Shown in pieces: positions 1 through 64,000 of a DNA stretch of 64,000 nt. The position numbers and the translations under genes were made by a program. Source of the stretch: Bernardetia sp. ABR2-2B. GTDB taxonomy: Bacteria > Bacteroidota > Bacteroidia > Cytophagales > Bernardetiaceae. The notes under the pieces are model-generated. The model was given only the letters and a program-made list of their open reading frames with translations, was not told the DNA's origin and did not search any database. The stretch's first letter is position 1; each line of letters begins with the position of its first letter. The stretch is from NCBI RefSeq assembly GCF_037126435.1, contig NZ_CP147020.1, positions 2,593,293 through 2,657,292 on the forward strand, in the 5' to 3' direction.

Positions 1-1032
1 ATAATTATCATCTACAAAACCTGCTCTAGTCAAAAGCAATTCGTCATAATAAGAAGTAAAACCCTCAAAAATCCAGAGCAAATTAGTGTGTTGTTCTTGT
101 GTATAATCATAATTGGTAAGCGCAAAAGGACGCAAACGCTTTACATTCCAAAGATGAAAATATTCGTGAGCTACCAAACCCAAAAAGCCTAAATAACCAC
201 GCTGAGTTCCATACGACATTCTATCGACAACCAAACTAGTAGAGTTGAGGTGTTCTAATCCACCACCACCACGAGCTGAATTATGAACAAGAAATTTATA
301 ATCTTCTGCTGGATTTTCGCCCCATACTTTTGTTGCAGCTTCTACTACTTTAGCCATATCTTTTGTGATTTTGGCTTCATCATAGTTTCCTTTTCCATAC
401 ATCACAACTGAATGTTTTACACCTGCTGCTTCAAACTCTAAGATTTCTTGATTACCAATTTCGATAGGAGAATCTGCCAAAATATCATAATTTGGAATTT
501 CAAAAATATTTTCTTTTCCATCCTTATTTTTTAACGATGTAGAAATTGTTTTCCAATCATTTGGCTTTTCGATTTCTAAGGTTGCCTGTTCATTTTTCAT
601 TCCATCTACATACATAAAAATACTTGTAGGAATAAGTGCAGCGTGAGAAGCATCAATAAAACTTGTTCTTACAGAATGCTCAAAACCATAGACATCATAC
701 ATAATTTTGACACTTGATTTGCCGTTAGTTTTAACTCTCCATACATTTTTTGAGATTTTCTCAATATCAGAATCAGATTTTACGCTCTCTAAACCTTTAG
801 CAAATTCACGAATGAGGTACGACCCTGGAGCCCAAACAGGCATTACAAAATCGATACTTTCTTTGTCTTTAATTTCATTTACCTCAATTGTAACACTCGT
901 ATAATGTGTTTGAGGAGCAGGAAACTCTATTTTATAATTTATTTTTTGAGAAAAACTTGAAAATGAAATACTTGTAAAAAGTAATACTAGGAGAAATACT
1001 GATAAAACAGTTTTAAAATTTCGGAATAACAT
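1..1032 (-). CDS. M61 family metallopeptidase (glycyl aminopeptidase type), C-terminus cut by window edge
   Basis: Reading leftward from an ATG at 1032, the frame stays open to the window edge (344 codons), so the C-terminus is missing. A signal peptide covers about residues 1-30 (hydrophobic run LSVFLLVLLFTSISF). The early motif WAPGSYLIREFAK and the zinc site HEYFH at residues 289-293 (nt 154-168), followed by WIFEGFTSYYDE with the third-ligand Glu, are hallmarks of M61 peptidases. Members are exported zinc aminopeptidases with N-terminal beta domains and often a C-terminal PDZ domain, which would lie outside the window. It is probably periplasmic or surface-exposed. Family assignment is strong; substrate is unknown. 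Confidence 0.93.
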   Translation of the reverse strand, partial: MLFRNFKTVLSVFLLVLLFTSISFSSFSQKINYKIEFPAPQTHYTSVTIEVNEIKDKESIDFVMPVWAPGSYLIREFAKGLESVKSDSDIEKISKNVWRVKTNGKSSVKIMYDVYGFEHSVRTSFIDASHAALIPTSIFMYVDGMKNEQATLEIEKPNDWKTISTSLKNKDGKENIFEIPNYDILADSPIEIGNQEILEFEAAGVKHSVVMYGKGNYDEAKITKDMAKVVEAATKVWGENPAEDYKFLVHNSARGGGGLEHLNSTSLVVDRMSYGTQRGYLGFLGLVAHEYFHLWNVKRLRPFALTNYDYTQEQHTNLLWIFEGFTSYYDELLLTRAGFVDDNY

Positions 1033-1276
1033 ATTGATTAGGTTAGTTTCGAAACCCTAAAGAGCTTCCTTTAGAGTTTAAATAATTGAAAACGATAGAA
1101 CAAGTAGGCAAGTTAAGTGTTTTTTTTTATTCTATATTTTTAAAAAAATCAAAAATTCCCATTTTTGAAATTAAAAAAATAGGTCAAAGAGAGTGTAAAG
1201 TCACACATTTTATTTTTGTGCGTTCGTTCTAAGTAACTACAAACAGGTTCTTCTTCAACAATTTCATTTGTTATTC
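1033..1276. other. intergenic, no gene seen
   Basis: About 240 bases between two leftward genes. It is strongly AT-rich with A/T tracts. I see no convincing small ORF, tRNA or strong hairpin. It presumably holds the promoter of the M61 peptidase gene. Confidence 0.4.
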
Positions 1277-1882
1277 TTAATATCTATCAATATCATATAT
1301 TTTATTAGTTTCATACATTTGTTGTATATCTTTTTTAGACATCATATATAGCGATTCTGCATAATTTGGATCTATGTCTATATCACTAATACCTGATGCT
1401 TTGTTTGTTTCATATTCATTCTGAACTACTAGAATACTGTCTTTTGATACTTCGATTACTTTGAAAGTGCTATACATTCCTACTTCAGTAGTGTATTTAT
1501 AAACATCATTTTTTTGAGGAGTTTTTAAATAAGATTTAAAGTTTTGTTCGCTTTGGTAATCTGAATAAGCTATACCACCAATTAGAAGAGCAATAAGAAG
1601 TAAGCCTATAAATTGCCATGCTGGAGTAGTAGTTTCTTTTTTTAGTTCTTGCGATTTAGTTTTAAGCTGCTCAGGTACATTCTTTTTATCCAAAACCTCT
1701 TGGCAATTTTGGCATTGCATAGCGACTGTTTTTCCAAAAGGAAATAAAGGAATCCAAAAAATATGAGCGTGTCTAGAATATGCACTCATAATAACAGAAT
1801 CTTCTGATTTGCAAATAGGACAAACAATTCCTTTTGGTTGTTCTGTTTTTAGATGTTTTGAGCCTGTTCCGTAAATTAGCAT
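1277..1882 (-). CDS. zinc-ribbon membrane-anchored protein, unknown function
   Basis: I place the start at the ATG at 1882 (protein begins MLIYGTGSKHLKTEQ). An upstream ATG at 1930 would add 16 residues, but short zinc-ribbon proteins of this type usually begin close to a phrase like this one. Two CxxC pairs, CPIC and CQNC, about 36 residues apart form a zinc ribbon near the N-terminus. It is followed by a charged linker and a single membrane span (FIGLLLIALLIGGIAY). The C-terminal 80 residues (YKYTTEVGMYSTFKVIEVS...) look like a small soluble beta domain. Function is unknown; the zinc-ribbon call is sound. It is separated from its upstream neighbour by a terminator. Confidence 0.75.
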   Translation of the reverse strand: MLIYGTGSKHLKTEQPKGIVCPICKSEDSVIMSAYSRHAHIFWIPLFPFGKTVAMQCQNCQEVLDKKNVPEQLKTKSQELKKETTTPAWQFIGLLLIALLIGGIAYSDYQSEQNFKSYLKTPQKNDVYKYTTEVGMYSTFKVIEVSKDSILVVQNEYETNKASGISDIDIDPNYAESLYMMSKKDIQQMYETNKIYDIDRY

Positions 1883-1977
1883 AAGAAATAAGTAAGTTTG
1901 AAGTAAATTATAATCAGACAAAGCTAACAAGAACTTGAATTAAAATAGTTCATTTCATATAAAGTAATTTCAAAATG

Positions 1978-2022
1978 AAAAACTCCTCTATTTTCAAACA
2001 ATGAAAACAAAGGAGTTTTTTA
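1978..2022. terminator. bidirectional Rho-independent terminator
   Basis: A perfect 10-bp stem AAAAACTCCT / AGGAGTTTTT (1978-1987 with 2011-2020), extended by an inner TTTTCA/TGAAAA pairing and flanked by T runs. It lies after the leftward gene at 2128-2484. Confidence 0.75.
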
Positions 2023-2127
2023 ATACTCAAAGTTATTAAAAAGCTTTTCTTTTTCGATTTTCCTTATTTTTAGATACTTTTTTATTTCTCTATTCAAAAA
2101 GCCTCCTTGGGCAGTAAAAATACGTAG

Positions 2128-2484
2128 TCAAAACGTTTTGACAGGATTATAAATAGATTTTCCATAAAGAGAAGAAGGATAAAATATAGCTGTCTTATTT
2201 TCAAAATAATTCCAGTTTACTCTATCAAAATGATAATTTTTATCTAACCAATTCTTTACTATTTCATAATTTCTAATACCAAATAGATTGAAACAATTCT
2301 TATTTCCAAAGACATCTAAAAAAGTTACAATGTCTATTGCTTCTCCTGTTTTTTCATCAATATAAAATGCTACTATTTCTATTTCAGAAATATACATTTT
2401 CCAATATATTTCCTCCCTGCCAATAAGGCAAATAGAATCTTCATTGATTTGCAAATACTCATAGTATTCTCTTACCGTTTCCAC
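2128..2484 (-). CDS. hypothetical protein, 118 aa
   Basis: The reading frame starts at a GTG (2484); the only internal ATG is well inside (KMYIS). I do not recognise the family. The protein is soluble, aromatic-rich and acidic, with no signal peptide or membrane span. It contains a phrase (SEIEIVAFYIDEKTGEAID) resembling a small alpha/beta fold and a Trp/Tyr-rich C-terminal half. It stands alone between a terminator and the end of the MoxR gene. Codon use looks like that of its neighbours, so it is probably real. Confidence 0.6.
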   Translation of the reverse strand: METVREYYEYLQINEDSICLIGREEIYWKMYISEIEIVAFYIDEKTGEAIDIVTFLDVFGNKNCFNLFGIRNYEIVKNWLDKNYHFDRVNWNYFENKTAIFYPSSLYGKSIYNPVKTF

Positions 2485-2578
2485 AAACTATTATTTTAAG
2501 ATAAATAGACAAAATGGATAATTTCTTATGTTATGATTAAGAAATTATCCATTTTCAACTTTTCACTCTCAATTATCT

Positions 2579-3556
2579 CTACACTTTATTAATAGCTACT
2601 TTCTGCAAAATTCCATCAATGATATTTCGTGTTGTGATTCCTTCTGCTTCTGCTTCAAAATTAAGGATAATACGGTGTCCGAAAATATCATAAATTACTT
2701 CTTTAATATCTTCTGGAATTACATAATCTCTTCCCTCCATAAATGCCATTGCCTTTGCAGCACGATTGAGCGCAATACCAGCACGAGGTGAAACGCCAAA
2801 CTGAACATATTTTGCTTCTTCTTTTAAGCCATAATCTTTAGGAAAACGACTTGCAAAAATAAGCTCTACTACATACTCTTCAAGCTGTTCATTCATTTTT
2901 ACTTGATTGATGGCTTCACGAATTGCAAAAACTTCATCACTAGAAAGGACTGGATTTACGTCTTCTTTATAATTCGTATTTGCCATACGACGCATAATTT
3001 CTAATTCCGATTTTTTATCTGGATAGGTAATAAAAACTTTCATCATAAAACGATCGACTTGTGCTTCTGGAAGTGGATATGTTCCCTCTTGATCGACTGG
3101 ATTTTGTGTTGCCAATACCAAAAATGGCTTATCCAACTTAAAAGTAGTTTCTCCAATCGTAACTTGACGCTCTTGCATCGCCTCCAAAAGTGCAGCCTGT
3201 ACCTTGGCAGGAGAACGGTTGATTTCATCAGCAAGAATGATATTTGAAAAAATAGGTCCTTTCTTTACCTCAAATTCCCCCTTTGTTTGGTTATAAATCA
3301 TTGTTCCGATAAGGTCAGCAGGAAGAAGGTCTGGCGTAAACTGAATACGTTGGAAGCCTAAATCTAATACTTTTGCAAGTGTATTGACTGTCAAAGTTTT
3401 GGCAAGACCAGGGACACCTTCTAAAAGTACGTGTCCTTGTGTAAAAAGTCCAATCAAAAGACGATTGACCATATAACGCTGTCCAACGACAACTTTTCCC
3501 ATTTCTGTATAAACCTGTTCTATTTTAGCCCTAAGTTCTTGATTATCAGCAGTCAT
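2579..3556 (-). CDS. MoxR family AAA+ ATPase
   Basis: This is a 325-residue AAA+ ATPase. Walker A is GVPGLAKT (residues 47-54), Walker B is IILADE (106-111), and the MoxR-typical stretch EINRSPAKVQAALLEAMQE follows. The conserved VDRFMMK and SPRAGIAL motifs are also present. MoxR ATPases act as chaperone-like remodelers, usually with VWA-domain and DUF58 partners encoded next door. No such partner lies in this window, since the downstream gene is a small unknown. The start at ATG 3556 gives the normal family length. Cytoplasmic; the specific client is unknown. Confidence 0.95.
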   Translation of the reverse strand: MTADNQELRAKIEQVYTEMGKVVVGQRYMVNRLLIGLFTQGHVLLEGVPGLAKTLTVNTLAKVLDLGFQRIQFTPDLLPADLIGTMIYNQTKGEFEVKKGPIFSNIILADEINRSPAKVQAALLEAMQERQVTIGETTFKLDKPFLVLATQNPVDQEGTYPLPEAQVDRFMMKVFITYPDKKSELEIMRRMANTNYKEDVNPVLSSDEVFAIREAINQVKMNEQLEEYVVELIFASRFPKDYGLKEEAKYVQFGVSPRAGIALNRAAKAMAFMEGRDYVIPEDIKEVIYDIFGHRIILNFEAEAEGITTRNIIDGILQKVAINKV

Positions 3557-3614
3557 ATTATTTGAGTAGTGAACAGTTACAACTGTTCTTTTTTAAATTC
3601 CTATATTTTTTACT

Positions 3615-3640
3615 CTGACAACTTGGAAGTTATCAGCTAC
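3615..3640. repeat. intergenic palindrome, family A
   Basis: CTGACAACTTGGAAGTTATCAG is a near-perfect palindrome followed by CTAC. It matches the reverse complement of the copy at 12182-12207, with base changes that keep the stem paired (AACTT/AAGTT here, AGTTT/AAACT there). It sits in the divergent region between moxR and mazG. Confidence 0.6.
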
Positions 3641-3855
3641 ATGTACAAAGATTTGTTTAAAAATTGTATTTTGCAAATCCTAATCATTTCTTTCTGTTTT
3701 CTTTTAGTTTCTTTTCAGAAAGATAACTAATAATTAGCTATCTTTTGTCAATCCATTTTTTTTTAAGAAATTTGCATAAATAAATTTAGAAGTTAGATTT
3801 TAGAAATTAGAATTTAACATCTTAATACAATACAACTTACTTTCCAATCTCTCTC

Positions 3856-4737
3856 TTGCAAAAAAATACTTCTCAATCTCTTCTTGAAAGGGTAAAAGAA
3901 ACCCAAACCGAACCTACAAAGGCTTTTCAACGATTGCTTTTTGTAATGGACGACCTACGTCAGAACTGTCCTTGGGACAAAAAACAGACCTTAGAATCAC
4001 TTCGTTACCTTACGATTGAAGAAGTATATGAACTTTCTGATGCTATTCTTTCTCAAAAAGACCAAAAGGATAAATCTGAAATAAAAAAAGAATTAGGAGA
4101 TTTGATGTTGCATTTGGTTTTTTATTCCAAAATTGCTTCTGAAACTGATGATTTTGATATTACTGATGTTTTGAATTCTGTTTGTGAAAAACTTATTCAT
4201 CGTCATCCTCATATTTATAGTGATGTAATTGCAGAAACCGAAAAGGAAGTAAAGCTAAATTGGGAAAGAATTAAATTACAAGAAAAAAGTAATTCTGATA
4301 ATTCAAATTCTGACCAAAAAACAAAAAGTCTTTTTGAGGGTGTTCCCAAATCTATGCCTGCACTTGTAAAAGCAATCCGAATTCAAGAAAAAGCTCGTGG
4401 AGTGGGTTTTGACTGGGATAAGGCAAGTGATGTTTGGGAAAAAGTAAAAGAAGAAGAACAAGAACTCTTTGAACATATTGATACTTCAAATGACGAAGTT
4501 CATAAAGTAACTAATCAAGAAGAAGCCGAACAAGAATTTGGAGATTTACTTTTTTCGATGATTAATTATGCTCGTTTTTTGGGTATAAACCCTGAAAATG
4601 CACTTGAAAAAACAAATCGCAAATTTATCAGTCGCTTTGAGTTTTTGGAAACAGAAGCATACAAAGACGGAAAAAAACTAGAAAAAATGACCTTGGCCGA
4701 AATGGAAAGTTATTGGCAAAAGGCAAAAAAAATATAA
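3856..4737 (+). CDS. mazG: nucleoside triphosphate pyrophosphohydrolase MazG
   Basis: MazG hydrolyses (d)NTPs to NMP and pyrophosphate, a house-cleaning role. The protein has the usual two-domain layout. Domain 1 has FQRLLFVMDDLRQNCPWDKK, then EEVYE at residues 55-59 and ELGDLMLH at 79-86. Domain 2 has KVKEEEQEL around 196-204 and EFGDLLFS around 227-234, giving the EExxE...ExxD metal-binding pattern in each. No ATG lies between the preceding in-frame stop (3823) and the conserved domain start. The TTG at 3856 is therefore the likely start; the next ATG (3946) would remove conserved residues. A strong terminator follows. Confidence 0.93.
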   Translation: MQKNTSQSLLERVKETQTEPTKAFQRLLFVMDDLRQNCPWDKKQTLESLRYLTIEEVYELSDAILSQKDQKDKSEIKKELGDLMLHLVFYSKIASETDDFDITDVLNSVCEKLIHRHPHIYSDVIAETEKEVKLNWERIKLQEKSNSDNSNSDQKTKSLFEGVPKSMPALVKAIRIQEKARGVGFDWDKASDVWEKVKEEEQELFEHIDTSNDEVHKVTNQEEAEQEFGDLLFSMINYARFLGINPENALEKTNRKFISRFEFLETEAYKDGKKLEKMTLAEMESYWQKAKKI

Positions 4738-4756
4738 CCAATAAAATAATAATTCA

Positions 4757-4789
4757 AAACCCTAAGGGTCTTGAAGCCCCTTAGGGTTT
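4757..4789 (+). terminator. Rho-independent terminator after mazG
   Basis: A perfect 12-bp stem AAACCCTAAGGG / CCCTTAGGGTTT (4757-4768 with 4778-4789). It lies between mazG and lpxD. Confidence 0.7.
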
Positions 4790-4819
4790 ACTGGAAAATA
4801 GGGAAATAATACATAACAC

Positions 4820-5848
4820 ATGGAACTAACTACACAAGCTATTGCCAATTTGGTAGGTGGAAAAGTGGAAGGAGATGAGAAGGCAAAAATCAATACGGTT
4901 GCCAAAATACAAGAAGGTACAGTAGGTGCGATTGCTTTTTTGGCTAATCCAAAATACGAAAATTTCATTTATGAAACACAAGCAACGGCTGTTTTGGTAA
5001 GTGAAACCTTCGAAGCCAAAGAAACAATTTCTACTACACTTATTCGTGTTCCTGATGCTTATACAGCTTTTGGAAAACTACTTGCAGCTTATCAACAAAT
5101 GACACAGATGAAAAAAGTAGGCATCGAAAAACCTTCTTTTCAATCTAGCACAAGTGATTTGGGCGAAGATGTGTATTTGGGAGCATTTAGTTATGTAGGT
5201 GAAAACACGAAGATAGGAAATAACGTAAAGGTTTACCCCAACTCATACATTGGAGATAATTGTAAGATAGATGATGATACAATTATTTATGCAGGAGTAA
5301 AAATCTATTCTAATACTCAAATCGGTAAAAACTGTGTCATTCATTCAGGAGCAGTTTTGGGAAGTGATGGTTTTGGTTTTGCACCTCAAAAAGATGGTTC
5401 TTATGAGCCTATTCCTCAAATCGGAAATGTAATTTTAGAAGATAATGTCAGTATTGGTGCAAATGCTGCCATTGATTGTGCTACAATGGGCTCTACGCTC
5501 ATCAAAAAAGGTGTAAAGATTGATAATTTGGTTCAGATTGCTCATAATGTTCAGATAGGACAAAATACTGTCATTGCTGCACAAAGTGGCGTTTCTGGTT
5601 CTTCTGAATTAGGAAAAAACTGTATTTTGGCTGGACAAGTAGGAGTAGTCGGGCATATAAAAATAGCCGATAGAGTAACCGTAGCAGCACAAAGTGGTGT
5701 TTCGAAAAGTTATAATAAAGAAGGAGGAAATCTTTTGGGTTCTCCTGCCAACGAACACCAACAACAAATCAAAAACTTTGTAGTAATGAAAAACTTATCT
5801 TCTCTAAAGAAAAAAGTAGATGATTTGGATAGGAAAGTGAATGGATAA
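4820..5848 (+). CDS. lpxD: UDP-3-O-(3-hydroxyacyl)glucosamine N-acyltransferase LpxD
   Basis: LpxD adds the second 3-hydroxyacyl chain during lipid A synthesis in the cytoplasm. The 342-residue length matches the family. The N-terminal uridine-binding domain (residues 1-100) is followed by a left-handed beta-helix of hexapeptide repeats (for example IGNNVKVYPNSYIGDNCKI). The catalytic His is H242 in IAHNVQIGQ, corresponding to the His of E. coli LpxD. The C-terminal helix (residues 310-342) is charged and predicted coiled. It starts at the ATG at 4820, just after the terminator of mazG. It belongs functionally with lpxC-fabZ at 7548. Confidence 0.96.
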   Translation: MELTTQAIANLVGGKVEGDEKAKINTVAKIQEGTVGAIAFLANPKYENFIYETQATAVLVSETFEAKETISTTLIRVPDAYTAFGKLLAAYQQMTQMKKVGIEKPSFQSSTSDLGEDVYLGAFSYVGENTKIGNNVKVYPNSYIGDNCKIDDDTIIYAGVKIYSNTQIGKNCVIHSGAVLGSDGFGFAPQKDGSYEPIPQIGNVILEDNVSIGANAAIDCATMGSTLIKKGVKIDNLVQIAHNVQIGQNTVIAAQSGVSGSSELGKNCILAGQVGVVGHIKIADRVTVAAQSGVSKSYNKEGGNLLGSPANEHQQQIKNFVVMKNLSSLKKKVDDLDRKVNG

Positions 5849-5859
5849 TTGTGAATGAA

Positions 5860-6201
5860 ATGAATTTAGCAGAATTAGTTTATTTGGGTAATTTTGAAGA
5901 AGCAAGTAAGATTACTCTTAAAATATCCCCTCAACAAATTTATGAGTCATTAAGAGAGAAAGCTCATGAAGAAATTGATATAGTTTTTTATGGTTTTTTC
6001 GTCCACTTACTCCTTCATAGACCGAAAAAAGATTTGGCTGAATTACACCATAATGTAAGCCTATTGCTTTTTCTAGACTTACGAAGTATTAATGGTGCAT
6101 ATGATTTAGCTGAATACCATATAAAGGAAGCTATTAAATATGACCCAGAAGATGAAGACTATCATAGATATTTGGAACATTTAAAAAGTATTCCTCGTTA
6201 A
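5860..6201 (+). CDS. hypothetical protein with a TPR-like C-terminus
   Basis: It begins 11 bases after lpxD, so it is probably cotranscribed. I chose the ATG at 5860; a GTG at 5851 would add three residues. The 113-residue protein is all-helical. Its last 40 residues (DLAEYHIKEAIKYDPEDEDYHRYLEHL) have the spacing of a TPR helix pair. There is no signal peptide. I do not recognise a specific family; a small protein-protein interaction role is the most that can be inferred. Confidence 0.6.
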   Translation: MNLAELVYLGNFEEASKITLKISPQQIYESLREKAHEEIDIVFYGFFVHLLLHRPKKDLAELHHNVSLLLFLDLRSINGAYDLAEYHIKEAIKYDPEDEDYHRYLEHLKSIPR

Positions 6202-6659
6202 TACCTCCGTTCAGCTTGGAATTGAATAAAATTGTTAAGCGTAGCCCCTCCAAGTCGATTTGATTCTGTGGTGGCAACGTTGTAAAATTTAAGTGAAAAA
6301 TATAATTTTTGCAATTTAAAATTGCCTTTTTTACGTTGATAAAATCACGTTGTAGGAAGTCTGCAACTACGATTTATCAGCTTGACAAATCTTAGATTTG
6401 CAGGTCAAGTAGGTATTTTGTATTTAATTTTCACAAAATTACTTGAAAATATAAGTCTAAGACTTTCCAACTGATAGGGGTAATTTTTTCATAAATTTAA
6501 TATTCTTATTCAAGAATGATAGGTTTTATTTAGAAACAGAAAATCTCTTCGTTTAGTATATTCAATAGACTGGAATCAACATTTTCAGAAAAGAGAGAAT
6601 AATTTATACGGGTTTACGTTCTTCTTCAAAAAACGTAAAATTCTAAACTAAGATAAGCC
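6202..6659. other. 458-base intergenic region with hairpin repeats
   Basis: There is no credible ORF. The middle (about 6337-6480) carries a compound hairpin element also found near 60.96-61.09 kb (see repeat entry). The last 60 bases before 6660 should hold the promoter of the thioredoxin gene. Confidence 0.5.
6337..6480. repeat. compound hairpin element, copy 1
   Basis: Two consecutive hairpins, one around GATAAAATC...CTACGATTTATC and one around CTTGACAAATCTTAGATTTG, are followed by an ATAAGTCTAAGACTT palindrome and CTGATAGG. The order and much of the sequence recur at 60957-61093. Confidence 0.55.
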
Positions 6660-7352
6660 ATGAAACTCTCAACAACAACTTTTCTAACGACTGGATTGAT
6701 ACTAATTTCTTTTACCCTCTTTGCTCAAAATAAAAAAACAACATACTATGATAGCCTAGAAAACATTACGACATGGGAAGCCTACTATGGGCAAGTATTT
6801 GAAGGGCGTTACACTCCAAGCTACGACAAACAAAAAAATGAAGGTCGTCTTATCAGAACTTCAGAAGAAGAATATCAAGAACAACTAAAGATAACCAAAG
6901 AAGGTATCACCACTACTAAAAGAGTAGGAGAAATTTGCCCAGATTTTGAAGTAGAAGATATAGAAGGAAATAGATATAGTAAAGAAGAGCTTAAAGGCAA
7001 AATAATTGTACTCAATTTTTGGTTTATTGGCTGTGCTTCTTGTGAGATGGAACTCTCTGCCCTTAATAAATTAAGAAGCCTTTATTCAGATAACCCAGAT
7101 GTTATATTTCTTTCATTTGCTAAAAATGACAAAGAAAAGTTAAAAGATTTTTTGCCTTCTCATCCTATAAACTATCAAGTTATTCCAACAGAAAAAAAAT
7201 ACATAAAAAAGAATTTTGTATTAAACGCCTTCCCTACACATATTATAGTAGATGAAAAAGGAGTTATTTCTTACTGCGCTGTGGGTACAGGTATTGGCAT
7301 TTTAGATATTTTGAAGTCAGAGATTGAATCTATACAAAACCGAAATCAGTAA
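6660..7352 (+). CDS. secreted TlpA-like thioredoxin-fold protein
   Basis: A clear signal peptide (MKLSTTTFLTTGLILISFTLFAQ) directs it to the periplasm. A thioredoxin-like domain spans residues 88-225, beginning GEICPDFEVEDIEG, with a redox motif C125-A-S-C128 in LNFWFIGCASCEM. The conserved cis-Pro region is NAFPTHIIVDEKG. TlpA/ResA-type proteins reduce periplasmic disulfides, for example in cytochrome maturation. The CASC active site differs from the common CPPC/CGPC and may shift the redox potential (inference). It stands alone, so the partner is unknown. Confidence 0.88.
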   Translation: MKLSTTTFLTTGLILISFTLFAQNKKTTYYDSLENITTWEAYYGQVFEGRYTPSYDKQKNEGRLIRTSEEEYQEQLKITKEGITTTKRVGEICPDFEVEDIEGNRYSKEELKGKIIVLNFWFIGCASCEMELSALNKLRSLYSDNPDVIFLSFAKNDKEKLKDFLPSHPINYQVIPTEKKYIKKNFVLNAFPTHIIVDEKGVISYCAVGTGIGILDILKSEIESIQNRNQ

Positions 7353-7438
7353 CGAGTAGTTTCAGAGTAAAATGTAGTATATATCAACAATTTGTAATTT
7401 ACCATTCGCATTACTAACCATTATTCAAAAGAAGTTTT

Positions 7439-7446
7439 TACCTTTG
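7439..7446 (+). promoter_or_regulatory. possible -7 element (TAnnTTTG) for lpxC-fabZ
   Basis: TACCTTTG matches the Bacteroidota -7 consensus. I see no good TTTG at the expected 19-21 base spacing upstream, and the leader to the ATG at 7548 would be about 95 bases, so this is weak. Confidence 0.25.
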
Positions 7447-7547
7447 TAAAACTAATAAACTAAGCCTCTTCGTTATTTCTCTCAAAAACTGATAATAAAG
7501 TCATACTAGGCTCAATAACTTGTCTTTAAAACTGTATCATACAAAAT

Positions 7548-8939
7548 ATGAAAACCAATCAACACACCATAAAAAAATCTGTAACTGTTTCTGGAATCGG
7601 TCTGCACACAGGCGTAAAATCTACCATGACTTTTCTACCAGCCAAACCAAACCATGGAATAAAGTTTTGTAGAATTGATATAGAAGGAAGACCTGTCGTA
7701 GATGCAGATGTAGATTTTGTAGTTGATGTATCAAGAGGAACAACCATCGAGAAGGGAGAAGCACGAGTAAATACAGTAGAACATACATTGGCTGCTCTCG
7801 TCGGCTTAGAAATCGATAATGTTATGATTGAATTAGACGGTCCCGAACCTCCAATTATGGACGGAAGTTCTATCGATTTTATCAATCATCTGAAAGAAGC
7901 AGGTTTGGAAGAACAAAACGTACCTCGTAATTTCTTCGAAATTGATACAAGTATTCATTATACAGATGCTGATAACAATATAGAAATTGCTGCTTTGCCA
8001 TTAGATAATTATCGCCTTACGGTAATGGTAGATTATAATTCGCCTGTTTTGGGAAGCCAGTATGCAGCCTTGAATGATATTTCAGAGTTTGAAAAAGAAG
8101 TGGCTAGTTGTCGTACTTTTTGCTTTTTGCACGAACTAGAAACGCTTTATAATAATAACCTTATTCAAGGTGGCGATTTTGATAATGCTATCGTGATTGT
8201 AGATAGAGTTTTATCAGATGAAGAGATGGCAAGATTAGCCAAAATGTTTAATAAAGATAAGATAGAAGTTAAGAAAGAAGGAACACTAAACAACGTAGAA
8301 CTTCGCTACAAAAACGAACCTGCAAGACATAAACTTTTAGATTTAGTTGGAGATTTGGCTCTTGTTGGTCGTCCTATAAAGGCACAAATTTTGGCTGCAA
8401 GACCAGGACATGCTGCAAATGTTGCTTTTGCTAAGAAAATCAAGAAAAGAATACAAAAAGCATCAGGCGTTCAGATTCCGAAGTATGACCCAAAGATGCC
8501 ACCTGTTTTAGACATCAATCAGATTTCGAAAGTGCTTCCACATCGCTATCCATTTTTGCTTATCGATAAAGTTATTTACTTAGATGAAAATTCTGTTGTA
8601 GGAGTAAAAAATGTAACGATGAATGAGCCTTTTTTTCAAGGACACTTTCCAGAAAACCCAGTAATGCCAGGAGTTTTGCAAGTAGAAGCAATGGCACAAA
8701 CAGGAGGAATCTTAGTTTTGAATACCGTTGATGACCCAAATAATTATTGGTCGTATTTTATTGGTATTGATAATTGTCGTTTCCGTCAGAAGGTTTTACC
8801 AGGAGATACTGTTGTCTTTAAGTGTGAGCTAGTTGCACCTATCCGTAGAGGAATTGCCAAAATGAAAGGACAAGCCTACGTAGCAGGAAAGTTAGTTTGT
8901 GAGGCTGTCCTTACGGCTGGTATTGTAAAAAAAGATTAA
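7548..8939 (+). CDS. lpxC-fabZ: bifunctional LpxC deacetylase / FabZ dehydratase
   Basis: This fusion is characteristic of Bacteroidota. Residues 1 to about 310 are LpxC, the zinc-dependent UDP-3-O-acyl-GlcNAc deacetylase that commits to lipid A synthesis. They include the zinc-ligand motif EHTLAAL (H79) and HKLLDLVGDLAL. Residues from about 320 are FabZ, the 3-hydroxyacyl-ACP dehydratase. They show HRYPFLLIDKV, the catalytic His in FFQGHFP, and the Glu in MPGVLQVEAMAQ. The 463-residue length fits both domains. lpxD lies 1.7 kb upstream on the same strand but with intervening genes, so it is not one tight operon. A terminator follows directly. Confidence 0.97.
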   Translation: MKTNQHTIKKSVTVSGIGLHTGVKSTMTFLPAKPNHGIKFCRIDIEGRPVVDADVDFVVDVSRGTTIEKGEARVNTVEHTLAALVGLEIDNVMIELDGPEPPIMDGSSIDFINHLKEAGLEEQNVPRNFFEIDTSIHYTDADNNIEIAALPLDNYRLTVMVDYNSPVLGSQYAALNDISEFEKEVASCRTFCFLHELETLYNNNLIQGGDFDNAIVIVDRVLSDEEMARLAKMFNKDKIEVKKEGTLNNVELRYKNEPARHKLLDLVGDLALVGRPIKAQILAARPGHAANVAFAKKIKKRIQKASGVQIPKYDPKMPPVLDINQISKVLPHRYPFLLIDKVIYLDENSVVGVKNVTMNEPFFQGHFPENPVMPGVLQVEAMAQTGGILVLNTVDDPNNYWSYFIGIDNCRFRQKVLPGDTVVFKCELVAPIRRGIAKMKGQAYVAGKLVCEAVLTAGIVKKD

Positions 8940-8967
8940 TCTTAAAAAGATTTTTATTGAAAAATTG

Positions 8968-9003
8968 AAACGCATTTGCTTTTTTTGGTAAATGCGTTTT
9001 TTA
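8968..9003 (+). terminator. terminator after lpxC-fabZ
   Basis: Stem AAACGCATTT / AAATGCGTTT (8968-8977 with 8990-8999) followed by a T run. Confidence 0.75.
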
Positions 9004-9111
9004 TAAAATCAAGTGAAATAAGACGAAGCATATTTTTATAAGACAATACAATTTATTATTTGCTTATAAAAAGAGTAAAATTACTTGTTAATCGTTTCTA
9101 TGAAATATAAA

Positions 9112-9927
9112 TCATTGAATCATCGTAGTATTTTGTTTGAAAGGGGTATTCAAAACTCTCAAATCAGTAGGTAGTTTTGAAATAAAATCACTCCACTCTG
9201 GAATAGTATCTCTGTGGATAGTTGCAAAATAATTTATTGTTTTGTTTTTAACGGTAATTCCTATCTGTAACTGGCAAAAAAGGGAATCAATAGCTCTACT
9301 GGGATGATATATAATATGATATTTGAATTGTTTTATGTCATCAAAAGCAATAAATGTATTGCTGTTTTTCCTACTGTTGTGATGTATTACTAGACCTCTT
9401 CTTTTGTAATCTATATACATAGAAAACTTTGTCTTTGCATTTTCAATCTGTTTTATAGATTTATTTTCTGTTTTGTATGGTAATGAAAAGTTCATTCCAG
9501 CAAACACAGTAATCAGTACGCTTACAAGGAATACTATCATTCCTACCGAAAAACTATGTGCAATAGAGCCAATTATTCCTGATAAAAAAGGCAAAAATAA
9601 CATGAACAACATAGATAAAGCACAACCAAATTGGTCTTCCATAAACATAGGTTTCTTAGCAAACCCAAAAGTCAGTAACTCTCTAGTATATTTGATATTT
9701 GCTTGTAAGTATAAGTTTTGTGCTTTAGGTAGAGCCTCTAAGGTATTAGTTTGGTCGCAGTGAGAATCTCCCAAATATTCCCAACTTTCAATAAAAAAAG
9801 CAGATTTACATGCAGCACAAATAACAACAGAATGTCCTTCTTCTATTTTTTCGCCTGTAATTGGGTCAGTTCGGTCTTGATTTAGAAAATCTTGATCTTC
9901 TGATGTGAGTTTGTGGGTATATTTCAT
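9112..9927 (-). CDS. hypothetical membrane protein with a zinc-finger-like N-terminus
   Basis: The N-terminal 55 residues contain DPITGEKIEEGHSVVICAACKSAFFIESW followed by GDSHCDQ. This His/Cys pattern (H, CAAC, H, C) resembles a RING- or prokaryotic zinc-ribbon-like fold. Two membrane helices follow (MLFMLFLPFLSGIIGSIAH and GMIVFLVSVLITVFAGM). The C-terminal 110 residues are a soluble domain (FAFDDIKQFKYHI...) with a PH-like beta character. I do not recognise a named family. It is a monocistronic leftward gene facing the lpxC terminator. Confidence 0.65.
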   Translation of the reverse strand: MKYTHKLTSEDQDFLNQDRTDPITGEKIEEGHSVVICAACKSAFFIESWEYLGDSHCDQTNTLEALPKAQNLYLQANIKYTRELLTFGFAKKPMFMEDQFGCALSMLFMLFLPFLSGIIGSIAHSFSVGMIVFLVSVLITVFAGMNFSLPYKTENKSIKQIENAKTKFSMYIDYKRRGLVIHHNSRKNSNTFIAFDDIKQFKYHIIYHPSRAIDSLFCQLQIGITVKNKTINYFATIHRDTIPEWSDFISKLPTDLRVLNTPFKQNTTMIQ

Positions 9928-10003
9928 GAAATTGAGAAATGAGCAGGTTAATTTGATTTGTCAAATTCTAAAATGAAGAAATAAAAACTTTTTTCATAGC
10001 CGT

Positions 10004-10011
10004 TAGATTTG
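10004..10011 (+). promoter_or_regulatory. possible -7 element (TAnnTTTG) for the M42 peptidase
   Basis: TAGATTTG lies 61 bases before the ATG at 10072. The -33 TTTG is not evident at the usual spacing. Confidence 0.25.
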
Positions 10012-10071
10012 TTATATTGCTATTTATATTCTCAAGATAAAAGTAAATAAAACATTCCTAAAAAAAGCACA

Positions 10072-11154
10072 ATGGCAAAAATGAACAAAAAAAGTCGTGA
10101 ATTTCTCTTCAATTATCTCAATAACTCTTCTCCAACAGGCTACGAACAGAGTGGTCAGAAAATTTGGTTAGATTATATAAAGCCTTATACAGATTCTTAT
10201 TTCACAGATACATATGGAACGGCTGTGGCTGTTATTAACCCAAAAGCAAAATACAAAGTAGTCATTGAAGCACACGCTGACGAAATTGCGTGGACAGTTC
10301 ATTATATTACAGATGATGGATATATTTATGTCGTCAGAAATGGTGGTTCGGATGCAGTTATTGCGCCTTCGAAGCGAGTAAATATTTATACAGATAAAGG
10401 AATTGTAAAAGGTGTTTTTGGTTGGCCTGCAATTCATGTACGTGAACGTGGAAAAGCTGATACGCTTCCAGAAATAGAAAATATTTTCTTAGATGTAGGA
10501 GCAACAAGCAAGAAAGAAGTCGAAGAGTTAGGAATCCACGTAGGCTGTGTAGCTACATTTGAAGACGAACTGATTGATTTGAATGATAAATTTTGGACTG
10601 GAAGAGCTTTAGATAATCGTATTGGAGGTTTTATGATCGCAGAAGTGGCACGTAGAATCCATAAAAACAAAGACAAATTAGATTTTGGTCTCTATATCGT
10701 AAATGCTGTTCAAGAAGAAGTGGGTTTGAATGGTGCAACGATGATTTCTCGTACTATTGAGGCTGATGTAGCGATTGTTACCGATGTTTGCCATGACACA
10801 GCTTCTCCAATGTATAACAAAATCAAACAAAGTGATGTTCGTTGTGGTCGTGGTGCAGTCTTAACGTATGCACCTGCTGTTCAGAACAATCTTTTGAAGC
10901 ATATTATCAAAGCTGCCGAGAAAAATGATATTCCGTTTCAACGTTTGGCTTCTAGTCGTGCAACAGGAACAGATACTGATGCCTTTGCTTATTCTGGAAA
11001 AGGAACAGCTTCTGCTCTTATTTCTATTCCACTCAAATATATGCACACAACAGTAGAAACGGCTTCTAAAAAAGATGTAGAAGCAGTAATTGATTTGATG
11101 TACAAGAGTGTAATTAGCCTAAAAGCAGGAACAGATTTTAGATATATAAAGTAG
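10072..11154 (+). CDS. M42 family metallopeptidase (glutamyl aminopeptidase/endoglucanase-like)
   Basis: This is a cytoplasmic dinuclear metallo-aminopeptidase that forms large tetrahedral complexes in characterised relatives. Visible motifs are EAHADEIAW with ligands H68 and D70, ALDNRIGG with the bridging Asp, QEEVGLNGA with the catalytic Glu, and TDVCHD. The 360-residue length is normal. There is no signal peptide. Substrate preference cannot be read from sequence. The gene is monocistronic, with a small hairpin after the stop. Confidence 0.94.
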   Translation: MAKMNKKSREFLFNYLNNSSPTGYEQSGQKIWLDYIKPYTDSYFTDTYGTAVAVINPKAKYKVVIEAHADEIAWTVHYITDDGYIYVVRNGGSDAVIAPSKRVNIYTDKGIVKGVFGWPAIHVRERGKADTLPEIENIFLDVGATSKKEVEELGIHVGCVATFEDELIDLNDKFWTGRALDNRIGGFMIAEVARRIHKNKDKLDFGLYIVNAVQEEVGLNGATMISRTIEADVAIVTDVCHDTASPMYNKIKQSDVRCGRGAVLTYAPAVQNNLLKHIIKAAEKNDIPFQRLASSRATGTDTDAFAYSGKGTASALISIPLKYMHTTVETASKKDVEAVIDLMYKSVISLKAGTDFRYIK

Positions 11155-11166
11155 ATTTTTCAATAG

Positions 11167-11197
11167 CTGGTTTGAGTCTCAAGGCTTAAACCAGTTT
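11167..11197 (+). terminator. weak terminator after M42 peptidase
   Basis: CTGGTTT and AAACCAG (11167-11173 with 11188-11194) form a short stem followed by TTT. Confidence 0.4.
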
Positions 11198-11349
11198 CTC
11201 TAAAAAATTAGGCTTATTTTTTGCAATTTTATTTACTTTCTACTTACTGATAATCAATTGATTAATTAGTCTTGACTTATTATAATCAAATCTTGAATAA
11301 ATTATAACCAATAGTTGCACATAAATATCACAAAGCCTACAAACAAGCT

Positions 11350-11754
11350 ATGAAACTAAATTCTACTTTACTCCTTTTTTCTATTCTATCAATTTTATTT
11401 CTTTCCAGTTCTTTTACTTTTCCTAGTATTGAATCAAAAGACCCAATTCCCATTAACCGATGGGTTTTATTTCAAAAAGAAAATGGTGTAGAGTTTTATA
11501 TTCAACATAGAAGTTCAATGTATGATACTCGCTACAATACGTTGGTTAGGCTTCGAAATACAAATAGATACGAGGTAAAAGTTAGTTTTACGCCTTCTTT
11601 TGGTTGTGAGGGAGAAAGCAAAATGCAATTGCAAGGAAGAATACAGACAGCAGTTTATCCACGCCATTCGGTTACGCTTTTAGCATACCGTCCGTGTCAG
11701 GGAAAAATTCCAGAGAGAATAGTTTTTAATTCAATGGATGTTAGAAAACGATAA
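11350..11754 (+). CDS. small secreted protein, unknown function
   Basis: A signal peptide (LLLFSILSILFLSSSFTF) precedes a roughly 105-residue mature protein. It is beta-rich and basic. Two Cys residues (GCEG and RPCQG) about 30 residues apart could form a disulfide. I do not recognise the family. It ends five bases before the YraN gene and is probably cotranscribed with it. Confidence 0.6.
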   Translation: MKLNSTLLLFSILSILFLSSSFTFPSIESKDPIPINRWVLFQKENGVEFYIQHRSSMYDTRYNTLVRLRNTNRYEVKVSFTPSFGCEGESKMQLQGRIQTAVYPRHSVTLLAYRPCQGKIPERIVFNSMDVRKR

Positions 11755-11758
11755 TTTT

Positions 11759-12181
11759 ATGAAAGAAAAACCTAAACTTACTCAAAAACAGACCACAGGC
11801 AAAAAAGGAGAAGAACTAGCATTACAGTTTTTGATAGAAAACAAATTTGAAAAGTTAGCGACAAATTATAGAGCAGGGAAAGGAAACGGAATAGGAAGTA
11901 ATGGCGAAATCGATATTATAGTAAAGAAAGCAAATGTCATTCATTTTATAGAAGTAAAGACAAGAAAAAACGATAATTTTGGCAATCCAGAAGAGTTTGT
12001 AAGTGAAGCCCAAGCAAAGAAAATATCTCAAACAGCCGAATTATTTTTAGAGAAATGGGAAGAAGAAAACAATCAAGAATCTACTCATGGATTTAAGGGT
12101 TTTATTCAGTTCGACATAATTTCGATTCTTCTTGAAAAGGATATTTTGAAAGAAATTTTACATTTAGAAGATGCTTTTTAA
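11759..12181 (+). CDS. YraN/UPF0102 family nuclease-like protein
   Basis: The YraN fold is a small endonuclease-like (PD-D/ExK) domain conserved across bacteria, with a poorly known role. Signature stretches are GKKGEELALQFL, NGEIDIIVKK and the E-V-K catalytic core IHFIEVKTRK. Length with the start at ATG 11759 is 140 residues; an ATG at 11738 would overlap the previous gene. A short Gly/Asn insertion (GKGNGIGSNG) sits before the conserved Glu-Ile-Asp. The family call is secure; the biochemical activity is inferred from the fold. Confidence 0.9.
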   Translation: MKEKPKLTQKQTTGKKGEELALQFLIENKFEKLATNYRAGKGNGIGSNGEIDIIVKKANVIHFIEVKTRKNDNFGNPEEFVSEAQAKKISQTAELFLEKWEEENNQESTHGFKGFIQFDIISILLEKDILKEILHLEDAF

Positions 12182-12244
12182 GTAGCTGATAGTTTCCAAA
12201 CTGTCAGAAAGCAATACTACAACAGTTTGGAAACTGTCGGCTAC
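12182..12244. repeat. inverted pair of family A palindromes
   Basis: GTAGCTGATAGTTTCCAAAC (starting 12182) is mirrored by the arm at 12222-12244 with two mismatches, giving a 23-bp inverted repeat with a 17-base loop. The left half matches the palindrome at 3615-3640. It lies after the yraN stop and could also act as a terminator. Confidence 0.6.
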
Positions 12245-12303
12245 AATTGTAATTTTACATTCCCTATTTACAAACTCTTCAACAAGTAGATTATACTAAT
12301 TTA

Positions 12304-13179
12304 ATGTCTAAAAACGACGAACCAACTCCTTCAAACTCTCTCAAGATGTATCTTCAAGAAAACAAGAATACAAATCCAATTGGTATTTTTGATAGTGGAA
12401 TTGGTGGACTTACAGTAGCGTATGCTGTCAAAGAGCTTTTGCCACACGAACAGATTATCTATTTCGGAGATACAGCGCATTTGCCTTACGGAGAAAAATC
12501 TATGGCAGCTTTACAGGCTTATTCTATCAAAGCCGTTGATTTTCTTTTAAAACATCATTGTAAAATAATTCTTTTTGCTTGTAATTCGGCTTCTTCGGCA
12601 GCTTTCGAACTTATAAAAGAATATACAGCAACAAAAGCAAAGGTAATCGATGTTATTCAGCCTGTCGTAAATTATGTAGCAACTAACTTTGAAGGAAAAA
12701 ATATTGGTTTGATAGGAACACGTCAGACCATTAACTCAAATACCTACCTTCAAAAAATAGACAAAACAGACAAAAATATTAATCTTTCATCTGTTGCGAC
12801 ACCTCTTTTAGCTTCAATGATTGAAGAAGGGTTTTTTAATAATACGATTAGTAAGTCAGTTATTGCAGAATATTTGTCTGATGAATCTTTACAGAATATT
12901 GAAGGTCTGATTTTGGGTTGTACACATTATCCACTCATTAAAAAAGATATTGATTTATTTTTTAAAGAAAATTTTTCTCAAAAAGTAGAAATTATAGATG
13001 GTTCTTTTATTGTCGCAGAAGAAGTTCGTATCTTTTTAGAACAAAATAATTTATTGAATCCTTATTCTACCAAAGAAGATATTTTTTATGTTTCTGACCT
13101 TACTAAATCGTTCGAAGAAACGACAAAGATATTTTTCAGAAAAACGGTGGAATTAGAGTTGTATAAACTTTGGGAGTAA
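12304..13179 (+). CDS. murI: glutamate racemase
   Basis: MurI makes D-glutamate for peptidoglycan in the cytoplasm. The N-terminal signature is PIGIFDSGIGGLTV. The two catalytic cysteines are C93 in FACNSASSAAF and C206 in LGCTHYPL. FGDTAHLPYG is also typical. The 291-residue length is slightly long because of an N-terminal extension of about 24 residues before the conserved core. An internal ATG within that extension (residue 15) could be the true start. Confidence 0.96.
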   Translation: MSKNDEPTPSNSLKMYLQENKNTNPIGIFDSGIGGLTVAYAVKELLPHEQIIYFGDTAHLPYGEKSMAALQAYSIKAVDFLLKHHCKIILFACNSASSAAFELIKEYTATKAKVIDVIQPVVNYVATNFEGKNIGLIGTRQTINSNTYLQKIDKTDKNINLSSVATPLLASMIEEGFFNNTISKSVIAEYLSDESLQNIEGLILGCTHYPLIKKDIDLFFKENFSQKVEIIDGSFIVAEEVRIFLEQNNLLNPYSTKEDIFYVSDLTKSFEETTKIFFRKTVELELYKLWE

Positions 13180-13191
13180 GCTTTATAGTTA

Positions 13192-13281
13192 CCAGTAAGT
13201 AGTAATCAGTTACCAGTTAAATGCCAATTTCTTATGAAAAATATAATTTTACTTTTCCTTATTTTGGCTTTTACTTCTTGT
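13192..13281 (+). repeat. duplicated leader + signal-peptide segment, copy 1
   Basis: About 90 bases covering the leader and the lipoprotein signal sequence recur, nearly identical, exactly 600 bases downstream (13792-13881). A few differences occur around ATGCCAATTT versus AGACAAATTT. Confidence 0.9.
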
Positions 13282-13782
13282 GCTACTTTTAAGAAAAATT
13301 CTTTAAATGAAAATAGGATTTCTTTATCAGAGAATGATTTAAAGAAGTTTGAAGGAACTTTTAAAATTGTAAGTAAAGATAGCTCAGAAAGAAATTTGGA
13401 CGCATCTTTACTAAAATATTATTCTTTCAGAATATTATCTCTAAAAAAAAGAGTATTTGAAGAGTATGATTGTAAAATAAATTTGAGCTTTCTTGATAAA
13501 AATCATCTAAGAGTTGAATTAATAAATGATACAACAATTATAGAATTAAGAGTTTTGAAGTTTAAAGTAAAAGAGAGTTATATAGTTCTCAAAAAAACTA
13601 ATGAATTTCGTTTTTTTATTTTAATGAATGGCATTCATACAATTAATACAAGAATAGCTTTGTTAGAAAATGAAAACTTAACTATTGATAGTATCTCTTC
13701 CTATCTTGGTTTTTTATTAATTTTACCTCTTGGTGACCACAAAAGAGAATACTACGGATTAGAATTTGAAAGAATTGAGTGA
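13234..13782 (+). CDS. lipoprotein, unknown function (shared leader, copy 1)
   Basis: The signal sequence MKNIILLFLILAFTSC ends in a lipobox, so Cys16 is probably lipidated. The 166-residue mature domain is beta-rich and Lys/Ile/Leu-rich, and matches nothing I recognise. Its first 16 residues and about 42 bases upstream are nearly identical to those of the next gene, whereas the rest of the two proteins is unrelated by eye. The two genes sit in tandem and are likely expressed similarly. Confidence 0.65.
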   Translation: MKNIILLFLILAFTSCATFKKNSLNENRISLSENDLKKFEGTFKIVSKDSSERNLDASLLKYYSFRILSLKKRVFEEYDCKINLSFLDKNHLRVELINDTTIIELRVLKFKVKESYIVLKKTNEFRFFILMNGIHTINTRIALLENENLTIDSISSYLGFLLILPLGDHKREYYGLEFERIE

Positions 13783-13791
13783 TTTCGTTTG

Positions 13792-13881
13792 CCAGTAAGT
13801 AGTAATCAGTTACCAGTTAAAGACAAATTTCTTATGAAAAATATAATTTTACTTTTCCTTATTTTGGCTTTTACTTCTTGT
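13792..13881 (+). repeat. duplicated leader + signal-peptide segment, copy 2
   Basis: Second copy of the segment at 13192-13281. It includes the same CCAGTAAGTAGTAATCAG leader and the same 16-residue signal sequence. Confidence 0.9.
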
Positions 13882-14250
13882 CAAAACTATTACCGAACAA
13901 AAGAAACAGAGAGAAACGAGATTTTGCGAATTTTTAGAGGTTTTAAAAGTGTTGAAAGCATAAATGTTAAACGCTATAAAAAAGGCTATCGTTATAGTTT
14001 TACATCTAAACCATTTGTTTATAATAAAGATGATTATAATGCTCATCAATTTGATAGTCTATTATTTGAAATAGAAGGTTTAGAAAATGCGTCTTCAAAG
14101 TTATATTTGGATGATTTTGTTGGTCTAATAATATATGATAAGGAGAAAGATGAAATAGCTATGTGGTTTGAAAATCCAGAAGGTGCTGCATTTCATGATG
14201 GACAATGGTTTAGAATCGATAACCCTCATGACATATTTCCTCGTTTTTAA
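13834..14250 (+). CDS. lipoprotein, unknown function (shared leader, copy 2)
   Basis: I place the start at the ATG at 13834, which gives MKNIILLFLILAFTSC, the same lipoprotein signal as the preceding gene. An upstream GTG-type start would translate the duplicated leader. The mature 122 residues contain SVESINVKRYKKGYRYSF and a C-terminal acidic, aromatic stretch (EIAMWFENPEGAAFHDGQW). No family is recognised. A shared bidirectional terminator follows. Confidence 0.65.
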   Translation: MKNIILLFLILAFTSCQNYYRTKETERNEILRIFRGFKSVESINVKRYKKGYRYSFTSKPFVYNKDDYNAHQFDSLLFEIEGLENASSKLYLDDFVGLIIYDKEKDEIAMWFENPEGAAFHDGQWFRIDNPHDIFPRF

Positions 14251-14305
14251 TTTTATACCATTGTTAGTGTCCCTGTCCTCATCAACGATAAAAAGTATTA
14301 CACAC

Positions 14306-14344
14306 AAAAAAACCAATTTCATCAAAAGTGAAATTGGTTTTTTT
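14306..14344. terminator. bidirectional terminator
   Basis: A perfect 16-bp stem (14306-14321 with 14329-14344; core AACCAATTTCA / TGAAATTGGTT) with A and T tails. It separates the convergent lipoprotein and baeRF genes. Confidence 0.85.
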
Positions 14345-14373
14345 GTAGCGTACCCTTTAGAAAAAATATAAAT

Positions 14374-15489
14374 TTAGTTTCTCAAAAGAGCTGCGATTTC
14401 TTCTTGTCCTCCCATTACCTTTTCAGCATCATCTACAAAGACTTCTCCTCCGTTTTTGAGTGTATGAAAAGCAGCTTCATTGTAAAGACATTCATCGCCT
14501 TGATTAGTTCTTACTTTATAATTTTCTTTATCAAATTCTCCCCAGCGATGTCCTTTTCCTACAAAAAGTGTATCTACACGACCTTCGTAAGCAGCTTCTA
14601 CTACATCAGCAACTTCTGAAACAGTTGGTTTTGTTTTTGAATTATACTCTTCCATTTTCTTATTTCTATCTTCTGAAAAACGAAGTGAAATAGCAGGATT
14701 AACAGCTTCCAAAATTTCTTTTTCTGAATGATTATCAAAGTTTTTGGTAAACTGATGTGCAATCAAATTTGGATACGTATTGGCTTCTTCATAAATGGCG
14801 TGCATACGCTCATCGCCTACTAAGACTAAAGGAACATAACTTCCACCAGTGTTAATGGCTGGACGAATGGCTTCATCTATTTTTCTAAAAAACTCAAGAA
14901 CAAATTCTTTTTCTCGGTTTTCTATTGGTGCATTGGCGTGAGTTGCATTTCCTGTATAAGGACGACCTTGCACTTCTTTTTCTACCTCATAAAATTTGGT
15001 AACTTCTTCGATATCCTGTGGCATATCACAAACAATAGGCGAAATTGCACCATTTGAAACCATAAAAGCAGTAGGTTTGTGCTGAGAAAGGCGCAAAACG
15101 TAATACATATTGTCGCTATCTGCCATATCTCTCATGAGTTCTTTTACATGCATACGTCCGTTTACCGTCGTATGAGCTTCTACTTCGTAGGGCAAAGAAA
15201 CCGTTTTGAAAAAATTATCTCCAACAAAAATTCCTAATCCTTGCTGTTGGTTTGACCAAAAATCTCTATCTTCTAAAAGATTTTGAACAGGTTTCAAAAA
15301 TTCTGTAATTTCGTTTTCTTTAAGTCCTTTTTGTTCTAGTTTGTTACTAGCTTCTTTAATTTGATTTTTTAAATTAATTTTGTCGTGTCCTTCTTTTACT
15401 TCGTGTCCTTTTTGATGGGTCGGAATATAAATACTAAGGCAATGTTTTGATTCTTGTGAGGCGAGTTCGATTATTTCGTTGCGATTCAT
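14374..15489 (-). CDS. baeRF-family protein (bacterial archaeo-eukaryotic release factor-like)
   Basis: The 371-residue protein has the layout of baeRF proteins, which resemble archaeal/eukaryotic peptide-chain release factor eRF1 and Pelota. The N-terminal LSIYIPTH is followed by a central domain with VLVGDERMHAIYEEAN. The C-terminal L7Ae-like part is VDTLFVGKGHRWGEFD...DDAEKVMGGQEEIAALLRN. Their function is not established; roles in ribosome rescue or stress have been proposed. It is a monocistronic leftward gene with no signal peptide. Confidence 0.8.
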   Translation of the reverse strand: MNRNEIIELASQESKHCLSIYIPTHQKGHEVKEGHDKINLKNQIKEASNKLEQKGLKENEITEFLKPVQNLLEDRDFWSNQQQGLGIFVGDNFFKTVSLPYEVEAHTTVNGRMHVKELMRDMADSDNMYYVLRLSQHKPTAFMVSNGAISPIVCDMPQDIEEVTKFYEVEKEVQGRPYTGNATHANAPIENREKEFVLEFFRKIDEAIRPAINTGGSYVPLVLVGDERMHAIYEEANTYPNLIAHQFTKNFDNHSEKEILEAVNPAISLRFSEDRNKKMEEYNSKTKPTVSEVADVVEAAYEGRVDTLFVGKGHRWGEFDKENYKVRTNQGDECLYNEAAFHTLKNGGEVFVDDAEKVMGGQEEIAALLRN

Positions 15490-15651
15490 GCTATAAAAAG
15501 TTAAGGTTAAAAAATGGTTGCCAATTAATTCATTGACAATTATACATTATATTAACATAATAGTAGCTTTATTGTTTAATAACAGACAAAAACATTAATA
15601 TTAGTTTATTTATTTTACTCCTAAAACTTCCACTTTTACTCCCTACTTATT

Positions 15652-16833
15652 ATGTCTTTAGCTGTCATTTTACATGCCATTGGAACAATTCCCCTGTTTG
15701 CTTCTCGTGCCTTTCTTCCTGCTTTTCTGACTTCATTACTTTTTAGATTTCCAAATTTCTTTTCTTTTGCAGAAGTTGATGCTCCTGCTGCTGACCTTTT
15801 CATTACAAAAACACCTGTAATTATAGTTCTCGGTATTTTGGCTGTTTTGGAAATTTTGGCAGATAAAAATACAGATATAAAAGCTCTTTGGCTACAAGCA
15901 GAACCGTTTTTAAAGCCAATTATTTATTCAATAATGCTTTTAGGTGTTGTCGATAATGACTCACAAGCGATTATGCAAGGGATTTATCAAGCTGGAATGG
16001 GAGATTATGTAATGATTTTCTTTACGGCAGGTGCTGTCTATGGGCTAACAATTTTGAGAACAAGAATACAAGAATGGCTTCTAGAAATTGATGGAGATGG
16101 CGACCTTTTTCTAAACTTTATCTTTTCTAGCATCGAAGATACTTTTGTGTTTTTTGGTTTCTTTTTACTTTTAGCAACAGGAATTGGTGCTGTTATTTTC
16201 TTCGGAATTGTTGTAGGAGTTTTATATTTATGGCAGCGAAAAATTCAGTCTAATGAAGAAAAACAAAAAATTACGTGTTCGTCTTGTCAGCATAAAAACC
16301 CTCCTTTTGCATTAGAATGTAGCAACTGCCATACTCCACAGAAAGAAATCTATAAAATAGGCTTTTTAGGACAGAAAAAAGAAGAACAAATAAATGATGA
16401 TGCGAAAGCTAGAAAAAAACAAATGCTTAGTCTTCTTACTCAAGAACGCTGTGGGTATTGTGCCATAAAAACAAATAAAAAAGTTTGTCCTACGTGTAAA
16501 AAAGAGCATATTTTGAATAGTTCTGAAAATAGAAAAGCCTATATTATGTTTGTACAAAAACGCTATGCACTTTGGTTTCCTTTGAGTATAGCATTGGGTT
16601 TTGTTCCAATTTTAGGAATTGCTATTGCTATTTTGGGTGCTAATTTATATGTTTTTGCACCTCTGAAAAGGCAAATTCCGACTATAAAAGCTGTAGGTGT
16701 TCAGATTCTGACTAAACTACTTATTTTCTTAGTAATCTTTTTTGGTTCAATTGCAGGATTTATTTTAGCTCCTTTGTATTGTTCTATTCGCTTTTTTATG
16801 TGGAGAGCTGCTTTTGTTAAGCATTGGAAGTGA
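15652..16833 (+). CDS. membrane protein with embedded zinc ribbons (possibly DUF4126-like)
   Basis: The N-terminal part (residues 1-200) has about five hydrophobic helices and phrases such as GILAVLEILADKNTD. This recalls DUF4126 membrane proteins, but the assignment is tentative. A cytosolic middle segment carries two zinc-ribbon-like pairs, CSSCQHK...CSNC and CGYCAIKTNKKVCPTC. Two or three further membrane helices lie at the C-terminus. The mix of membrane helices with internal rubredoxin-like knuckles is unusual. It converges with the leftward cluster at 16.9-19.5 kb. Confidence 0.65.
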   Translation: MSLAVILHAIGTIPLFASRAFLPAFLTSLLFRFPNFFSFAEVDAPAADLFITKTPVIIVLGILAVLEILADKNTDIKALWLQAEPFLKPIIYSIMLLGVVDNDSQAIMQGIYQAGMGDYVMIFFTAGAVYGLTILRTRIQEWLLEIDGDGDLFLNFIFSSIEDTFVFFGFFLLLATGIGAVIFFGIVVGVLYLWQRKIQSNEEKQKITCSSCQHKNPPFALECSNCHTPQKEIYKIGFLGQKKEEQINDDAKARKKQMLSLLTQERCGYCAIKTNKKVCPTCKKEHILNSSENRKAYIMFVQKRYALWFPLSIALGFVPILGIAIAILGANLYVFAPLKRQIPTIKAVGVQILTKLLIFLVIFFGSIAGFILAPLYCSIRFFMWRAAFVKHWK

Positions 16834-16896
16834 TTAATGACGTTGTTTTATAGAAAAGAAAAATAGTGTTTTAAGAGAAGAAATGATAAACTAGTT

Positions 16897-17496
16897 TTAC
16901 TTTTTCTCTTCTTCTTCCAAATATTTTTGAATTCGTTTCAAGATAAAAGCCAAAAGGCGAGGAATAAGAAGTCTGATAAGTTGAGGTAGAAGAATGGCAG
17001 AAGCGATAAAAAGACCAATTTGTAAGACTTGCTCTTGTAGTTTTTCTGAAAACTCTCCTGTTGTGATGAAAATCCAAATATCTTCTAATAAACGGTAATT
17101 GACAGCAATAATTAAGGGAAGAGTAGTCATGAATGCCCAAAAAGTAGCACTTTCTTCTAACTTCATAAAGAAAAATTTGATATTTTCTGAATGTAATTTG
17201 AAAGCATCTTCAAAACAACAAAACCAAGCTTCTCCTTTGTATCTTGTTGGGTCAGGAACAAGATTAGTAACATCTCCGTCTAGTTCAATGAGTGTTCTCA
17301 TCAAAAACTTTTCGGTACTTACGCCATCTTCCAAAACATATTCAAATTCAGTATCAATGGTATAAGCTCCATAACGCAGAATTTCGATAAAATATAAAAT
17401 AAGACGTGGCGCAGCAGAAATATAACCCAAACGAATGTCTAGCCATCTTTTAAATTGAACCCAGAAATTTTTTAAGATTATTTGCCAAGTAACCAA
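16897..17496 (-). CDS. membrane protein of the GD[IV]T cluster, unknown function
   Basis: The start is a TTG at 17496; no in-frame ATG lies upstream or near the N-terminus. It has 199 residues with two central membrane helices (WAFMTTLPLIIAVNYRLL and GLFIASAILLPQLIRLLI) and a highly charged end KRIQKYLEEEEKK. Residues 67-80 read RTLIELDGDVTNLV, followed by a helix. This matches RINLIDGDITTHI and TVVQVEGDITSYI in the two upstream genes. It is the last gene of a four-gene leftward cluster. No known family is recognised. Confidence 0.65.
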   Translation of the reverse strand: MVTWQIILKNFWVQFKRWLDIRLGYISAAPRLILYFIEILRYGAYTIDTEFEYVLEDGVSTEKFLMRTLIELDGDVTNLVPDPTRYKGEAWFCCFEDAFKLHSENIKFFFMKLEESATFWAFMTTLPLIIAVNYRLLEDIWIFITTGEFSEKLQEQVLQIGLFIASAILLPQLIRLLIPRLLAFILKRIQKYLEEEEKK

Positions 17497-17583
17497 TTTA
17501 GAAGGTAGAGTTTAGAGTTTAGAATTATGATAACTAATTCAGAATCAAAAGTACAAATATAAGAACTGAATTTTCAATTTATT

Positions 17584-18393
17584 TTATCCTATTCGCTTTG
17601 GTTTGTTTGTCAGATTATCAGCAGCACTTCCTGTATTTACTTGTTTGCCTGTTACACTAGTAAAAACAGTTCCTGCCAACCTAGAGACAGCTTGAAATAA
17701 ATATTGCCACATTCGAATTGAGGTCATGATAGAAGATTCATGTACTTCTTTAATCATTTTTTGTTCTCGTTCTGGAAAATGCAAAAAGCGTGTTGTAATA
17801 TAGGAAGTAATATCTCCCTCTACCTGAACAACTGTTTGAAGCAAAACTCGCTGCGTTCCGATTTCATGCGCTTTTCGAATAATAGAAACTTGGTCAGGAG
17901 AAAGGTTCAAATCTTTTAAGTGATTCAAGCGCATGGCAGGAAATTCATTATCACTTTCAATAGGGTCTTGAGAAGTATTTTGCAAATCTAAAAACATATC
18001 AATTACCTGTTGGCTCTGTCTAACAACACGCTCACAAAGCATCACTCGTTCGTTGAGTGCATCTACTTGGTTTTCAGTTAGTTGCACACGTTGCAATTCG
18101 ACTTTAAATTCATCTCTTTTGACTTCTGCAAAATGCTGGATTTCTAAAAAAGAATTTAGACCAGAGTTCAAATTCTTGAATTCTTTTCTTATCACTCCAC
18201 TCTCTTCTCCTATACCTGGAGTAACAGGCGAAACGGTATAAGAAGTTAATAACTCACGATAATCTGTTGCTATGTCGTGCAAAACCCAACGATGCGAACG
18301 AGGTTTGTCGCACAATAATTGGTCTTTTACGATAGTATTTACCTCTAAACGTAGAAGGTCGTTTGCTAAATTGGTAATAAAATCCTTTTTCAT
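17584..18393 (-). CDS. GD[IV]T-cluster protein, long form, unknown function
   Basis: 269 residues, soluble and mostly helical. The N-terminal LLRLEVNTIVKD matches LTNLEIKTIVGD of the next upstream gene. Near residue 195 TVVQVEGDITSYI repeats the shared core, followed by a helix (REQKMIKEVHESSIM). Between them is a roughly 160-residue insert with coiled-coil character (VDALNERVMLCERVVRQSQQVIDMFL). The C-terminus is Gly/Ser/Thr/Asn-rich and probably disordered. There is an 87-base gap to the next gene. Function unknown. Confidence 0.65.
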   Translation of the reverse strand: MKKDFITNLANDLLRLEVNTIVKDQLLCDKPRSHRWVLHDIATDYRELLTSYTVSPVTPGIGEESGVIRKEFKNLNSGLNSFLEIQHFAEVKRDEFKVELQRVQLTENQVDALNERVMLCERVVRQSQQVIDMFLDLQNTSQDPIESDNEFPAMRLNHLKDLNLSPDQVSIIRKAHEIGTQRVLLQTVVQVEGDITSYITTRFLHFPEREQKMIKEVHESSIMTSIRMWQYLFQAVSRLAGTVFTSVTGKQVNTGSAADNLTNKPKRIG

Positions 18394-18455
18394 AGAAAAA
18401 TTCTGCCCTTAGAAATGATTAAAATAAAATAAATTGATTTAAAATTAATCATTAT

Positions 18456-18887
18456 TTATTTTTCTGAATTAAGCTCTCTAAAAAGGTCAATCAGAGAAGC
18501 AATTGCCTGTATATTTCCTTGAATAATTTCGTGTCCTTTTTCTTCTTTGTGTGCATGAAAATTACGCATCCACTCATATTCATCACTTACTAGCTCTTTG
18601 CTAATATGTGTTGTAATGTCTCCATCAATTAGATTGATACGACTGTTCATGAGTTTATAATCATTGTCTCTTCGTAAAGAAACTTTTTCATCTACATCTA
18701 CATCAAAATCGCCTACAATGGTCTTGATTTCTAGGTTTGTCAAGTCCACAACACGCTCTTCAACATATTTAATAAAATCTTGGAGTTTGTCCACATTTGT
18801 TTTTTCAACACGCTCTACATTTGTGTTAGTTGGAACAACTGCACCACTTCCTCCATTTATTGGATCATTTGAATCTTCTACTGCCAT
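18456..18887 (-). CDS. GD[IV]T-cluster protein, compact form, unknown function
   Basis: 143 residues. A Gly/Asn/Thr/Val-rich, probably flexible N-terminus (residues 1-30) is followed by a helical stretch, then LTNLEIKTIVGD and RINLIDGDITTHIS, then a helix FHAHKEEKGHEIIQGNIQAI. This is the shortest arrangement of the two shared motifs and may define the minimal domain. Gaps are 62 bases downstream and 77 bases upstream, consistent with one transcript. No known family is recognised. Confidence 0.65.
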   Translation of the reverse strand: MAVEDSNDPINGGSGAVVPTNTNVERVEKTNVDKLQDFIKYVEERVVDLTNLEIKTIVGDFDVDVDEKVSLRRDNDYKLMNSRINLIDGDITTHISKELVSDEYEWMRNFHAHKEEKGHEIIQGNIQAIASLIDLFRELNSEK

Positions 18888-18964
18888 AACTTTTCAAGTT
18901 GTGAATTATAAATTGTGAATTATGAAATTTACTGTTGCTTGTGTCCTCACGAGCGAACTATTTA

Positions 18965-19489
18965 TTACCTATCCGAAACGTGTGAACCACCAAAGATTCC
19001 ACTTTTTCTTTTACATCTTTCGATAGAGTCCAAACGCCTTTCGATGAGTCCATTATCAAAAAGATACTTTATACTCTCATTGTATGATTCAATTGCCTTT
19101 GAATAGTGTGCTTCTATTTCATACATAATTCCATATTCGTTATGGATTGTACCCAAATTAACTCCCTCACACTCTAGAGCTTTGCTTAATATTTTTTTCA
19201 GCTCGTCAAATGACTTCATAGAAGACAATAAAACAGCATAATTATAATAAACAGGAGGGTAAGCAGGTGAATGTTGTAAAGCTAATTTATAACATTCTTC
19301 AGCATTTTTATACTCTTGGAATTTGTTGTGATAAATCCAACCCAAATGATTATATGCCTTACCAAAAGTAGGGTTTTCTCTAAGCATTTGTTGTAACTCC
19401 TTTGTAGCTTCACCAATTTTATTCTCTTTGATAATTAAATCAACTTTCATAAAACGCTCGTGTAAATCTGGGTCTGTTTCAAAAATCAT
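18965..19489 (-). CDS. TPR-repeat protein, first gene of the GD[IV]T cluster
   Basis: 174 residues with at least three tetratricopeptide repeats. [48 protein letters not shown] and [13 protein letters not shown] follow the TPR spacing (the Ala, Gly and Tyr positions). There is no signal peptide. TPR proteins scaffold protein-protein contacts. As the promoter-proximal gene of this cluster it could bring the three related proteins together (inference). Confidence 0.8.
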
Positions 19490-19670
19490 AAATTGAATAG
19501 TATTTGAGTGTGCATAATAATCAAATTCTGTTTCAAAAACAATAACAAAGTAACTACAAAAACAAAATTTTAGAAATTAAAAAACCTAGAATGTTACTTT
19601 CTTCGCTTCTCTGAATTGTAAAAAGTAGATTCTTTATTTTTATAATTCAATTTGTGGGCTACAAGTATTT

Positions 19671-19727
19671 CAGACTTCCTAGTCTGAATAAATAGCATTT
19701 TACTAGTTACACAGACTAGGAAGTCTG
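19671..19727. repeat. intergenic inverted repeat
   Basis: CAGACTTCCTAGTCTG (19671-19686) and CAGACTAGGAAGTCTG (19712-19727) are perfect reverse complements. Each arm is itself a near-palindrome (CAGACT...AGTCTG). The design resembles the families at 12.2 kb and 21.2 kb. Confidence 0.7.
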
Positions 19728-19738
19728 TGATACATAAC

Positions 19739-19771
19739 TTGAGTTATTTTTTATCTGATTTGATAACTCAA
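19739..19771 (+). promoter_or_regulatory. leader hairpin next to the start codon
   Basis: TTGAGTTAT (19739-19747) pairs perfectly with ATAACTCAA (19763-19771). The stem ends four bases before the ATG at 19776, so the RNA could occlude ribosome binding. Function is inferred. Confidence 0.35.
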
Positions 19772-19775
19772 TTTT

Positions 19776-20744
19776 ATGAAACGATTTACACAATTTTTTG
19801 CTTGTTTATTTTTAGTATTTTTTATTTGTTTTGTCTCTAATTTCTCTGTTTTTGGACAAACTCAAAATGAGGAAGAAGAGGAAATTATAGAAGTAGAACA
19901 GCATCCAGAGGGTTTTTATAAAGATATTGAAATAAGTATTGAAGATGTAGTAAATGAACCTATTGAATCACTTGAAGAAGAAAAAGAAGAAGCTCCTTTT
20001 TGTTGTATATTATATATGGAACAAAATGCTGTTTTTGAAGGAGGAATGGATTATTTCAAAGAAGTTGTAAATAATCAAATGCGTTTTTCAGAAACAATGA
20101 AAGAAGGACGAGTTTTTATTCAGTTTGTAGTTGAGAAAACAGGAAAAGTATCAGAAATAAAAGTAATAAAAGGTCTATCAGAAGAAAACGACAAAGAAGC
20201 ATTGCGAATAATGACTTTGATAAGTGAAAATTATAGTTGGAAACCTGCCGAACAGCGAGGCAAAAAAGTGAAAGTTAGAATGAGTATTCCTATTTTTTTT
20301 AAAGAAGAGAATACGATTCCAATAGAAATAAATGATTCTTTACAAAATGTATTACTTGATTTATCTTTTCTTGATTCGATTAAAATTCCTGCTGTTGAAA
20401 TAAAAAGAGAGGAAGAGGAGGAAGAAGAAGTTTTTAGTTTTGACGCTTCTTCTAACCCTATTTTTGAAGGAGGTTGGGGTAATTTTAATGAAATAATTGA
20501 AAAAAATTTACAATTTCCCAAAGGAGGAAAAGAAGGGCGTGTTTTACTTTGGTTTGTAGTGGACACAACAGGAAAAATGATAGATTTTGAAGTAAAAGAA
20601 AGTCCAAATGAAGAAAATAGTAAAGAAACCTTGAGGGTAATGAATTTGATAAACGAAAGTCACTCTTGGAAACCGAGAATAGATTCTAAGACAGGAAAGA
20701 AATATAAAGTGCGATTAGCTATGTTTATTACCTTTAAAAAATAA
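19776..20744 (+). CDS. secreted protein with two TonB carboxy-terminal domains
   Basis: The hydrophobic N-terminus (about residues 1-28) is a signal peptide or anchor. Two TonB_C-like domains follow. Domain 1 (residues 90-185) starts AVFEGGMDYFKEVV and contains GRVFIQFVVEKTGKV and SWKPAEQRGKKVKVR. Domain 2 (residues 225-322) starts PIFEGGWGNFNEII with GRVLLWFVVDTTGKM and SWKPRIDSKTGKKYKVR. Acidic linkers rich in Glu precede each. TonB_C domains normally contact outer-membrane transporter TonB boxes; tandem soluble copies without ExbB/D nearby suggest a periplasmic role. It is probably cotranscribed with the next gene. Confidence 0.85.
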   Translation: MKRFTQFFACLFLVFFICFVSNFSVFGQTQNEEEEEIIEVEQHPEGFYKDIEISIEDVVNEPIESLEEEKEEAPFCCILYMEQNAVFEGGMDYFKEVVNNQMRFSETMKEGRVFIQFVVEKTGKVSEIKVIKGLSEENDKEALRIMTLISENYSWKPAEQRGKKVKVRMSIPIFFKEENTIPIEINDSLQNVLLDLSFLDSIKIPAVEIKREEEEEEEVFSFDASSNPIFEGGWGNFNEIIEKNLQFPKGGKEGRVLLWFVVDTTGKMIDFEVKESPNEENSKETLRVMNLINESHSWKPRIDSKTGKKYKVRLAMFITFKK

Positions 20745-20757
20745 AATATCAATCAGT

Positions 20758-21183
20758 ATGAAAATTTTGATATGTAGATTTTTAATTTTTTCTCTAGTCT
20801 TACTTGTTAATTTTCCTGTTTTTGGACAGCAAAAAGATACTACACAGATAGAAGAAACTAAAATTTATACAATAGCAGAAAACCGTCCTATTTTTGAAGG
20901 AGGACAAGATAATTTTTATAAAATCATAAGTAAAAATCTAAAACTAGCAGAGAAATCTAATGTAACAGGTTCAAGAGTTTTTATAGAATTTGTAATAGAT
21001 ACAACAGGAAAAATGACAGATTTTAAAATATTAAAAAGTAATTTCTCTAAAAAAAATAATGAAGGGTTTTTGAAAACTTTAGATTCTATAAGCGAGAATT
21101 ATACTTGGAAACCTGCTGTTCATAAAGGAAAAAAAGTGTTTTATAGAATGAGTTTGCCTATTATTCTCCGTCTTTCAGAATAA
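20758..21183 (+). CDS. secreted single TonB carboxy-terminal domain protein
   Basis: It lies 13 bases after the preceding gene. The signal peptide (LICRFLIFSLVLLVNFPVFGQ) resembles its neighbour's. One TonB_C-like domain spans residues 40-141: PIFEGGQDNFYKII, SRVFIEFVIDTTGKM, TWKPAVHKGKKVFYRM. It is clearly a relative of the tandem protein and probably arose by duplication. The energised partner (ExbB/ExbD) is not in the window. Confidence 0.85.
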   Translation: MKILICRFLIFSLVLLVNFPVFGQQKDTTQIEETKIYTIAENRPIFEGGQDNFYKIISKNLKLAEKSNVTGSRVFIEFVIDTTGKMTDFKILKSNFSKKNNEGFLKTLDSISENYTWKPAVHKGKKVFYRMSLPIILRLSE

Positions 21184-21203
21184 ACATAAGATAGATATTT
21201 GTC

Positions 21204-21257
21204 GTTGGTGGGGACACCAACAACGGCTATTTTGCCATTGTCGGTGTCTCCACCGAC
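21204..21257. repeat. paired palindromes, family B
   Basis: GTTGGTG-GGGA-CACCAAC (21204-21221) and GTCGGTG-TCTC-CACCGAC (21240-21257) are stem-loops that also pair with each other over about 27 bases. The T/C and A/G differences preserve pairing. It lies between the convergent TonB_C and pyrR genes and may also terminate transcription. Confidence 0.65.
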
Positions 21258-21273
21258 GATAACTTGCTACTAA

Positions 21274-21807
21274 TTAAGAAATCAGCCAAATTTTATCTTC
21301 TTTTGCTCCTTCTTGTGTCCATTCTACCTCTATGTGTTCGGATAAAATAGTATTTACAGTTTTTCCTGTGTAGTTGGGAGCAATTGGTAAATCTCTTGTA
21401 TATTTTCTATCAATCAACACCAATAAATCTACTTTTTTAGGTCTTCCAAATGCTGCCATTGCGCTCATTGCTGCACTGATTGTTCTTCCTGTATAAAGAA
21501 CATCATCTATCAAAATGACTTTTTTGTCTTCTATTACAAAAGGAACTTCTGTCATATTGGCTCTCAAAGGCTCGTTTCTTCTCCTAAAATCATCTCTATA
21601 AAAAGTAACATCCAGCTTTCCAAAAGGAATTTTTTTATTCAAACGACTTTCTAAACGCTGATGAATGCGCTCTGCAAAGAGTGTTCCTCGTGGCTGAATC
21701 CCCAAAAGAACAGTATCAGAAAAATCTGAATAGTTTTCGATGAGTTGTTCACACAGACGGCTTACAGTAAGGTCTAATAATGTTGAAGAAAAAAGTAATC
21801 TTTTCAT
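21274..21807 (-). CDS. pyrR: PyrR-type phosphoribosyltransferase
   Basis: PyrR proteins are uracil phosphoribosyltransferases that in many bacteria also bind pyr mRNA to attenuate transcription. The PRPP-binding motif VILIDDVLYTGRT is at residues 97-109. The N-terminal LLGIQPRGTLFAERI and FYRDDFRRR are typical. The 177-residue length matches the family. It starts 35 bases after the end of ftsK on the same strand, so the two may be cotranscribed. No pyr genes or obvious attenuator are seen here. Confidence 0.92.
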   Translation of the reverse strand: MKRLLFSSTLLDLTVSRLCEQLIENYSDFSDTVLLGIQPRGTLFAERIHQRLESRLNKKIPFGKLDVTFYRDDFRRRNEPLRANMTEVPFVIEDKKVILIDDVLYTGRTISAAMSAMAAFGRPKKVDLLVLIDRKYTRDLPIAPNYTGKTVNTILSEHIEVEWTQEGAKEDKIWLIS

Positions 21808-21842
21808 TGTAGTAATAATTGAATTTACTAAATTTCTATATT

Positions 21843-24734
21843 CTAAAAAAGTTCATCACCAGCCAAATATTCGTCATCTGCAACATCAAAACTCGTTTCT
21901 TCTGGCAATGGATAGGCTGCAGAAAAACCTTTTTGTTCTTTAATATGCTTACAAATTCGTTCTACCTCTGGCGTATCTACAAAGGCACATTGCAGACGTA
22001 AAATATCCGAGCCATTGGAAAGCAACATATCGCCCTGCCCAACAAGCTGCTCTGCTCCACCAGTATCTAAAATAATCCTAGAGTCAATTTTTGAAGTAAC
22101 ACGAAATGCCATACGAGCAGGAAAATTGGCTTTTATAATACCTGTAACCACATTTACTGACGGACGTTGCGTAGCGACAACCAAATGAATTCCGATAGCA
22201 CGAGCCATTTGAGCTAGTCTTGCAATTGGTTTTTCGGCTGCTTTTCCTGCAATAATCATCAAATCGGCAAGTTCATCAATAACCAAAACAATATAAGGCA
22301 AATAACGATGGTGTTCGTCCAGAAGCTGATGCGTTTTGAATTTTTGATTGTATTCCTTTACATTTCTACAATCGCCATCTTTCAGAAGGTCGTAACGGCT
22401 ATCCATTTCTCTACAAAGAGCTTCTAATGTTTTGACAGCATCTACCGAATCTGTAACAATTGGTTCTGCATTTGGAAGGTGTGCTAGATAATGTTTCTCT
22501 AGTTTTGAGAAAAGTGAAAACTCTACCTTTTTTGGGTCAATCATCACAAATTTGAGTTCGCTAGGGTGTTTTTTATAAATTAACGAAGTCAAGATTACAT
22601 TTATACCTACTGATTTTCCTTGTCCTGTTGCTCCTCCAATAAGAAGATGGGGCATTTTGGCAAGGTCGGTAATAAAAATTTCATTTGAAATGTCTCGTCC
22701 CAAAACTAAAGGTAACTCTTTTCTAGAATGTCTAAAAGATTCGTGTTCTAAAAGCGTTCGAAGAGGAACAATTTCTCTGTTTTTGTTAGGAACTTCAATT
22801 CCGATAGTTCCCTTTCCTGGCATTGGTGCAATGATTCGAATACCTAAAGCTGAAAGATTGAGTGCAATATCATCTCCCAAATTTCGAATTTGTGCAATTT
22901 TTACCCCTGGTGCTGGTACAATTTCATAAAGTGTAACAGTTGGTCCTACTTCTGCGTGAATTCTTTTTATATCAATCTTGAAATTTTTGAGAGTCTGTTC
23001 GATTCTCATTTTTGTTTCATTGAGTTCTCCTTTATCAATTTGATGCTTTTTCACAACAGGATTATCTAATAAATCGGTTGGAGGAGTGGCATATTTTGGA
23101 AGTTCATCATTCGGATTGTAAGGCGTAATACCTGCATAAAGAGATTTTCCATCTTCTTCTTCTATTAGCTCTTCGACATTCTCGCCGTACAAATCTTTTA
23201 CTCTACTGACAGAAGGAGGCATTGGCAAATCCAAATCTAGCTCTTCTTCTTTTTCTGAATTGGTGTTTTGAACTTCTTCAATTTCTTGATTTTGAGTTGT
23301 TGTGTTTTCGTCTTCTCTTTGAGTGTTCTGTATTGTATTTTCTACTTTTTCTTCTGAAACTTCCTCTTTTGGTGTTTTGGTAGAAGGAATATGAATAGCA
23401 AAAGGATTGTCTTCATTTTCTGTTTCTTTTTCCTTTTTTTCTGTATCAGAAATTCCGAAATCTCTAGCTGATGGAATGAAGAATCCGTTTTCATCTTTTT
23501 TGTCTTCTTCTTTTTTTCCGTCTTTTTTATTGAATTTACTCTTACTATTTGCTTCTTCTTTTGCTTTTTGTATTTCGCTCTTTAAGTCATTTTCTTCTTT
23601 TCCAAACTGTTCGTTTTTGAGTTCTTTTTGAGGAAGCTGTCTATTGAGATTATCTTTTATCTTGGTGTTGCTTTCAAACGGATTTTCTTGTTTTCTAGCT
23701 TCTTTTTTAGACTCTTCTTTGTTTGTAGCATCAGTAGTATTACCAAACATTTTATCAAAGAAAGATTGTTTTTTCTCAACTTTTGTATCGTCTGTTATTG
23801 TTACATTTGGCTGTTTTTGCGTAGGGTCTATAACCTCTATATTTTGTTTAGAAGAAGAACTTTGAGTTTGATTATCTTCTTCAATTTTATTATCCTCATC
23901 AGTTTGAGTTTTGGTTTCACTTGCCTCAATTTCTTTAAAAGCATCAACAGAAGCCGAAGGAACAGGGTTTTGAAGAGTTGCTTTTTGTTTTTGTTCTCTT
24001 TTTTCTTTGTCTTTTTTATCAGAAAAGTTAGTATATAATTCTATATTCAGACGGTCTTTTCCAAAGAAATAACCAAAACCAATTAAGGCAGTAATGATAA
24101 AAATAGGTGTAAAAATCTGTCCAAAAAGAGCTGAAAGAGCATAACCAATGCCACCACAAAGAAATGCCCAAGCTGTTTGAGTTTCGGTCATATATACCAA
24201 ATAACCCAAAATAGAACTCATCAAGAAAATCACAAAAAACAAACTAAATGATAGCTCTTTCCAGTTATTAAATTCATACTTTTTTATCAAGACAAGTCCA
24301 GCCGTTGTGCCAATAACCAAGAGTAAAAAAGCTCCAATTCCAAACCAACGTTCAATTAAGAAATGAGAAACTATAGCTCCAAACATTCCTAACCAATTTT
24401 GAGGAGTATCTTGTGTAGGTGTATCTGAAAAAATCCCTAAAACTAGACTTTGGTCTGCCTCCCCTGTATAAATAAAAGAGACAAAAGAAACTCCCAAAAG
24501 CAAAACAAAAACCCAAATACCAATTGCAGAAATTAAATTAACTATTGAAAAAGAATTATCGCTCGTAGTATCTTGACCAAAAGATTGACTAGAAGACGAA
24601 AAAAGAGCCTTCATTTTGTTAGAAAATGAAGAAGTAAGGCTTTCTGTATTTCCATTTTCTATTGCTTTTTCTTCTGTTTCTTGAGAAGGATTTTGATTAT
24701 CGAAAACGGAATCTTTAAATGAATTATCTGCCAT
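21843..24734 (-). CDS. ftsK: DNA translocase FtsK/SpoIIIE, lacking the C-terminal gamma domain
   Basis: FtsK pumps chromosomal DNA at the division septum. Four membrane helices lie around residues 65-240 (e.g. IGIWVFVLLLGVSFVSFIY). A long charged linker of about 330 residues rich in Glu/Lys/Asn follows. The motor has Walker A GATGQGKS near residue 701 and Walker B IVLVIDELADLM near 820. The protein ends ADDEYLAGDELF. In other FtsK proteins of this group a sequence starting DELFEEA opens the winged-helix gamma domain that reads KOPS and contacts XerD; here the stop codon falls exactly there. pyrR begins 35 bases later. Confidence 0.95.
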   Translation of the reverse strand: MADNSFKDSVFDNQNPSQETEEKAIENGNTESLTSSFSNKMKALFSSSSQSFGQDTTSDNSFSIVNLISAIGIWVFVLLLGVSFVSFIYTGEADQSLVLGIFSDTPTQDTPQNWLGMFGAIVSHFLIERWFGIGAFLLLVIGTTAGLVLIKKYEFNNWKELSFSLFFVIFLMSSILGYLVYMTETQTAWAFLCGGIGYALSALFGQIFTPIFIITALIGFGYFFGKDRLNIELYTNFSDKKDKEKREQKQKATLQNPVPSASVDAFKEIEASETKTQTDEDNKIEEDNQTQSSSSKQNIEVIDPTQKQPNVTITDDTKVEKKQSFFDKMFGNTTDATNKEESKKEARKQENPFESNTKIKDNLNRQLPQKELKNEQFGKEENDLKSEIQKAKEEANSKSKFNKKDGKKEEDKKDENGFFIPSARDFGISDTEKKEKETENEDNPFAIHIPSTKTPKEEVSEEKVENTIQNTQREDENTTTQNQEIEEVQNTNSEKEEELDLDLPMPPSVSRVKDLYGENVEELIEEEDGKSLYAGITPYNPNDELPKYATPPTDLLDNPVVKKHQIDKGELNETKMRIEQTLKNFKIDIKRIHAEVGPTVTLYEIVPAPGVKIAQIRNLGDDIALNLSALGIRIIAPMPGKGTIGIEVPNKNREIVPLRTLLEHESFRHSRKELPLVLGRDISNEIFITDLAKMPHLLIGGATGQGKSVGINVILTSLIYKKHPSELKFVMIDPKKVEFSLFSKLEKHYLAHLPNAEPIVTDSVDAVKTLEALCREMDSRYDLLKDGDCRNVKEYNQKFKTHQLLDEHHRYLPYIVLVIDELADLMIIAGKAAEKPIARLAQMARAIGIHLVVATQRPSVNVVTGIIKANFPARMAFRVTSKIDSRIILDTGGAEQLVGQGDMLLSNGSDILRLQCAFVDTPEVERICKHIKEQKGFSAAYPLPEETSFDVADDEYLAGDELF

Positions 24735-25227
24735 AAAAAATGAATGTATAAAATACTGGCTCGTATAAAATTATAGTAATAACTACTTTTAGAAGTAGAA
24801 CGAGTAACTAACAAAAATAGCAATTTTTAGCATTTTTGCTACTATATTTTATTTTTTTTGCTTAAATTTTTATCAAAAACTCAATTTTTAGAATACTATA
24901 CCTTCGTTTTTTAAAATTGTGGTAAGTTATCGTTAGTGGAGAAAGCATAGCCGTAAGGTTATTGAGAAATTTCATCTTTTACTCTGTTAGGAGTTATATA
25001 TTTATTGCATTTTGTGTTAAAAATCTTAAAATTACCAATATGTAGTTCCTAACGGAACACAATACAATTTTTCATTTTCTTTTATCTACTACCAATATAA
25101 AGTTCCTACGGAACAGAAAAGCAAATAAATTTTTAATTAAATAATTTAACTACAGTTTAAGATGTTGGTATTTTAATTTGTTTTCTGTAAAAAAAGAAAA
25201 TGAAAGTCCTAGCTTTTATAGATACAG
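24735..25227. other. 493-base intergenic region with GTTCCT/AGGAAC repeats
   Basis: There is no credible ORF. It contains two direct copies of ACCAATAT..AGTTCCT.ACGGAACA (about 25033-25060 and 25091-25115) and a partial inverted copy TGTTAGGAGTTATATATTTA (24984-25003). These look like a small dispersed hairpin repeat. The right part ends next to the stop of the ABC permease gene. Confidence 0.5.
25033..25115. repeat. direct repeats around GTTCCTnACGGAAC
   Basis: Two copies of a short motif containing a GTTCC...GGAAC palindrome, 58 bases apart, with an inverted relative at 24984-25003. Confidence 0.5.
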
Positions 25228-26079
25228 CTATTTTTTGAGTCTAATAAATACAAAAACGAGTGTAAAAATAAGACCTGCAATACTTGTCATAGAACCTGCA
25301 ATAGAAGCATTCAGAAAAGAAGCTGTATAATATCCCAAAATTGCTGTAATGATTCCAATAAAACAGGAAAGAAAAAGCATTTTTTTGAAATTCGTTGTTA
25401 GTAGGTAAGCTGTTGCTGGAGGAACAACCAAAAAAGAAAGTACCAAAACAGCTCCCACTGACTCAAAAGCTGCTACCGTAGCCAAGGAAACCAAACTCAT
25501 AAGTGAGTAATGCCAGACTGAAACATTTATTCCAATGGCAGAAGCAAAATCAGGGTCAAAGGTAGTGAGTAGCATTTCTTTATAGAAAATAATAACAAAA
25601 GTTAGAATAATCATCAAAACAGAGCCAATCCACCAAGCAGCCTTTGCGCCCAAATTTAGTATTGCCCCCTCTCCCAAATCTACACGCCAAACGTGAAGGG
25701 GAACATAAGCAATTTCTCCAAAAAGTACACATTCAGCATCTAAATCAACTTTACTGGCAAAAACTGAAATCAGAATTACACCTAAAGCAAAAAGAGAAGT
25801 GAAAGAAACTCCAATAGACGCATCAGTCTGTAATTTGCCTTGTTTGTGTAAAAACTCTATTAAAAGTGTAGTAAAAACTCCTAAAATAGCAGCACCAATC
25901 AGCATAAAAATAGAATCGAAACGCTGAACAATCAAAAAAGCAATCACAATCCCAGGCAAAACAGCATGAGAAATTGCATCACCCACCATCGCCATTTTAC
26001 GTAAAACTAAAAAACACCCTAAAATAGCACAGCTAACGGCAACCAAAATACCGACCAGTATTATCTGAAAATCATTCAT
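25228..26079 (-). CDS. metal ABC transporter permease (zinc/manganese/iron, ZnuB/MntB type)
   Basis: 283 residues with about eight membrane helices. Family phrases are CFLVLRKMAMVGDAISHAVLPGI at the N-terminus, QTDASIGVSFTSLFALGVILI in the middle, and AAFESVGAVLVLSFLVVPPATAYLLT near the end. Such permeases import Zn, Mn or Fe with an ATPase and a solute-binding lipoprotein, which are usually adjacent. Neither is adjacent here, so this is an orphan unit in the window. Metal specificity cannot be assigned from sequence. Confidence 0.93.
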   Translation of the reverse strand: MNDFQIILVGILVAVSCAILGCFLVLRKMAMVGDAISHAVLPGIVIAFLIVQRFDSIFMLIGAAILGVFTTLLIEFLHKQGKLQTDASIGVSFTSLFALGVILISVFASKVDLDAECVLFGEIAYVPLHVWRVDLGEGAILNLGAKAAWWIGSVLMIILTFVIIFYKEMLLTTFDPDFASAIGINVSVWHYSLMSLVSLATVAAFESVGAVLVLSFLVVPPATAYLLTTNFKKMLFLSCFIGIITAILGYYTASFLNASIAGSMTSIAGLIFTLVFVFIRLKK

Positions 26080-26247
26080 TAAAAAAATTGACTAAAAACT
26101 TGACTAAAAATAGAATACATAAATTTGTATATTCTACCCTCATTAGTTAAAAATGAGTTACCTATAAAGATAATTCTAACCTAAAAGTTAGATAAATCTA
26201 AAACAAATTTACTATAAAGTTTTGATAACCTTTTAAATCAAAAAAAA

Positions 26248-26547
26248 ATGAACTTATTGCGTGTTGTTAGAATGACTTTTGAAGAAAAACATATTCAAGA
26301 TTTTGTTGATAATTTTGAAGAAAACAAACAAAAAATCCGTCATTTTGAAGGATGTAAACACCTAGAATTATGGCAAGATGCTCACAATCCATGTATTTTC
26401 TTGACATACAGCCATTGGGAAAGCGAAGAAAAGCTAAATAATTACAGAAAATCAGAGCTTTTTGGAAAAGTATGGAAAAAGACAAAACAATGGTTTGCTG
26501 ATAAACCTGTTGCTTTTTCTTCATTTCAGAAATCTTTGGTAGAGTGA
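26248..26547 (+). CDS. antibiotic biosynthesis monooxygenase (ABM) domain protein
   Basis: A 99-residue single-domain dimeric alpha+beta barrel protein. It shows RVVRMTFEEKHIQDFVDNFE, a central FEGCKHLELWQD and FLTYSHWESEEKLNNYRKSE, the standard ABM pattern. Members range from small monooxygenases to heme-degrading enzymes; none of these activities can be assigned here. It is monocistronic with a good terminator downstream. Confidence 0.85.
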   Translation: MNLLRVVRMTFEEKHIQDFVDNFEENKQKIRHFEGCKHLELWQDAHNPCIFLTYSHWESEEKLNNYRKSELFGKVWKKTKQWFADKPVAFSSFQKSLVE

Positions 26548-26562
26548 TAGAATCTGTTTATT

Positions 26563-26596
26563 GTTGGTGTCGCTTCGCTAAAACACCAACAATGGC
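26563..26596. repeat. family B palindrome, variant loop
   Basis: GTTGGTGT (26563-26570) pairs with ACACCAAC (26583-26590), followed by AATGGC. It has the same stem as at 21204-21221 with a longer loop (CGCTTCGCTAAA). Confidence 0.55.
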
Positions 26597-26619
26597 AGGG
26601 AGAATAATTAGGATAATAA

Positions 26620-26655
26620 AAAAGGAATAGCATTGTCTAAAATGCTATTCCTTTT
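26620..26655. terminator. bidirectional terminator
   Basis: A perfect 15-bp stem, AAAAGGAATAGCATT (26620-26634) with AATGCTATTCCTTTT (26641-26655). It separates the convergent ABM and 26683 genes. Confidence 0.85.
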
Positions 26656-26682
26656 CTGTATATTTTAATTTTCAATGATTTT

Positions 26683-27123
26683 TTATGCAATATTGAATTT
26701 ACGTTTATTGAGTGTCTTTAATTCTTCTTTAATTTCTTCCTTTTTCAAGTCATTTTCTAAGATAGAAAGGTAAGATTGTAGATTTTTGAGTAATTGTTCA
26801 AACTGTTGAAGAAAATCACTGATAGGTTCTGAAACATTACTTTTCATTAATATGCCTAATGAATTGTATGTTGTTTCTACTACTTTTTCTACTTCTTGTG
26901 TTTTATGGAACTGTCTTTTTGAATACTCTAAATCAGCATGTTGCCAAGCCCAATTCTTTAGTTTTTCAACAGACTCATTCATTTCTATTAACTTCTGTGT
27001 ATTGTTTTTGAGAACAATAAGGTTATTTTCGTTTGGATTGGCAAAAAATTCGAATACAACACCTACAAGAGAAGAAATATCAGTAGTATTTAGAGTTAGA
27101 GTAGGTTGAGTAGAGTTAAACAT
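26683..27123 (-). CDS. hypothetical helical protein
   Basis: I prefer the ATG at 27123 (MFNSTQPTLTLNTTD), where the reading looks protein-like; the frame stays open to 27210. The 146-residue protein is helical with a Lys/Glu-rich coiled-coil-like C-terminus (FLQQFEQLLKNLQSYLSILENDLKKEE). No family is recognised. There is no signal peptide or membrane span. It is a monocistronic leftward gene. Confidence 0.55.
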   Translation of the reverse strand: MFNSTQPTLTLNTTDISSLVGVVFEFFANPNENNLIVLKNNTQKLIEMNESVEKLKNWAWQHADLEYSKRQFHKTQEVEKVVETTYNSLGILMKSNVSEPISDFLQQFEQLLKNLQSYLSILENDLKKEEIKEELKTLNKRKFNIA

Positions 27124-27378
27124 ATTGAATGAAGAGTTAGAAAAATTATTGAGTATCATAGATAGGTTAAATGCAGGAATTATAATCTCTAACAAATTGA
27201 ATGTTAGCAACTTAAAACCTTAAAAATTATTTTAAATATTTAGTAGTTGTTGTGAAATTCTGTTTGTATATACGGACACTTCAGAAAAATAGTTGCCATT
27301 TTTTTGAGTTTCTAACTAATTCTTACTTTAGTAACACTTACTTTATTTTGTGTCTTATCTCTATTTACTTTTTCTATA

Positions 27379-27783
27379 CTAATGGTCATTTTCTGAACCC
27401 ATTTTTTCTAGTTCGCTATGTAATACTGTTCTAACCTTCTTTGGAAGTTTACTAATAACAAGCTCGTAAGAATGTCGAATCCAATGTTTGAGTTGTTTTT
27501 CTGTTAAAGCATCCTCAAATTCAGAATATATTCCTCCAAAATATACTGTATTCCAATGTTTCTTATTCATGTGATACCCTGCCTTTACACAATCGTATTT
27601 TTCACGTAACTCCACAGCTTTCTCTGGATTGCATTTTACATTGAAACTATCAGGTCTTTTGAGATTGATGAGGGCAAACATTTTTCCTTCTACTTTAAAC
27701 ACTAAAGTATCTTCTCCAAACGGTAATCCTTCTGTAACAGCAGGAAAAGAAAGACAAAAATCTCTAAATGATTCTATATCCAT
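27379..27783 (-). CDS. MmcQ/YjbR family DNA-binding-fold protein
   Basis: 134 residues. Conserved features are MDIESFRDFCLSFPAVTEGLPFGEDTLVFKVEGKMFAL near the N-terminus, then CNPEKAVELREKYDCVKAGYHMNKKHWNTV, and the C-terminal LKHWIRHSYELVISKLPKKVR. This small CyaY-like/double-wing fold family is widespread and its cellular role is not established. The family call is strong. Confidence 0.9.
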   Translation of the reverse strand: MDIESFRDFCLSFPAVTEGLPFGEDTLVFKVEGKMFALINLKRPDSFNVKCNPEKAVELREKYDCVKAGYHMNKKHWNTVYFGGIYSEFEDALTEKQLKHWIRHSYELVISKLPKKVRTVLHSELEKMGSENDH

Positions 27784-28128
27784 AGTATATTAATTTTTAA
27801 TGAAAAAATTTAATTTTGTTTAGAATTTAAAATAATAATAGTTTTTGTTGATGAAATTCTAAACAAAACTTGCATATTAATAGTATTTATACTAAATTTG
27901 ATAGTATAACTATTGATTATAGTTGTAAAGCTAACCAAAATATTTTTATAGCTATCATCACGACACACTTTTTAAGTCATTGTATATGTAGCAATTCATT
28001 ATACTTTATTAAATTAAAGTTAGACAATTAAGCAGAAAGAGGAAGCAAAAAGCTGTTCCCGATTGGGAACAGCCTTTTTTTTGTTTAAGTAAATTAAACT
28101 ATTCTTGAAGTTAATTTTTGCATACTGT
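27784..28128. other. 345-base intergenic region with a strong hairpin
   Basis: There is no ORF or tRNA. The hairpin at 28052-28073 has T runs in both directions. In the plus direction it ends in eight T's, yet no plus-strand gene precedes it, leaving room for a short untranslated RNA (speculative). Confidence 0.4.
28052..28080. terminator. terminator (bidirectional)
   Basis: GCTGTTCCC (28052-28060) and GGGAACAGC (28065-28073) form a perfect stem with a GATT loop. T tract on the plus side, and a shorter one for the leftward SDR gene. Confidence 0.8.
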
Positions 28129-28923
28129 CTATAAACTTCTTGTTCTTCCACCATCGACAGGAAGATTGATTCCATTTATATAACTTGCTTTATCTGATGC
28201 CAAAAACAAAATTGCACTTGCAACCTCCTCAGCTTCTGCAAAACGTTGTGCAGGAATAGACTGTTTCATTTGGTGTGCTGCTTGTTCTTCAGAAATGTTA
28301 TTGCCCTTAGCTTTGTTTTGAATAATTGCATCTAATCTTGATGTAGAAGTAGTTCCAGGCAAGACATTATTTACTGTTATTCCATATTGAGCTACTTCAA
28401 AAGAAAGTGTTTTTGCCCAGTTTGCAACGGCTGCACGTATTGTATTGGAAACACCTAAGTTCTCAATTGGCTGTTTTACGCTTGTAGAAATAACATTGAT
28501 AATCCTTCCAAATGCTTCTTCTTTCATGAAAGGAAAAAGAGCCTGTACCAATATTTGATTACAGATAAGATGTTGCTCAAAAGCATCTCTAAAAGATTGT
28601 AAAGAGGCTTCATGTGCTTTGTTTGGAGGTGGTCCTCCTGTATTATTTACTAAAATATGCGCTCCTTCAAAAGTTTTTGCTTTTTGTATTTCACTAAGGG
28701 TTTCTTGCAGAGTTTTGGGAGAAGAAAAATCAGCTACTAAGTAACCATGTTTTTGATTTTTTGGTGTTGGAAGTTCTGAAACTATGTTTTTTAATTTTTC
28801 TTCATTACGTGCCAAAAGAATTACTGTTGCACCACTCCCTGCAAAAAGTTGAGCTGTTGCAAATCCAATTCCCTGTGTACTTCCTGCTACTAAGGCTATT
28901 TTGTCTGTTAGGTCTAAGAGCAT
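28129..28923 (-). CDS. SDR family oxidoreductase with a non-canonical active site
   Basis: 264 residues, Rossmann fold. The NAD(P) motif is GSTQGIG near residue 15, with NNTGG around 91-95 and a C-terminal SYINGINLPVDGGRTRS. The usual catalytic Ser...Tyr-x-x-x-Lys is changed. The Ser is in VISTSVKQPIENLG, but where YxxxK should be there is SNTIRAAVANWAKTL, so Asn/Thr and Arg replace Tyr and Lys. A subgroup of SDR proteins has this S-N-x-x-R pattern. It may still bind a cofactor but use different chemistry (inference). Confidence 0.88.
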   Translation of the reverse strand: MLLDLTDKIALVAGSTQGIGFATAQLFAGSGATVILLARNEEKLKNIVSELPTPKNQKHGYLVADFSSPKTLQETLSEIQKAKTFEGAHILVNNTGGPPPNKAHEASLQSFRDAFEQHLICNQILVQALFPFMKEEAFGRIINVISTSVKQPIENLGVSNTIRAAVANWAKTLSFEVAQYGITVNNVLPGTTSTSRLDAIIQNKAKGNNISEEQAAHQMKQSIPAQRFAEAEEVASAILFLASDKASYINGINLPVDGGRTRSL

Positions 28924-28935
28924 TTATTTATATGA

Positions 28936-31122
28936 TTATTTTGGTTTATTTATCTCAAATCCGAATACTAGAATATCATCAATTTGTTTATTAGTATAAC
29001 CTATCCAATTTTTGAGTGTATTTTTTAAAAAATCTTTTTGTTCTGAAAAAGGTAGTTTCGAGGCTTCTGAAAGAACTTCTCTAAAACGCTTAATCGTAAA
29101 CTTTTTATCATTATCTCCTCCGAATTGGTCTTGAAAACCATCTGTAAACAAATAGAAACTTGTTTTTTGTGTAATATCTAATGTATGATTAGTAAATGCT
29201 TTTTTGTTGTGTTGATTCTTAATAAGGTTTCCACCAACAGACTGTCGGTCTGCCTTTATTGTTTTTAACTCTCCATTTTGAATATAAATAAGAGGATTTC
29301 TAGCTCCTGCATATTCCATCACTTGAGTTTCTAAATCATAAACACAAAAAGCTGCATCCATTCCATCCCGAATTTGTGTATCTGTTTGGCGAAGCACTTT
29401 TGTAATTCCTTCATCTAATCTATCTAAAATATGAGCAGCCTTAGTTACCAATTTTGATTCTACAATTTCGTTTAATAAATCATTACCAATCAAAGACATA
29501 AATGCTCCTGGAACACCGTGCCCTGTACAATCAATCGCACCAATGACTATTTTATTATTGATTTTCTGAAAATAATAAAAGTCTCCAGAAACAATATCTC
29601 TAGGCTCAAAAAACACGAATGAGTTTGGTAAAACACTTTTGATTTCTTCCAAACGAGGTAGCATCGCTTGTTGAATACGTTTTGCATAATTTATACTTGC
29701 AGTAATATTATGATTTTTCTTCTCAATGACTATATTTTGTTCATGTAGTCGTTCAAGGTTTACTGAGAGTTCTTCATTAACTACATTTAGTTCTTCGGTT
29801 CGTTCTACTACTCGGTCTTCTAATCGTTTATTTTGTGTTTCTACAAACTCTCTATGTTCTTCTGATGTTTTTAGTAGCTTTTCTTGTGTTTCTACTTGTT
29901 TCTGTTTGTAATAATCTATTTTGGCAGCTAGGGCAACAGAAAGCAAAACCATTTCAATAGCAGAGCCAAGTAAAATTCCACTTGATGTAAAAGTGTTGTA
30001 AGGAATTATTCCAGCTCCTGATAGAACAAATAAAACTACACCTACCAAGTACCAAGACCACGCTAAAATGATATACTTTGCAGGTTTATACCCCACATAA
30101 TAAACGTAAATAGCAGCAGCTAATGAATTGATAGCAGAAATGCCCCCTGCAATTTGATTGATAGAAGAAGCAACATTTTTTAAACCTAAAATATTAGTAA
30201 CACCAGCTAAGATAAAAATCCCTAAAACAATATTAAGTGTAATGTGAAAAAACTTTGAATGTTTTTTAGTATGAAGGAAGTTAATTAAGAATAAGGCTGC
30301 AAATACTCCAGAAAGAGCATAGAAAATAGGGGCATAAAAATTAACGACAGGAAAAGCAAACCATAAAAATTCAAATCCATGACCACGTATTTGTGCCATT
30401 GCAAACCCGAAAGAAAGTAAGTATGCTACATAAAATAAATATCCCTTTTCTCTAAGAGTAAAATAGACAAAAAGATTATATAGAAACATGACCAATACAA
30501 AACCATAATAAATACCTTCAGCAATATCTACCTTATGATCTCTTTCAAAATAATACTGTAACGGAGCAATACGAATAGGAGCTTGAAAATAGTTGCTCTC
30601 TCCACGAGCATAAATTGTAATAGGTTTATTGGAGTCTAAATAGAGAGGCACAATAAATCTATCTGTTTGAATTATACGTTGAGAAAAAGGTGTTTTTTCT
30701 GCTAAAACTATTTTTTTGTATGTGATTTTGCCTTTCTGTGTGTTCTTCTGAGGTATATAAAATTCAAAATCTCCATGTCCACTACCAATTTCTAAATACC
30801 ACTTTTTAAGATTTGTTTGATTGTGGACAGGTATCTTTAGCCAAAAACCATCTTTATCATCATTTACAGTAATTACTTCTTTACCCTCTATTTCAAAATC
30901 AATATTTTGAATTGAATTAATTGTTTCTGCTTTCTGATTTTTTTCTCTAAAAATTCCTATTTTTTCTGTAAGGGTATATTCCTTTGTAGAATCGGAAAGA
31001 AGCGTAGTTGGAATAGATTGTCCAAAACTAGACGCCATAGAACATAAAGATAAAATAAATAGCACGAAAACTAAAAGGTGCTTATTTATATAAAATGTAT
31101 TTATATGTTGTTTGTTTTGCAA
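28936..31122 (-). CDS. 7TM sensor (DISM) with SpoIIE/PP2C serine phosphatase output
   Basis: 728 residues. The start is a TTG at 31122, followed by a signal-like segment (HLLVFVLFILSLCSMASSFG). A periplasmic 7TMR-DISMED2-like domain (about 45-190) precedes seven membrane helices (about 200-400), then a coiled coil (QEKLLKTSEEHREFVETQNK). The PP2C domain shows SGDFYYFQ, GAIDCTGHGVPGAFMSLIG, RDGMDAAFC and FYLFTDGFQDQFGG with its metal-binding Asp residues. SpoIIE-type phosphatases dephosphorylate anti-anti-sigma-like proteins. A SiaC/SiaB pair lies at 54 kb, and a truncated paralogue of this phosphatase lies at 62.66 kb. Confidence 0.9.
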   Translation of the reverse strand: MQNKQHINTFYINKHLLVFVLFILSLCSMASSFGQSIPTTLLSDSTKEYTLTEKIGIFREKNQKAETINSIQNIDFEIEGKEVITVNDDKDGFWLKIPVHNQTNLKKWYLEIGSGHGDFEFYIPQKNTQKGKITYKKIVLAEKTPFSQRIIQTDRFIVPLYLDSNKPITIYARGESNYFQAPIRIAPLQYYFERDHKVDIAEGIYYGFVLVMFLYNLFVYFTLREKGYLFYVAYLLSFGFAMAQIRGHGFEFLWFAFPVVNFYAPIFYALSGVFAALFLINFLHTKKHSKFFHITLNIVLGIFILAGVTNILGLKNVASSINQIAGGISAINSLAAAIYVYYVGYKPAKYIILAWSWYLVGVVLFVLSGAGIIPYNTFTSSGILLGSAIEMVLLSVALAAKIDYYKQKQVETQEKLLKTSEEHREFVETQNKRLEDRVVERTEELNVVNEELSVNLERLHEQNIVIEKKNHNITASINYAKRIQQAMLPRLEEIKSVLPNSFVFFEPRDIVSGDFYYFQKINNKIVIGAIDCTGHGVPGAFMSLIGNDLLNEIVESKLVTKAAHILDRLDEGITKVLRQTDTQIRDGMDAAFCVYDLETQVMEYAGARNPLIYIQNGELKTIKADRQSVGGNLIKNQHNKKAFTNHTLDITQKTSFYLFTDGFQDQFGGDNDKKFTIKRFREVLSEASKLPFSEQKDFLKNTLKNWIGYTNKQIDDILVFGFEINKPK

Positions 31123-31272
31123 TGTAGTAATAGTGTATAGACTAGAATAAGTGCTTTAATACAGCTAATTTAGTAAAAATAACTTTCTATGAAGATTAAA
31201 TTATCGAAAAATTAGAACTTTTGACAGAAAAGTAACGAAAAAAAAAAAACAGTCATATATATATACAAAAAA

Positions 31273-32010
31273 TCAATAATTATGTTGATATAATTTCCAT
31301 TCTTTATTGTGATACTCTATTGAAGTAAGGCTTTCTACCCAGTCTCCTGAATTGAGGTAGTTAATTTGTTTTCCCTCTTTTTCTATACGTTTGATGATAG
31401 GATAGTGTAAATGTCCACAGATAATACTATCATATCCATTTTTGATAGCTAGAGAAATTATCTCCTCTTCAAACTTAGTGTTATTTTTTAGAAAACGTTT
31501 GGATTTGTTTTTTAAATATTTTGAAATAAAAACTTCTTTCCTTACTAGCTTCCGAATCAAAAAATTAATAGCCTTATTCATCAATATAACACTTCCATAT
31601 CCATTTGCTCCCATTTTATTTAGTAATCTTATTCTAGCTAGTTTTCCATCAAAGGCATCTCCATGAAAAATAAATATTTTTTGATTGCCAATCTCTAGTT
31701 CTAAATCATCTGTAATGGTTATTCCAGCAGCTTGGAAACCTATAAATTTTCTAAAGATATCGTCATGATTTCCTACTATGTAATACGTTTTTATTCCTTT
31801 TTGCACCCATGCCAATACTTTTTGAATTACTTGAAGATGAGAGTTAGGAAAATAAGATTTAGAAAATTGCAATACATCTATAATATCCCCATTGAGTATA
31901 AGTGTTTGAGGTTCAATGCTTTCTAAGTAGTTGAGTAAATCTTTTACCCTTGCACCATACGTACCCAAGTGGATATCTGAAAGAATTACGATTTCTACTT
32001 TACGTTTCAT
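31273..32010 (-). CDS. metallophosphoesterase, LpxH-like (UDP-2,3-diacylglucosamine diphosphatase type)
   Basis: 245 residues. All calcineurin-type metal motifs are visible: LSDIHLGTYG, LILNGDIIDVLQFS, YYIVGNHDD, IFHGDAFD and CGHLHYPI. Members of this subgroup in Bacteroidota are usually annotated as LpxH-type enzymes, which release UMP from UDP-diacylglucosamine in lipid A synthesis. The lipid A role is inferred from family, not proven here. It is cytoplasmic or peripheral to the membrane, and lies upstream of the phosphatase gene on the same strand. Confidence 0.85.
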   Translation of the reverse strand: MKRKVEIVILSDIHLGTYGARVKDLLNYLESIEPQTLILNGDIIDVLQFSKSYFPNSHLQVIQKVLAWVQKGIKTYYIVGNHDDIFRKFIGFQAAGITITDDLELEIGNQKIFIFHGDAFDGKLARIRLLNKMGANGYGSVILMNKAINFLIRKLVRKEVFISKYLKNKSKRFLKNNTKFEEEIISLAIKNGYDSIICGHLHYPIIKRIEKEGKQINYLNSGDWVESLTSIEYHNKEWKLYQHNY

Positions 32011-32097
32011 GTAATCAAATGATAAGTTGCTTTATAATTAAAGTATCTAATTTTTATTTTTGGAAAAGAATAGAGAAATAAGATGAGTAGAAAGTCT

Positions 32098-32155
32098 AAA
32101 AGCATTAATAAGTATTCAAGAATTATCAGAACTCAGAACCCTTGTTAATGCTTTT
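32098..32155 (-). terminator. probable terminator after alkB-like gene
   Basis: AAAAGCATTAA (32098-32108) and TTAATGCTTTT (32145-32155) form an 11-bp stem with a 36-base loop, followed by further T's. Weak because of the loop size. Confidence 0.4.
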
Positions 32156-32174
32156 ACTTTTTTAATATCATCTT

Positions 32175-33290
32175 TTAAGCAGTTCTTTTTACTACTTCTT
32201 CAATATGTTTGGCATCAAGTGATTGTGCTTGCCATGCTTCCAAACGTTTGTCCATTATTTTAAACCAAAGTGGTGGTATAAGTGATATCAAAATCATTAC
32301 AGGGTAACCAAAAGGAAGTTGTGGACTCTCATCAAAGTGTCTTAATACTTGATAAGGGCGTGCTGCATAAGCATGGTGGTCAGAATGCCTCTGCAACTGA
32401 AAAAGAAGCCAATTACTTACCAAATGATTAGAGTTCCAAGAGTGTAAAGGATTGACACGTTCATAACGACCTTTTGATATTTCTTTTCTTTGTATTCCAT
32501 AATGTTCTATATAATTAACAGCTTCTAAAGACGAAAATGCCATAAAACTCTGTGCAAAGAAAAAGATAGGAACTAGCCATGCAAAAGCTCCACTCGTAAT
32601 ACTAAATATAGTCACAAGTGCTGTTAAGAAAAGTAAAGGGAAAATAATGTATTGTAACATTTGATTATGAATAGGATTCCAAAGTGATAAATTAACACGT
32701 TTGAGACGACGTTTTTCTATATTCCAAGCACTTATCCAACCTCCTATTACAGATTGAAACCAAAAAGTATAAAAAATTTGTCCTTTTCTACTTGTCGCAG
32801 GGTCATGAGGAGTAGCTACATTTACGTGATGTCCTTGGTTATGCTCAATATAAAAGTGCATATAACAGACTGTCATTAAAGTTAGTTTGCTGTGAAATCG
32901 ACCTATTTTATTTTTCTTATGTCCTAATTCGTGAGCCACATTGATTCCTCCAGTTGTGAATGTCATCACACTCAGTACAAAACCGACCATTTCTATAGGA
33001 GTAAGTAAAAACTCTGATGCTATATAAGAACCCCAAACAATTAGTGCTATTTGGATATACATTAAAACATATAAGATTGCATTAAAGAAACCTTCATTAG
33101 AAATCTCATCTATATCATCATGACTGATATTATCATGATCTTTGCCTATAATTTCATCAGCAATAGGAATAAGAAGATAAGCAAATGCAAATGCAGAAAA
33201 ATTCCATAAACCACCCAAATGATATCCTAATACAATTAAAGTAGGATTGAGAAAGGCTGTTAAGAAACCTAATTTTTTTAACTTGTTCAT
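32175..33290 (-). CDS. AlkB-type alkane 1-monooxygenase / membrane fatty-acid hydroxylase-like
   Basis: 371 residues, about six membrane helices. The three histidine boxes of non-heme diiron membrane hydroxylases are present: HELGH (120-124), HNQGHH (150-155) and RHSDHH (301-306), plus H263 in NYIEHYG. AlkB oxidises terminal C-H bonds of alkanes or related lipids and needs rubredoxin and a reductase, which are not seen here. It lies 111 bases downstream of the GMC-hydrolase fusion on the same strand, across a terminator-like hairpin. The natural substrate is unknown. Confidence 0.9.
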   Translation of the reverse strand: MNKLKKLGFLTAFLNPTLIVLGYHLGGLWNFSAFAFAYLLIPIADEIIGKDHDNISHDDIDEISNEGFFNAILYVLMYIQIALIVWGSYIASEFLLTPIEMVGFVLSVMTFTTGGINVAHELGHKKNKIGRFHSKLTLMTVCYMHFYIEHNQGHHVNVATPHDPATSRKGQIFYTFWFQSVIGGWISAWNIEKRRLKRVNLSLWNPIHNQMLQYIIFPLLFLTALVTIFSITSGAFAWLVPIFFFAQSFMAFSSLEAVNYIEHYGIQRKEISKGRYERVNPLHSWNSNHLVSNWLLFQLQRHSDHHAYAARPYQVLRHFDESPQLPFGYPVMILISLIPPLWFKIMDKRLEAWQAQSLDAKHIEEVVKRTA

Positions 33291-33330
33291 AATTTTAAAT
33301 ACATTTTTAATGATTAGAAATTACTGTATA

Positions 33331-33363
33331 AAACCCTTAATTCATTTTGTAAATCAAGGGTTT
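33331..33363 (-). terminator. terminator between GMC fusion gene and alkB-like gene
   Basis: AAACCCTTAATT (33331-33342) pairs with AAATCAAGGGTTT (33351-33363). On the leftward transcript it would end the GMC gene message, making alkB expression partly independent. Confidence 0.6.
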
Positions 33364-33401
33364 AATGAGATTGCTTTAAGCACTACTGCAGAAAAATTTA
33401 A

Positions 33402-36400
33402 TTAATTGGTTTTATCAAAATGAGCAATAATGTGAGGAAAAACATCTTTGTAAGCATTGTTTCCAATGATACAGTCTTGGTGTCCATAACCTTCAATCAA
33501 ACAACGTGTATATTCTTGTTTTGGGTTGAGTTTTTGTAGCCTTTCTTGAGATTTTTTAGTTGCTTTAGGATTAAAAACCTTATTGTATTCTCCGTGAATA
33601 AAACAAATTGGAATATTTAATCTTTCCTTTGCATGTGGAAGATATGTATCTTCTCCTTTTGCATTTCGAATTTCTTTTTTAAGAGCAAAGGTATTGAGTT
33701 GCTCATAGGTAGTAAAGTTAGCTACTCCAAACATCTCATGGAAAGCCTTGAATGTATTTGGGTTTATATTTTTCTTTTGATACAGTTTAGAAAACATAAA
33801 TGTTACTCGATTGGCGATAGGGTCTTTTGTACCTGCACCAATAACAGTAGAATATATTCTCACACCAAAATTTAATAGATTATCCCAAAAGCCTGCATCA
33901 CTATCTGTATAGGCAGTAATTCTTTTTCCACCTATTTTTTTCAAAAGTGTAGGTACTCTTGCTAGTGCTTTGAGTTTAACTTGTGTGCCCCCAATAACAT
34001 CTGTTCCCACTTGCATACAAAGTAATGAACGAACTCCCTTTAAGCCTCCCATGATTGCCATAAGTGCTGTAAGTGTTCCGACACAATGTGAGAGAATTTG
34101 TAAATTTTTCTTTTGAGTAATTTCCAAGACTTTTTCCACAGCAGCAGGGTAATCTTTGAGAGCAATATCATCTGCTGTACACTGGTCGAATGAGCTTTCT
34201 AATTCTATGCTAGTTCGATATTCCATTATCCAAACATCATAATTATTTTCACAAAGGTATTCTACCATATTTTTTTCAATCGTATCAATCTGAAAAATCT
34301 TTCCAGAAACACTAAAACCATGAGAGAGTAATATCGGTCCTTTTGTTCCTCCTTGATAACGAGTGAGTTTTAAATTCAAACCATCAGAAGTTGTGAAGTC
34401 ATGAAAAGTTGGAGCAGGAGCATGGAGTTCTCTTTTTTTCCGTTCTTGCGTACGTGCGTTATAATTTTGGTTTGGAGCAAGTACCCCTCCATACGTTTGA
34501 AAGATAGACATAGTAAAGAAATTTAGAAATGTATATAATGCTTTAGTTTTTTGAGAAATTTTTGTGGTATGTAAGGCTCGCATACTGTAAAGTTGCTTTA
34601 TAAATTCGCTTACAAAAATACGAATGATACCTTTTCCTGCTACTTTTCCTTTAGCAGAGTCTCCTTCATAAATAGTTACATGCAACGTTGTGGTATCTTT
34701 CCATGCCTTCCATATCGCTTTAGGTTGTATGATTTTGAAACCTTCAAAGAAAAATACTTTTCCGTCGTGATCAAAGAGCTTAGAAGTATAGCGCATATAT
34801 TTAGTTTCCATCTCTTCTTTGCTCTCCACAAAAAGTCCAAACTTTCCTCCAAGTATTGTAAAAGGCTGATCAGAAAGTGTTGGAATGGTCATTGTGCCAA
34901 TAAATGATGAACTATGATTTTTATCTTTTACCATAAACTCTACATCGTTACAAATTATGGTAAGTGTAGTACTGAGAATTGATTTTTTTTTCTTTCCTTC
35001 TTTATAGGCTTTCTTATAATCTTCTTTTTCTGATGTAGAAAAATACCCTTTCATTGTTTCAGTAAAAGAAATGCCTAACTTATTAGAAGTATCACTAATC
35101 TCAGCTTTGCTTGAAGGTGTTGTTTTTACTTCTTTTTCTAAAAAAGAAACTTGTGTTTGTTCGGCTTGCATACCTTTTGCCTTAGAAAAAATGGTTTTAG
35201 AATATACCTTATTAGACAAAGTTTCCGTATATTCTTTCTTCACAAGGTTTTCTTCTTGTATTTCTTTCAAGTCGATTTCATCAATTTGTTTTTTTGAAGA
35301 ATTATTTTCTACTTTATTAGTAGTTGGTAATTCTTTATTTGCTGTAAAGATATATGGAATTTCGCCCCAACCTTTTTCCTTTGCCATAATTCTACAAATT
35401 CGTTCTGCCAAAGCTGAAATGGTAAGTAGGGGATTTGAACCCAAAGAACGAGGAAGTATTGCTCCATCTGCCACATACAGATTATCATAAACTGCTTTTC
35501 CCTCTTCTGAGGAGAATACTTGCCCTTTGTGATTTACGACACCTTTCTGAGCTTCTTCGCCCATAGCACAACCACCCAATGGGTGTGCTGTAGTGGCAAC
35601 ATACTTAAAAAACTTATTCCAAGTTGGGCTAGGAACATAAGTACCTCCTAATGTCTTGGTATGCTCGTGCATTCGTTCATTAGCTAACTTTTGGTTTTCA
35701 TGTGTTCGGATACTTTCCCATTCCATATGAAGGGAATTATTTTTTAAAGATAATACTCCACCTGCATCGTCGTGTCCCATTACAAGTAGGGTTTGTGTAT
35801 TTTGAGTTGCTCCCTTATGAGTACCCTGTAAAATGGTCTGCCATCTTCTTTTTATTTGATGAATATCTATTTTGCTATCACGTACACCTGTTGTGGCAGC
35901 AAAACCACTTACTGTAAAAGGTAACCAACTAGACATTATTTGGGCAATAGTACCTTCTTCCATAAGCATTTGCTGCTCTAAGTTTTCTGCATCTTTGATA
36001 TCTATAATTCCTGTGATACTCGGCCCTACTGGATCTTTTGAGTTAGGCTTTAAAGTTGAAATGCCGTTTATTTCGACTGAGGTATTGTATGCTTGAGACA
36101 CAGCATCTCCATTACCTGAAAAATGCTTTCCTATTTGATTAGAAACTTGTAATCCTTTTTGTTTAGAACGCAACATAATTTCAGTAGAACCTAATGTTCC
36201 TGCTGCTAAAATCACTGTTTTAGCCCTTACAAACATATTTTTGTGTGTTGCATCTGTTTCCAAAATATCAAAATGAACCACCCACTCTGTTTGATTTTTT
36301 TCTACGTATTGAACAGATGTTTGTGTAAAAATAGATGCACCATGAGTTACTGCATCAGGCAAATAATTTATCATGGTCGTGTTTTTAGCTCCTTGATTAC

Positions 36401-37034
36401 AGCCCATACTACAATTTCCACACATATTACAAGGCTTTTGTTCTACTCCTACATGATTTTTCCCATTAATATCAAAATTCACATTGATATTTGCTAATTT
36501 AAAAGGTAGGTTTAGTTTTCTAGCTGATTCTTTAAAAGCCTCTAATTTTTTGAGTTTTGGAAATGAGCTAGGATAAGGATTGGGTTTTAACATTTGAGTA
36601 GCTAACTCAAATCCTTGATTCAAATCACTTTCTTTATAGTGTACCTCTTCTCTTATTTCTTTTGGGAAAGTCTCATCTTCAAGAACCCAGTTTTCTGGAC
36701 GAATAGACACATTTGCATTTACAAGAGAGCCTCCACCAAGCCCACAGCCTTTGACTACATTTATATCTTTACTTGCCCAAAAATCATACAACCCTGTTTT
36801 TGAACCCAAATGAATATCTCCATAATGAAGTTGTGTATGAGGAAGTGCTTTGGATGAAGAGTCTGGAAACTCACCTGTTAAGTATTCTTTACCACGTTCT
36901 AATAAACAGACTTTTTTTCCTAAACGAGAAAGGCGTGAGGCTGCGATAGAACCTCCATAACCAGAACCAATAATAACAACATCGTAGTGAGGTTTGATAT
37001 TGTCAATAGACTTGGATAAACGTTTTCTTTTCAT
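33402..37034 (-). CDS. GMC oxidoreductase fused to an alpha/beta hydrolase (cholesterol-oxidase-like), 1210 aa
   Basis: Domain 1 (about 15-570): FAD motif GSGYGG at residues 23-28, Cys cluster CNMCGNCSMGC (C202, C205, C208, C212), HPLGGCAMG, and the C-terminal GMC phrase NLYVADGAILPRSLGSNP. Domain 2 (about 690-860) is unrecognised, with KGYFSTSEKEDYKKAY. Domain 3 (about 905-1210) is an alpha/beta hydrolase with an oxyanion loop at LLSHGFSVSG. Its nucleophile elbow is SHCVG, so the usual Ser is Cys (C984), as in PHA synthases; His 1185 is in GYGHQ. No signal peptide. Related actinobacterial proteins oxidise sterols, so a sterol or hydrophobic alcohol substrate is possible (inference). Confidence 0.9.
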   Translation of the reverse strand: MKRKRLSKSIDNIKPHYDVVIIGSGYGGSIAASRLSRLGKKVCLLERGKEYLTGEFPDSSSKALPHTQLHYGDIHLGSKTGLYDFWASKDINVVKGCGLGGGSLVNANVSIRPENWVLEDETFPKEIREEVHYKESDLNQGFELATQMLKPNPYPSSFPKLKKLEAFKESARKLNLPFKLANINVNFDINGKNHVGVEQKPCNMCGNCSMGCNQGAKNTTMINYLPDAVTHGASIFTQTSVQYVEKNQTEWVVHFDILETDATHKNMFVRAKTVILAAGTLGSTEIMLRSKQKGLQVSNQIGKHFSGNGDAVSQAYNTSVEINGISTLKPNSKDPVGPSITGIIDIKDAENLEQQMLMEEGTIAQIMSSWLPFTVSGFAATTGVRDSKIDIHQIKRRWQTILQGTHKGATQNTQTLLVMGHDDAGGVLSLKNNSLHMEWESIRTHENQKLANERMHEHTKTLGGTYVPSPTWNKFFKYVATTAHPLGGCAMGEEAQKGVVNHKGQVFSSEEGKAVYDNLYVADGAILPRSLGSNPLLTISALAERICRIMAKEKGWGEIPYIFTANKELPTTNKVENNSSKKQIDEIDLKEIQEENLVKKEYTETLSNKVYSKTIFSKAKGMQAEQTQVSFLEKEVKTTPSSKAEISDTSNKLGISFTETMKGYFSTSEKEDYKKAYKEGKKKKSILSTTLTIICNDVEFMVKDKNHSSSFIGTMTIPTLSDQPFTILGGKFGLFVESKEEMETKYMRYTSKLFDHDGKVFFFEGFKIIQPKAIWKAWKDTTTLHVTIYEGDSAKGKVAGKGIIRIFVSEFIKQLYSMRALHTTKISQKTKALYTFLNFFTMSIFQTYGGVLAPNQNYNARTQERKKRELHAPAPTFHDFTTSDGLNLKLTRYQGGTKGPILLSHGFSVSGKIFQIDTIEKNMVEYLCENNYDVWIMEYRTSIELESSFDQCTADDIALKDYPAAVEKVLEITQKKNLQILSHCVGTLTALMAIMGGLKGVRSLLCMQVGTDVIGGTQVKLKALARVPTLLKKIGGKRITAYTDSDAGFWDNLLNFGVRIYSTVIGAGTKDPIANRVTFMFSKLYQKKNINPNTFKAFHEMFGVANFTTYEQLNTFALKKEIRNAKGEDTYLPHAKERLNIPICFIHGEYNKVFNPKATKKSQERLQKLNPKQEYTRCLIEGYGHQDCIIGNNAYKDVFPHIIAHFDKTN

Positions 37035-37831
37035 TATTAGGTCATATCAATTTTTAATGTAAGGATTAAGATACTTCAAAGGTAATGCTTTTTTAAAAAA
37101 AATAAAACTAAATACTTAACTTTTTATTAAAAAAAATATCACAAGTAATTATAAATCAATTATATAAGTAGTGATTGTAAGAATCTAAATAGACAAAATT
37201 AAGAAGTGATTTTTTAACAAAAAAAATTTTTTTTATTTTTAAATCAAGGTGTTTTATATATATATATATATAAGTATTTCAATAAATGTAGATAATTATC
37301 TTTTGATTGATAGACTCACAACTCGTGTTCAGTCTGATCTACTGTATCTAACCTACTTTTAGCTAGGTCAGTCAAGAAAGAGAAGTATCAAGTAGTATTT
37401 GTATATATTGTAAGAATAGTATTAGACTAAACTCTCTATCATTTTCTAAAATTTGGGTAAAAATTATTATCCTTGTTAAAACTTAACACTCTTTTAATAC
37501 TGATACAATAGTTTCACTTTTTGAAACCCTTTTAGCTGCTTTTAGCAAAAAAAATGATTTTTTTTGAGTTATAATTTATTGATTTACAGAACCTTGGATT
37601 ATTGTGCAACTTTTTAAAATCACTATTTTCATAATAAAACATCACTTTTATACTGTCATTTTAACAAATCCCCAAATATTCTTTTTTTTATTAAATTTTT
37701 CACAAAATTATTCAGCTATTTCACTCAAAATGAGAGATTTAGCTGCTTACATACATAATTTTGTAGTCTCAAAAATACCTCGTACATTTGATAAGTGCTT
37801 ATTTTTTACCAATTAAATTTTTAAATATACT
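37035..37831. other. 797-base divergent regulatory region
   Basis: Between the leftward GMC fusion gene and rightward phaE. It contains an alternating AT tract (TATATATATATATATA near 37258), several A and T tracts, and a matching phaE promoter at 37760-37790. An open frame at 37604-37816 looks spurious. The length and AT structure suggest regulator binding sites for the divergent operons. Confidence 0.55.
37760..37790 (+). promoter_or_regulatory. Bacteroidota-type promoter for phaE
   Basis: TTTG (37760-37763), a 19-base spacer, then TACATTTG (37783-37790) match the -33/-7 consensus TTTG-N19-TAnnTTTG. Transcription would start near 37797, giving a leader of about 35 bases before the ATG at 37832. 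Confidence 0.6.
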
Positions 37832-39298
37832 ATGGCAAACGTAATGGATTCTACGAAGGAAATGTTAGATTTTTGGGCAACTACTCAAAACAAAATCGTG
37901 GAAAACTGGGTAGGCTCTACTCGTCAGCTCCAAGAAGCTGCCAAAGAAGGCAAAGTAATGGAGCAAGCTACGGACATGTATAAAAATTGGTATGACAACC
38001 AAAAAAGTATCATTTCTGAAGCAGTAGAAAAAGGAAAAACAATTTCTTCTGACACTATGCCAGAACAAGTAACTCAACTAATGGAACAACAATCATCACT
38101 TTCTAAAAAGTGGATGGATACAATGAGTGAAATGGCTGACCGTCAGATGCAAATGGTTCAGATGACTAATACAAACGGTCAGAATCCTATGAACATTCAA
38201 GAAAATGCAACAAAAGTGCAAGAAATGATGACTAGCTCTTACAAAACTTGGTTAGATTCTACTACCCAAATGATGAATGAGAGCAAAAAAATGATGACTT
38301 CTAATCCTGCTTTCAAAGCAATGCAACCTATGCAAGAAGCTTTTGAAAACATGACTAAAGGAGCAAAAACATATTTCGATGCCTACGAAATGTGGAAGCC
38401 ATTTATGCAAATGACTGAAAACAAAAATTTTGATGTACAACAGTATTTCAAAATGATGAATATGGACAAATTGCAAGAAATGGCAAAAGGAATGTTTGCT
38501 CAAAATCCTTCACAGTTTGGATTTGCTAATTTTAGCCAAATGAGTGAACAAATGAACAAAATGGTTGAGCAATATCGCAATACGATGACAAACAACCCAA
38601 TGTTCGCTCCTTACAAAGAAATGATCGAAAAATTCTCTTCTATGATGCCAACAGACATGAAAAACTTTGACATGTCTAAAATGATGGAAAACATGAACAT
38701 GCAAGACATGAACATGATGAACCCTCAATTTGGTAAAGAAATATATGAGCGTATGGAAAAAATGTATGCTCCGTTTTATAAATTAATGCCTCCAAGCAAA
38801 GAAAAAGAGTCAATCAAACTTTTCTCTCAAATGCAGACTATTCTTTTTGATTACCAAACTAAAATGGCAGATATGAATGCTATTATTGGTAAAACAGTAA
38901 AAGATAGTTCGGAAGAGTTTATGACTAAAATGTTTGAGGCAGCAAAAGACGGAAACGTAAATACATACAATGAGTTCTATATGAACTGGCTCAATCACTT
39001 AGAAGGAAATATGATTGATATTTTCAAAGGCGACGAATTTTCTAAATTACAAGGCGAGGTTTTGGCTCTTCAATTAGATTTAAAAACAAGCTTCAACAAA
39101 GGAATGGAACAAGTTCTTTCTCCTTATCCTGTAGTTTTGAATTCTGAAATTGATGAACTTGCAAAACAAGTACACGCATTGAAGGCTCGTATTCGTGAGC
39201 TAGAAAACAATGCAGAAGCTACTTCGTCTGCAAAAGCACCAGCATCAAAAACTGCTGCTACAAAAACAACTACAACTCGTAAAAAAACTACAAAATAG
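37832..39298 (+). CDS. phaE: PHA synthase subunit PhaE with basic C-terminal tail
   Basis: PhaE is the non-catalytic partner of class III PHA synthase (PhaC-PhaE). The 488 residues are helical and Met-rich (many 'MNMQDMNMMN'-like runs), with phasin-like repeats near the N-terminus (MYKNWYDNQKSIISEA). The C-terminal region YPVVLNSEIDELAKQVHALKARIRELE is the PhaE-type coiled coil. The last 30 residues (Ala/Lys/Thr/Ser repeats, ending TTTTRKKTTK) resemble the histone-like tails of PhaF-type phasins. This is unusual for PhaE and may link granules to nucleic acid (inference). phaC follows after a hairpin. Confidence 0.85.
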   Translation: MANVMDSTKEMLDFWATTQNKIVENWVGSTRQLQEAAKEGKVMEQATDMYKNWYDNQKSIISEAVEKGKTISSDTMPEQVTQLMEQQSSLSKKWMDTMSEMADRQMQMVQMTNTNGQNPMNIQENATKVQEMMTSSYKTWLDSTTQMMNESKKMMTSNPAFKAMQPMQEAFENMTKGAKTYFDAYEMWKPFMQMTENKNFDVQQYFKMMNMDKLQEMAKGMFAQNPSQFGFANFSQMSEQMNKMVEQYRNTMTNNPMFAPYKEMIEKFSSMMPTDMKNFDMSKMMENMNMQDMNMMNPQFGKEIYERMEKMYAPFYKLMPPSKEKESIKLFSQMQTILFDYQTKMADMNAIIGKTVKDSSEEFMTKMFEAAKDGNVNTYNEFYMNWLNHLEGNMIDIFKGDEFSKLQGEVLALQLDLKTSFNKGMEQVLSPYPVVLNSEIDELAKQVHALKARIRELENNAEATSSAKAPASKTAATKTTTTRKKTTK

Positions 39299-39415
39299 TT
39301 TTGAGTTGAATTGTAAAAACCTAAATCATTCTGAATTAGAGTAGTTATTCAGCATGTGAATAAAGTTTTTTCAGTAAAACTTTATTGTAAGTGAAATCTA
39401 ACATTTCCTTCAAGC

Positions 39416-39449
39416 AAAACCCTGACTTCATAGTGGAGTTGGGGTTTTT
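39416..39449 (+). terminator. terminator/attenuator between phaE and phaC
   Basis: AAAACCC and GGGTTTT flank a stem including G-U pairs (39416-39449), followed by a T run. It suggests phaE is partly uncoupled from phaC. Confidence 0.5.
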
Positions 39450-39529
39450 GATAAAAAAAAGATTTTTAAATTGTATATTTATATCAATACAAAACATAAA
39501 GTTCTAATACACACAAACTAAATTTTATT

Positions 39530-40609
39530 ATGGCAAATCAAAAGCACGAGAATACGCAAACGAACGTATTTGAATCTTTTACAAAAGAAATTACAGACCA
39601 AACTGAAAAGCTCGTAAAAGGTTATCAACTTCTAAGTGATGTAGAAGAAATTGATGTCGCAACAGCAGAAAAAGAATTAGTTTGGGAAGAAGATAAAGTA
39701 AAACTATATCGTTATTCTTCTTCTAAACGCAGCCTAAAAACACCTTTATTGATTGCTTATGCACTCGTCAATCGCTTTGATATGATGGATTTGCAATCTG
39801 ACCGTAGTTTTATCAGAAATTTGCTTGATAGTGGCATTGATATTTATTTGATTGATTGGGGCTATCCTTCTCGTGTAGATAGATATTTAACAATGGAAGA
39901 TTATATTAATGGTTATATCAATTCTTGCGTAAATTTTGTAAGAAAAGAACATTCAGTTGATAAAATAAACTTGCTTGGTGTTTGTCAAGGAGGTACATTT
40001 TCTACTATTTATACGGCTCTTAATCAAGACAAAATCAAAAATTTGATAACGCTTGTTGCTCCTTTTGATTTTGATACGGATGATGGTCTTTTGTTCAAAT
40101 GGTCAAGAGATTTGAATGTAGATAAAGTAGTAGATGGAAATGATGGTCTTGTACCAGGGGAGTTTTTGAATATGGGTTTTGATATGCTCAAGCCACTTAG
40201 TAAGTTCAAAAAAATGGCAACCATTACAAATATGATGGAAGACAAAGGTAAAATGATGAACTTCTTGCGTATGGAACAATGGGTAGGCGATAGTCCTTCA
40301 CAAGCTGGAGAATGTTATCGTAAGTTTATCAAAGATTTATATCAAGAAAATAAACTTATAAAAGGAGAGTTTACATTAGGAAAGAAAACTGTAAATCTCA
40401 AAGATATTAAGAATCCTATTCTGACTATTTATGCTTCTTCAGACCATTTAGTTCCACCTTCTGCAACTAAGCCATTGAATGATAATGTAGGCTCAAAAGA
40501 TAAAACTTTATACGAATTTCCAGGTGGACACATCGGAGTTTTTGTAGGTGGACGCTCTCAAAAAGAATTAGCTCCTAAAGTTTCGGAGTGGCTTAAAGAA
40601 CGTGATTAA
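39530..40609 (+). CDS. phaC: class III poly(3-hydroxyalkanoate) synthase PhaC
   Basis: PhaC polymerises hydroxyacyl-CoA into PHA on the granule surface. 359 residues is the class III length. The lipase-like box GVCQGG has the catalytic Cys at C152; Asp305 (YASSDHLVPP) and His334 (FPGGHIGVFVG) complete the triad. Conserved WGYPSRVDRY is also present. It is encoded after its partner PhaE, and a perfect terminator follows. No phaA/phaB is seen in the window. Confidence 0.96.
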   Translation: MANQKHENTQTNVFESFTKEITDQTEKLVKGYQLLSDVEEIDVATAEKELVWEEDKVKLYRYSSSKRSLKTPLLIAYALVNRFDMMDLQSDRSFIRNLLDSGIDIYLIDWGYPSRVDRYLTMEDYINGYINSCVNFVRKEHSVDKINLLGVCQGGTFSTIYTALNQDKIKNLITLVAPFDFDTDDGLLFKWSRDLNVDKVVDGNDGLVPGEFLNMGFDMLKPLSKFKKMATITNMMEDKGKMMNFLRMEQWVGDSPSQAGECYRKFIKDLYQENKLIKGEFTLGKKTVNLKDIKNPILTIYASSDHLVPPSATKPLNDNVGSKDKTLYEFPGGHIGVFVGGRSQKELAPKVSEWLKERD

Positions 40610-40630
40610 AAAATAATTCATTTCTATCAC

Positions 40631-40669
40631 AAAAAGCATTTATTCTATTTTTTGGAATAAATGCTTTTT
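40631..40669 (+). terminator. terminator after phaC
   Basis: A perfect 15-bp stem (40631-40645 with 40655-40669) from AAAAAGCATTTATTC, followed by a T run. Confidence 0.85.
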
Positions 40670-40730
40670 GTTTTTATATCTATAATTTATCAAAATACTT
40701 TTCTGTTTTATCAGAGCTTAAACCTAGAGT

Positions 40731-41372
40731 TTAGTTTTCGTCTTCATACCTATTTGCATTCTCTTTTTCAGATATTTCATTAATTCTAGGCTGCAATATC
40801 CAAAGCCCCACAGGAAAAAACCAAAACATAAAAAACTCGCTCACAAAATCCGAAAACTTTACTTCTCTTTGTAACTCAACTGTTTTCAGCGTCTTTGCAG
40901 TAAAATACATCGTGTAGAATATTCCAAAAATAGACAAAATATGTAATATCAAAAGAATTGGTGTTAGCCATTCCATAGGTATTTGAGGTAAATCTTGTAG
41001 TAATGCTTGAGGCTTTATTTTACTTATTGAAACAAATATAAAAACACAAAATCCACTAACGTAAAGCAAAGGAATAATAGAGAATGTTCTGAATTTTGTA
41101 GTTTTCATTTCTACGGTTGTTGGCACTACACTTTGGAGACCGTTAGCAACTGACCAAAACCAGCTAAAAAGTAAGGACGTAAAAAGTACGATTATTAATG
41201 GAAAAAACTTTATGATACTAAATACTTCAAAAATTTTCTTTGGGTCTGGAGGTGTTCCATCCTTAAGCATCGAATATATAATTACTCCTATTGTAAGAAA
41301 TAAACCCACAGGAACTCCCACCAAAAGGAAAAATAATTGCCAATGTTTTGCTTCTAATATTTTATTTATCAT
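40731..41372 (-). CDS. membrane protein of the KHWQLF-leader type, unknown function
   Basis: 213 residues with about five membrane helices (e.g. FFLLVGVPVGLFLTIGVIIYSML and IIVLFTSLLFSWFWSVANGL). It begins MINKILEAKHWQLF, nearly identical to the start of the next gene, though the rest differs. The last 45 residues contain a membrane helix (FFMFWFFPVGLWIL) and an acidic tail. No family is recognised. Confidence 0.65.
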   Translation of the reverse strand: MINKILEAKHWQLFFLLVGVPVGLFLTIGVIIYSMLKDGTPPDPKKIFEVFSIIKFFPLIIVLFTSLLFSWFWSVANGLQSVVPTTVEMKTTKFRTFSIIPLLYVSGFCVFIFVSISKIKPQALLQDLPQIPMEWLTPILLILHILSIFGIFYTMYFTAKTLKTVELQREVKFSDFVSEFFMFWFFPVGLWILQPRINEISEKENANRYEDEN

Positions 41373-41418
41373 TTTGTCTTTAGTTTTAAATTGATGTTTA
41401 AATTATGGGAGGTTACTT

Positions 41419-41961
41419 TTATTTTAACTCAAATGTTTGCATTATTTCTTCCATTTCAACAGCATATTTTTCAAATTCATCTTCTTTGGCTGTGAAAGTA
41501 AGAACGTATGCTTTATTATCTTTTACAAAGCAATATTGAATAAATTTTAAATCAGAATTATTCACATTGGCACTCAAAATCATTTTATGAAATTCTGAAT
41601 TTTTATCTTTTATTCCTTCACTTGAAATGAGTTTACCATTATCTTTTATTTGACTTTCTGATAATTTTACAAATTCATCCAAACCAAAATCTGCTTCCAA
41701 ATCTTGTATTACTAAGTTGATATTTTCAACAAAATCATCATCCAAACCTGTCTTTTCAGTAAATAACAAAAACTTAGTACCCATTTGTCCGCTTTCATCT
41801 AATTTTAGATGAGAAGGGTATGAAATAGTATATCCATCTTTATTTATTCCTTTAGTCGTTTTTTCTACACTTGACTGGCAGCTTACAAATTGAAAAATAA
41901 CGCATGTACCCATCAAAATAAATAATTGCCAATGTTTTGCTTTTAATATTTTATCTATCAT
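41419..41961 (-). CDS. lipoprotein with PsbP/DUF1795-like domain, KHWQLF leader
   Basis: I start at the ATG at 41961 (MIDKILKAKHWQLF), which is supported by the same leader in the gene at 40731. The hydrophobic run ILMGTCVIFQFVSC has a possible lipobox near its end. The remaining 150 residues (GYTISYPSHLKLDESGQ... FTAKEDEFEKYAVEMEEIMQTFEL) resemble small PsbP-like/DUF1795 domains found in Bacteroidota lipoproteins. Assignment is tentative. The leader is shared with the downstream gene, 47 bases away. Confidence 0.6.
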   Translation of the reverse strand: MIDKILKAKHWQLFILMGTCVIFQFVSCQSSVEKTTKGINKDGYTISYPSHLKLDESGQMGTKFLLFTEKTGLDDDFVENINLVIQDLEADFGLDEFVKLSESQIKDNGKLISSEGIKDKNSEFHKMILSANVNNSDLKFIQYCFVKDNKAYVLTFTAKEDEFEKYAVEMEEIMQTFELK

Positions 41962-42217
41962 AACTAATATCAATTTATTTTCTAATAGGAGAATAGTATA
42001 AATATACACTATTTTAGTTGAAAATTTCTTTTGAGAATATATTTTAACAAATAGAGCTATATTAAGAAAAGATTCTTTCGTTGTTTCATTCTACCAAAAA
42101 GCCAAGCTTTAGACTTATAATCAGTAAATCTAAATAAATAAAAAGAGCTACATCAGCTCTCTGACCCAAAAGGCAGAAAAACAAATGTAGCTAACTTGTT
42201 TTTTGAAATTCTATGAA

Positions 42218-43177
42218 TTAAGCATTTACCATAGCTTCTTTTTCTACTAGATAACGTTCTGCATCAAGAGCAGCCATACAGCCTGTACCAGCAGCCGTTA
42301 CAGCTTGACGATAAATTTTGTCTTGAGCATCCCCAGAAGCAAAAACACCTGGTATATTAGTGAGGGTACTATCATTTTGAGTAATCAAATAGTTGGCATC
42401 ATCCATATCTAACTGACCTTTGAAAATATCTGTATTTGGTTTGTGTCCAATAGCTACAAAAAATCCTTGAACATCAATCTGAAAGGTTTCATTTTTTTGG
42501 TTATTGAGAAGACGAACAGAAGTTACATTTTCTCCATCTCCCAAAATTTCTTGTGTTTCTGTATTCCAAAGAATTTCGATGTTTTCTTTCGTTTGAACAC
42601 GTTGTTGCATAATGTTCGAGGCACGAAGTTCATCACGACGTACAATCATATATACTTTCTTGCATAGTTTTGCCAAATAACTTGCTTCTTCACAAGCAGT
42701 ATCTCCACCACCAACAATAGCAACTGTTTGCCCTCTGAAAAAGAAGCCATCACAAACAGCACACGCAGAAACTCCTTTTCCGTTGTATTCAGCCTCGGAA
42801 GGCAAACCAAGCCATTTTGCAGCAGCACCAGTAGAAATAACAATAGATTCAGCTTCAATTCGGATTCCAGAATCATCATAAGCAACATGAATTCCTCCTT
42901 CTTTACTAAGCTCTACCTTTTCGATAACACCATAACGCAAATCTGTACCAAAACGACCTGCTTGTTTATCTAAGTCTTGCATCATTTGAGGCCCCATTAC
43001 TCCATCAGCGTATCCAGGGAAATTTTCTACATCATTTGTGATAGTAAGCTGCCCACCTGGTTGTTGTCCTTTGTATAAAATTGGTTCTAGTCCTGCACGG
43101 GCTGCATAAATAGCTGCCGTATAACCTGCTGGTCCTGAGCCAATGATTAGACACTTTGTTGTATGTACTTCTGACAT
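42218..43177 (-). CDS. trxB: thioredoxin-disulfide reductase
   Basis: TrxB reduces thioredoxin with NADPH via FAD. The 319-residue protein has FAD motif GSGPAGYTAA near residue 13, redox pair C139-A-V-C142, NADPH motif GGGDTACEEASYL, and C-terminal VFASGDAQDK. The CAVC version is common in Bacteroidota. It is a leftward, apparently monocistronic gene. Confidence 0.97.
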   Translation of the reverse strand: MSEVHTTKCLIIGSGPAGYTAAIYAARAGLEPILYKGQQPGGQLTITNDVENFPGYADGVMGPQMMQDLDKQAGRFGTDLRYGVIEKVELSKEGGIHVAYDDSGIRIEAESIVISTGAAAKWLGLPSEAEYNGKGVSACAVCDGFFFRGQTVAIVGGGDTACEEASYLAKLCKKVYMIVRRDELRASNIMQQRVQTKENIEILWNTETQEILGDGENVTSVRLLNNQKNETFQIDVQGFFVAIGHKPNTDIFKGQLDMDDANYLITQNDSTLTNIPGVFASGDAQDKIYRQAVTAAGTGCMAALDAERYLVEKEAMVNA

Positions 43178-43784
43178 AATTCTTTATTTTTAGTTATTAA
43201 TATAAAGGTTTTTTTATTGAGTTAGCTTTCCCTTCTAATTAAGTTAATCTATATAATTTTACTTTAAGTTACAAAAGAAACGATTTTTTATGAGAAATGG
43301 TTTTGAATATTATAATTACAGGATTTTTTAATAAAATATTCTGAAACTTTAAATATTACTCTCTCCATTTTTTTAGGAAAGTGAGAAAACTAGCTATTTT
43401 ATTGTTCTTTACTCAAATTATCAGCGTTTTGCTTCTTACCTACCTTACCTCTTCTCTAATAAAATTGTCAATTCTATCTAAAAATTATCAGTTTCTGTAA
43501 AATTCCCTTGATTTCTCTCATTTTTAAGCTGTTTTGGTCGTTTTGCTTTATCCAATAAAAATAGCCTTTTATCTTAAAGTATATTTATGTTTATCGAAAA
43601 CGAAGGTAGTTTGGCACTTCAAGGCAATTTCTTGCGTGGATTTTGAATAGTATCTATCAATTCTGAGCAATTCTAAAGCAGCAAACTTAAAATAAAGAAT
43701 GTGATAAGACTTACAAGAATCTCCAAAAGAAATTTATATTCATAACGACCAACTGGCTACACGATTTTTTAATTATTTTCAATT
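43178..43784. other. 607-base divergent intergenic region
   Basis: Between trxB and the TPR gene, divergent. AT-rich. It has one short open frame from a GTG at 43381 (39 residues, hydrophobic) preceded by AGGAAA, which is not convincing. I see no clear promoter match or hairpin. Confidence 0.4.
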
Positions 43785-45155
43785 ATGATAAACTATATAT
43801 TCTACAAAACGGAAGAACTATTCTACCAGCTATTTTCAAATAGTAGTCGTTATCGCAAGACTGCCGAAGCAATGAATGCAGAGAACTATTATGAGTTACA
43901 AGCTGTTTTAGAATCACATTTGCGTAGAGGATATGGATATGCAGAATTTCAAAATTGGAAAGATGCCATTAGAGAGTTTGAGCAAGTATTAGCCATTCAT
44001 CCAAATCATACAGAGGCTCTTTTTGGCTTGGCAGTTTCGTTTTATAATCGTTGGTTGGATTATGGAAAAGCAAAAGACAAATATCGTGCAGCAGGTTTGG
44101 CTCGTCGTTGTGTGGATAATGAACCACAACATTATAAAGCGATGCAACTTTTAAGTCAGATTTATAAAGGAGCAGCTTTAGAAGAAGCCATGAAGAAACG
44201 CTCTTTGCATACCAATATTATGATGGGACTTGTAGGTGTGATGTTTCTTTCAGGTGGATATTTGGGATATAGTTATTTAGAACAAGGAGCTAATCAAGTT
44301 TCATTTGCAGATGAACTATTAACTCTGAACAATATTACCCATAATACGGCTAATCTAGCTTTTGATAGGGAAAGTTTGCCTATGCAAGCTACAGGTTCTC
44401 TCAAATCAATTACGATTTTGGAAGATGAAGGACTTCATTTGCCCGTAGAGTGGATAATAAATCCAAAGTTTGAAGGATTGAAGCTAGAAGTAGAACAGTC
44501 TAAGTTCAAGAATTTTAATGGAGCTTATTCATATAATTTGTTAGCTGACTTATATGTATCTAGTGGTTCAATTTCTAATCTAAAACTCAAAATTGAGCTT
44601 TTAGATAGAGATGGAAATGCCATAGCACAAGATGTAGTACAGGCAATAGAAACCTTTGACCCAGTAGCTAGAAAAGGAGAATCAATTCCGTTTCGTTATT
44701 TGGAGTACAGAGAAGATTTTGTAGAAAATGCAGCTTTAGTTAGAATACGAGTAGAAAAAGTAGAATATGGTGAGAATACAGAAGTAAATACTGTTCCTTT
44801 GAGCTTGGAATGGAATGATATGAGTGATTTTAATCCAAATATTTTACTTTCCGAAAGAGCAAGTAACTTACAAGAAATAGAAGAAAACGAACAAACAGGA
44901 ACTTTTCATCACTTTGAATGGGAAATTCAAAATGCCACAGAAAAAGGACAAATCAAGCTCTTACAAGCAGAAGTTAAATGGCTAGGACATCAGGGAGAAG
45001 TTTTGGATAGCAGAACAACTTATCTAATAAACTCATCTGAACCTACTTTGAAAGCAAATCAAATCCGAAGTATCGGAAGAGCATATCGTTTGGAAGGAGT
45101 AAATAAAAAAGATATTGCTAGTTATTCAGTAACAATAAAAGAAATTGAAGACTAA
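43785..45155 (+). CDS. membrane-anchored TPR protein
   Basis: 456 residues. An N-terminal TPR pair (residues 40-125, e.g. YAEFQNWKDAIREFEQVLAIHPNHTEALFGLAV) precedes a membrane helix (TNIMMGLVGVMFLSGGYLGYSYL, about 145-167). The remaining 290 residues are probably periplasmic and form two beta-rich repeats of similar architecture (LKSITILEDEG...VEWIIN and TGTFHHFEWEIQN). The TPR part faces the cytoplasm. Function is unknown; a scaffold role is inferred. A terminator follows, and the IS lies just downstream. Confidence 0.75.
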   Translation: MINYIFYKTEELFYQLFSNSSRYRKTAEAMNAENYYELQAVLESHLRRGYGYAEFQNWKDAIREFEQVLAIHPNHTEALFGLAVSFYNRWLDYGKAKDKYRAAGLARRCVDNEPQHYKAMQLLSQIYKGAALEEAMKKRSLHTNIMMGLVGVMFLSGGYLGYSYLEQGANQVSFADELLTLNNITHNTANLAFDRESLPMQATGSLKSITILEDEGLHLPVEWIINPKFEGLKLEVEQSKFKNFNGAYSYNLLADLYVSSGSISNLKLKIELLDRDGNAIAQDVVQAIETFDPVARKGESIPFRYLEYREDFVENAALVRIRVEKVEYGENTEVNTVPLSLEWNDMSDFNPNILLSERASNLQEIEENEQTGTFHHFEWEIQNATEKGQIKLLQAEVKWLGHQGEVLDSRTTYLINSSEPTLKANQIRSIGRAYRLEGVNKKDIASYSVTIKEIED

Positions 45156-45225
45156 TAGACGTTGTTTGTAAGCATACAAATAACAACATAATAATATTCA
45201 AAATTAAGGATAGGATAGGATTGAA

Positions 45226-45258
45226 AATGGCGTAGGAATTTTTCCTACGCTATTTTTG
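45226..45258 (+). terminator. terminator after the TPR gene
   Basis: GCGTAGGAA (45230-45238) and TTCCTACGC (45242-45250) form a stem flanked by AAT/ATT with a T run. Confidence 0.75.
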
Positions 45259-45268
45259 TGCTTTTTAT

Positions 45269-45277
45269 AGAGTAAAT
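45269..45277 (+). repeat. left copy of the 9-bp target duplication
   Basis: AGAGTAAAT directly abuts the IS left end and recurs at 46459-46467. Confidence 0.75.
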
Positions 45278-45278
45278 C

Positions 45279-46367
45279 TTACTCCATTGACAAAACTTTA
45301 ATTTTTTGATCAAATTTAGTTTCACTAGTCATTGGATTATTGAGTATTTTTTTAATTTCTATTAATCCATATCTGAAAAAAGAGTATTCATTATATCCAT
45401 TTGAACAGACTCTTATTTTTGTTTTTTTATGTTTCCATTCTCCTACTTTGTAACACCAAACAAAGGCAATGGAACACAAAGCAATTAATTTAGCTATTTT
45501 ATTTGGTTCTGTTAATTTTGTATTTTCTAAGTTAAAACCTTGTGATTTTAGTGCTTTAAACAACGTTTCGATTTCCCAACGTTGTTTATAAATTTCAAAA
45601 ATATTATCCAATAAAACAGGTGATGCTAAATAAATATATCCTTTTTGTGTTCGACTTACAGATAAATATACCTCTGCTTCATTGACTACAAATGTTCCAT
45701 CTAGTTGATAGGTTTCTGAAATCGAAAGCCCTCTACACCATGCTACAATAGACTTTGTTTTCCCTTTTCTAGTAGCTTTAAAGTTAGATTTTATACGCAT
45801 TACAAAATCAAATTTTTTTGTAGCTAAATAGAAAAACCATTTTTTACCTATAAACTCTCTATCTGCTACAAGAGCAGTAATAGATAAATTAGGAAATTGA
45901 TTTAAGAAATCTTCTATCAAATCAATTCGTTGTTGAGTAGCTGAATTTCCTGTCCTCGAAAGTACAGACCAACAAAGAGGAATAGATACCCCTTTATGAG
46001 CTGCTGAGAGAAGCAAAATATTAATATGCTCTTTTCCAACTTTCCAATTCGTTCTATCCAAACACAGTACGATATTTTCCCATTGTTCAATGCCTTCTAA
46101 GGAAATAATCAAATTAGTAATTGCTTGAAAATCAAGCTCATAATAATTTAAAAAGCGTTCTATACGACGTAAAGAAGAACTGTATTCTACATTCCTTTCA
46201 AACGCAGTTGCAATTTGAATTAAACCTCCTAGACCTACCTTTATAACAGCTATTACAAAAAGACCTATAAATTGAACTCGGGCTAAATGAAACCCTTTTA
46301 AATGAGAAGATAAAACACTAACTAATTTTGTAACTTTACCACTAGAAGCATACTTTGCTTTCGCCAT
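45279..46367 (-). CDS. IS4-family transposase
   Basis: I place the start at the ATG at 46367 (MAKAKYASSGK); a longer frame begins from a TTG at 46409. With this start the acidic catalytic triad is D104 (CLDRTNW), D169 (LVADREFIG) and E267. The IS4 signature Y-(2)-R-(3)-E-(6)-K is visible as Y260, R263, E267, K274 in YKQRWEIETLFKALK. The 362-residue frame is intact. The stop codon lies inside the left inverted repeat. A hairpin covers the start codon (see separate entry). Confidence 0.93.
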   Translation of the reverse strand: MAKAKYASSGKVTKLVSVLSSHLKGFHLARVQFIGLFVIAVIKVGLGGLIQIATAFERNVEYSSSLRRIERFLNYYELDFQAITNLIISLEGIEQWENIVLCLDRTNWKVGKEHINILLLSAAHKGVSIPLCWSVLSRTGNSATQQRIDLIEDFLNQFPNLSITALVADREFIGKKWFFYLATKKFDFVMRIKSNFKATRKGKTKSIVAWCRGLSISETYQLDGTFVVNEAEVYLSVSRTQKGYIYLASPVLLDNIFEIYKQRWEIETLFKALKSQGFNLENTKLTEPNKIAKLIALCSIAFVWCYKVGEWKHKKTKIRVCSNGYNEYSFFRYGLIEIKKILNNPMTSETKFDQKIKVLSME

Positions 46368-46416
46368 AATTGAGAAAATTTTGTGAGAAAAATTTTGTGA
46401 GAAACTCAATTATGGC
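46363..46416 (-). promoter_or_regulatory. hairpin sequestering the transposase start codon
   Basis: GCCATAATTGAG (46363-46374) and CTCAATTATGGC (46405-46416) are a perfect 12-bp inverted repeat. The ATG at 46367 lies inside the stem. Transcripts reading in from outside would fold and block translation, as is known for IS10/IS50 fold-back control; for this IS it is inferred. Confidence 0.6.
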
Positions 46417-46458
46417 TTTTTTTTATCTAAATTTAAAATCTTTTGTCAGAGGACTGAG

Positions 46459-46467
46459 AGAGTAAAT
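46459..46467 (+). repeat. right copy of the 9-bp target duplication
   Basis: AGAGTAAAT directly after the IS right end. Confidence 0.75.
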
Positions 46468-46733
46468 ATTTGTTTATATAGTTTTTGTATATTTTTTTAT
46501 TAAAAAAAATATACAAAAAATTTCACGGTTATTTTCAATTAGTCTTTTATATCATCAGAAGAGTTTTTTTGATAAAAAAAATAAAATTCTTTAAAAAGTC
46601 CACGATTTTTGTTTAATTTTACTTTACAACTATAATAAACTGCTGTTATCGTAATTCATGTACAAACACTACTTTTTTCTGAATTAAAGTAGTAATTGAT
46701 TTACTCACATTTATTTTTTTACTAAAAAAAATT

Positions 46734-47339
46734 ATGATTATGAAGAATATAGTATTCTTCGGTGACAGTTTGACAGAAGGGTATGGTTTACAATCAAGCC
46801 AAGCACCTCCTGCTCTTATCCAACAAAAGATAGATAAGTATGGCTTACTCTATACTGCCATTAATGCTGGTGTGAATGGTGATACTACACATAGTGCTAT
46901 AATGCGTTTACCAAATGTATTGCAACAACAAGAAGTAGATATTTTCGTACTTGCTTTGGGTATAAATGACCTTTTTAGAGGAATTGCTCCTCAAAAAATG
47001 GAACAAAACCTCACACAAATTATCGAACGCACAAAGGCACAATATCCAAATGTTATGATTGTGATGGCAAAAGTAAAAATACCTATTGAGTTACTTATTG
47101 GCTTTGGAATGATGGGACAAATTGCTGCACAGTATGCTGTTCAGTACCAGAAAGTCTATGAAAATATAGCCAAAAAATACAATTCTCCTTTGATTACTTC
47201 TTTATTGGAAGGCGTAATAGGCGAGGTACACCTAAATCTTGCTGACCGTTTACATCCGAATGCACAAGGTTATGAATTGGTAGCAGACACAATATGGCAA
47301 ACTATTTATCCAATTTTACGTCAGAGTTACACTAATTAA
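46734..47339 (+). CDS. SGNH/GDSL-type esterase (TesA/arylesterase-like)
   Basis: 201 residues. The four SGNH blocks are visible: FGDSLTEG near residue 10, INAGVNGDT, LALGINDL and DRLHPNAQGY with the Asp/His pair. No clear signal peptide, so it is probably cytoplasmic or peripheral. Relatives hydrolyse short esters or thioesters; the specific substrate is unknown. An in-frame ATG at 46740 is an alternative start. The IS inserted about 270 bases upstream and could have altered its promoter region. A strong terminator follows. Confidence 0.88.
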   Translation: MIMKNIVFFGDSLTEGYGLQSSQAPPALIQQKIDKYGLLYTAINAGVNGDTTHSAIMRLPNVLQQQEVDIFVLALGINDLFRGIAPQKMEQNLTQIIERTKAQYPNVMIVMAKVKIPIELLIGFGMMGQIAAQYAVQYQKVYENIAKKYNSPLITSLLEGVIGEVHLNLADRLHPNAQGYELVADTIWQTIYPILRQSYTN

Positions 47340-47451
47340 AACTACTCTTATTTTATACTACTTCAACTTTTATAATTAACTTTCCCTAAAACTATAAATG
47401 ATAGTAGAGTATAAATGAATTGATTTCGATTTTATAAATGCTCTACTACTT

Positions 47452-47497
47452 AAAATAATACCCTTTACTTTTCAATGAAAGTAAAGGGTATTATTTT
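47452..47497. terminator. bidirectional terminator
   Basis: A 20-bp perfect stem (47452-47471 with 47478-47497; core ATACCCTTTACTTT) with T and A tails, between convergent genes. Confidence 0.85.
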
Positions 47498-47515
47498 TTT
47501 GATAAAGAAATTTTC

Positions 47516-48310
47516 TTACAAATCTTGCGCTCCAACAATAAATTCAGAAAGGTCTAAGACTTTGATTTCTTTCTCTTTATTGAAGTGTTTTATTCCATCT
47601 CCCATCATTGTCATACAGAACGGACAACCCACAGCTACATAATCTGGACGAGCTGCAACGGCTTCTTCTGCACGTTCGATATTGACTTCTTTCTTACCTT
47701 TTTCGGCATCTTTGAACATCTGCGCTCCCCCTGCACCACAACAAAGCCCTTTAGACTTGCAGCGTTTCATTTCTACTAATTCGGCATCTAATTTTTCCAA
47801 AACTTCACGAGGAGCTTCATAAATATCATTTGCTCTACCCAAATAACAAGAATCGTGATAAGTAATTCTTTTTCCTTTAAACTCTCCTCCTCCAAATTTC
47901 ACTTTTCCTTCGTTGATTAGCTTTTGAAGGTATTGAGAATGATGAATAACATCATAATTTCCACCTAATTCTGGATATTCATTTTTCAACGTATTGAAAC
48001 AATGAGGACAAGCCGTAACAATATTTTTGATATTATAATTATTCAAAACCTCAATGTTCATTGCTGCCTGCATCTGAAATGTAAATTCATCACCAGCACG
48101 ACGAGCAGGGTCGCCCGTACAGCTTTCTTCTGTTCCCAAAACAGCAAAGTTGATATTTGCTTTATTCAAGATACGAATCATCGCACGAGTAACAGCTTTA
48201 TAACGGTCGTCATACGAACCAGCACAGCCTACCCAAAATAATATCTCTGGAGATTTTCCTTCAGCAGAAAGTTCTGCCATTGTAGGAATTTTTAATGTTT
48301 CTTCGCTCAT
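47516..48310 (-). CDS. cysteine-rich (Fe-S)-binding protein, HdrB/CCG-domain type
   Basis: I start at the ATG at 48310 (MSEETLKIPTMAEL); an earlier start would translate a perfect hairpin. It has two CCG-type Cys domains. The first is FWVGCAGSYDD with CPHCFNTL, the second SCYLGRAND with KGLCCGAGGAQMF and VGCPFCMTMM. Such proteins are the HdrB-like/GlpC-like subunits that bind Fe-S clusters and pass electrons with a membrane partner. The partner is the next gene upstream on the same strand. The electron donor and acceptor are not known; pairing with an ETF or quinone is a common inference. Confidence 0.88.
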   Translation of the reverse strand: MSEETLKIPTMAELSAEGKSPEILFWVGCAGSYDDRYKAVTRAMIRILNKANINFAVLGTEESCTGDPARRAGDEFTFQMQAAMNIEVLNNYNIKNIVTACPHCFNTLKNEYPELGGNYDVIHHSQYLQKLINEGKVKFGGGEFKGKRITYHDSCYLGRANDIYEAPREVLEKLDAELVEMKRCKSKGLCCGAGGAQMFKDAEKGKKEVNIERAEEAVAARPDYVAVGCPFCMTMMGDGIKHFNKEKEIKVLDLSEFIVGAQDL

Positions 48311-48324
48311 ATTTTTTATGTTTA

Positions 48325-48364
48325 TTTTCTCTAGTTCAAGCGTCGACACTTGAACTAGAGAAAA
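48325..48364 (-). repeat. perfect 16-bp intercistronic hairpin
   Basis: TTTTCTCTAGTTCAAG (48325-48340) and CTTGAACTAGAGAAAA (48349-48364) are perfect complements with loop CGTCGACA. It lies in the leftward transcript between the two Fe-S genes, 14 bases before the ATG at 48310. Confidence 0.7.
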
Positions 48365-48464
48365 GGATTAAATCTTTATTTTAGAAACTATTGTCAAAGT
48401 CAGACTACTGACTATTAGCAAAGTTTTAATTCTAACAAAATTGGATTAACTGATAACTGAAAAG

Positions 48465-49877
48465 TTACTGGTTACCGTTTTTAAGTTCATCAGCCCACTT
48501 AAAGCGTTCTGTTGGAGCAAATGCCCAAGGCGCACCATTATTTCCTACATTTGTTAGCATTGCTTTCCACGCATCAGGAACATCAGCTTCTTCCATTGCC
48601 ACATAACGACGCATCTCCAAAATAGGCTCTAATGGATTAATGTTTACTGGACAGGCATCTACACAAGCATTACAAGAAGTACATGCCATTAGCTCTTCTT
48701 TTGTTACGTAATCACCATACAACATTTTATCATCTGGCTTGTAGTATTCTCCCATTTCGTCCATACGTTCTCCGATTTCATCGGCACGTTGGCGAACATT
48801 CATGACAATCTTACGAGGGGATAATTTTTTACCTGTCATATTTGCAGGACAAACATCTGTACAACGTCCACACTGCGTACAGGTATAAGCATCTAAGATA
48901 TTTCTCCACGTCAAATCAGTAACATCTTTTGCACCAAAAGAAGGGATTTCATCGTCTGCTGCATTTGCATCTGACTCTAGTGTTCCCATCGTAATCTGAA
49001 CTTCTTTAGTAATAGAATCCATATTGTTCATTTCTCCAGTAGGCTTCAAACGAGTAAAATATACATTTGGAAAAGCAAGGAAAATATGAAGGTGTTTTGA
49101 ATAGGTTACATAAATTGCAAAGCCTAAAATACCCATAATATGAAACCACCAAGCTCCACGTTCTAATAAGACAAGCTGGGTAGTTGTAAGTCCGTCATAA
49201 AGTGGAATCAGTGTTTGACTGACCAAAAAACGAACAGGATTATTTTCAAAAACTCCGTAATGAGCTGCATCAACATTATTTATAACATCAATACCATTTG
49301 CCAAATCCATTGCTCTCATTTGCAAGATAGAATCTGTTGCATTCATCGTAAAAAGGAAAAACATCAAGATAATCTCAAAAACTAAGATAAGGTTTGCATC
49401 AAGATGCGCCCAACCTTTCATTTCAGGCTTATCAAAACGCTCTACTTTTACAACATTACGACGGATAAGGAAAATAACACAGGTAGCTAAAACACCAAAA
49501 GCGAGTAATTCAAAAAAGCCAATCAAGATTTGATAAACAGTTGAGCCAAGCAATGGCGCAAAAATACGGTGTTGTCCTGTAATTCCATCAATAACGATTT
49601 CCAAAACTTCGATATTAATCAAAAGGAAACCTGCATAAATAACAAGGTGCATCAAACCTACAAACGGACGTGCAAACATCTTTTTCTGTCCGAAAGCAAT
49701 CAAAATCATCAGCTTCAAACGTTCGGAAGGATTATGTGCAGCTTTCCACTCTTTTCCTAATTCGATATTGCGTCGAATATATTTATAGCGCATAAAAATT
49801 ACACCTGCCGTAACCAAAAGAGCAGTTACGAAGAACATAATTTGAAATAAGGAAGTAAAAATTTCTAATTGTTTCAT
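48465..49877 (-). CDS. membrane (Fe-S) oxidoreductase, HdrD/NarI-like
   Basis: 470 residues. Several N-terminal membrane helices (e.g. LFQIMFFVTALLVTAGVIFM, LVIYAGFLLINIEVLEIVI) suggest a NarI-like heme b cytochrome part. Two 4Fe-4S binding motifs follow, CTQCGRCTDVCPANM at about residue 330 and CTSCNACVDACPVN at about 395. It probably moves electrons between a quinone and the HdrB-like protein encoded next. The 155-base gap includes a strong hairpin. Physiological role is not assigned. Confidence 0.88.
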   Translation of the reverse strand: MKQLEIFTSLFQIMFFVTALLVTAGVIFMRYKYIRRNIELGKEWKAAHNPSERLKLMILIAFGQKKMFARPFVGLMHLVIYAGFLLINIEVLEIVIDGITGQHRIFAPLLGSTVYQILIGFFELLAFGVLATCVIFLIRRNVVKVERFDKPEMKGWAHLDANLILVFEIILMFFLFTMNATDSILQMRAMDLANGIDVINNVDAAHYGVFENNPVRFLVSQTLIPLYDGLTTTQLVLLERGAWWFHIMGILGFAIYVTYSKHLHIFLAFPNVYFTRLKPTGEMNNMDSITKEVQITMGTLESDANAADDEIPSFGAKDVTDLTWRNILDAYTCTQCGRCTDVCPANMTGKKLSPRKIVMNVRQRADEIGERMDEMGEYYKPDDKMLYGDYVTKEELMACTSCNACVDACPVNINPLEPILEMRRYVAMEEADVPDAWKAMLTNVGNNGAPWAFAPTERFKWADELKNGNQ

Positions 49878-50187
49878 AAAAAAGGGCTATATAAAAATGA
49901 ATATCTAATTAAAGTGTATAGTTGTCGTAATTTTTTGTTCTTATTTTTGTTTTAAGTATTGAGTAGGAAACTTCAAAATAAACTTGAAAGTTTTGACAAT
50001 AGAATTAAATATAGAGAATTGTAAAGACAATAAATAGAACGGAGCAGTAAAACTACTCGGTTTGCATAACAAATTTGCAAAGAAAGAACTGATTTTGATA
50101 ATTTAGAGATAGAATTAGTTAGTTTTTATATTAATTTAGAATGATTCTATTTTTTTATTTTTCTATAAAACTCTCTTCTAAACGAGA

Positions 50188-50223
50188 AAAAGTCTATTTG
50201 ATAATTTAATCAAATAGACTTTT
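50188..50223. terminator. hairpin/terminator without an obvious gene
   Basis: AAAAGTCTATTTGA (50188-50201) and TCAAATAGACTTTT (50210-50223) form a perfect stem. T runs lie on both strands. No gene ends nearby, so it may close an untranslated RNA or be read-through control. Confidence 0.5.
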
Positions 50224-50318
50224 CAGCTTCTTTCAAAACTAGAGTATTAAGAAAATAGTATTTATGAGTTTTGTCTTTTTGAAATTGCTCGTCCATTTAA
50301 GTAGAAAGGTATAAAAAA

Positions 50319-50350
50319 AAAGTTCGAATATCTCTATTCAAACTTTACTT
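50319..50350 (-). terminator. terminator after LytTR gene
   Basis: AAAGTTCGAATA (50319-50330) pairs with TATTCAAACTTT (50335-50346) with one bulge. On the leftward transcript a T run follows. Confidence 0.6.
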
Positions 50351-50378
50351 TTTTTAACAAAAAAGTGATTTTTATTTT

Positions 50379-51065
50379 TTACAGTAAATTCAACTTTTTC
50401 ATAAAACGATTTTTATAAGAAGCTCCAATCGGAATTGTTTTGCTAGGCATTACTACACTAGCATCTTCAATACTCATTATTTTTGTAAAATTGACAATGT
50501 ATGAACGATGAACACGTATAAAATCTGTTTCAGGTAATTTCTTTTCTAAGCCTTTCATTGTCGAATGAATAATATATTTACGTTTTTCAGTATTTATGAT
50601 TACATAATCTGACAATGCTTCGATAAAAAACACATCACTCAAACGCAAACGAACAATTTTGTTATCAGCTTTGATAAATACTTCATCTTGATTCTCAACA
50701 GTTACATTTGAGGCTTTTAAATTAGCTTCTGCTTTTCCAACTGCCTTTAGAAAACGAGCGTAGTTTACTGGTTTTACTAAATAATCGGTTACATTGTACT
50801 CAAATGCCTCAACAGCATAACTTGCACGAGAGGTAACCAAAATAATTTGAGGCATATCATCAAGTGTCTTCATGAGGTCAAGACCTGTCATTTCAGGCAT
50901 CTCAACATCTAAAAAAACAATATCAACTTCTTTGGATTTGATAATTGTGAAAGCGTCAGCAGCATTATCTGTTTCTTCAAGTACAGTCAAACTCTCTGTT
51001 TTGTTGGCAAAATGCTTTATTACGTTGCGAGAAAACTCATCATCATCTACAATTAGGCAGTTCAT
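50379..51065 (-). CDS. LytTR-family response regulator
   Basis: 228 residues. The receiver domain has VDDDE near residue 6, phospho-acceptor D53 in FLDVEMPEMTG, and the conserved TSR and KPVNYARF. A LytTR DNA-binding domain (about 125-228) shows VFIEALSDYVII and RVHRSYIVNF. Transcription factor controlled by a histidine kinase; no LytS-type kinase is next to it. Target promoters are unknown. Confidence 0.95.
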   Translation of the reverse strand: MNCLIVDDDEFSRNVIKHFANKTESLTVLEETDNAADAFTIIKSKEVDIVFLDVEMPEMTGLDLMKTLDDMPQIILVTSRASYAVEAFEYNVTDYLVKPVNYARFLKAVGKAEANLKASNVTVENQDEVFIKADNKIVRLRLSDVFFIEALSDYVIINTEKRKYIIHSTMKGLEKKLPETDFIRVHRSYIVNFTKIMSIEDASVVMPSKTIPIGASYKNRFMKKLNLL

Positions 51066-51201
51066 ATATATGGGGGCTAGTAGTTTTTTACTTAGATTAG
51101 GAGTAGGTTTATTTTTCTACATAAATTTATGAGCTTCATTTTTCCTCAAACAAATATGTTAAAATGGAAAGTTAAGCAAAATCATCATCAATTCGTAATT
51201 T

Positions 51202-51858
51202 TTAATTCTTAATTTCTGATTGACTCATATGTTTTTCAAAAAGTAGTTTCATATATTTTCCAACAATATCAAACTCAAGGTTGATTGTATCACCTATTTT
51301 GAGTTTATGAAAATTTGTATGTTCATAAGTGTAAGGAATAATAGCAACGCTAAAACTACCTTTTTGAGTTTCATTATTTTTTTCTGAATCGCTTTTCAAA
51401 CCCGTTTCTGAATCTACAACGGTCAGACTGACACCATTTGTACAAATAGAACCCTTCTGAACCGTAAAATTTCCTTTGTCTTCGTACTCAAAATAAAAAC
51501 GCCAACTTCCATTTTCATCAATTATCTTTGTACAGATAGCCGTTTGATCGACGTGTCCTTGTACGATATGTCCGTCAAAACGACCATTAGCAGACATACA
51601 ACGCTCTAAATTTAATTTTGAACCTACTGCCCATTTTCCTAAATCTGTCTTTTGAAGTGTTTCTTCAATAGCCGTTACGAAGTGTCTACTTTTATCTTTA
51701 TCAACTTTAGTAACTGTCAGACAAACGCCATTATGAGCAACACTCTGGTCAATTTTGAGCTGATTTGAAATTGATGATTCTATCTCAAATAATTGGTTTG
51801 TTCCTTCTTTTTTTATGGAAATAAGAGTTCCTATTTCTTCAATAATTCCTGTAAACAT
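51202..51858 (-). CDS. ribE: riboflavin synthase alpha chain
   Basis: Riboflavin synthase dismutates two 6,7-dimethyl-8-ribityllumazines to riboflavin. 218 residues with two lumazine-binding repeats: N-terminal MFTGIIEEIGTL with HNGVCLTV, and NGRFDGHIVQGHVD with TNGVSLTVVD. The family call is secure. Other rib genes are not in the window and no FMN riboswitch is visible upstream. Confidence 0.94.
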   Translation of the reverse strand: MFTGIIEEIGTLISIKKEGTNQLFEIESSISNQLKIDQSVAHNGVCLTVTKVDKDKSRHFVTAIEETLQKTDLGKWAVGSKLNLERCMSANGRFDGHIVQGHVDQTAICTKIIDENGSWRFYFEYEDKGNFTVQKGSICTNGVSLTVVDSETGLKSDSEKNNETQKGSFSVAIIPYTYEHTNFHKLKIGDTINLEFDIVGKYMKLLFEKHMSQSEIKN

Positions 51859-52161
51859 ATTATGTGTTGAATTGTAATTTTAATTTCTAAGCACGAAAAT
51901 CCAAAATACTCTATCAAAATACAAATAGAACTTATTTTAGTTAAATTCGTTTACTCAATTAGGACGATAATAATGCTATTTATTTACTCTTAATTTTTTT
52001 TAAGCACGTAACAGTTTGTAAACAAACGTGTTATTAATAAAAAACCTTTTTACATCTAATTATTCTATCCAATTAATTTGACTCTTTTTACTTTATATTT
52101 TTCAAGATATTATAACTTTATCATAAAAACGAATAAAAGCTATTCTCTTTTACTCTCCAAA

Positions 52162-53742
52162 GTGAAGAATAGTTTAGTATTTTTTCTATGTCTCACTTTT
52201 CTATTTTTTGCTTCCCCTTTTGTTTTTGCAACCAATATTCTAAGTAATACCCTCACTAATACGGTTGATGGGGATAATTTGTTCAAACTCATTGGTAAAT
52301 CCAAAACAGATCCTTTAGTAAGAGATTTTTTGAATAAGTTAGGAATGAAAGATGAGTCTCTTAGCTCCAATTTCATTTGGACATATCCAAGTAATGGAAT
52401 TAGAATAGGGTTTTATAAGGGAGATATTATCGATAAAATAATGCTTTATGATAATACATATTCTGTAAATGATAAAAAATTTGAAGCCTACTCTAGCAAA
52501 CTTCCTAAAAATCTGACTTGGAGAGACACAAAATCTTCTACCATTGTAAAACTAGGAATACCTTCTAAAGACAATGCAAATTATATGGAATATAACAATC
52601 TTCCTGTTGAAGTAGTCTTTTATTATACAGGTTCTAGAATAAAATCAAGATTAAGAGGTATCTTATTACGATTCAAAAACTGTATTTCTGGAGATTGTGA
52701 AGATGGAGAAGGAGTTTATGTAGAAAGAGATGGTTCTCGTTATGAAGGCGAATGGAAAGACGGAAAAAGACATGGCAAGGGAAGTCTTGTATATACAAAT
52801 GGTGTAACGAAAAAAGGATTTTGGGAAAATGGAAATTATAAAGGACAAGATTTTTTTGAATCGAATGGGTTATATGACCTTTTGGGAAAGCATAAAGATA
52901 GTGAAGAAGTAAAATCAGCTAGTAGCAGACAGAAAAAAGGGTATCAACAAATTCATCTTGCTTACGACCATTTTCAGTATGTTTTTAATAATAATAAACT
53001 ACGCTTTTATTTTAATGATTATGGCTATTTATATAAAGTAGCTGTCAATAAATCAGGATTTGGAGAAGTCTCACACCCTCTAACTGAAAAAGTAACTCCT
53101 TATTCAGACCAAAACTATGTTGCCTATATAATGGGTTCTCCTTATAAAAAATACAATTACAGAACAGGATCGACGTGGCTTTATAAAGATAAAAAATTTG
53201 ATTTACGTATTCGTTTTACTAAAAACGGAATTATGGACGGAATTGATGTAACAGTAAATGACGAGGATATTTTAGTAAATGCTGAACAAGGAACTTGTAA
53301 GACTGGAAACTGTAAAGATGGCTTTGGAGAGTTAATATCTGAATCTGGAAGATATATAGGAAAGTTTAAAGATGGAAAATTTGATGGACAAGGAACAATG
53401 TATTATGCTTCGGGTGGATATTATAAAGGCAGTTTTTCGGAAGGAATGCGTGATGGACGAGGAACTTATATTTGGTCAGACAATAGCAAATACATAGGAA
53501 ATTGGAAAAACAATCAAAAACATGGCGTTGGTTCAATGCACTATCAAAATAAAAGTCGTTATGAAGGACAATGGTACCAAGACCAAAGACACGGCAAAGG
53601 CTCAATGTATTACCCTAATGGCGAACATTATATTGGAGATTGGTCGTATAATTCACAGACAGGAAAAGGTACGCTCTACAAAACCAACGGAGAACGACAA
53701 ACTGGAATTTGGCAGAATGGAAGACTCAAATCTGCTTTATAG
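52162..53742 (+). CDS. secreted MORN-repeat protein with duplicated module
   Basis: The best start is the GTG at 52162, giving a good signal peptide (MKNSLVFFLCLTFLFFASPFVFA). A TTG at 52078 would add 28 residues. The mature protein contains a roughly 150-residue domain followed by MORN-type repeats (YEGEWKDGKRHGKGSL), then a second related domain and a second, longer MORN array (YIGKFKDGKFDGQGTM, YKGSFSEGMRDGRGTY, YIGNWKNNQKHGVGSM, YEGQWYQDQRHGKGSM, YIGDWSYNSQTGKGTL). MORN repeats bind membranes or proteins. It is an internal duplication of domain plus repeat. Function unknown. Confidence 0.85.
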   Translation: MKNSLVFFLCLTFLFFASPFVFATNILSNTLTNTVDGDNLFKLIGKSKTDPLVRDFLNKLGMKDESLSSNFIWTYPSNGIRIGFYKGDIIDKIMLYDNTYSVNDKKFEAYSSKLPKNLTWRDTKSSTIVKLGIPSKDNANYMEYNNLPVEVVFYYTGSRIKSRLRGILLRFKNCISGDCEDGEGVYVERDGSRYEGEWKDGKRHGKGSLVYTNGVTKKGFWENGNYKGQDFFESNGLYDLLGKHKDSEEVKSASSRQKKGYQQIHLAYDHFQYVFNNNKLRFYFNDYGYLYKVAVNKSGFGEVSHPLTEKVTPYSDQNYVAYIMGSPYKKYNYRTGSTWLYKDKKFDLRIRFTKNGIMDGIDVTVNDEDILVNAEQGTCKTGNCKDGFGELISESGRYIGKFKDGKFDGQGTMYYASGGYYKGSFSEGMRDGRGTYIWSDNSKYIGNWKNNQKHGVGSMHYQNKSRYEGQWYQDQRHGKGSMYYPNGEHYIGDWSYNSQTGKGTLYKTNGERQTGIWQNGRLKSAL

Positions 53743-53764
53743 AACTCACATAAATTACAAAAAA

Positions 53765-53818
53765 AATAGCTATTCTATTTATTTCTAAATAAAATAGCTA
53801 TTCAAATATTTTTTTTTG
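53765..53818. terminator. bidirectional terminator
   Basis: AATAGCTATT (53765-53774) and AATAGCTATT (53793-53802) form a long near-palindromic stem with inner TATTTA/TAAATA, then a long T run. It separates the convergent MORN and siaC genes. Confidence 0.8.
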
Positions 53819-53845
53819 TACCAAAATAAGAAGTAAAAAAGAATC

Positions 53846-54232
53846 TTAATCTTCTTCTTCCATTTGATTCAATACAATTTTGACATCAATAATTTCTTGA
53901 AAATCTTCTCCAGATTCTTGCATATCTTCATCATCTTCTTCAAAAAACCAATTGATGAGTACGTTATCATTTTTTTGTTGTAGAGCTTCTAGCTTTCTAA
54001 ATATCTCTACCAAGCACTTTGAAGAGCTTGTATTGAAATACTCCAACTTGACGTCTAAAATCGTATTTGATTTTGCTTGACTGACATAATTATCTAACCA
54101 CTCAAAGAGAGGTTTGTAAAACTCAATAGAGTTTTCTGGAATAGAGCGTCCTGCGATGAGGAATCGTCCTTCGTTAGAGTTAAAATCTAATTGAGGTGTT
54201 TTATTAGTACCTTCTAAGAAAAAATTTTCCAT
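53846..54232 (-). CDS. siaC: SiaC-family regulatory phosphoprotein (DUF1987)
   Basis: 128 residues matching SiaC/DUF1987: LFLIAGRSIPENSIEFYKPLFEWLDNY-like residues and LEYFNTSSSKCLVEIF with the conserved Ser/Thr phosphorylation region. In Pseudomonas the SiaA (PP2C phosphatase)-SiaB (kinase)-SiaC-SiaD system controls c-di-GMP by partner switching. Here it follows siaB on the same strand, 13 bases apart. A SiaA-like SpoIIE phosphatase is encoded elsewhere in the window (28.9-31.1 kb). Confidence 0.88.
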   Translation of the reverse strand: MENFFLEGTNKTPQLDFNSNEGRFLIAGRSIPENSIEFYKPLFEWLDNYVSQAKSNTILDVKLEYFNTSSSKCLVEIFRKLEALQQKNDNVLINWFFEEDDEDMQESGEDFQEIIDVKIVLNQMEEED

Positions 54233-54245
54233 TCAAATATATTGT

Positions 54246-54785
54246 TTAAGCCGAAACTTTTACTTTCAAACTAAAAAAAGAATTATCCTCGCCTGTATCT
54301 TCAAAAGCATAAACGAGTTTTTCGCCAGAACGACGTGCGATATCAATTATTCCTAATCCTGCTCCCCCTTTTACAGAAACTTCTCCACCGTGTAATTGTT
54401 CACGATAGAGCTGCTTGATTTGTTCAGCAGAAGACTGATTAATGCGTTCAATATGTGCCTTTAAGGTAGCGACAAGAGAAGTTGGAATATAATTTCCAGT
54501 AGAAATTTCATATCCTTTTGTGTTTTTGGAAAGAACAAACAACACTGTTTCTGGGCTTTCAGATTTTTGCACACCGTCTCCCTGCGTATGATGGTAAACG
54601 TTTTGAAGAGCTTCTATCATAATATGATAGACCTTTTTCCGAATTTTGGATTTCTGTTCAAGGGCAGCTAATCGCTCATCTGCCACACTCAAAATCCCAT
54701 CGAAAAGAGGCTGTGAAGGAGCTCCTTTATACGATACAATTACTTCGCCTTCCAGCATTTCTCTATAATAATCATTTAGGTTCAA
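54246..54785 (-). CDS. siaB: SiaB-family protein kinase
   Basis: 179 residues, an ATPase/GHKL-like fold. N-box HIMIEALQNVYHHT and glycine loop GGAGLGIIDIARRSG are visible. The start appears to be the TTG at 54785 (MNLNDYYREMLEGE); an internal ATG lies eight residues later. SiaB-type kinases phosphorylate SiaC on a Ser/Thr. It is paired with siaC downstream. No PP2C gene is adjacent. Confidence 0.88.
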   Translation of the reverse strand: MNLNDYYREMLEGEVIVSYKGAPSQPLFDGILSVADERLAALEQKSKIRKKVYHIMIEALQNVYHHTQGDGVQKSESPETVLFVLSKNTKGYEISTGNYIPTSLVATLKAHIERINQSSAEQIKQLYREQLHGGEVSVKGGAGLGIIDIARRSGEKLVYAFEDTGEDNSFFSLKVKVSA

Positions 54786-55076
54786 GATTCTTATACTGCT
54801 TTAGAGTGGAACTAAAATTTTTTAGAGTTTTCTAGTCTAGTTGATAATCTATAATTAGACAATTTTGATTCTGTTTTGTTTTTCAGAATTTTAAATAAAA
54901 CTGACTAATTTTTAGAAATATACACAAAATAGCTGGTTTACAAAAGAATTATATCAAAAAAAGTAATTTTATAAAATAATTTATGGCTCTATAATTTACA
55001 CTTTCTTTGATTAAAACTACGAAATTGAAATACTCTATATTTCGTAAATATATAAAATAATTTTAAAACACAAATA

Positions 55077-55970
55077 TTATTTTTCTGTTTTTTGAATCCC
55101 TTTTTTATCAATACTAATCTTACGCTCTCTATACAGATTCCCAATTAACTTCTTGAATGTTTTTTTACTCATATTAAAATAGTTCATAATCTCTTCTGGG
55201 CTGCTTTTATCAGAAATAGGTAAGAAACCATTATTTTGTTCTAATTTTTGCATAATGAGTGAGCTTTGGTCAGCTATTCCATCAAAGCCATCTTTTCTAA
55301 GCCTTAAATCAATACGTCCATCTTCACGCACCTTTTTTACATAAGCTGTTCGTTTCTGTCCATGCAAATTTTCTTCTCCAAAAATCTCATTGTGATATAG
55401 CATTCCATAATAATAAATTCCTTCTTTTTCTACAATACAACGATAACCGATTTCTGTGTCTGCCCCAATAATAGCAATTACTTCGTCATCTTCTACCAAA
55501 TCAATTTCTTCTCTCTCCACAAAACTCCCTAGCTTTCCCAAACCGATAGCACGATTTGTTTTGTGGTCTAAGACAACTTTCACAAACATATAATCTCCTA
55601 TTCGAATAGGTTCTTTTGTTTCTCTAGCTTCTTTATTTCCTTTTGGTACTTCGTCGTGAGGAAGAAACAAATCTTTTTCGATAAGTCCCCAATCTAAGAA
55701 AAAACCAATTCTTGTAATATCAACCACTCTCAAGGCTGCAATTTCTCCAACAACTGCCAACGGCTTTTCAATGACTGCGACAGGACGGTCTTGTGTATCT
55801 GTATAAACAAAAACTTCTATTTCATCTCCCTCTTTTGCTGTCTCTGGAACATACTTTTGAGGTAAAAGCACCTCATCTAAAAGTGAACTCCCAACATACA
55901 CACCATTAGGAGAGGTACGTAAAATGGTAAGTGTATTATATTGACCGATTTGTATATTTTTGATTGGCAT
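55077..55970 (-). CDS. cvfB: CvfB-type S1 RNA-binding protein
   Basis: 297 residues with tandem S1-like domains (e.g. GEIAALRVVDITRIGFFLDWGL, GDYMFVKVVLDHKTNRAIG) and a C-terminal winged-helix-like part (SPEEIMNYFNMSKKTFKKLIGNLY). CvfB-family proteins bind RNA and affect virulence-factor expression in staphylococci. Its role here is not known. Monocistronic leftward gene. Confidence 0.88.
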   Translation of the reverse strand: MPIKNIQIGQYNTLTILRTSPNGVYVGSSLLDEVLLPQKYVPETAKEGDEIEVFVYTDTQDRPVAVIEKPLAVVGEIAALRVVDITRIGFFLDWGLIEKDLFLPHDEVPKGNKEARETKEPIRIGDYMFVKVVLDHKTNRAIGLGKLGSFVEREEIDLVEDDEVIAIIGADTEIGYRCIVEKEGIYYYGMLYHNEIFGEENLHGQKRTAYVKKVREDGRIDLRLRKDGFDGIADQSSLIMQKLEQNNGFLPISDKSSPEEIMNYFNMSKKTFKKLIGNLYRERKISIDKKGIQKTEK

Positions 55971-56038
55971 GATTTCTTTTTTTACTTTGTAATTTGAATT
56001 ACAAATTTAGCTTTATTTTAAGGCATAATAAAATAATT

Positions 56039-56212
56039 TTATTCCTCTTCTTCATTCTTCTCTATTTCCTTATTTTCCATTTTATCAGTTTCTACTTTTT
56101 TGATGAAACGAACTTGAATTTCTTTAGTAGAATTGTCTGTTTTTTCAGCTTTTTCTTCATTCAAAAGTCCTCTTTCTCTTAAATAGGCATTTATTTTATT
56201 AATTGTGTTCAT
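56039..56212 (-). CDS. small acidic protein, 57 aa, unknown function
   Basis: An ATG at 56212 opens a 57-residue frame ending at 56039: MNTINKINAYLRERG..., with a strongly acidic tail (KEIEKNEEEE). It lies upstream of cvfB on the same strand. The first 15 residues look helical and basic; the rest is charged and probably disordered. No family is recognised. Reading-frame quality is good for its size, and the opposite-strand frame here looks spurious. Confidence 0.55.
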   Translation of the reverse strand: MNTINKINAYLRERGLLNEEKAEKTDNSTKEIQVRFIKKVETDKMENKEIEKNEEEE

Positions 56213-56382
56213 TTTTTATAAGATATTTATTAAAAACTTTCTCTTCCTTCATGAAGGTAGTATATTTTTTTCCTAACTCAAAACCTATTTACTTTACAAG
56301 AGTTTATTCATTATAACTATTGTCAGAGTTATTTTGGATTACCAAAAAACTACTGACAAAGTTAGAATTTTCAAAAAAATTT

Positions 56383-56440
56383 GACAGTCCTTCAAAGGCT
56401 GTCAATAGTTCAGAACAAAGAAACAAAACCGTTTCTTTGT
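56383..56440 (+). promoter_or_regulatory. two small hairpins upstream of mfd
   Basis: GACAGTCC/GGCTGTC (56383-56403) and ACAAAGAAAC/GTTTCTTTGT (56415-56440) are consecutive stem-loops 47 bases or more before the mfd start. Could modulate mfd expression; only the pairing is seen. Confidence 0.3.
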
Positions 56441-56486
56441 TATTTCTATTCGAAAAAACTCCTATTTCAAAGATATTTTTATAAAA

Positions 56487-59400
56487 ATGAACCAGCAAGA
56501 AACCCAAGAACAGACTCAAATATTAAAACTAGCTCCTAGAGATTTTGTCAAAAAATATCAGAAAGATGGTATTATTCAGACTATTTCTGCAAAACTAAAA
56601 GAAGAGAAAAGTAATTCGGATTCTGTTCGTGTTCATCTAAAAGGACTTATGGGAAGTCAAGATGCACTTGTTTTGGCTTCGGTATATCGTAATAATCCTG
56701 CTATTTCGCATTTTGTTGTGATGGACGACCCAGAAGAAGCTGCTTATTTTTATAATGATATTCAGCATTTTTTGGGAGAAACGTTGTCTAGTTCAAATCC
56801 TAATATTCTGTTTTTTCCTACCTCATACAAAAAGCCTTACAAATTTGAAAAGGTAGATAATGCCAATGTTTTGCAGCGTTCGGAGGTTCTGACAAGACTC
56901 AATAATCATCATTCAGAAGAAAACGGACTTATCATTGTTACTTATCCATCTGCTTTAACAGAGAAAGTTATCAATAAGCAAGTCTTGGCTGCTAATACTT
57001 TTGTCGTAAAAATTAATGAAATTGTAGAAACTGATTTTGTAATAGAAATATTGAATGAATACGGCTTTAAGCGTGAGGAATACGTTTATGAAGCAGGGCA
57101 GTATTCGGTCAGAGGTGGAATTATTGATATTTTTTCCTATTCAAATGAATATCCTTATCGAATAGAGTTTTTTGGAAATGAAGTAGAAAGTATCCGAACA
57201 TTCAAACCAACCGACCAACTTTCCATCGAAAAGGTAAATCGTGCTGTCGTTGTTCCAAACGTAACCGAAAAAGTACAGAAACAAACAAGAGAGAATTTTT
57301 TAGAATTTGTCCCTCAAAAAACTCGTCTTTGGTTAAAGGATTATGCCCTTACGGTAGATGTAGTAGAAAAATATTTTGAACGTGCAACCGAAGATTTTGA
57401 TACTATTCTGCAAGTTTCGAATTATACTCAAATCATTTCTGACCCAAAAGAATTATTTATTACCAAAAAAGAGTTTAAAAGTCAGATAGAAAAGTTTATT
57501 CAAATAGAGTTTGGTAGAAAATTTAGAAGAGTTACAGAAAAGACAAAAGAAAATCATACAGTAATTGAATTTGATGCAAAGCCACAACCGACATTCCATA
57601 AAAACCTTCAAAATTTAGTTTTTGATATTGAAGGCTACAATCAAAAAGGCTATCAATGTATAATTGCTGCCGATTTGCCAAAACAGATTGACAGAATGCA
57701 CACTATTTTTGAAGAAAAAGGCGTTGGCGTTCAGTTTTATGGTCTTAATATTGGTTTACGAGGTGGTTTTATTGACCATAATCAGCAAATTGTTTGTTAT
57801 ACCGACCATCAAATTTTTGAGCGTTATCACAGGTACAGCACACAGGAGCGTTTTACAAAATCAAAAGCTCTTACACTCAAAGAACTCAACACCCTTCAAG
57901 CAGGAGATTTTGTTACGCATATTGATTACGGAATTGGTCGTTTTGCAGGTTTGGAAAAATTGGATGTCAATGGAAATGAGCAAGAAGCCGTTCGTTTGAT
58001 TTATAGAGATAATGATGTTTTGTATGTTAGTGTGCATTCATTACACAAAATTTCTAAGCATTCTAGTCAAGATGGAAGTTCGATGTCGCTTAGTAAACTC
58101 GGTTCGCAAGAGTGGAGTAACAAGAAAAAACGTGTCAAAAAGCATTTGAAAGATATTGGTACAGAGCTTATAAAACTCTATGCCAAACGCCAAACAGCAA
58201 CAGGTTTTGCTTTTCCAAAAGACAATTATATGCAAGCCGAAGTCGAATCTTCGTTTTTTTATCAAGATACGCCAGACCAAGCCACAGCCACCAACGACGT
58301 AAAAGACGATATGGAAAAACCTGTTCCGATGGATAGATTGATTTGTGGAGATGTGGGTTTTGGTAAAACAGAAATTGCCGTTCGTGCAGCTTTTAAAGCC
58401 GTTTCGAATGGAAAACAAGTTGCCGTTTTAGTTCCTACGACGGTTTTGGCAGCGCAACATCACCGTACTTTTAGTGAGCGTCTTTCAAATTTTGGTGTGA
58501 ATGTAGATTTTATCAATCGTTTCAGAACGGCAAAAGATGTAAGAGAAATTTTGAAGCGATTGGAAGAGGGGAAAATCGATATTTTGGTCGGAACGCATAA
58601 AATTGTTAGTGCAAAAACAAAGTTTAAAGATTTGGGTCTTTTTATTATTGATGAAGAACAAAAATTTGGTGTCAAGACAAAAGATAAAATCAAGGAATTA
58701 CGTGTCAATGTAGATTGTCTTACTCTTACGGCAACGCCAATTCCTAGAACGCTGCAATTTTCACTTTTGGGAGCGAGAGATTTGTCGGTTATGCACACGC
58801 CACCACCCAATCGCCAACCTGTAACGACGGAAGTTCATAATTTTAATGAAGCCTTGGTTAGAGATGCGATTAGTTTTGAGCTACGACGAGGAGGACAAGT
58901 ATTTTTTGTTCATAACCGAGTGATTGATATTTATGAGGTGGCTGGTATTCTGACACGCCTTGTGCCAGATGCAAAAGTAGTGGTCGGACACGGACAAATG
59001 AAAAGCGACCAACTAGAAAAAACGATGATGAATTTTATTAATGGCGATGCTGATATTTTGGTTTCGACAAATATCATTGAATCGGGTTTGGATATTCCGA
59101 ATGCCAACACCATTATTATCAATAATTCTCATTTGATTGGTCTTTCGGACTTGCACCAAATGCGTGGACGTGTGGGACGTTCCAACAAAAAAGCCTTTTG
59201 TTATTTGCTCATTCCTTCGGCTGCCACGCTTCCTGCCGATTCAAGAAAACGTCTGAAAGCCTTAGAAGAATTTAATGAACTTGGCGATGGTTTTAAGATT
59301 GCGATGCGTGATTTGGATATTCGTGGTGCAGGAAATCTTTTGGGAGCAGAACAGAGTGGTTTTATCAATGATTTGGGATTAGATGCCTACCACAAAATGC

Positions 59401-59933
59401 TAGAAGAAGCCATTTCAGAACTCAAAGAAGACGAGTTTAAGGAGCTTTTCCAAAACCCAAATGCTACCAAACCAAAAGAACTCAATATTACCTGTTCGAT
59501 AGAAACGGATTTAGAAATTTTGATTCCAGAGAGTTATATTTCTAATATTTCGGAACGCCTCCAACTCTACATTGAAGCCGATAGATTGAAAAATGAAGAG
59601 CAACTAGAAAAATTTAAACAAACTGTAAAAGACCGTTTCGGAACACCTCCAGAAGACTTTGAAAACCTCTTACAAGCTGTTCGTTTGCGTTGGATGGCAG
59701 AACAAATAGGCTTTGAAAAGCTGATTATCAAAAATGAAAAAATACGAGGTTATTTTGTAGCCGACCGACCAGATTACTACCAGTCTGATGCCTTTGGAAA
59801 AGTCTTGCAATACGTTCAGACACGTCCCAAACGCTGCAAACTCAAAGACAGCAAAAACCGTGTTATCTTCATTATGGAACAAGTCAAAACCCTTGAAGGT
59901 GTGATGAATGTTTTTAGAGGGGTTTTGGAGTAG
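56487..59933 (+). CDS. mfd: transcription-repair coupling factor
   Basis: Mfd removes stalled RNA polymerase and recruits UvrA. 1148 residues, full length. The N-terminal UvrB-homology region (FFPTSYKKPYKFEKVDN; EYVYEAGQYSVRGGIIDIFSY) precedes the RNA polymerase-interacting domain (LQAGDFVTHIDYGIGRFAGL). The translocase has GDVGFGKTE near residue 620, DEEQKFGV near 721, TATPIPRTLQ and QMRGRVGRSNKKAF. A TRCF C-terminal domain completes it. Start ATG 56487. A terminator and palindromes follow. Confidence 0.97.
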   Translation: MNQQETQEQTQILKLAPRDFVKKYQKDGIIQTISAKLKEEKSNSDSVRVHLKGLMGSQDALVLASVYRNNPAISHFVVMDDPEEAAYFYNDIQHFLGETLSSSNPNILFFPTSYKKPYKFEKVDNANVLQRSEVLTRLNNHHSEENGLIIVTYPSALTEKVINKQVLAANTFVVKINEIVETDFVIEILNEYGFKREEYVYEAGQYSVRGGIIDIFSYSNEYPYRIEFFGNEVESIRTFKPTDQLSIEKVNRAVVVPNVTEKVQKQTRENFLEFVPQKTRLWLKDYALTVDVVEKYFERATEDFDTILQVSNYTQIISDPKELFITKKEFKSQIEKFIQIEFGRKFRRVTEKTKENHTVIEFDAKPQPTFHKNLQNLVFDIEGYNQKGYQCIIAADLPKQIDRMHTIFEEKGVGVQFYGLNIGLRGGFIDHNQQIVCYTDHQIFERYHRYSTQERFTKSKALTLKELNTLQAGDFVTHIDYGIGRFAGLEKLDVNGNEQEAVRLIYRDNDVLYVSVHSLHKISKHSSQDGSSMSLSKLGSQEWSNKKKRVKKHLKDIGTELIKLYAKRQTATGFAFPKDNYMQAEVESSFFYQDTPDQATATNDVKDDMEKPVPMDRLICGDVGFGKTEIAVRAAFKAVSNGKQVAVLVPTTVLAAQHHRTFSERLSNFGVNVDFINRFRTAKDVREILKRLEEGKIDILVGTHKIVSAKTKFKDLGLFIIDEEQKFGVKTKDKIKELRVNVDCLTLTATPIPRTLQFSLLGARDLSVMHTPPPNRQPVTTEVHNFNEALVRDAISFELRRGGQVFFVHNRVIDIYEVAGILTRLVPDAKVVVGHGQMKSDQLEKTMMNFINGDADILVSTNIIESGLDIPNANTIIINNSHLIGLSDLHQMRGRVGRSNKKAFCYLLIPSAATLPADSRKRLKALEEFNELGDGFKIAMRDLDIRGAGNLLGAEQSGFINDLGLDAYHKMLEEAISELKEDEFKELFQNPNATKPKELNITCSIETDLEILIPESYISNISERLQLYIEADRLKNEEQLEKFKQTVKDRFGTPPEDFENLLQAVRLRWMAEQIGFEKLIIKNEKIRGYFVADRPDYYQSDAFGKVLQYVQTRPKRCKLKDSKNRVIFIMEQVKTLEGVMNVFRGVLE

Positions 59934-59945
59934 AAATTTTGTAAT

Positions 59946-60060
59946 TCTAGTGCAAGATTCTATCTTGTATTGGCTTTTTTAGCTACGCTGACTTTCAGTT
60001 GTCAGCATATGCTGACGAAATGATAGACACAAGGTTGTAACCTTGCGCCAGATGAGGGAC
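59946..60060. repeat. cluster of palindromes after mfd
   Basis: GTCAGCATATGCTGAC (60001-60016) is a perfect palindrome. On either side GTGCAAGATT.. and ..AACCTTGCGC (about 59950 and 60050) are approximate mirror arms. The unit resembles a compound REP-like element. Confidence 0.5.
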
Positions 60061-60072
60061 AGCAGAGAAGAA

Positions 60073-60100
60073 GAGCAAACTTTATTTTGAAGTTTGCTTT
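60073..60100 (+). terminator. terminator after mfd
   Basis: GCAAACTT (60075-60082) and AAGTTTGC (60090-60097) stem, followed by TTT. Confidence 0.5.
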
Positions 60101-60174
60101 CCTAATCATTGCTTTTTTTTACCCAAAGTAAATTTTACTACTACTATTTTTCTATTTCATAAGAATATTTGATG

Positions 60175-60678
60175 CTAGATTTTTACATCAAATTTTCCTT
60201 CTGTAATAGTTCTTGTTTTTGATCTATCTATATTAGAACTTACAAACTCAAAAGTACCTTTAATATTGGTACTAGTATTCTCTGTAATAGTTATCTCTCC
60301 ACTTTCTATTACATAAAGACTTGCCTGATCTGACCCTTCAGCCCATGCAGCACTATTACCACCACTAGAAAGAGAATATGTTCCTACTTCATACTCTAAA
60401 ATAACGAAATTAATCTGTCTTAGAGAGTTGGGAGTACTTGATTTTCCTTTAACACTCAGAATACCATTGTTTGATATAACTCCCTCAACAGATGTAGTGG
60501 CTTTAAAATTTTGTCCATCTACTTTTGCACTCATACTCCCACCTGCTAATTCTACTTCTTCTTCCTCTGGATTTGTATCATCTTCATCATTATTACAAGA
60601 TAAAAAAACAAATGTTATAGCTAAAAGTAGGATAAGCATTCTACTAAAATTAGCTAATGAAAATGAATTTAGTTTCAT
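60175..60678 (-). CDS. lipoprotein, DUF6252-like
   Basis: 167 residues. The N-terminus MLILLLAITFVFLSC carries a lipobox at Cys28, followed by an acidic linker (NNDEDDTNPEEEEVE). The mature part (GGSMSAKVDGQNFKATTSVEG... GEITITENTSTNIKGTFEF) resembles the DUF6252 family of Bacteroidota lipoproteins, beta-rich domains of unknown role. Assignment is by overall pattern. Monocistronic leftward gene. Confidence 0.7.
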   Translation of the reverse strand: MKLNSFSLANFSRMLILLLAITFVFLSCNNDEDDTNPEEEEVELAGGSMSAKVDGQNFKATTSVEGVISNNGILSVKGKSSTPNSLRQINFVILEYEVGTYSLSSGGNSAAWAEGSDQASLYVIESGEITITENTSTNIKGTFEFVSSNIDRSKTRTITEGKFDVKI

Positions 60679-60834
60679 ACAATTTAGTTATTATAAAAGT
60701 TGTTAGATTCAATTAAGACAAATATACACTTTTTCAAGTATTCACAATAATAAATACCCCCAGCTTTCGCTCGCATCTTGCGAGTGGCTTGTATGTATTC
60801 GGTATCTTGCCGAGTTATTTGTTTCTGTTCAGTC

Positions 60835-60943
60835 CCCCTGCTGTTGCTCGGCTGTCCAAAAATTGCCGTTGCTTGGCTTTGCCGAGTGACTGATATGTAT
60901 TCGGCATCCTGCCGTGTATTTGTATTTATTTCTTTTTCTTCAC
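60835..60943 (+). repeat. 109-bp direct repeat, left copy
   Basis: Starts CCCCTGCTGTTGCTCGGCTG and recurs at 62143-62251 with three mismatches. It also contains the second half of a tandem unit. Confidence 0.9.
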
Positions 60944-60956
60944 CCCTCGTTCGGCT

Positions 60957-61093
60957 TAGAATAAATCGTAGTTAAGCGTTCTCTATTGACTACGATTTAT
61001 CAGTTTGGCAAATCTTCAGATTTGCGAGTGATAGGTGTTTTTGTATTTACTTGACGACATAAATCTGAAGATTTATATAATTGATAGGTCTTA
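60957..61093. repeat. compound hairpin element, copy 2
   Basis: ATAAATCGTAGT (60961-60972) pairs perfectly with ACTACGATTTAT (60989-61000), then GCAAATC-TTCA-GATTTGC (61008-61025). Same order as at 6337-6480. Confidence 0.65.
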
Positions 61094-61406
61094 GTTACAA
61101 ACTAAGCCCAATGAGGAGAAGATTGGAAAAAAAATAATTAACAAAAAGTTCAAAACGAAAGAATAGTTTTCAATTTGAAGCAGTAGATCATAAACCTACT
61201 AAAAAAAACACTAAAACCTACTACTGTATATAATTATTATTAGCTTTTTGCTTACTGAAGAAAATATTTACGGACTTTTTTGGTAATTATTTACTAAATT
61301 AGTTGTTTGAAACACACAAAAAAACATTATATACAATTTAAGAAAAGATAAACTTCGGTGCAATTACTGATGTTTAGAAAACTATTCTAATAATCAAAAA
61401 CTCATT

Positions 61407-62138
61407 ATGAAAAAACATATTTTAGCATTAATTATTTTAATATTTTCATTTGTTTCTTGCAATAATGATAGTGACGATTTCAACAACATCGATTCAGACA
61501 CTAAATGGTGGATATTAACTCGTCCGAACCAGAATGGTGTTGGAGAATCTGAAATTATCCTTTACAATGAAACTAAATCCATAATTGAAAGAACAATTGA
61601 TTTGCCTACTCAAGTCGATTCGCCTCACGCACTTGAATTCGACGGAGAGTTTCTGTGGCTTGGTGGAATGGGAGCAGATGAATCAATCTATAAATTAAAC
61701 CCTGAAGATGGAACTGTGGTTTCTAAATTAACCAATATTAGAACCCAAGGAATTTCTTATTTAAATGGAGAACTTTATTATTCTTTTTATGGTAGAATAT
61801 ATAAAATAAGCCAAGACGGAACGCTAATTCAAGAAATCATATTATCAACTGACAGCAATCCAACCGACATGGCAATAAACAATTCGTCACTTTACTATGT
61901 TTATAATGGAGCTATTGATCCAATTATTAAGATAAATCAAACAGGTTCAACAGAAGAAATAATCACAGAAACAGAAATTACTGGATTATATACTCTTGCA
62001 ATTCAGAATGACAATTTAATTGTTACAACAAATTCCAACGCAATTCGTCGTTTTGACATCAATTCTGGCGAGAGAATATCTGATACAGAAACAATTATAG
62101 AAGGCTGGATTACTGCAATTGTGCCTTTTAATAAGTAA
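61407..62138 (+). CDS. lipoprotein, beta-propeller-like (glutamine-cyclotransferase-like), unknown function
   Basis: 243 residues. The signal sequence MKKHILALIILIFSFVSC has a lipobox at Cys18. The mature part has repeating strand patterns (SPHALEFDGEFLWLGGMG, LNGELYYSFYGRIYKI, MAINNSSLYYVYNGAIDP) like short propeller blades, reminiscent of glutamine cyclotransferase-type lipoproteins. The gene is flanked on both sides by the 109-bp direct repeat. It may be a horizontally moved unit (inference). Confidence 0.65.
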   Translation: MKKHILALIILIFSFVSCNNDSDDFNNIDSDTKWWILTRPNQNGVGESEIILYNETKSIIERTIDLPTQVDSPHALEFDGEFLWLGGMGADESIYKLNPEDGTVVSKLTNIRTQGISYLNGELYYSFYGRIYKISQDGTLIQEIILSTDSNPTDMAINNSSLYYVYNGAIDPIIKINQTGSTEEIITETEITGLYTLAIQNDNLIVTTNSNAIRRFDINSGERISDTETIIEGWITAIVPFNK

Positions 62139-62142
62139 TCTA

Positions 62143-62251
62143 CCCCTGCTGTTGCTCGGCTGTCCAAAAATTGCCGTCGCTTGGCTTTGCCGAGTGACTG
62201 ATATGTATTCAGCATCCTGCCGTGTATTTGTATTTATTTATTTTTCTTCAC
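62143..62251 (+). repeat. 109-bp direct repeat, right copy
   Basis: Starts CCCCTGCTGTTGCTCGGCTG immediately after the lipoprotein gene. Offset to the left copy is 1308 bases. Confidence 0.9.
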
Positions 62252-62324
62252 TCTATCCAAATCTTGTTTTGTAGGTCTTAGATAGAGTCTGAATAATTCT
62301 CAATAGACAACTCTTAATTATGTT

Positions 62325-62652
62325 TTATTTCTTTAGATTGCACAGTTTTATTCTCCAATTGGCTTCTAAACTCAAAAGATGTTCATAAATTGGTTTGAAT
62401 CCGTCGCTTAAATTGAGTAATGAAGGTCTGTATATAACTCCAATGTTTAAAGTTTTTCCTATTCTATAATAGGTGTTTAGGGTTATACCTAAATTCTTGT
62501 TTTTGTAATCAGTTATGTCAATTGTCGGAAGATTTATTAATCCAACATCACGATACCATTCTCCCCAATGATTTACAGAATAGTTAATTCCATATCCATA
62601 CGTAAAACGATTATGTATTATGTTGTCAGTCGTACTTACATAATAAGAAAAT
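62325..62652 (-). pseudogene. 3' fragment of a beta-rich protein gene
   Basis: Only the C-terminal part, about 105 residues (HNRFTYGYGINYSVNHWGEW...YYRIGKTLNIGVIYRPSLL...ANWRIKL), reads as a protein, with alternating strands like the end of an outer-membrane barrel. The open frame continues to 62687, but those residues are antisense to the phosphatase fragment, so the 5' end is missing at about 62650. Probably a truncated gene. Confidence 0.5.
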
Positions 62653-62657
62653 AAAGT

Positions 62658-63233
62658 TTCTTCGCTGCTGCTGATTGTACTGGACATGGAGTGCCTGGAG
62701 CAATCGTTAGTGTGATTTGTAATAGTGGACTTAATCGTTCCGTACGAGAATTTGGATTAATTGATACTGGCGAAATCCTTGATAAAACGAAGGAGCTTTT
62801 ACTTAAAGAGTTTGAAAAGAGTGAAGAAGGAATTAGTGACGGCATGGATATAGCATTATGCAAATTGCAAGATAATTTACTCTCTTACTCTGGAGCAAAC
62901 AACCCCCTTTGGATTGTTAGAAATGGAGAATTACTTGAAACTAAGGCTGACAAACAACCCATAGGCAGGTATAGACGAAGCAAGCCATTTAATACACACA
63001 CTATTAGGTTAGAAAAAGGTGACACCATCTATATATTTTCCGACGGCTATCCTGACCAATTTGGAGTGGAAAAAGAAAAGAAATACATGACTCGTAAGTT
63101 CAAGAGTTTCCTTATTTCTATTCAAGCAAATTCAATGGAAGAACAACACAAGCTGCTTGATGAAGAATTTGAAAAATGGAAAGGAAAGCTTGATCAAATA
63201 GATGATGTATGTGTAATTGGAGTAAGAGTTTAA
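62658..63233 (+). pseudogene. 5'-truncated SpoIIE/PP2C phosphatase fragment
   Basis: From about 62658 the frame reads FFAAADCTGHGVPGAIVSV and continues through SDGMDIALC, YSGANNPLWIVRNGEL and IYIFSDGYPDQFGV to a stop at 63233. These are the last two thirds of a PP2C domain, alignable by eye with the phosphatase at 28936-31122. An in-frame stop lies at 62652-62654 and no N-terminus is present. A GTG at 62691 could allow a 180-residue product lacking the first metal-binding segment. Likely nonfunctional. Confidence 0.65.
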
Positions 63234-63341
63234 ACAACTCATTAAATTTCATTTTATTTCTATCATATTAAGTTTATTTGGTACTTTAGCATAGCGACAC
63301 CAACAATTACCCCTTTTCTAAACAACTACAAATCTAATTTA

Positions 63342-64000
63342 GTGCAAACCTCCATTACTCCTACTTTACGTATAAAAAACAAACTCATTTCCCTACAAAA
63401 ACCGATTGTGATGGGGATTTTGAATGTTACACCCGATTCTTTTTATGAAGGTAGCAGAATAAAGACAGACAAAAGTATTCTACAAAAAGCATCTCAAATG
63501 CTAGAAGAAGGAGCTACTATTCTTGATATTGGAGGATACTCTACTCGTCCGAATGCTGACGATATTTCTATTGAAGAAGAAATAAATAGAGTCGTAAATC
63601 CGATTCGTCTCATAAAAAAAGAATTTCCAAATGCTATTATTTCTATCGATACGTTTCGCTCAAAAGTAGCTAGACAAGCTGTAGAAGCAGGTGCAGATTT
63701 GATAAATGATGTATCTGGTGGAAGTTTGGATATTCAGATGTTCGAAACAGTAGCGAGTTTGAATGTCCCTTATATTTTGATGCACATGAGGGGAAATCCT
63801 CAAACAATGAAAACACTAACTAATTATGAAAATATCATTACTGAAATGATGACTTATTTTCAGCAGCGCATCACTACACTAAAATCTTTTGGAGTAGAAG
63901 AAATTATCCTTGATTTGGGTTTTGGATTTGCAAAGACAATAGACCAAAATTACTTTCTATTAAAAAACTTGGCTGTCTTTGAGCAATTAGAATTTCCTAT
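63342..64000 (+). CDS. folP: dihydropteroate synthase, C-terminus cut by window edge
   Basis: FolP joins pABA to the pterin pyrophosphate in folate synthesis. Conserved MGILNVTPDSFYEGS lies near residue 26, GATILDIGGYSTRP follows, then IISIDTFRSKVA, DLINDVSGG and ILMHMRGNP. The likely start is the GTG at 63342, since no ATG precedes the conserved block. The frame is open to the window end, so about a third is missing. It starts about 109 bases after the phosphatase fragment. Confidence 0.93.
   Translation, partial: MQTSITPTLRIKNKLISLQKPIVMGILNVTPDSFYEGSRIKTDKSILQKASQMLEEGATILDIGGYSTRPNADDISIEEEINRVVNPIRLIKKEFPNAIISIDTFRSKVARQAVEAGADLINDVSGGSLDIQMFETVASLNVPYILMHMRGNPQTMKTLTNYENIITEMMTYFQQRITTLKSFGVEEIILDLGFGFAKTIDQNYFLLKNLAVFEQLEFP

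Follow-up and report, generated by a model that had tools for sequence, protein, structure and literature searches.

Three adjacent genes, read leftwards in the window (the whole stretch of 64,000 nucleotides that was analysed), form a real, conserved unit, here called the A-B-C module. Their products A and B, together with a further protein, D, encoded in a larger form of the operon, are paralogues, and C probably belongs to the same family, as judged from its sequence link to B only. With it come a domain family and a gene set that have no function in the scanned libraries. The module does not appear among the titles and abstract openings listed by searches of open PubMed Central papers, and this group of three paralogues seems unstudied.

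The core domain in A and its variants in B and C

Gene A (18456..18887, minus strand) is an open reading frame of 143 residues encoding an acidic, soluble protein, the minimal form of the shared domain; the median pI of A proteins is 4.9. The predicted model (pLDDT 77.8; H22-50/E51-59/.../E77-85/E90-95/H102-141) consists of a helix at residues 22-50, strands inside residues 51-95 and a second helix at residues 102-141. Strand 1 carries the motif LTNLEIKTIVGD (18708..18743, minus strand; residues 49-60), in which Thr56 is found in 44 of 44 distinct A proteins. The GD hairpin spans residues 77-95 (18603..18659, minus strand), with DGDIT at positions 88-92, and His111 (18555..18557, minus strand) sits on the C-terminal helix.

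Gene B (17584..18393, minus strand) is an open reading frame of 269 residues whose soluble product combines the A-type core with a helical insert. The strand 1 motif LLRLEVNTIVKD (18322..18357, minus strand) covers residues 13-24, and the GD hairpin covers residues 183-199 (17797..17847, minus strand). Between them lies the insert, at approximately residues 25-182 (17848..18321, minus strand) as delimited by the B model and the profile. In A only about 20 residues separate strand 1 from the GD hairpin, against about 160 in B. In the B model (pLDDT 80.5; H2-14/E17-23/insert/E183-190/E195-199/H208-248), the elements follow the same order as in A, and the A profile matches B in two separate pieces, correctly ordered, on either side of the insert. 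The entry of an insert into a compact domain, proposed in the preliminary description, is borne out by these two-piece matches and by structure prediction of the A and B cores. B can be described as the A fold interrupted, after strand 1 and before the hairpin, by some 160 residues of helical insert. The best structural matches of the B model are mostly helical bundles covering the insert, with Z up to 7.8. Among PDB sequences, the B profile finds nothing convincing, its centrin matches (best E 0.0065) falling within the helical insert.

Gene C (16897..17496, minus strand) is an open reading frame of 199 residues, the putative membrane-anchored paralogue. The first start-type codon in frame is a TTG, and the first in-frame ATG lies at residue 66. 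The GD hairpin occupies residues 66-80 (17257..17301, minus strand). By alignment, the equivalent of strand 1 is YTIDTEFEY (residues 45-53; 17338..17364, minus strand), a segment missing from the motif list of the preliminary description. Hydropathy predicts a membrane segment at residues 160-178 (16963..17019, minus strand); one of the three proteins had been described as fused to membrane helices, of which the membrane anchor stands, but as one predicted segment and not several. In 13 of the 38 C proteins, hydropathy detects no such segment.

Sequence relationships among A, B, C and D

The GD[IV]T core occurs in exactly three of the 206 stop-to-stop frames of at least 60 residues in the window, and these are the adjacent genes A, B and C, as originally described. 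The strings quoted at that time are present at the place and on the strand given for them, and L-x-x-L-E-[IV]-x-T-I-V-x-D is shared by A (residues 49-60) and B (residues 13-24).

Family profiles were run on 3,962 frames from the mapped loci, some of which overlap, and from the window, with 7,924 reversed or shuffled frames serving as decoys. At E <= 10 and outside its own family, the A profile retrieves 34 B frames (best E 9.9e-7) and 11 D frames (best E 2.5e-7) and no others. The B profile retrieves 34 A frames (best E 3.2e-5), 5 C frames (best E 2.3e-4) and 4 D frames. With the D profile, 55 frames of A and 5 of B are recovered. The C profile retrieves 25 B frames (best E 1.2e-4) and one further C. 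At the same threshold, 12 decoys match the A profile, every one a reversed A protein (best E 3.5e-4), two match the C profile (best E 0.014), and none of the 7,924 matches the B, D or P profile, P being a membrane protein of the larger operon. Single hhalign comparisons give E 2.3e-7 for A-B, 4.3e-6 for B-C and 2.9e-8 for A-D, and a weak 1e-3 (21% probability) for A-C. The earlier idea of a paralogue family with one common core therefore holds, through profile matches among A, B and D, whereas C is linked to the family by way of B.

A conserved aspartate and histidine

An aspartate in the hairpin and a histidine on the next helix are almost invariant across A to D. Asp90 and His111 are each present in 44 of 44 distinct A proteins. 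In B, Asp194 is found in 44 of 44 and His218 in 43 of 44, the exception being the B of locus L091, with Gln for His. D retains both residues in 10 of 10 proteins. Among the C proteins counted, Asp75 and His102 each occur in 37 of 38; the C of L101 has Thr for Asp, and a gap takes the place of the His in the C of Azospirillum. C proteins worse than E 1e-4 (L107/L146, L150, L153, L154 and L155) were left out of these 38; by eye, DGN replaces Asp in L107/L146, and L150, L153, L154 and L155 retain it. The C of genome G044, outside the count, reads DGN at Asp. At the matching place in P, Asp and His are each present in 10 of 10 proteins.

Distribution and gene order

A and B occur in the identical 28 of 148 genomes of the host's order, once the weak matches, with E 0.002 to 0.009, are set aside: two to A (G076, G135), one to B (G037) and one to C (G120). 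These 28 genomes are related and hence are not independent counts. C is found by search in 27 of them, 24 by sequence and three more by profile, and in the 28th (G044) it is cut at a contig end and was recognised by eye. Its absence from the other 120 genomes rests on a single-sequence search, the profile being applied to G037 and G134 only. Two profile matches to C were set aside: that in G134 (E 0.02) contains three stops, and an additional one in G018 (E 0.0185) falls inside the B gene. Within the host's genus, none of the three genes is convincingly present in two of seven genomes, namely G037 (97% complete) and G134 (84% complete).

The genes lie together as A-B-C in 22 of the 28 genomes and are scattered, yet all retained, in the remaining six (G001, G018, G080, G081, G121 and G123). 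This retention of the set in spite of scattering is a strong sign that the products act together. All 32 loci in which the three genes pass the profile thresholds show the order A-B-C on one strand; the survey of neighbourhoods in relatives thus finds the order conserved. Over these loci, pairwise distances in the three families are correlated with one another (r = 0.91, 0.82 and 0.82, uncorrected for species divergence).

A TPR protein (18965..19489, minus strand; 174 residues, Pfam TPR) leads the cluster at the window locus, as the preliminary description states, but its membership of the unit is not supported. Its gene adjoins the module in four of the five genomes of the host's genus that have the module, and at no other mapped locus of the 28 genomes; it is a companion within the genus, outside the conserved module.

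Outside the order, rare relatives occur in other Bacteroidota, in Plasticicumulans and in Azospirillum. In a phylum sample of 395 genomes, A is found in three, namely the window's own and two whose contigs match those of L154 and L155 in length; loci L200 and L201, on contigs of these lengths as well, contribute nothing further. In a class sample, likewise of 395 genomes, B is found once, in the genome of the window. Scanning contigs with short patterns gives at least 33 loci, and the B of the window has no match among plasmids.

The larger operon

Ten loci hold a larger operon, in which A-B-C is accompanied by D and the membrane protein P. A cell-wall peptidase of the CHAP/TIGR02594 type adjoins D or C in eight of the ten, six of the eight being assigned by eye. 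The enzyme at L147 lies above the TIGR02594 cut-off and matches phage tail lysozyme/endolysin families (PHROG 1259, E 4e-32). TIGR02594 is above cut-off in 4 of 28 A-B-C genomes and in 4 of 120 others. Because the peptidase is missing from the window's genome and above cut-off in only these 4 of 28, the link to the cell wall cannot be general. Other TIGR02594 copies have no A-D relative within about 1.5 kb, except at the known G044 locus (L204).

P is found in 2 of 148 genomes of the order, with one additional weak match at 5e-4, and 2 of 10 P proteins show no membrane segment by hydropathy. By eye, its C-terminal end contains a GD hairpin and a His. P is only possibly a fifth paralogue, since the hhalign comparison of P and C is weak (E 5.1e-4, 31%) and the profiles miss each other, no A-D frame being retrieved with that of P at E <= 10 and no P with those of A to D. 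Among PDB sequences, the P profile gives nothing convincing (best E 0.0034, a DNA polymerase). Degenerate peptidoglycan-binding repeats (PGBD) were considered for the N-terminal part of P and rejected, the comparison with the PG_binding_1 part of the peptidase giving E 0.11 and a probability of 0.5%.

A proposed membrane-attached assembly

The preferred reading, to which we give about an even chance, is that the paralogues A, B and C together build a single hetero-oligomer, attached to the inner membrane through C. A physical complex, which the preliminary description also proposed, is inferred from co-occurrence, scattered genomes included; its location, the role of the Asp and His and a task at the envelope are likewise inferences. 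Each subunit would supply a helix, a small antiparallel sheet and a long helix. A would be the minimal soluble subunit, and B a soluble subunit whose helical insert gives an extra binding surface. C would tether the assembly to the cytoplasmic face of the inner membrane via the segment near its C-terminus. The Asp in the hairpin turn and the His in the next helix of all subunits would most simply form a shared contact or a ligand or metal site, repeated around the assembly. A fuller version would add D, the large membrane protein P, which may end in the same domain, and mostly a TIGR02594-type peptidase; these additions point to a task at the cell envelope, which could be the gating or placing of a wall-cutting enzyme.

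In its widest form the proposal is more tentative, and we rate it somewhat below an even chance. It would be a new machine of three to four, perhaps five, paralogues of a previously unnamed domain with an Asp-His pair, one or two of them membrane-anchored. Its full form would be coupled to a phage-like peptidoglycan peptidase, and its A-B-C core would be common to Bacteroidota and a few Proteobacteria, the set being kept though the genes drifted apart. The larger operon and Azospirillum brasilense, a harmless soil bacterium, offer direct routes to the module's task.

The same enzyme could instead belong to a lysis or self-killing device, in which an endolysin without an obvious export signal is stored. 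A, B and D would hold the system shut until a trigger such as phage infection, and the membrane would be opened by C and P. The PHROG 1259 match and TIGR02594 score of the L147 enzyme agree with this, as do the CHAP/TIGR02594-type enzyme beside D or C in eight of ten larger operons, the patchy distribution outside Cytophagales and a patatin phospholipase gene after C in L149. The device is nevertheless unlikely, as no enzyme of this type lies in the mapped locus of the common A-B-C form, and 50,697 phage records contain no match to the P and A of L147 or to the Azospirillum B. Pattern scans of viral contigs give no match to the A, P and B alignments either. Ten proteins compared with PADLOC yield no good match, only a weak one for one C (LeoBC, E 0.0056) and none for the others at E <= 0.1, and the holin PHROG match of one C is weak (E 0.017), with none for the C of the window.

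A DNA-linked system appears quite unlikely; in it, YbaB-like proteins of the nucleoid or of partition would attach DNA to the membrane via C, with the help of ParAB in Azospirillum. ParA and ParB genes do lie immediately before A-B-C on all four Azospirillum replicons opened, of seven matching (confirmed by Pfam on one replicon), and YbaB structures top the Foldseek and VIA lists for the A model. Against this, the structural matches are weak and tied with unrelated rows, hhalign reveals no relation of YbaB to A, B or D, A is acidic, and inspection of the other mapped loci by eye did not reveal ParAB next to the module.

Export chaperones resembling EspH of mycobacterial ESX-1, with A and B retaining a client on its way to C at the membrane, are very unlikely. 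According to PMC6107294, EspH, which interacts with EspE and is required for EspE and EspF secretion, has a predicted partial resemblance to YbaB, and several similar chaperones are proposed for ESX-1. By eye, no secretion or common client gene was recognised next to the module in the 28 genomes.

Comparison with known systems

None of the scanned libraries (Pfam, NCBIfam, PADLOC and PHROG) provides a function for A to D. A has no Pfam or NCBIfam family above cut-off, and the best PHROG match of an A protein (E 6.6e-5) is to a PHROG of unknown function. The A model compared with viral structures gives a best E of 0.02, to a nameless match, and the A, C and D profiles find no convincing match among PDB sequences. 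Gas-vesicle GvpA is a further candidate for comparison.

The TIGR02594 / NlpC-P60-CHAP peptidases, which include predicted T6SS effectors (PMC13055248) and phage endolysins, are represented by the L147 enzyme of the larger operon, above the family cut-off. The difference is that the enzyme is an accessory part only, present in eight of ten larger operons and missing from the window's genome. EspH and its relatives in ESX-1 are likewise small proteins of similar predicted topology, several being proposed per machine in PMC6107294; however, they belong to other phyla, and ESX genes were not recognised by eye near the module.

YbaB/EbfC is the closest structural neighbour of the A model, with a long helix, an antiparallel sheet and a second long helix in common; apart from two extra short strands, the model of A follows the YbaB order of helix, three strands and helix. 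The modelled fold of A appears weakly YbaB-like. YbaB structures stand at Foldseek ranks 1, 3 and 4 and at VIA ranks 1, 2, 3 and 5, with weak scores (Foldseek E 0.59; Z 5.2-6.0, rmsd 5.6-7.3 Å) that unrelated rows tie. Membership in YbaB/EbfC (PF02575) was rejected at the sequence level, the family-profile test of A, B and C and the profile-profile test of A, B and D being negative. PF02575 does not appear among the matches listed for the three window proteins at E <= 10, program filters dropping most matches above 0.1, and hhalign against YbaB of the same order gives E 0.15 for A, 0.77 for B and 0.023 for D, with probabilities of 0.1-2%. As a positive control, PF02575 matches 56 of 59 genomes of the order, including the window's own, whose YbaB is encoded at another locus. 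YbaB homodimers pair via the sheet region, as described in PMC2720974 and PMC9610160. A to D differ from YbaB by the Asp/His pair, by several paralogues per operon and by a putatively membrane-anchored member.

Conservation of the A-B-C module

Genes A (18456-18887, 143 aa), B (17584-18393, 269 aa) and C (16897-17496, 199 aa) lie next to each other on the minus strand of the window, and each is present as a single copy in its genome. The three strings quoted in the preliminary description were located at their places in these genes, and across the window, out of 206 stop-to-stop frames (60 aa or longer), A, B and C alone contain the GD[IV]T core, confirming that observation as a whole. For the three window proteins, neither Pfam nor NCBIfam has a family that scores over cut-off, PADLOC defence models give nothing at E ≤ 0.1, and no PHROG falls below E 0.02. 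The A protein of locus L147 has one PHROG match (E 6.6e-5), to a PHROG of unknown function.

Among 148 Cytophagales genomes, which are related to one another and so do not provide independent trials, and after removal of single weak hits, A and B both occur in an identical set of 28. A search with the window's C sequence recovers this gene in 24 of them and a profile in another three; the last genome has it at a contig end, where it was recognised by eye. A, B and C are adjacent, in that order, in 22 of these genomes, with one 115-aa frame between A and B at locus L099; in the other six, one or all of them lie elsewhere in the genome (one, G018, being completed by profile search), and these six scattered cases give the best indication that the genes function together. 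Order and strand are identical in all 32 loci where the three genes exceed profile thresholds, with many of the gene pairs almost touching or overlapping. Within the genus of the window, two of seven genomes are without a convincing A, B or C, one of these two being only 84% complete.

The TPR gene (18965-19489), upstream of A, leads the cluster here, as noted in the preliminary description. Next to the module it stands in four of the five genomes of the window's genus that have it, and at none of the other mapped loci; it is therefore a local companion, and its place as a core part was wrong. Between the TPR and TonB-like genes, CAGACTAGGAAGTCTG occurs at 19671-19727 as two copies in opposite directions, with no further copy in the window at up to two mismatches (chance expectation 0.02); a sister genome (L086) carries one copy between the same two genes. 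Elsewhere in the window, two adjacent small genes (13234-13782 and 13789-14250) have a common 16-residue lipoprotein-like signal peptide, MKNIILLFLILAFTSC, after which they diverge.

Paralogy and domain anatomy

Family profiles were searched against 3,962 frames (mapped loci and window) and 7,924 reversed or shuffled decoys. Outside its own family and down to E 10, the A profile detects 34 B and 11 D proteins and no others, D being a fourth family with the same domain (best E 2.5e-7); B is matched in two pieces, strand 1 followed by hairpin and helix, in the correct order (best E 9.9e-7). The B profile finds 34 A (best E 3.2e-5), five C (2.3e-4) and four D proteins, the C profile 25 B (best E 1.2e-4) and one additional C, and the D profile 55 A (best E 1.9e-5) and five B. 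At E ≤ 10, the A profile collects 12 decoys, every one a reversed A protein (best 3.5e-4), the C profile two (best 0.014), and the B, D and P profiles none of the 7,924. Profile-profile alignment with hhalign gives 2.3e-7 for A-B, 4.3e-6 for B-C, 2.9e-8 for A-D and 1e-3 (probability 21%) for A-C. These searches and alignments give good support to A, B and D as paralogues and tie C into the family through B, in agreement with the original paralogue reading.

The model of A (34 sequences; pLDDT 77.8 on average) begins with helix 22-50 and strand 51-59, which are followed by two short strands, a hairpin of strands 77-85 and 90-95, and the long helix 102-141. In that of B (30 sequences, pLDDT 80.5), helix 2-14 and strand 17-23 precede a helical insert, after which come a hairpin of strands 183-190 and 195-199 and the long helix 208-248. 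From this order of elements, the models place the insert of B, which had been proposed from the sequence and is borne out, between strand 1 and the hairpin. The C alignment presents the strand-1 segment, hairpin and helix region in the same order, followed by a predicted membrane segment.

Among distinct proteins, with C proteins of E 1e-4 or better, the hairpin Asp and the helix His are near-invariant: Asp is found in all 44 A, all 44 B, 37 of 38 C and all 10 D proteins, and His in 44/44, 43/44, 37/38 and 10/10, respectively. The strand-1 Thr is present in 44/44, 43/44, 33/38 and 10/10. The B protein of L091 is without both Thr and His, Thr replaces Asp in the C protein of L101, and in the C of Azospirillum the His position is a gap. 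The L107/L146 C, outside the count, reads DGN.

A larger operon and distant relatives

At ten loci, two of them in Cytophagales, D, P (a large membrane protein of about 540 aa) and A-B-C all run in the same direction, C being cut by the contig end at L107/L146. Eight of the ten have an adjacent peptidase (219-239 aa, CHAP and PG_binding_1, Pfam-confirmed in two loci and assigned by eye in the others), before D in seven and after C in L155; none was seen at L105 or L154. The peptidase of L147, the one scanned in NCBIfam, exceeds the TIGR02594 cut-off and is similar to phage tail lysozymes and endolysins. Eight of the 148 genomes of the order, four of them with A-B-C, carry a member of its family over cut-off; the genome of the window has none. 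One genome (G049) holds two separate A-B-C sets, one plain (L104) and one with D and P (L105).

The C-terminal end of P carries a GD hairpin and His segment, then a membrane stretch; Asp and His are each present in 10/10 at a seemingly equivalent place, and hydropathy indicates a membrane segment in 8/10. P aligns with C at 5.1e-4 (probability 31%), and among the 3,962 frames neither the P profile nor the A-D profiles find the other at E ≤ 10. P is convincing in only two of the 148 genomes, with one more weak match (5e-4). The final profile check strengthened the case for A-D paralogy and weakened the family place of P, leaving the overall odds unaltered, since these rest on A-B-C.

A scan of named genomes yielded 33 loci, with relatives in Bacteroidales and related genera (Gaoshiqia, Mangrovibacterium and Saccharicrinis), in Balneolaceae, and in one gammaproteobacterium, Plasticicumulans lactativorans, which has A-B-C alone. 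In Gaoshiqia sediminis, a patatin-like phospholipase gene (Pfam; L149:7508-8539) directly follows C. Two loci filed under Thalassovita (L130) and Thalassobius (L134) have A-B-C scores resembling those of Cytophagales and are probably mis-binned contigs. Azospirillum carries A and B on seven plasmid records, and all four opened replicons (L156, L157, L198, L199) have the order ParA-ParB-A-B-C, with the Par genes directly 5'. The window B has no match among plasmids. Phage records have no match for L147 P, L147 A or Azospirillum B, nor do viral contigs for the A, P or B alignments.

Proposed function and comparison with known proteins

We propose that the paralogous subunits would assemble into a hetero-oligomer attached to the membrane, with C as its putative anchor, A as the minimal subunit and B as a subunit bringing additional surface; the Asp-His pair, repeated across subunits, may form a common contact or ligand site. 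The arrangement of A, B and C as one complex, also suggested in the preliminary description, is likewise a proposal. The larger operon hints at a cell-envelope task, a tentative assignment because the common A-B-C form is without the peptidase. A device for lysis or self-killing, a DNA-partition device and a set of export chaperones were weighed as alternatives to this membrane-attached assembly; some clue speaks for each of them, and clear evidence speaks against each.

No description of this module came up in the listed titles and abstracts of open papers, and both the protein family and the gene module appear new. In Foldseek against PDB, the A model reaches a best E of 0.59, with YbaB proteins in rows 1, 3 and 4; a second structural comparison places YbaB structures at ranks 1, 2, 3 and 5. 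Their Z scores are 5.2-6.0 across 86-91 residues, nearly the whole YbaB length, at an rmsd of 5.6-7.3 Å, and they are tied with unrelated rows. Profile comparison of A, B and D with YbaB from this order reveals no relationship, so that membership in the YbaB family is unsupported, and the structural ranks point to a predicted topology of A similar to that of YbaB.
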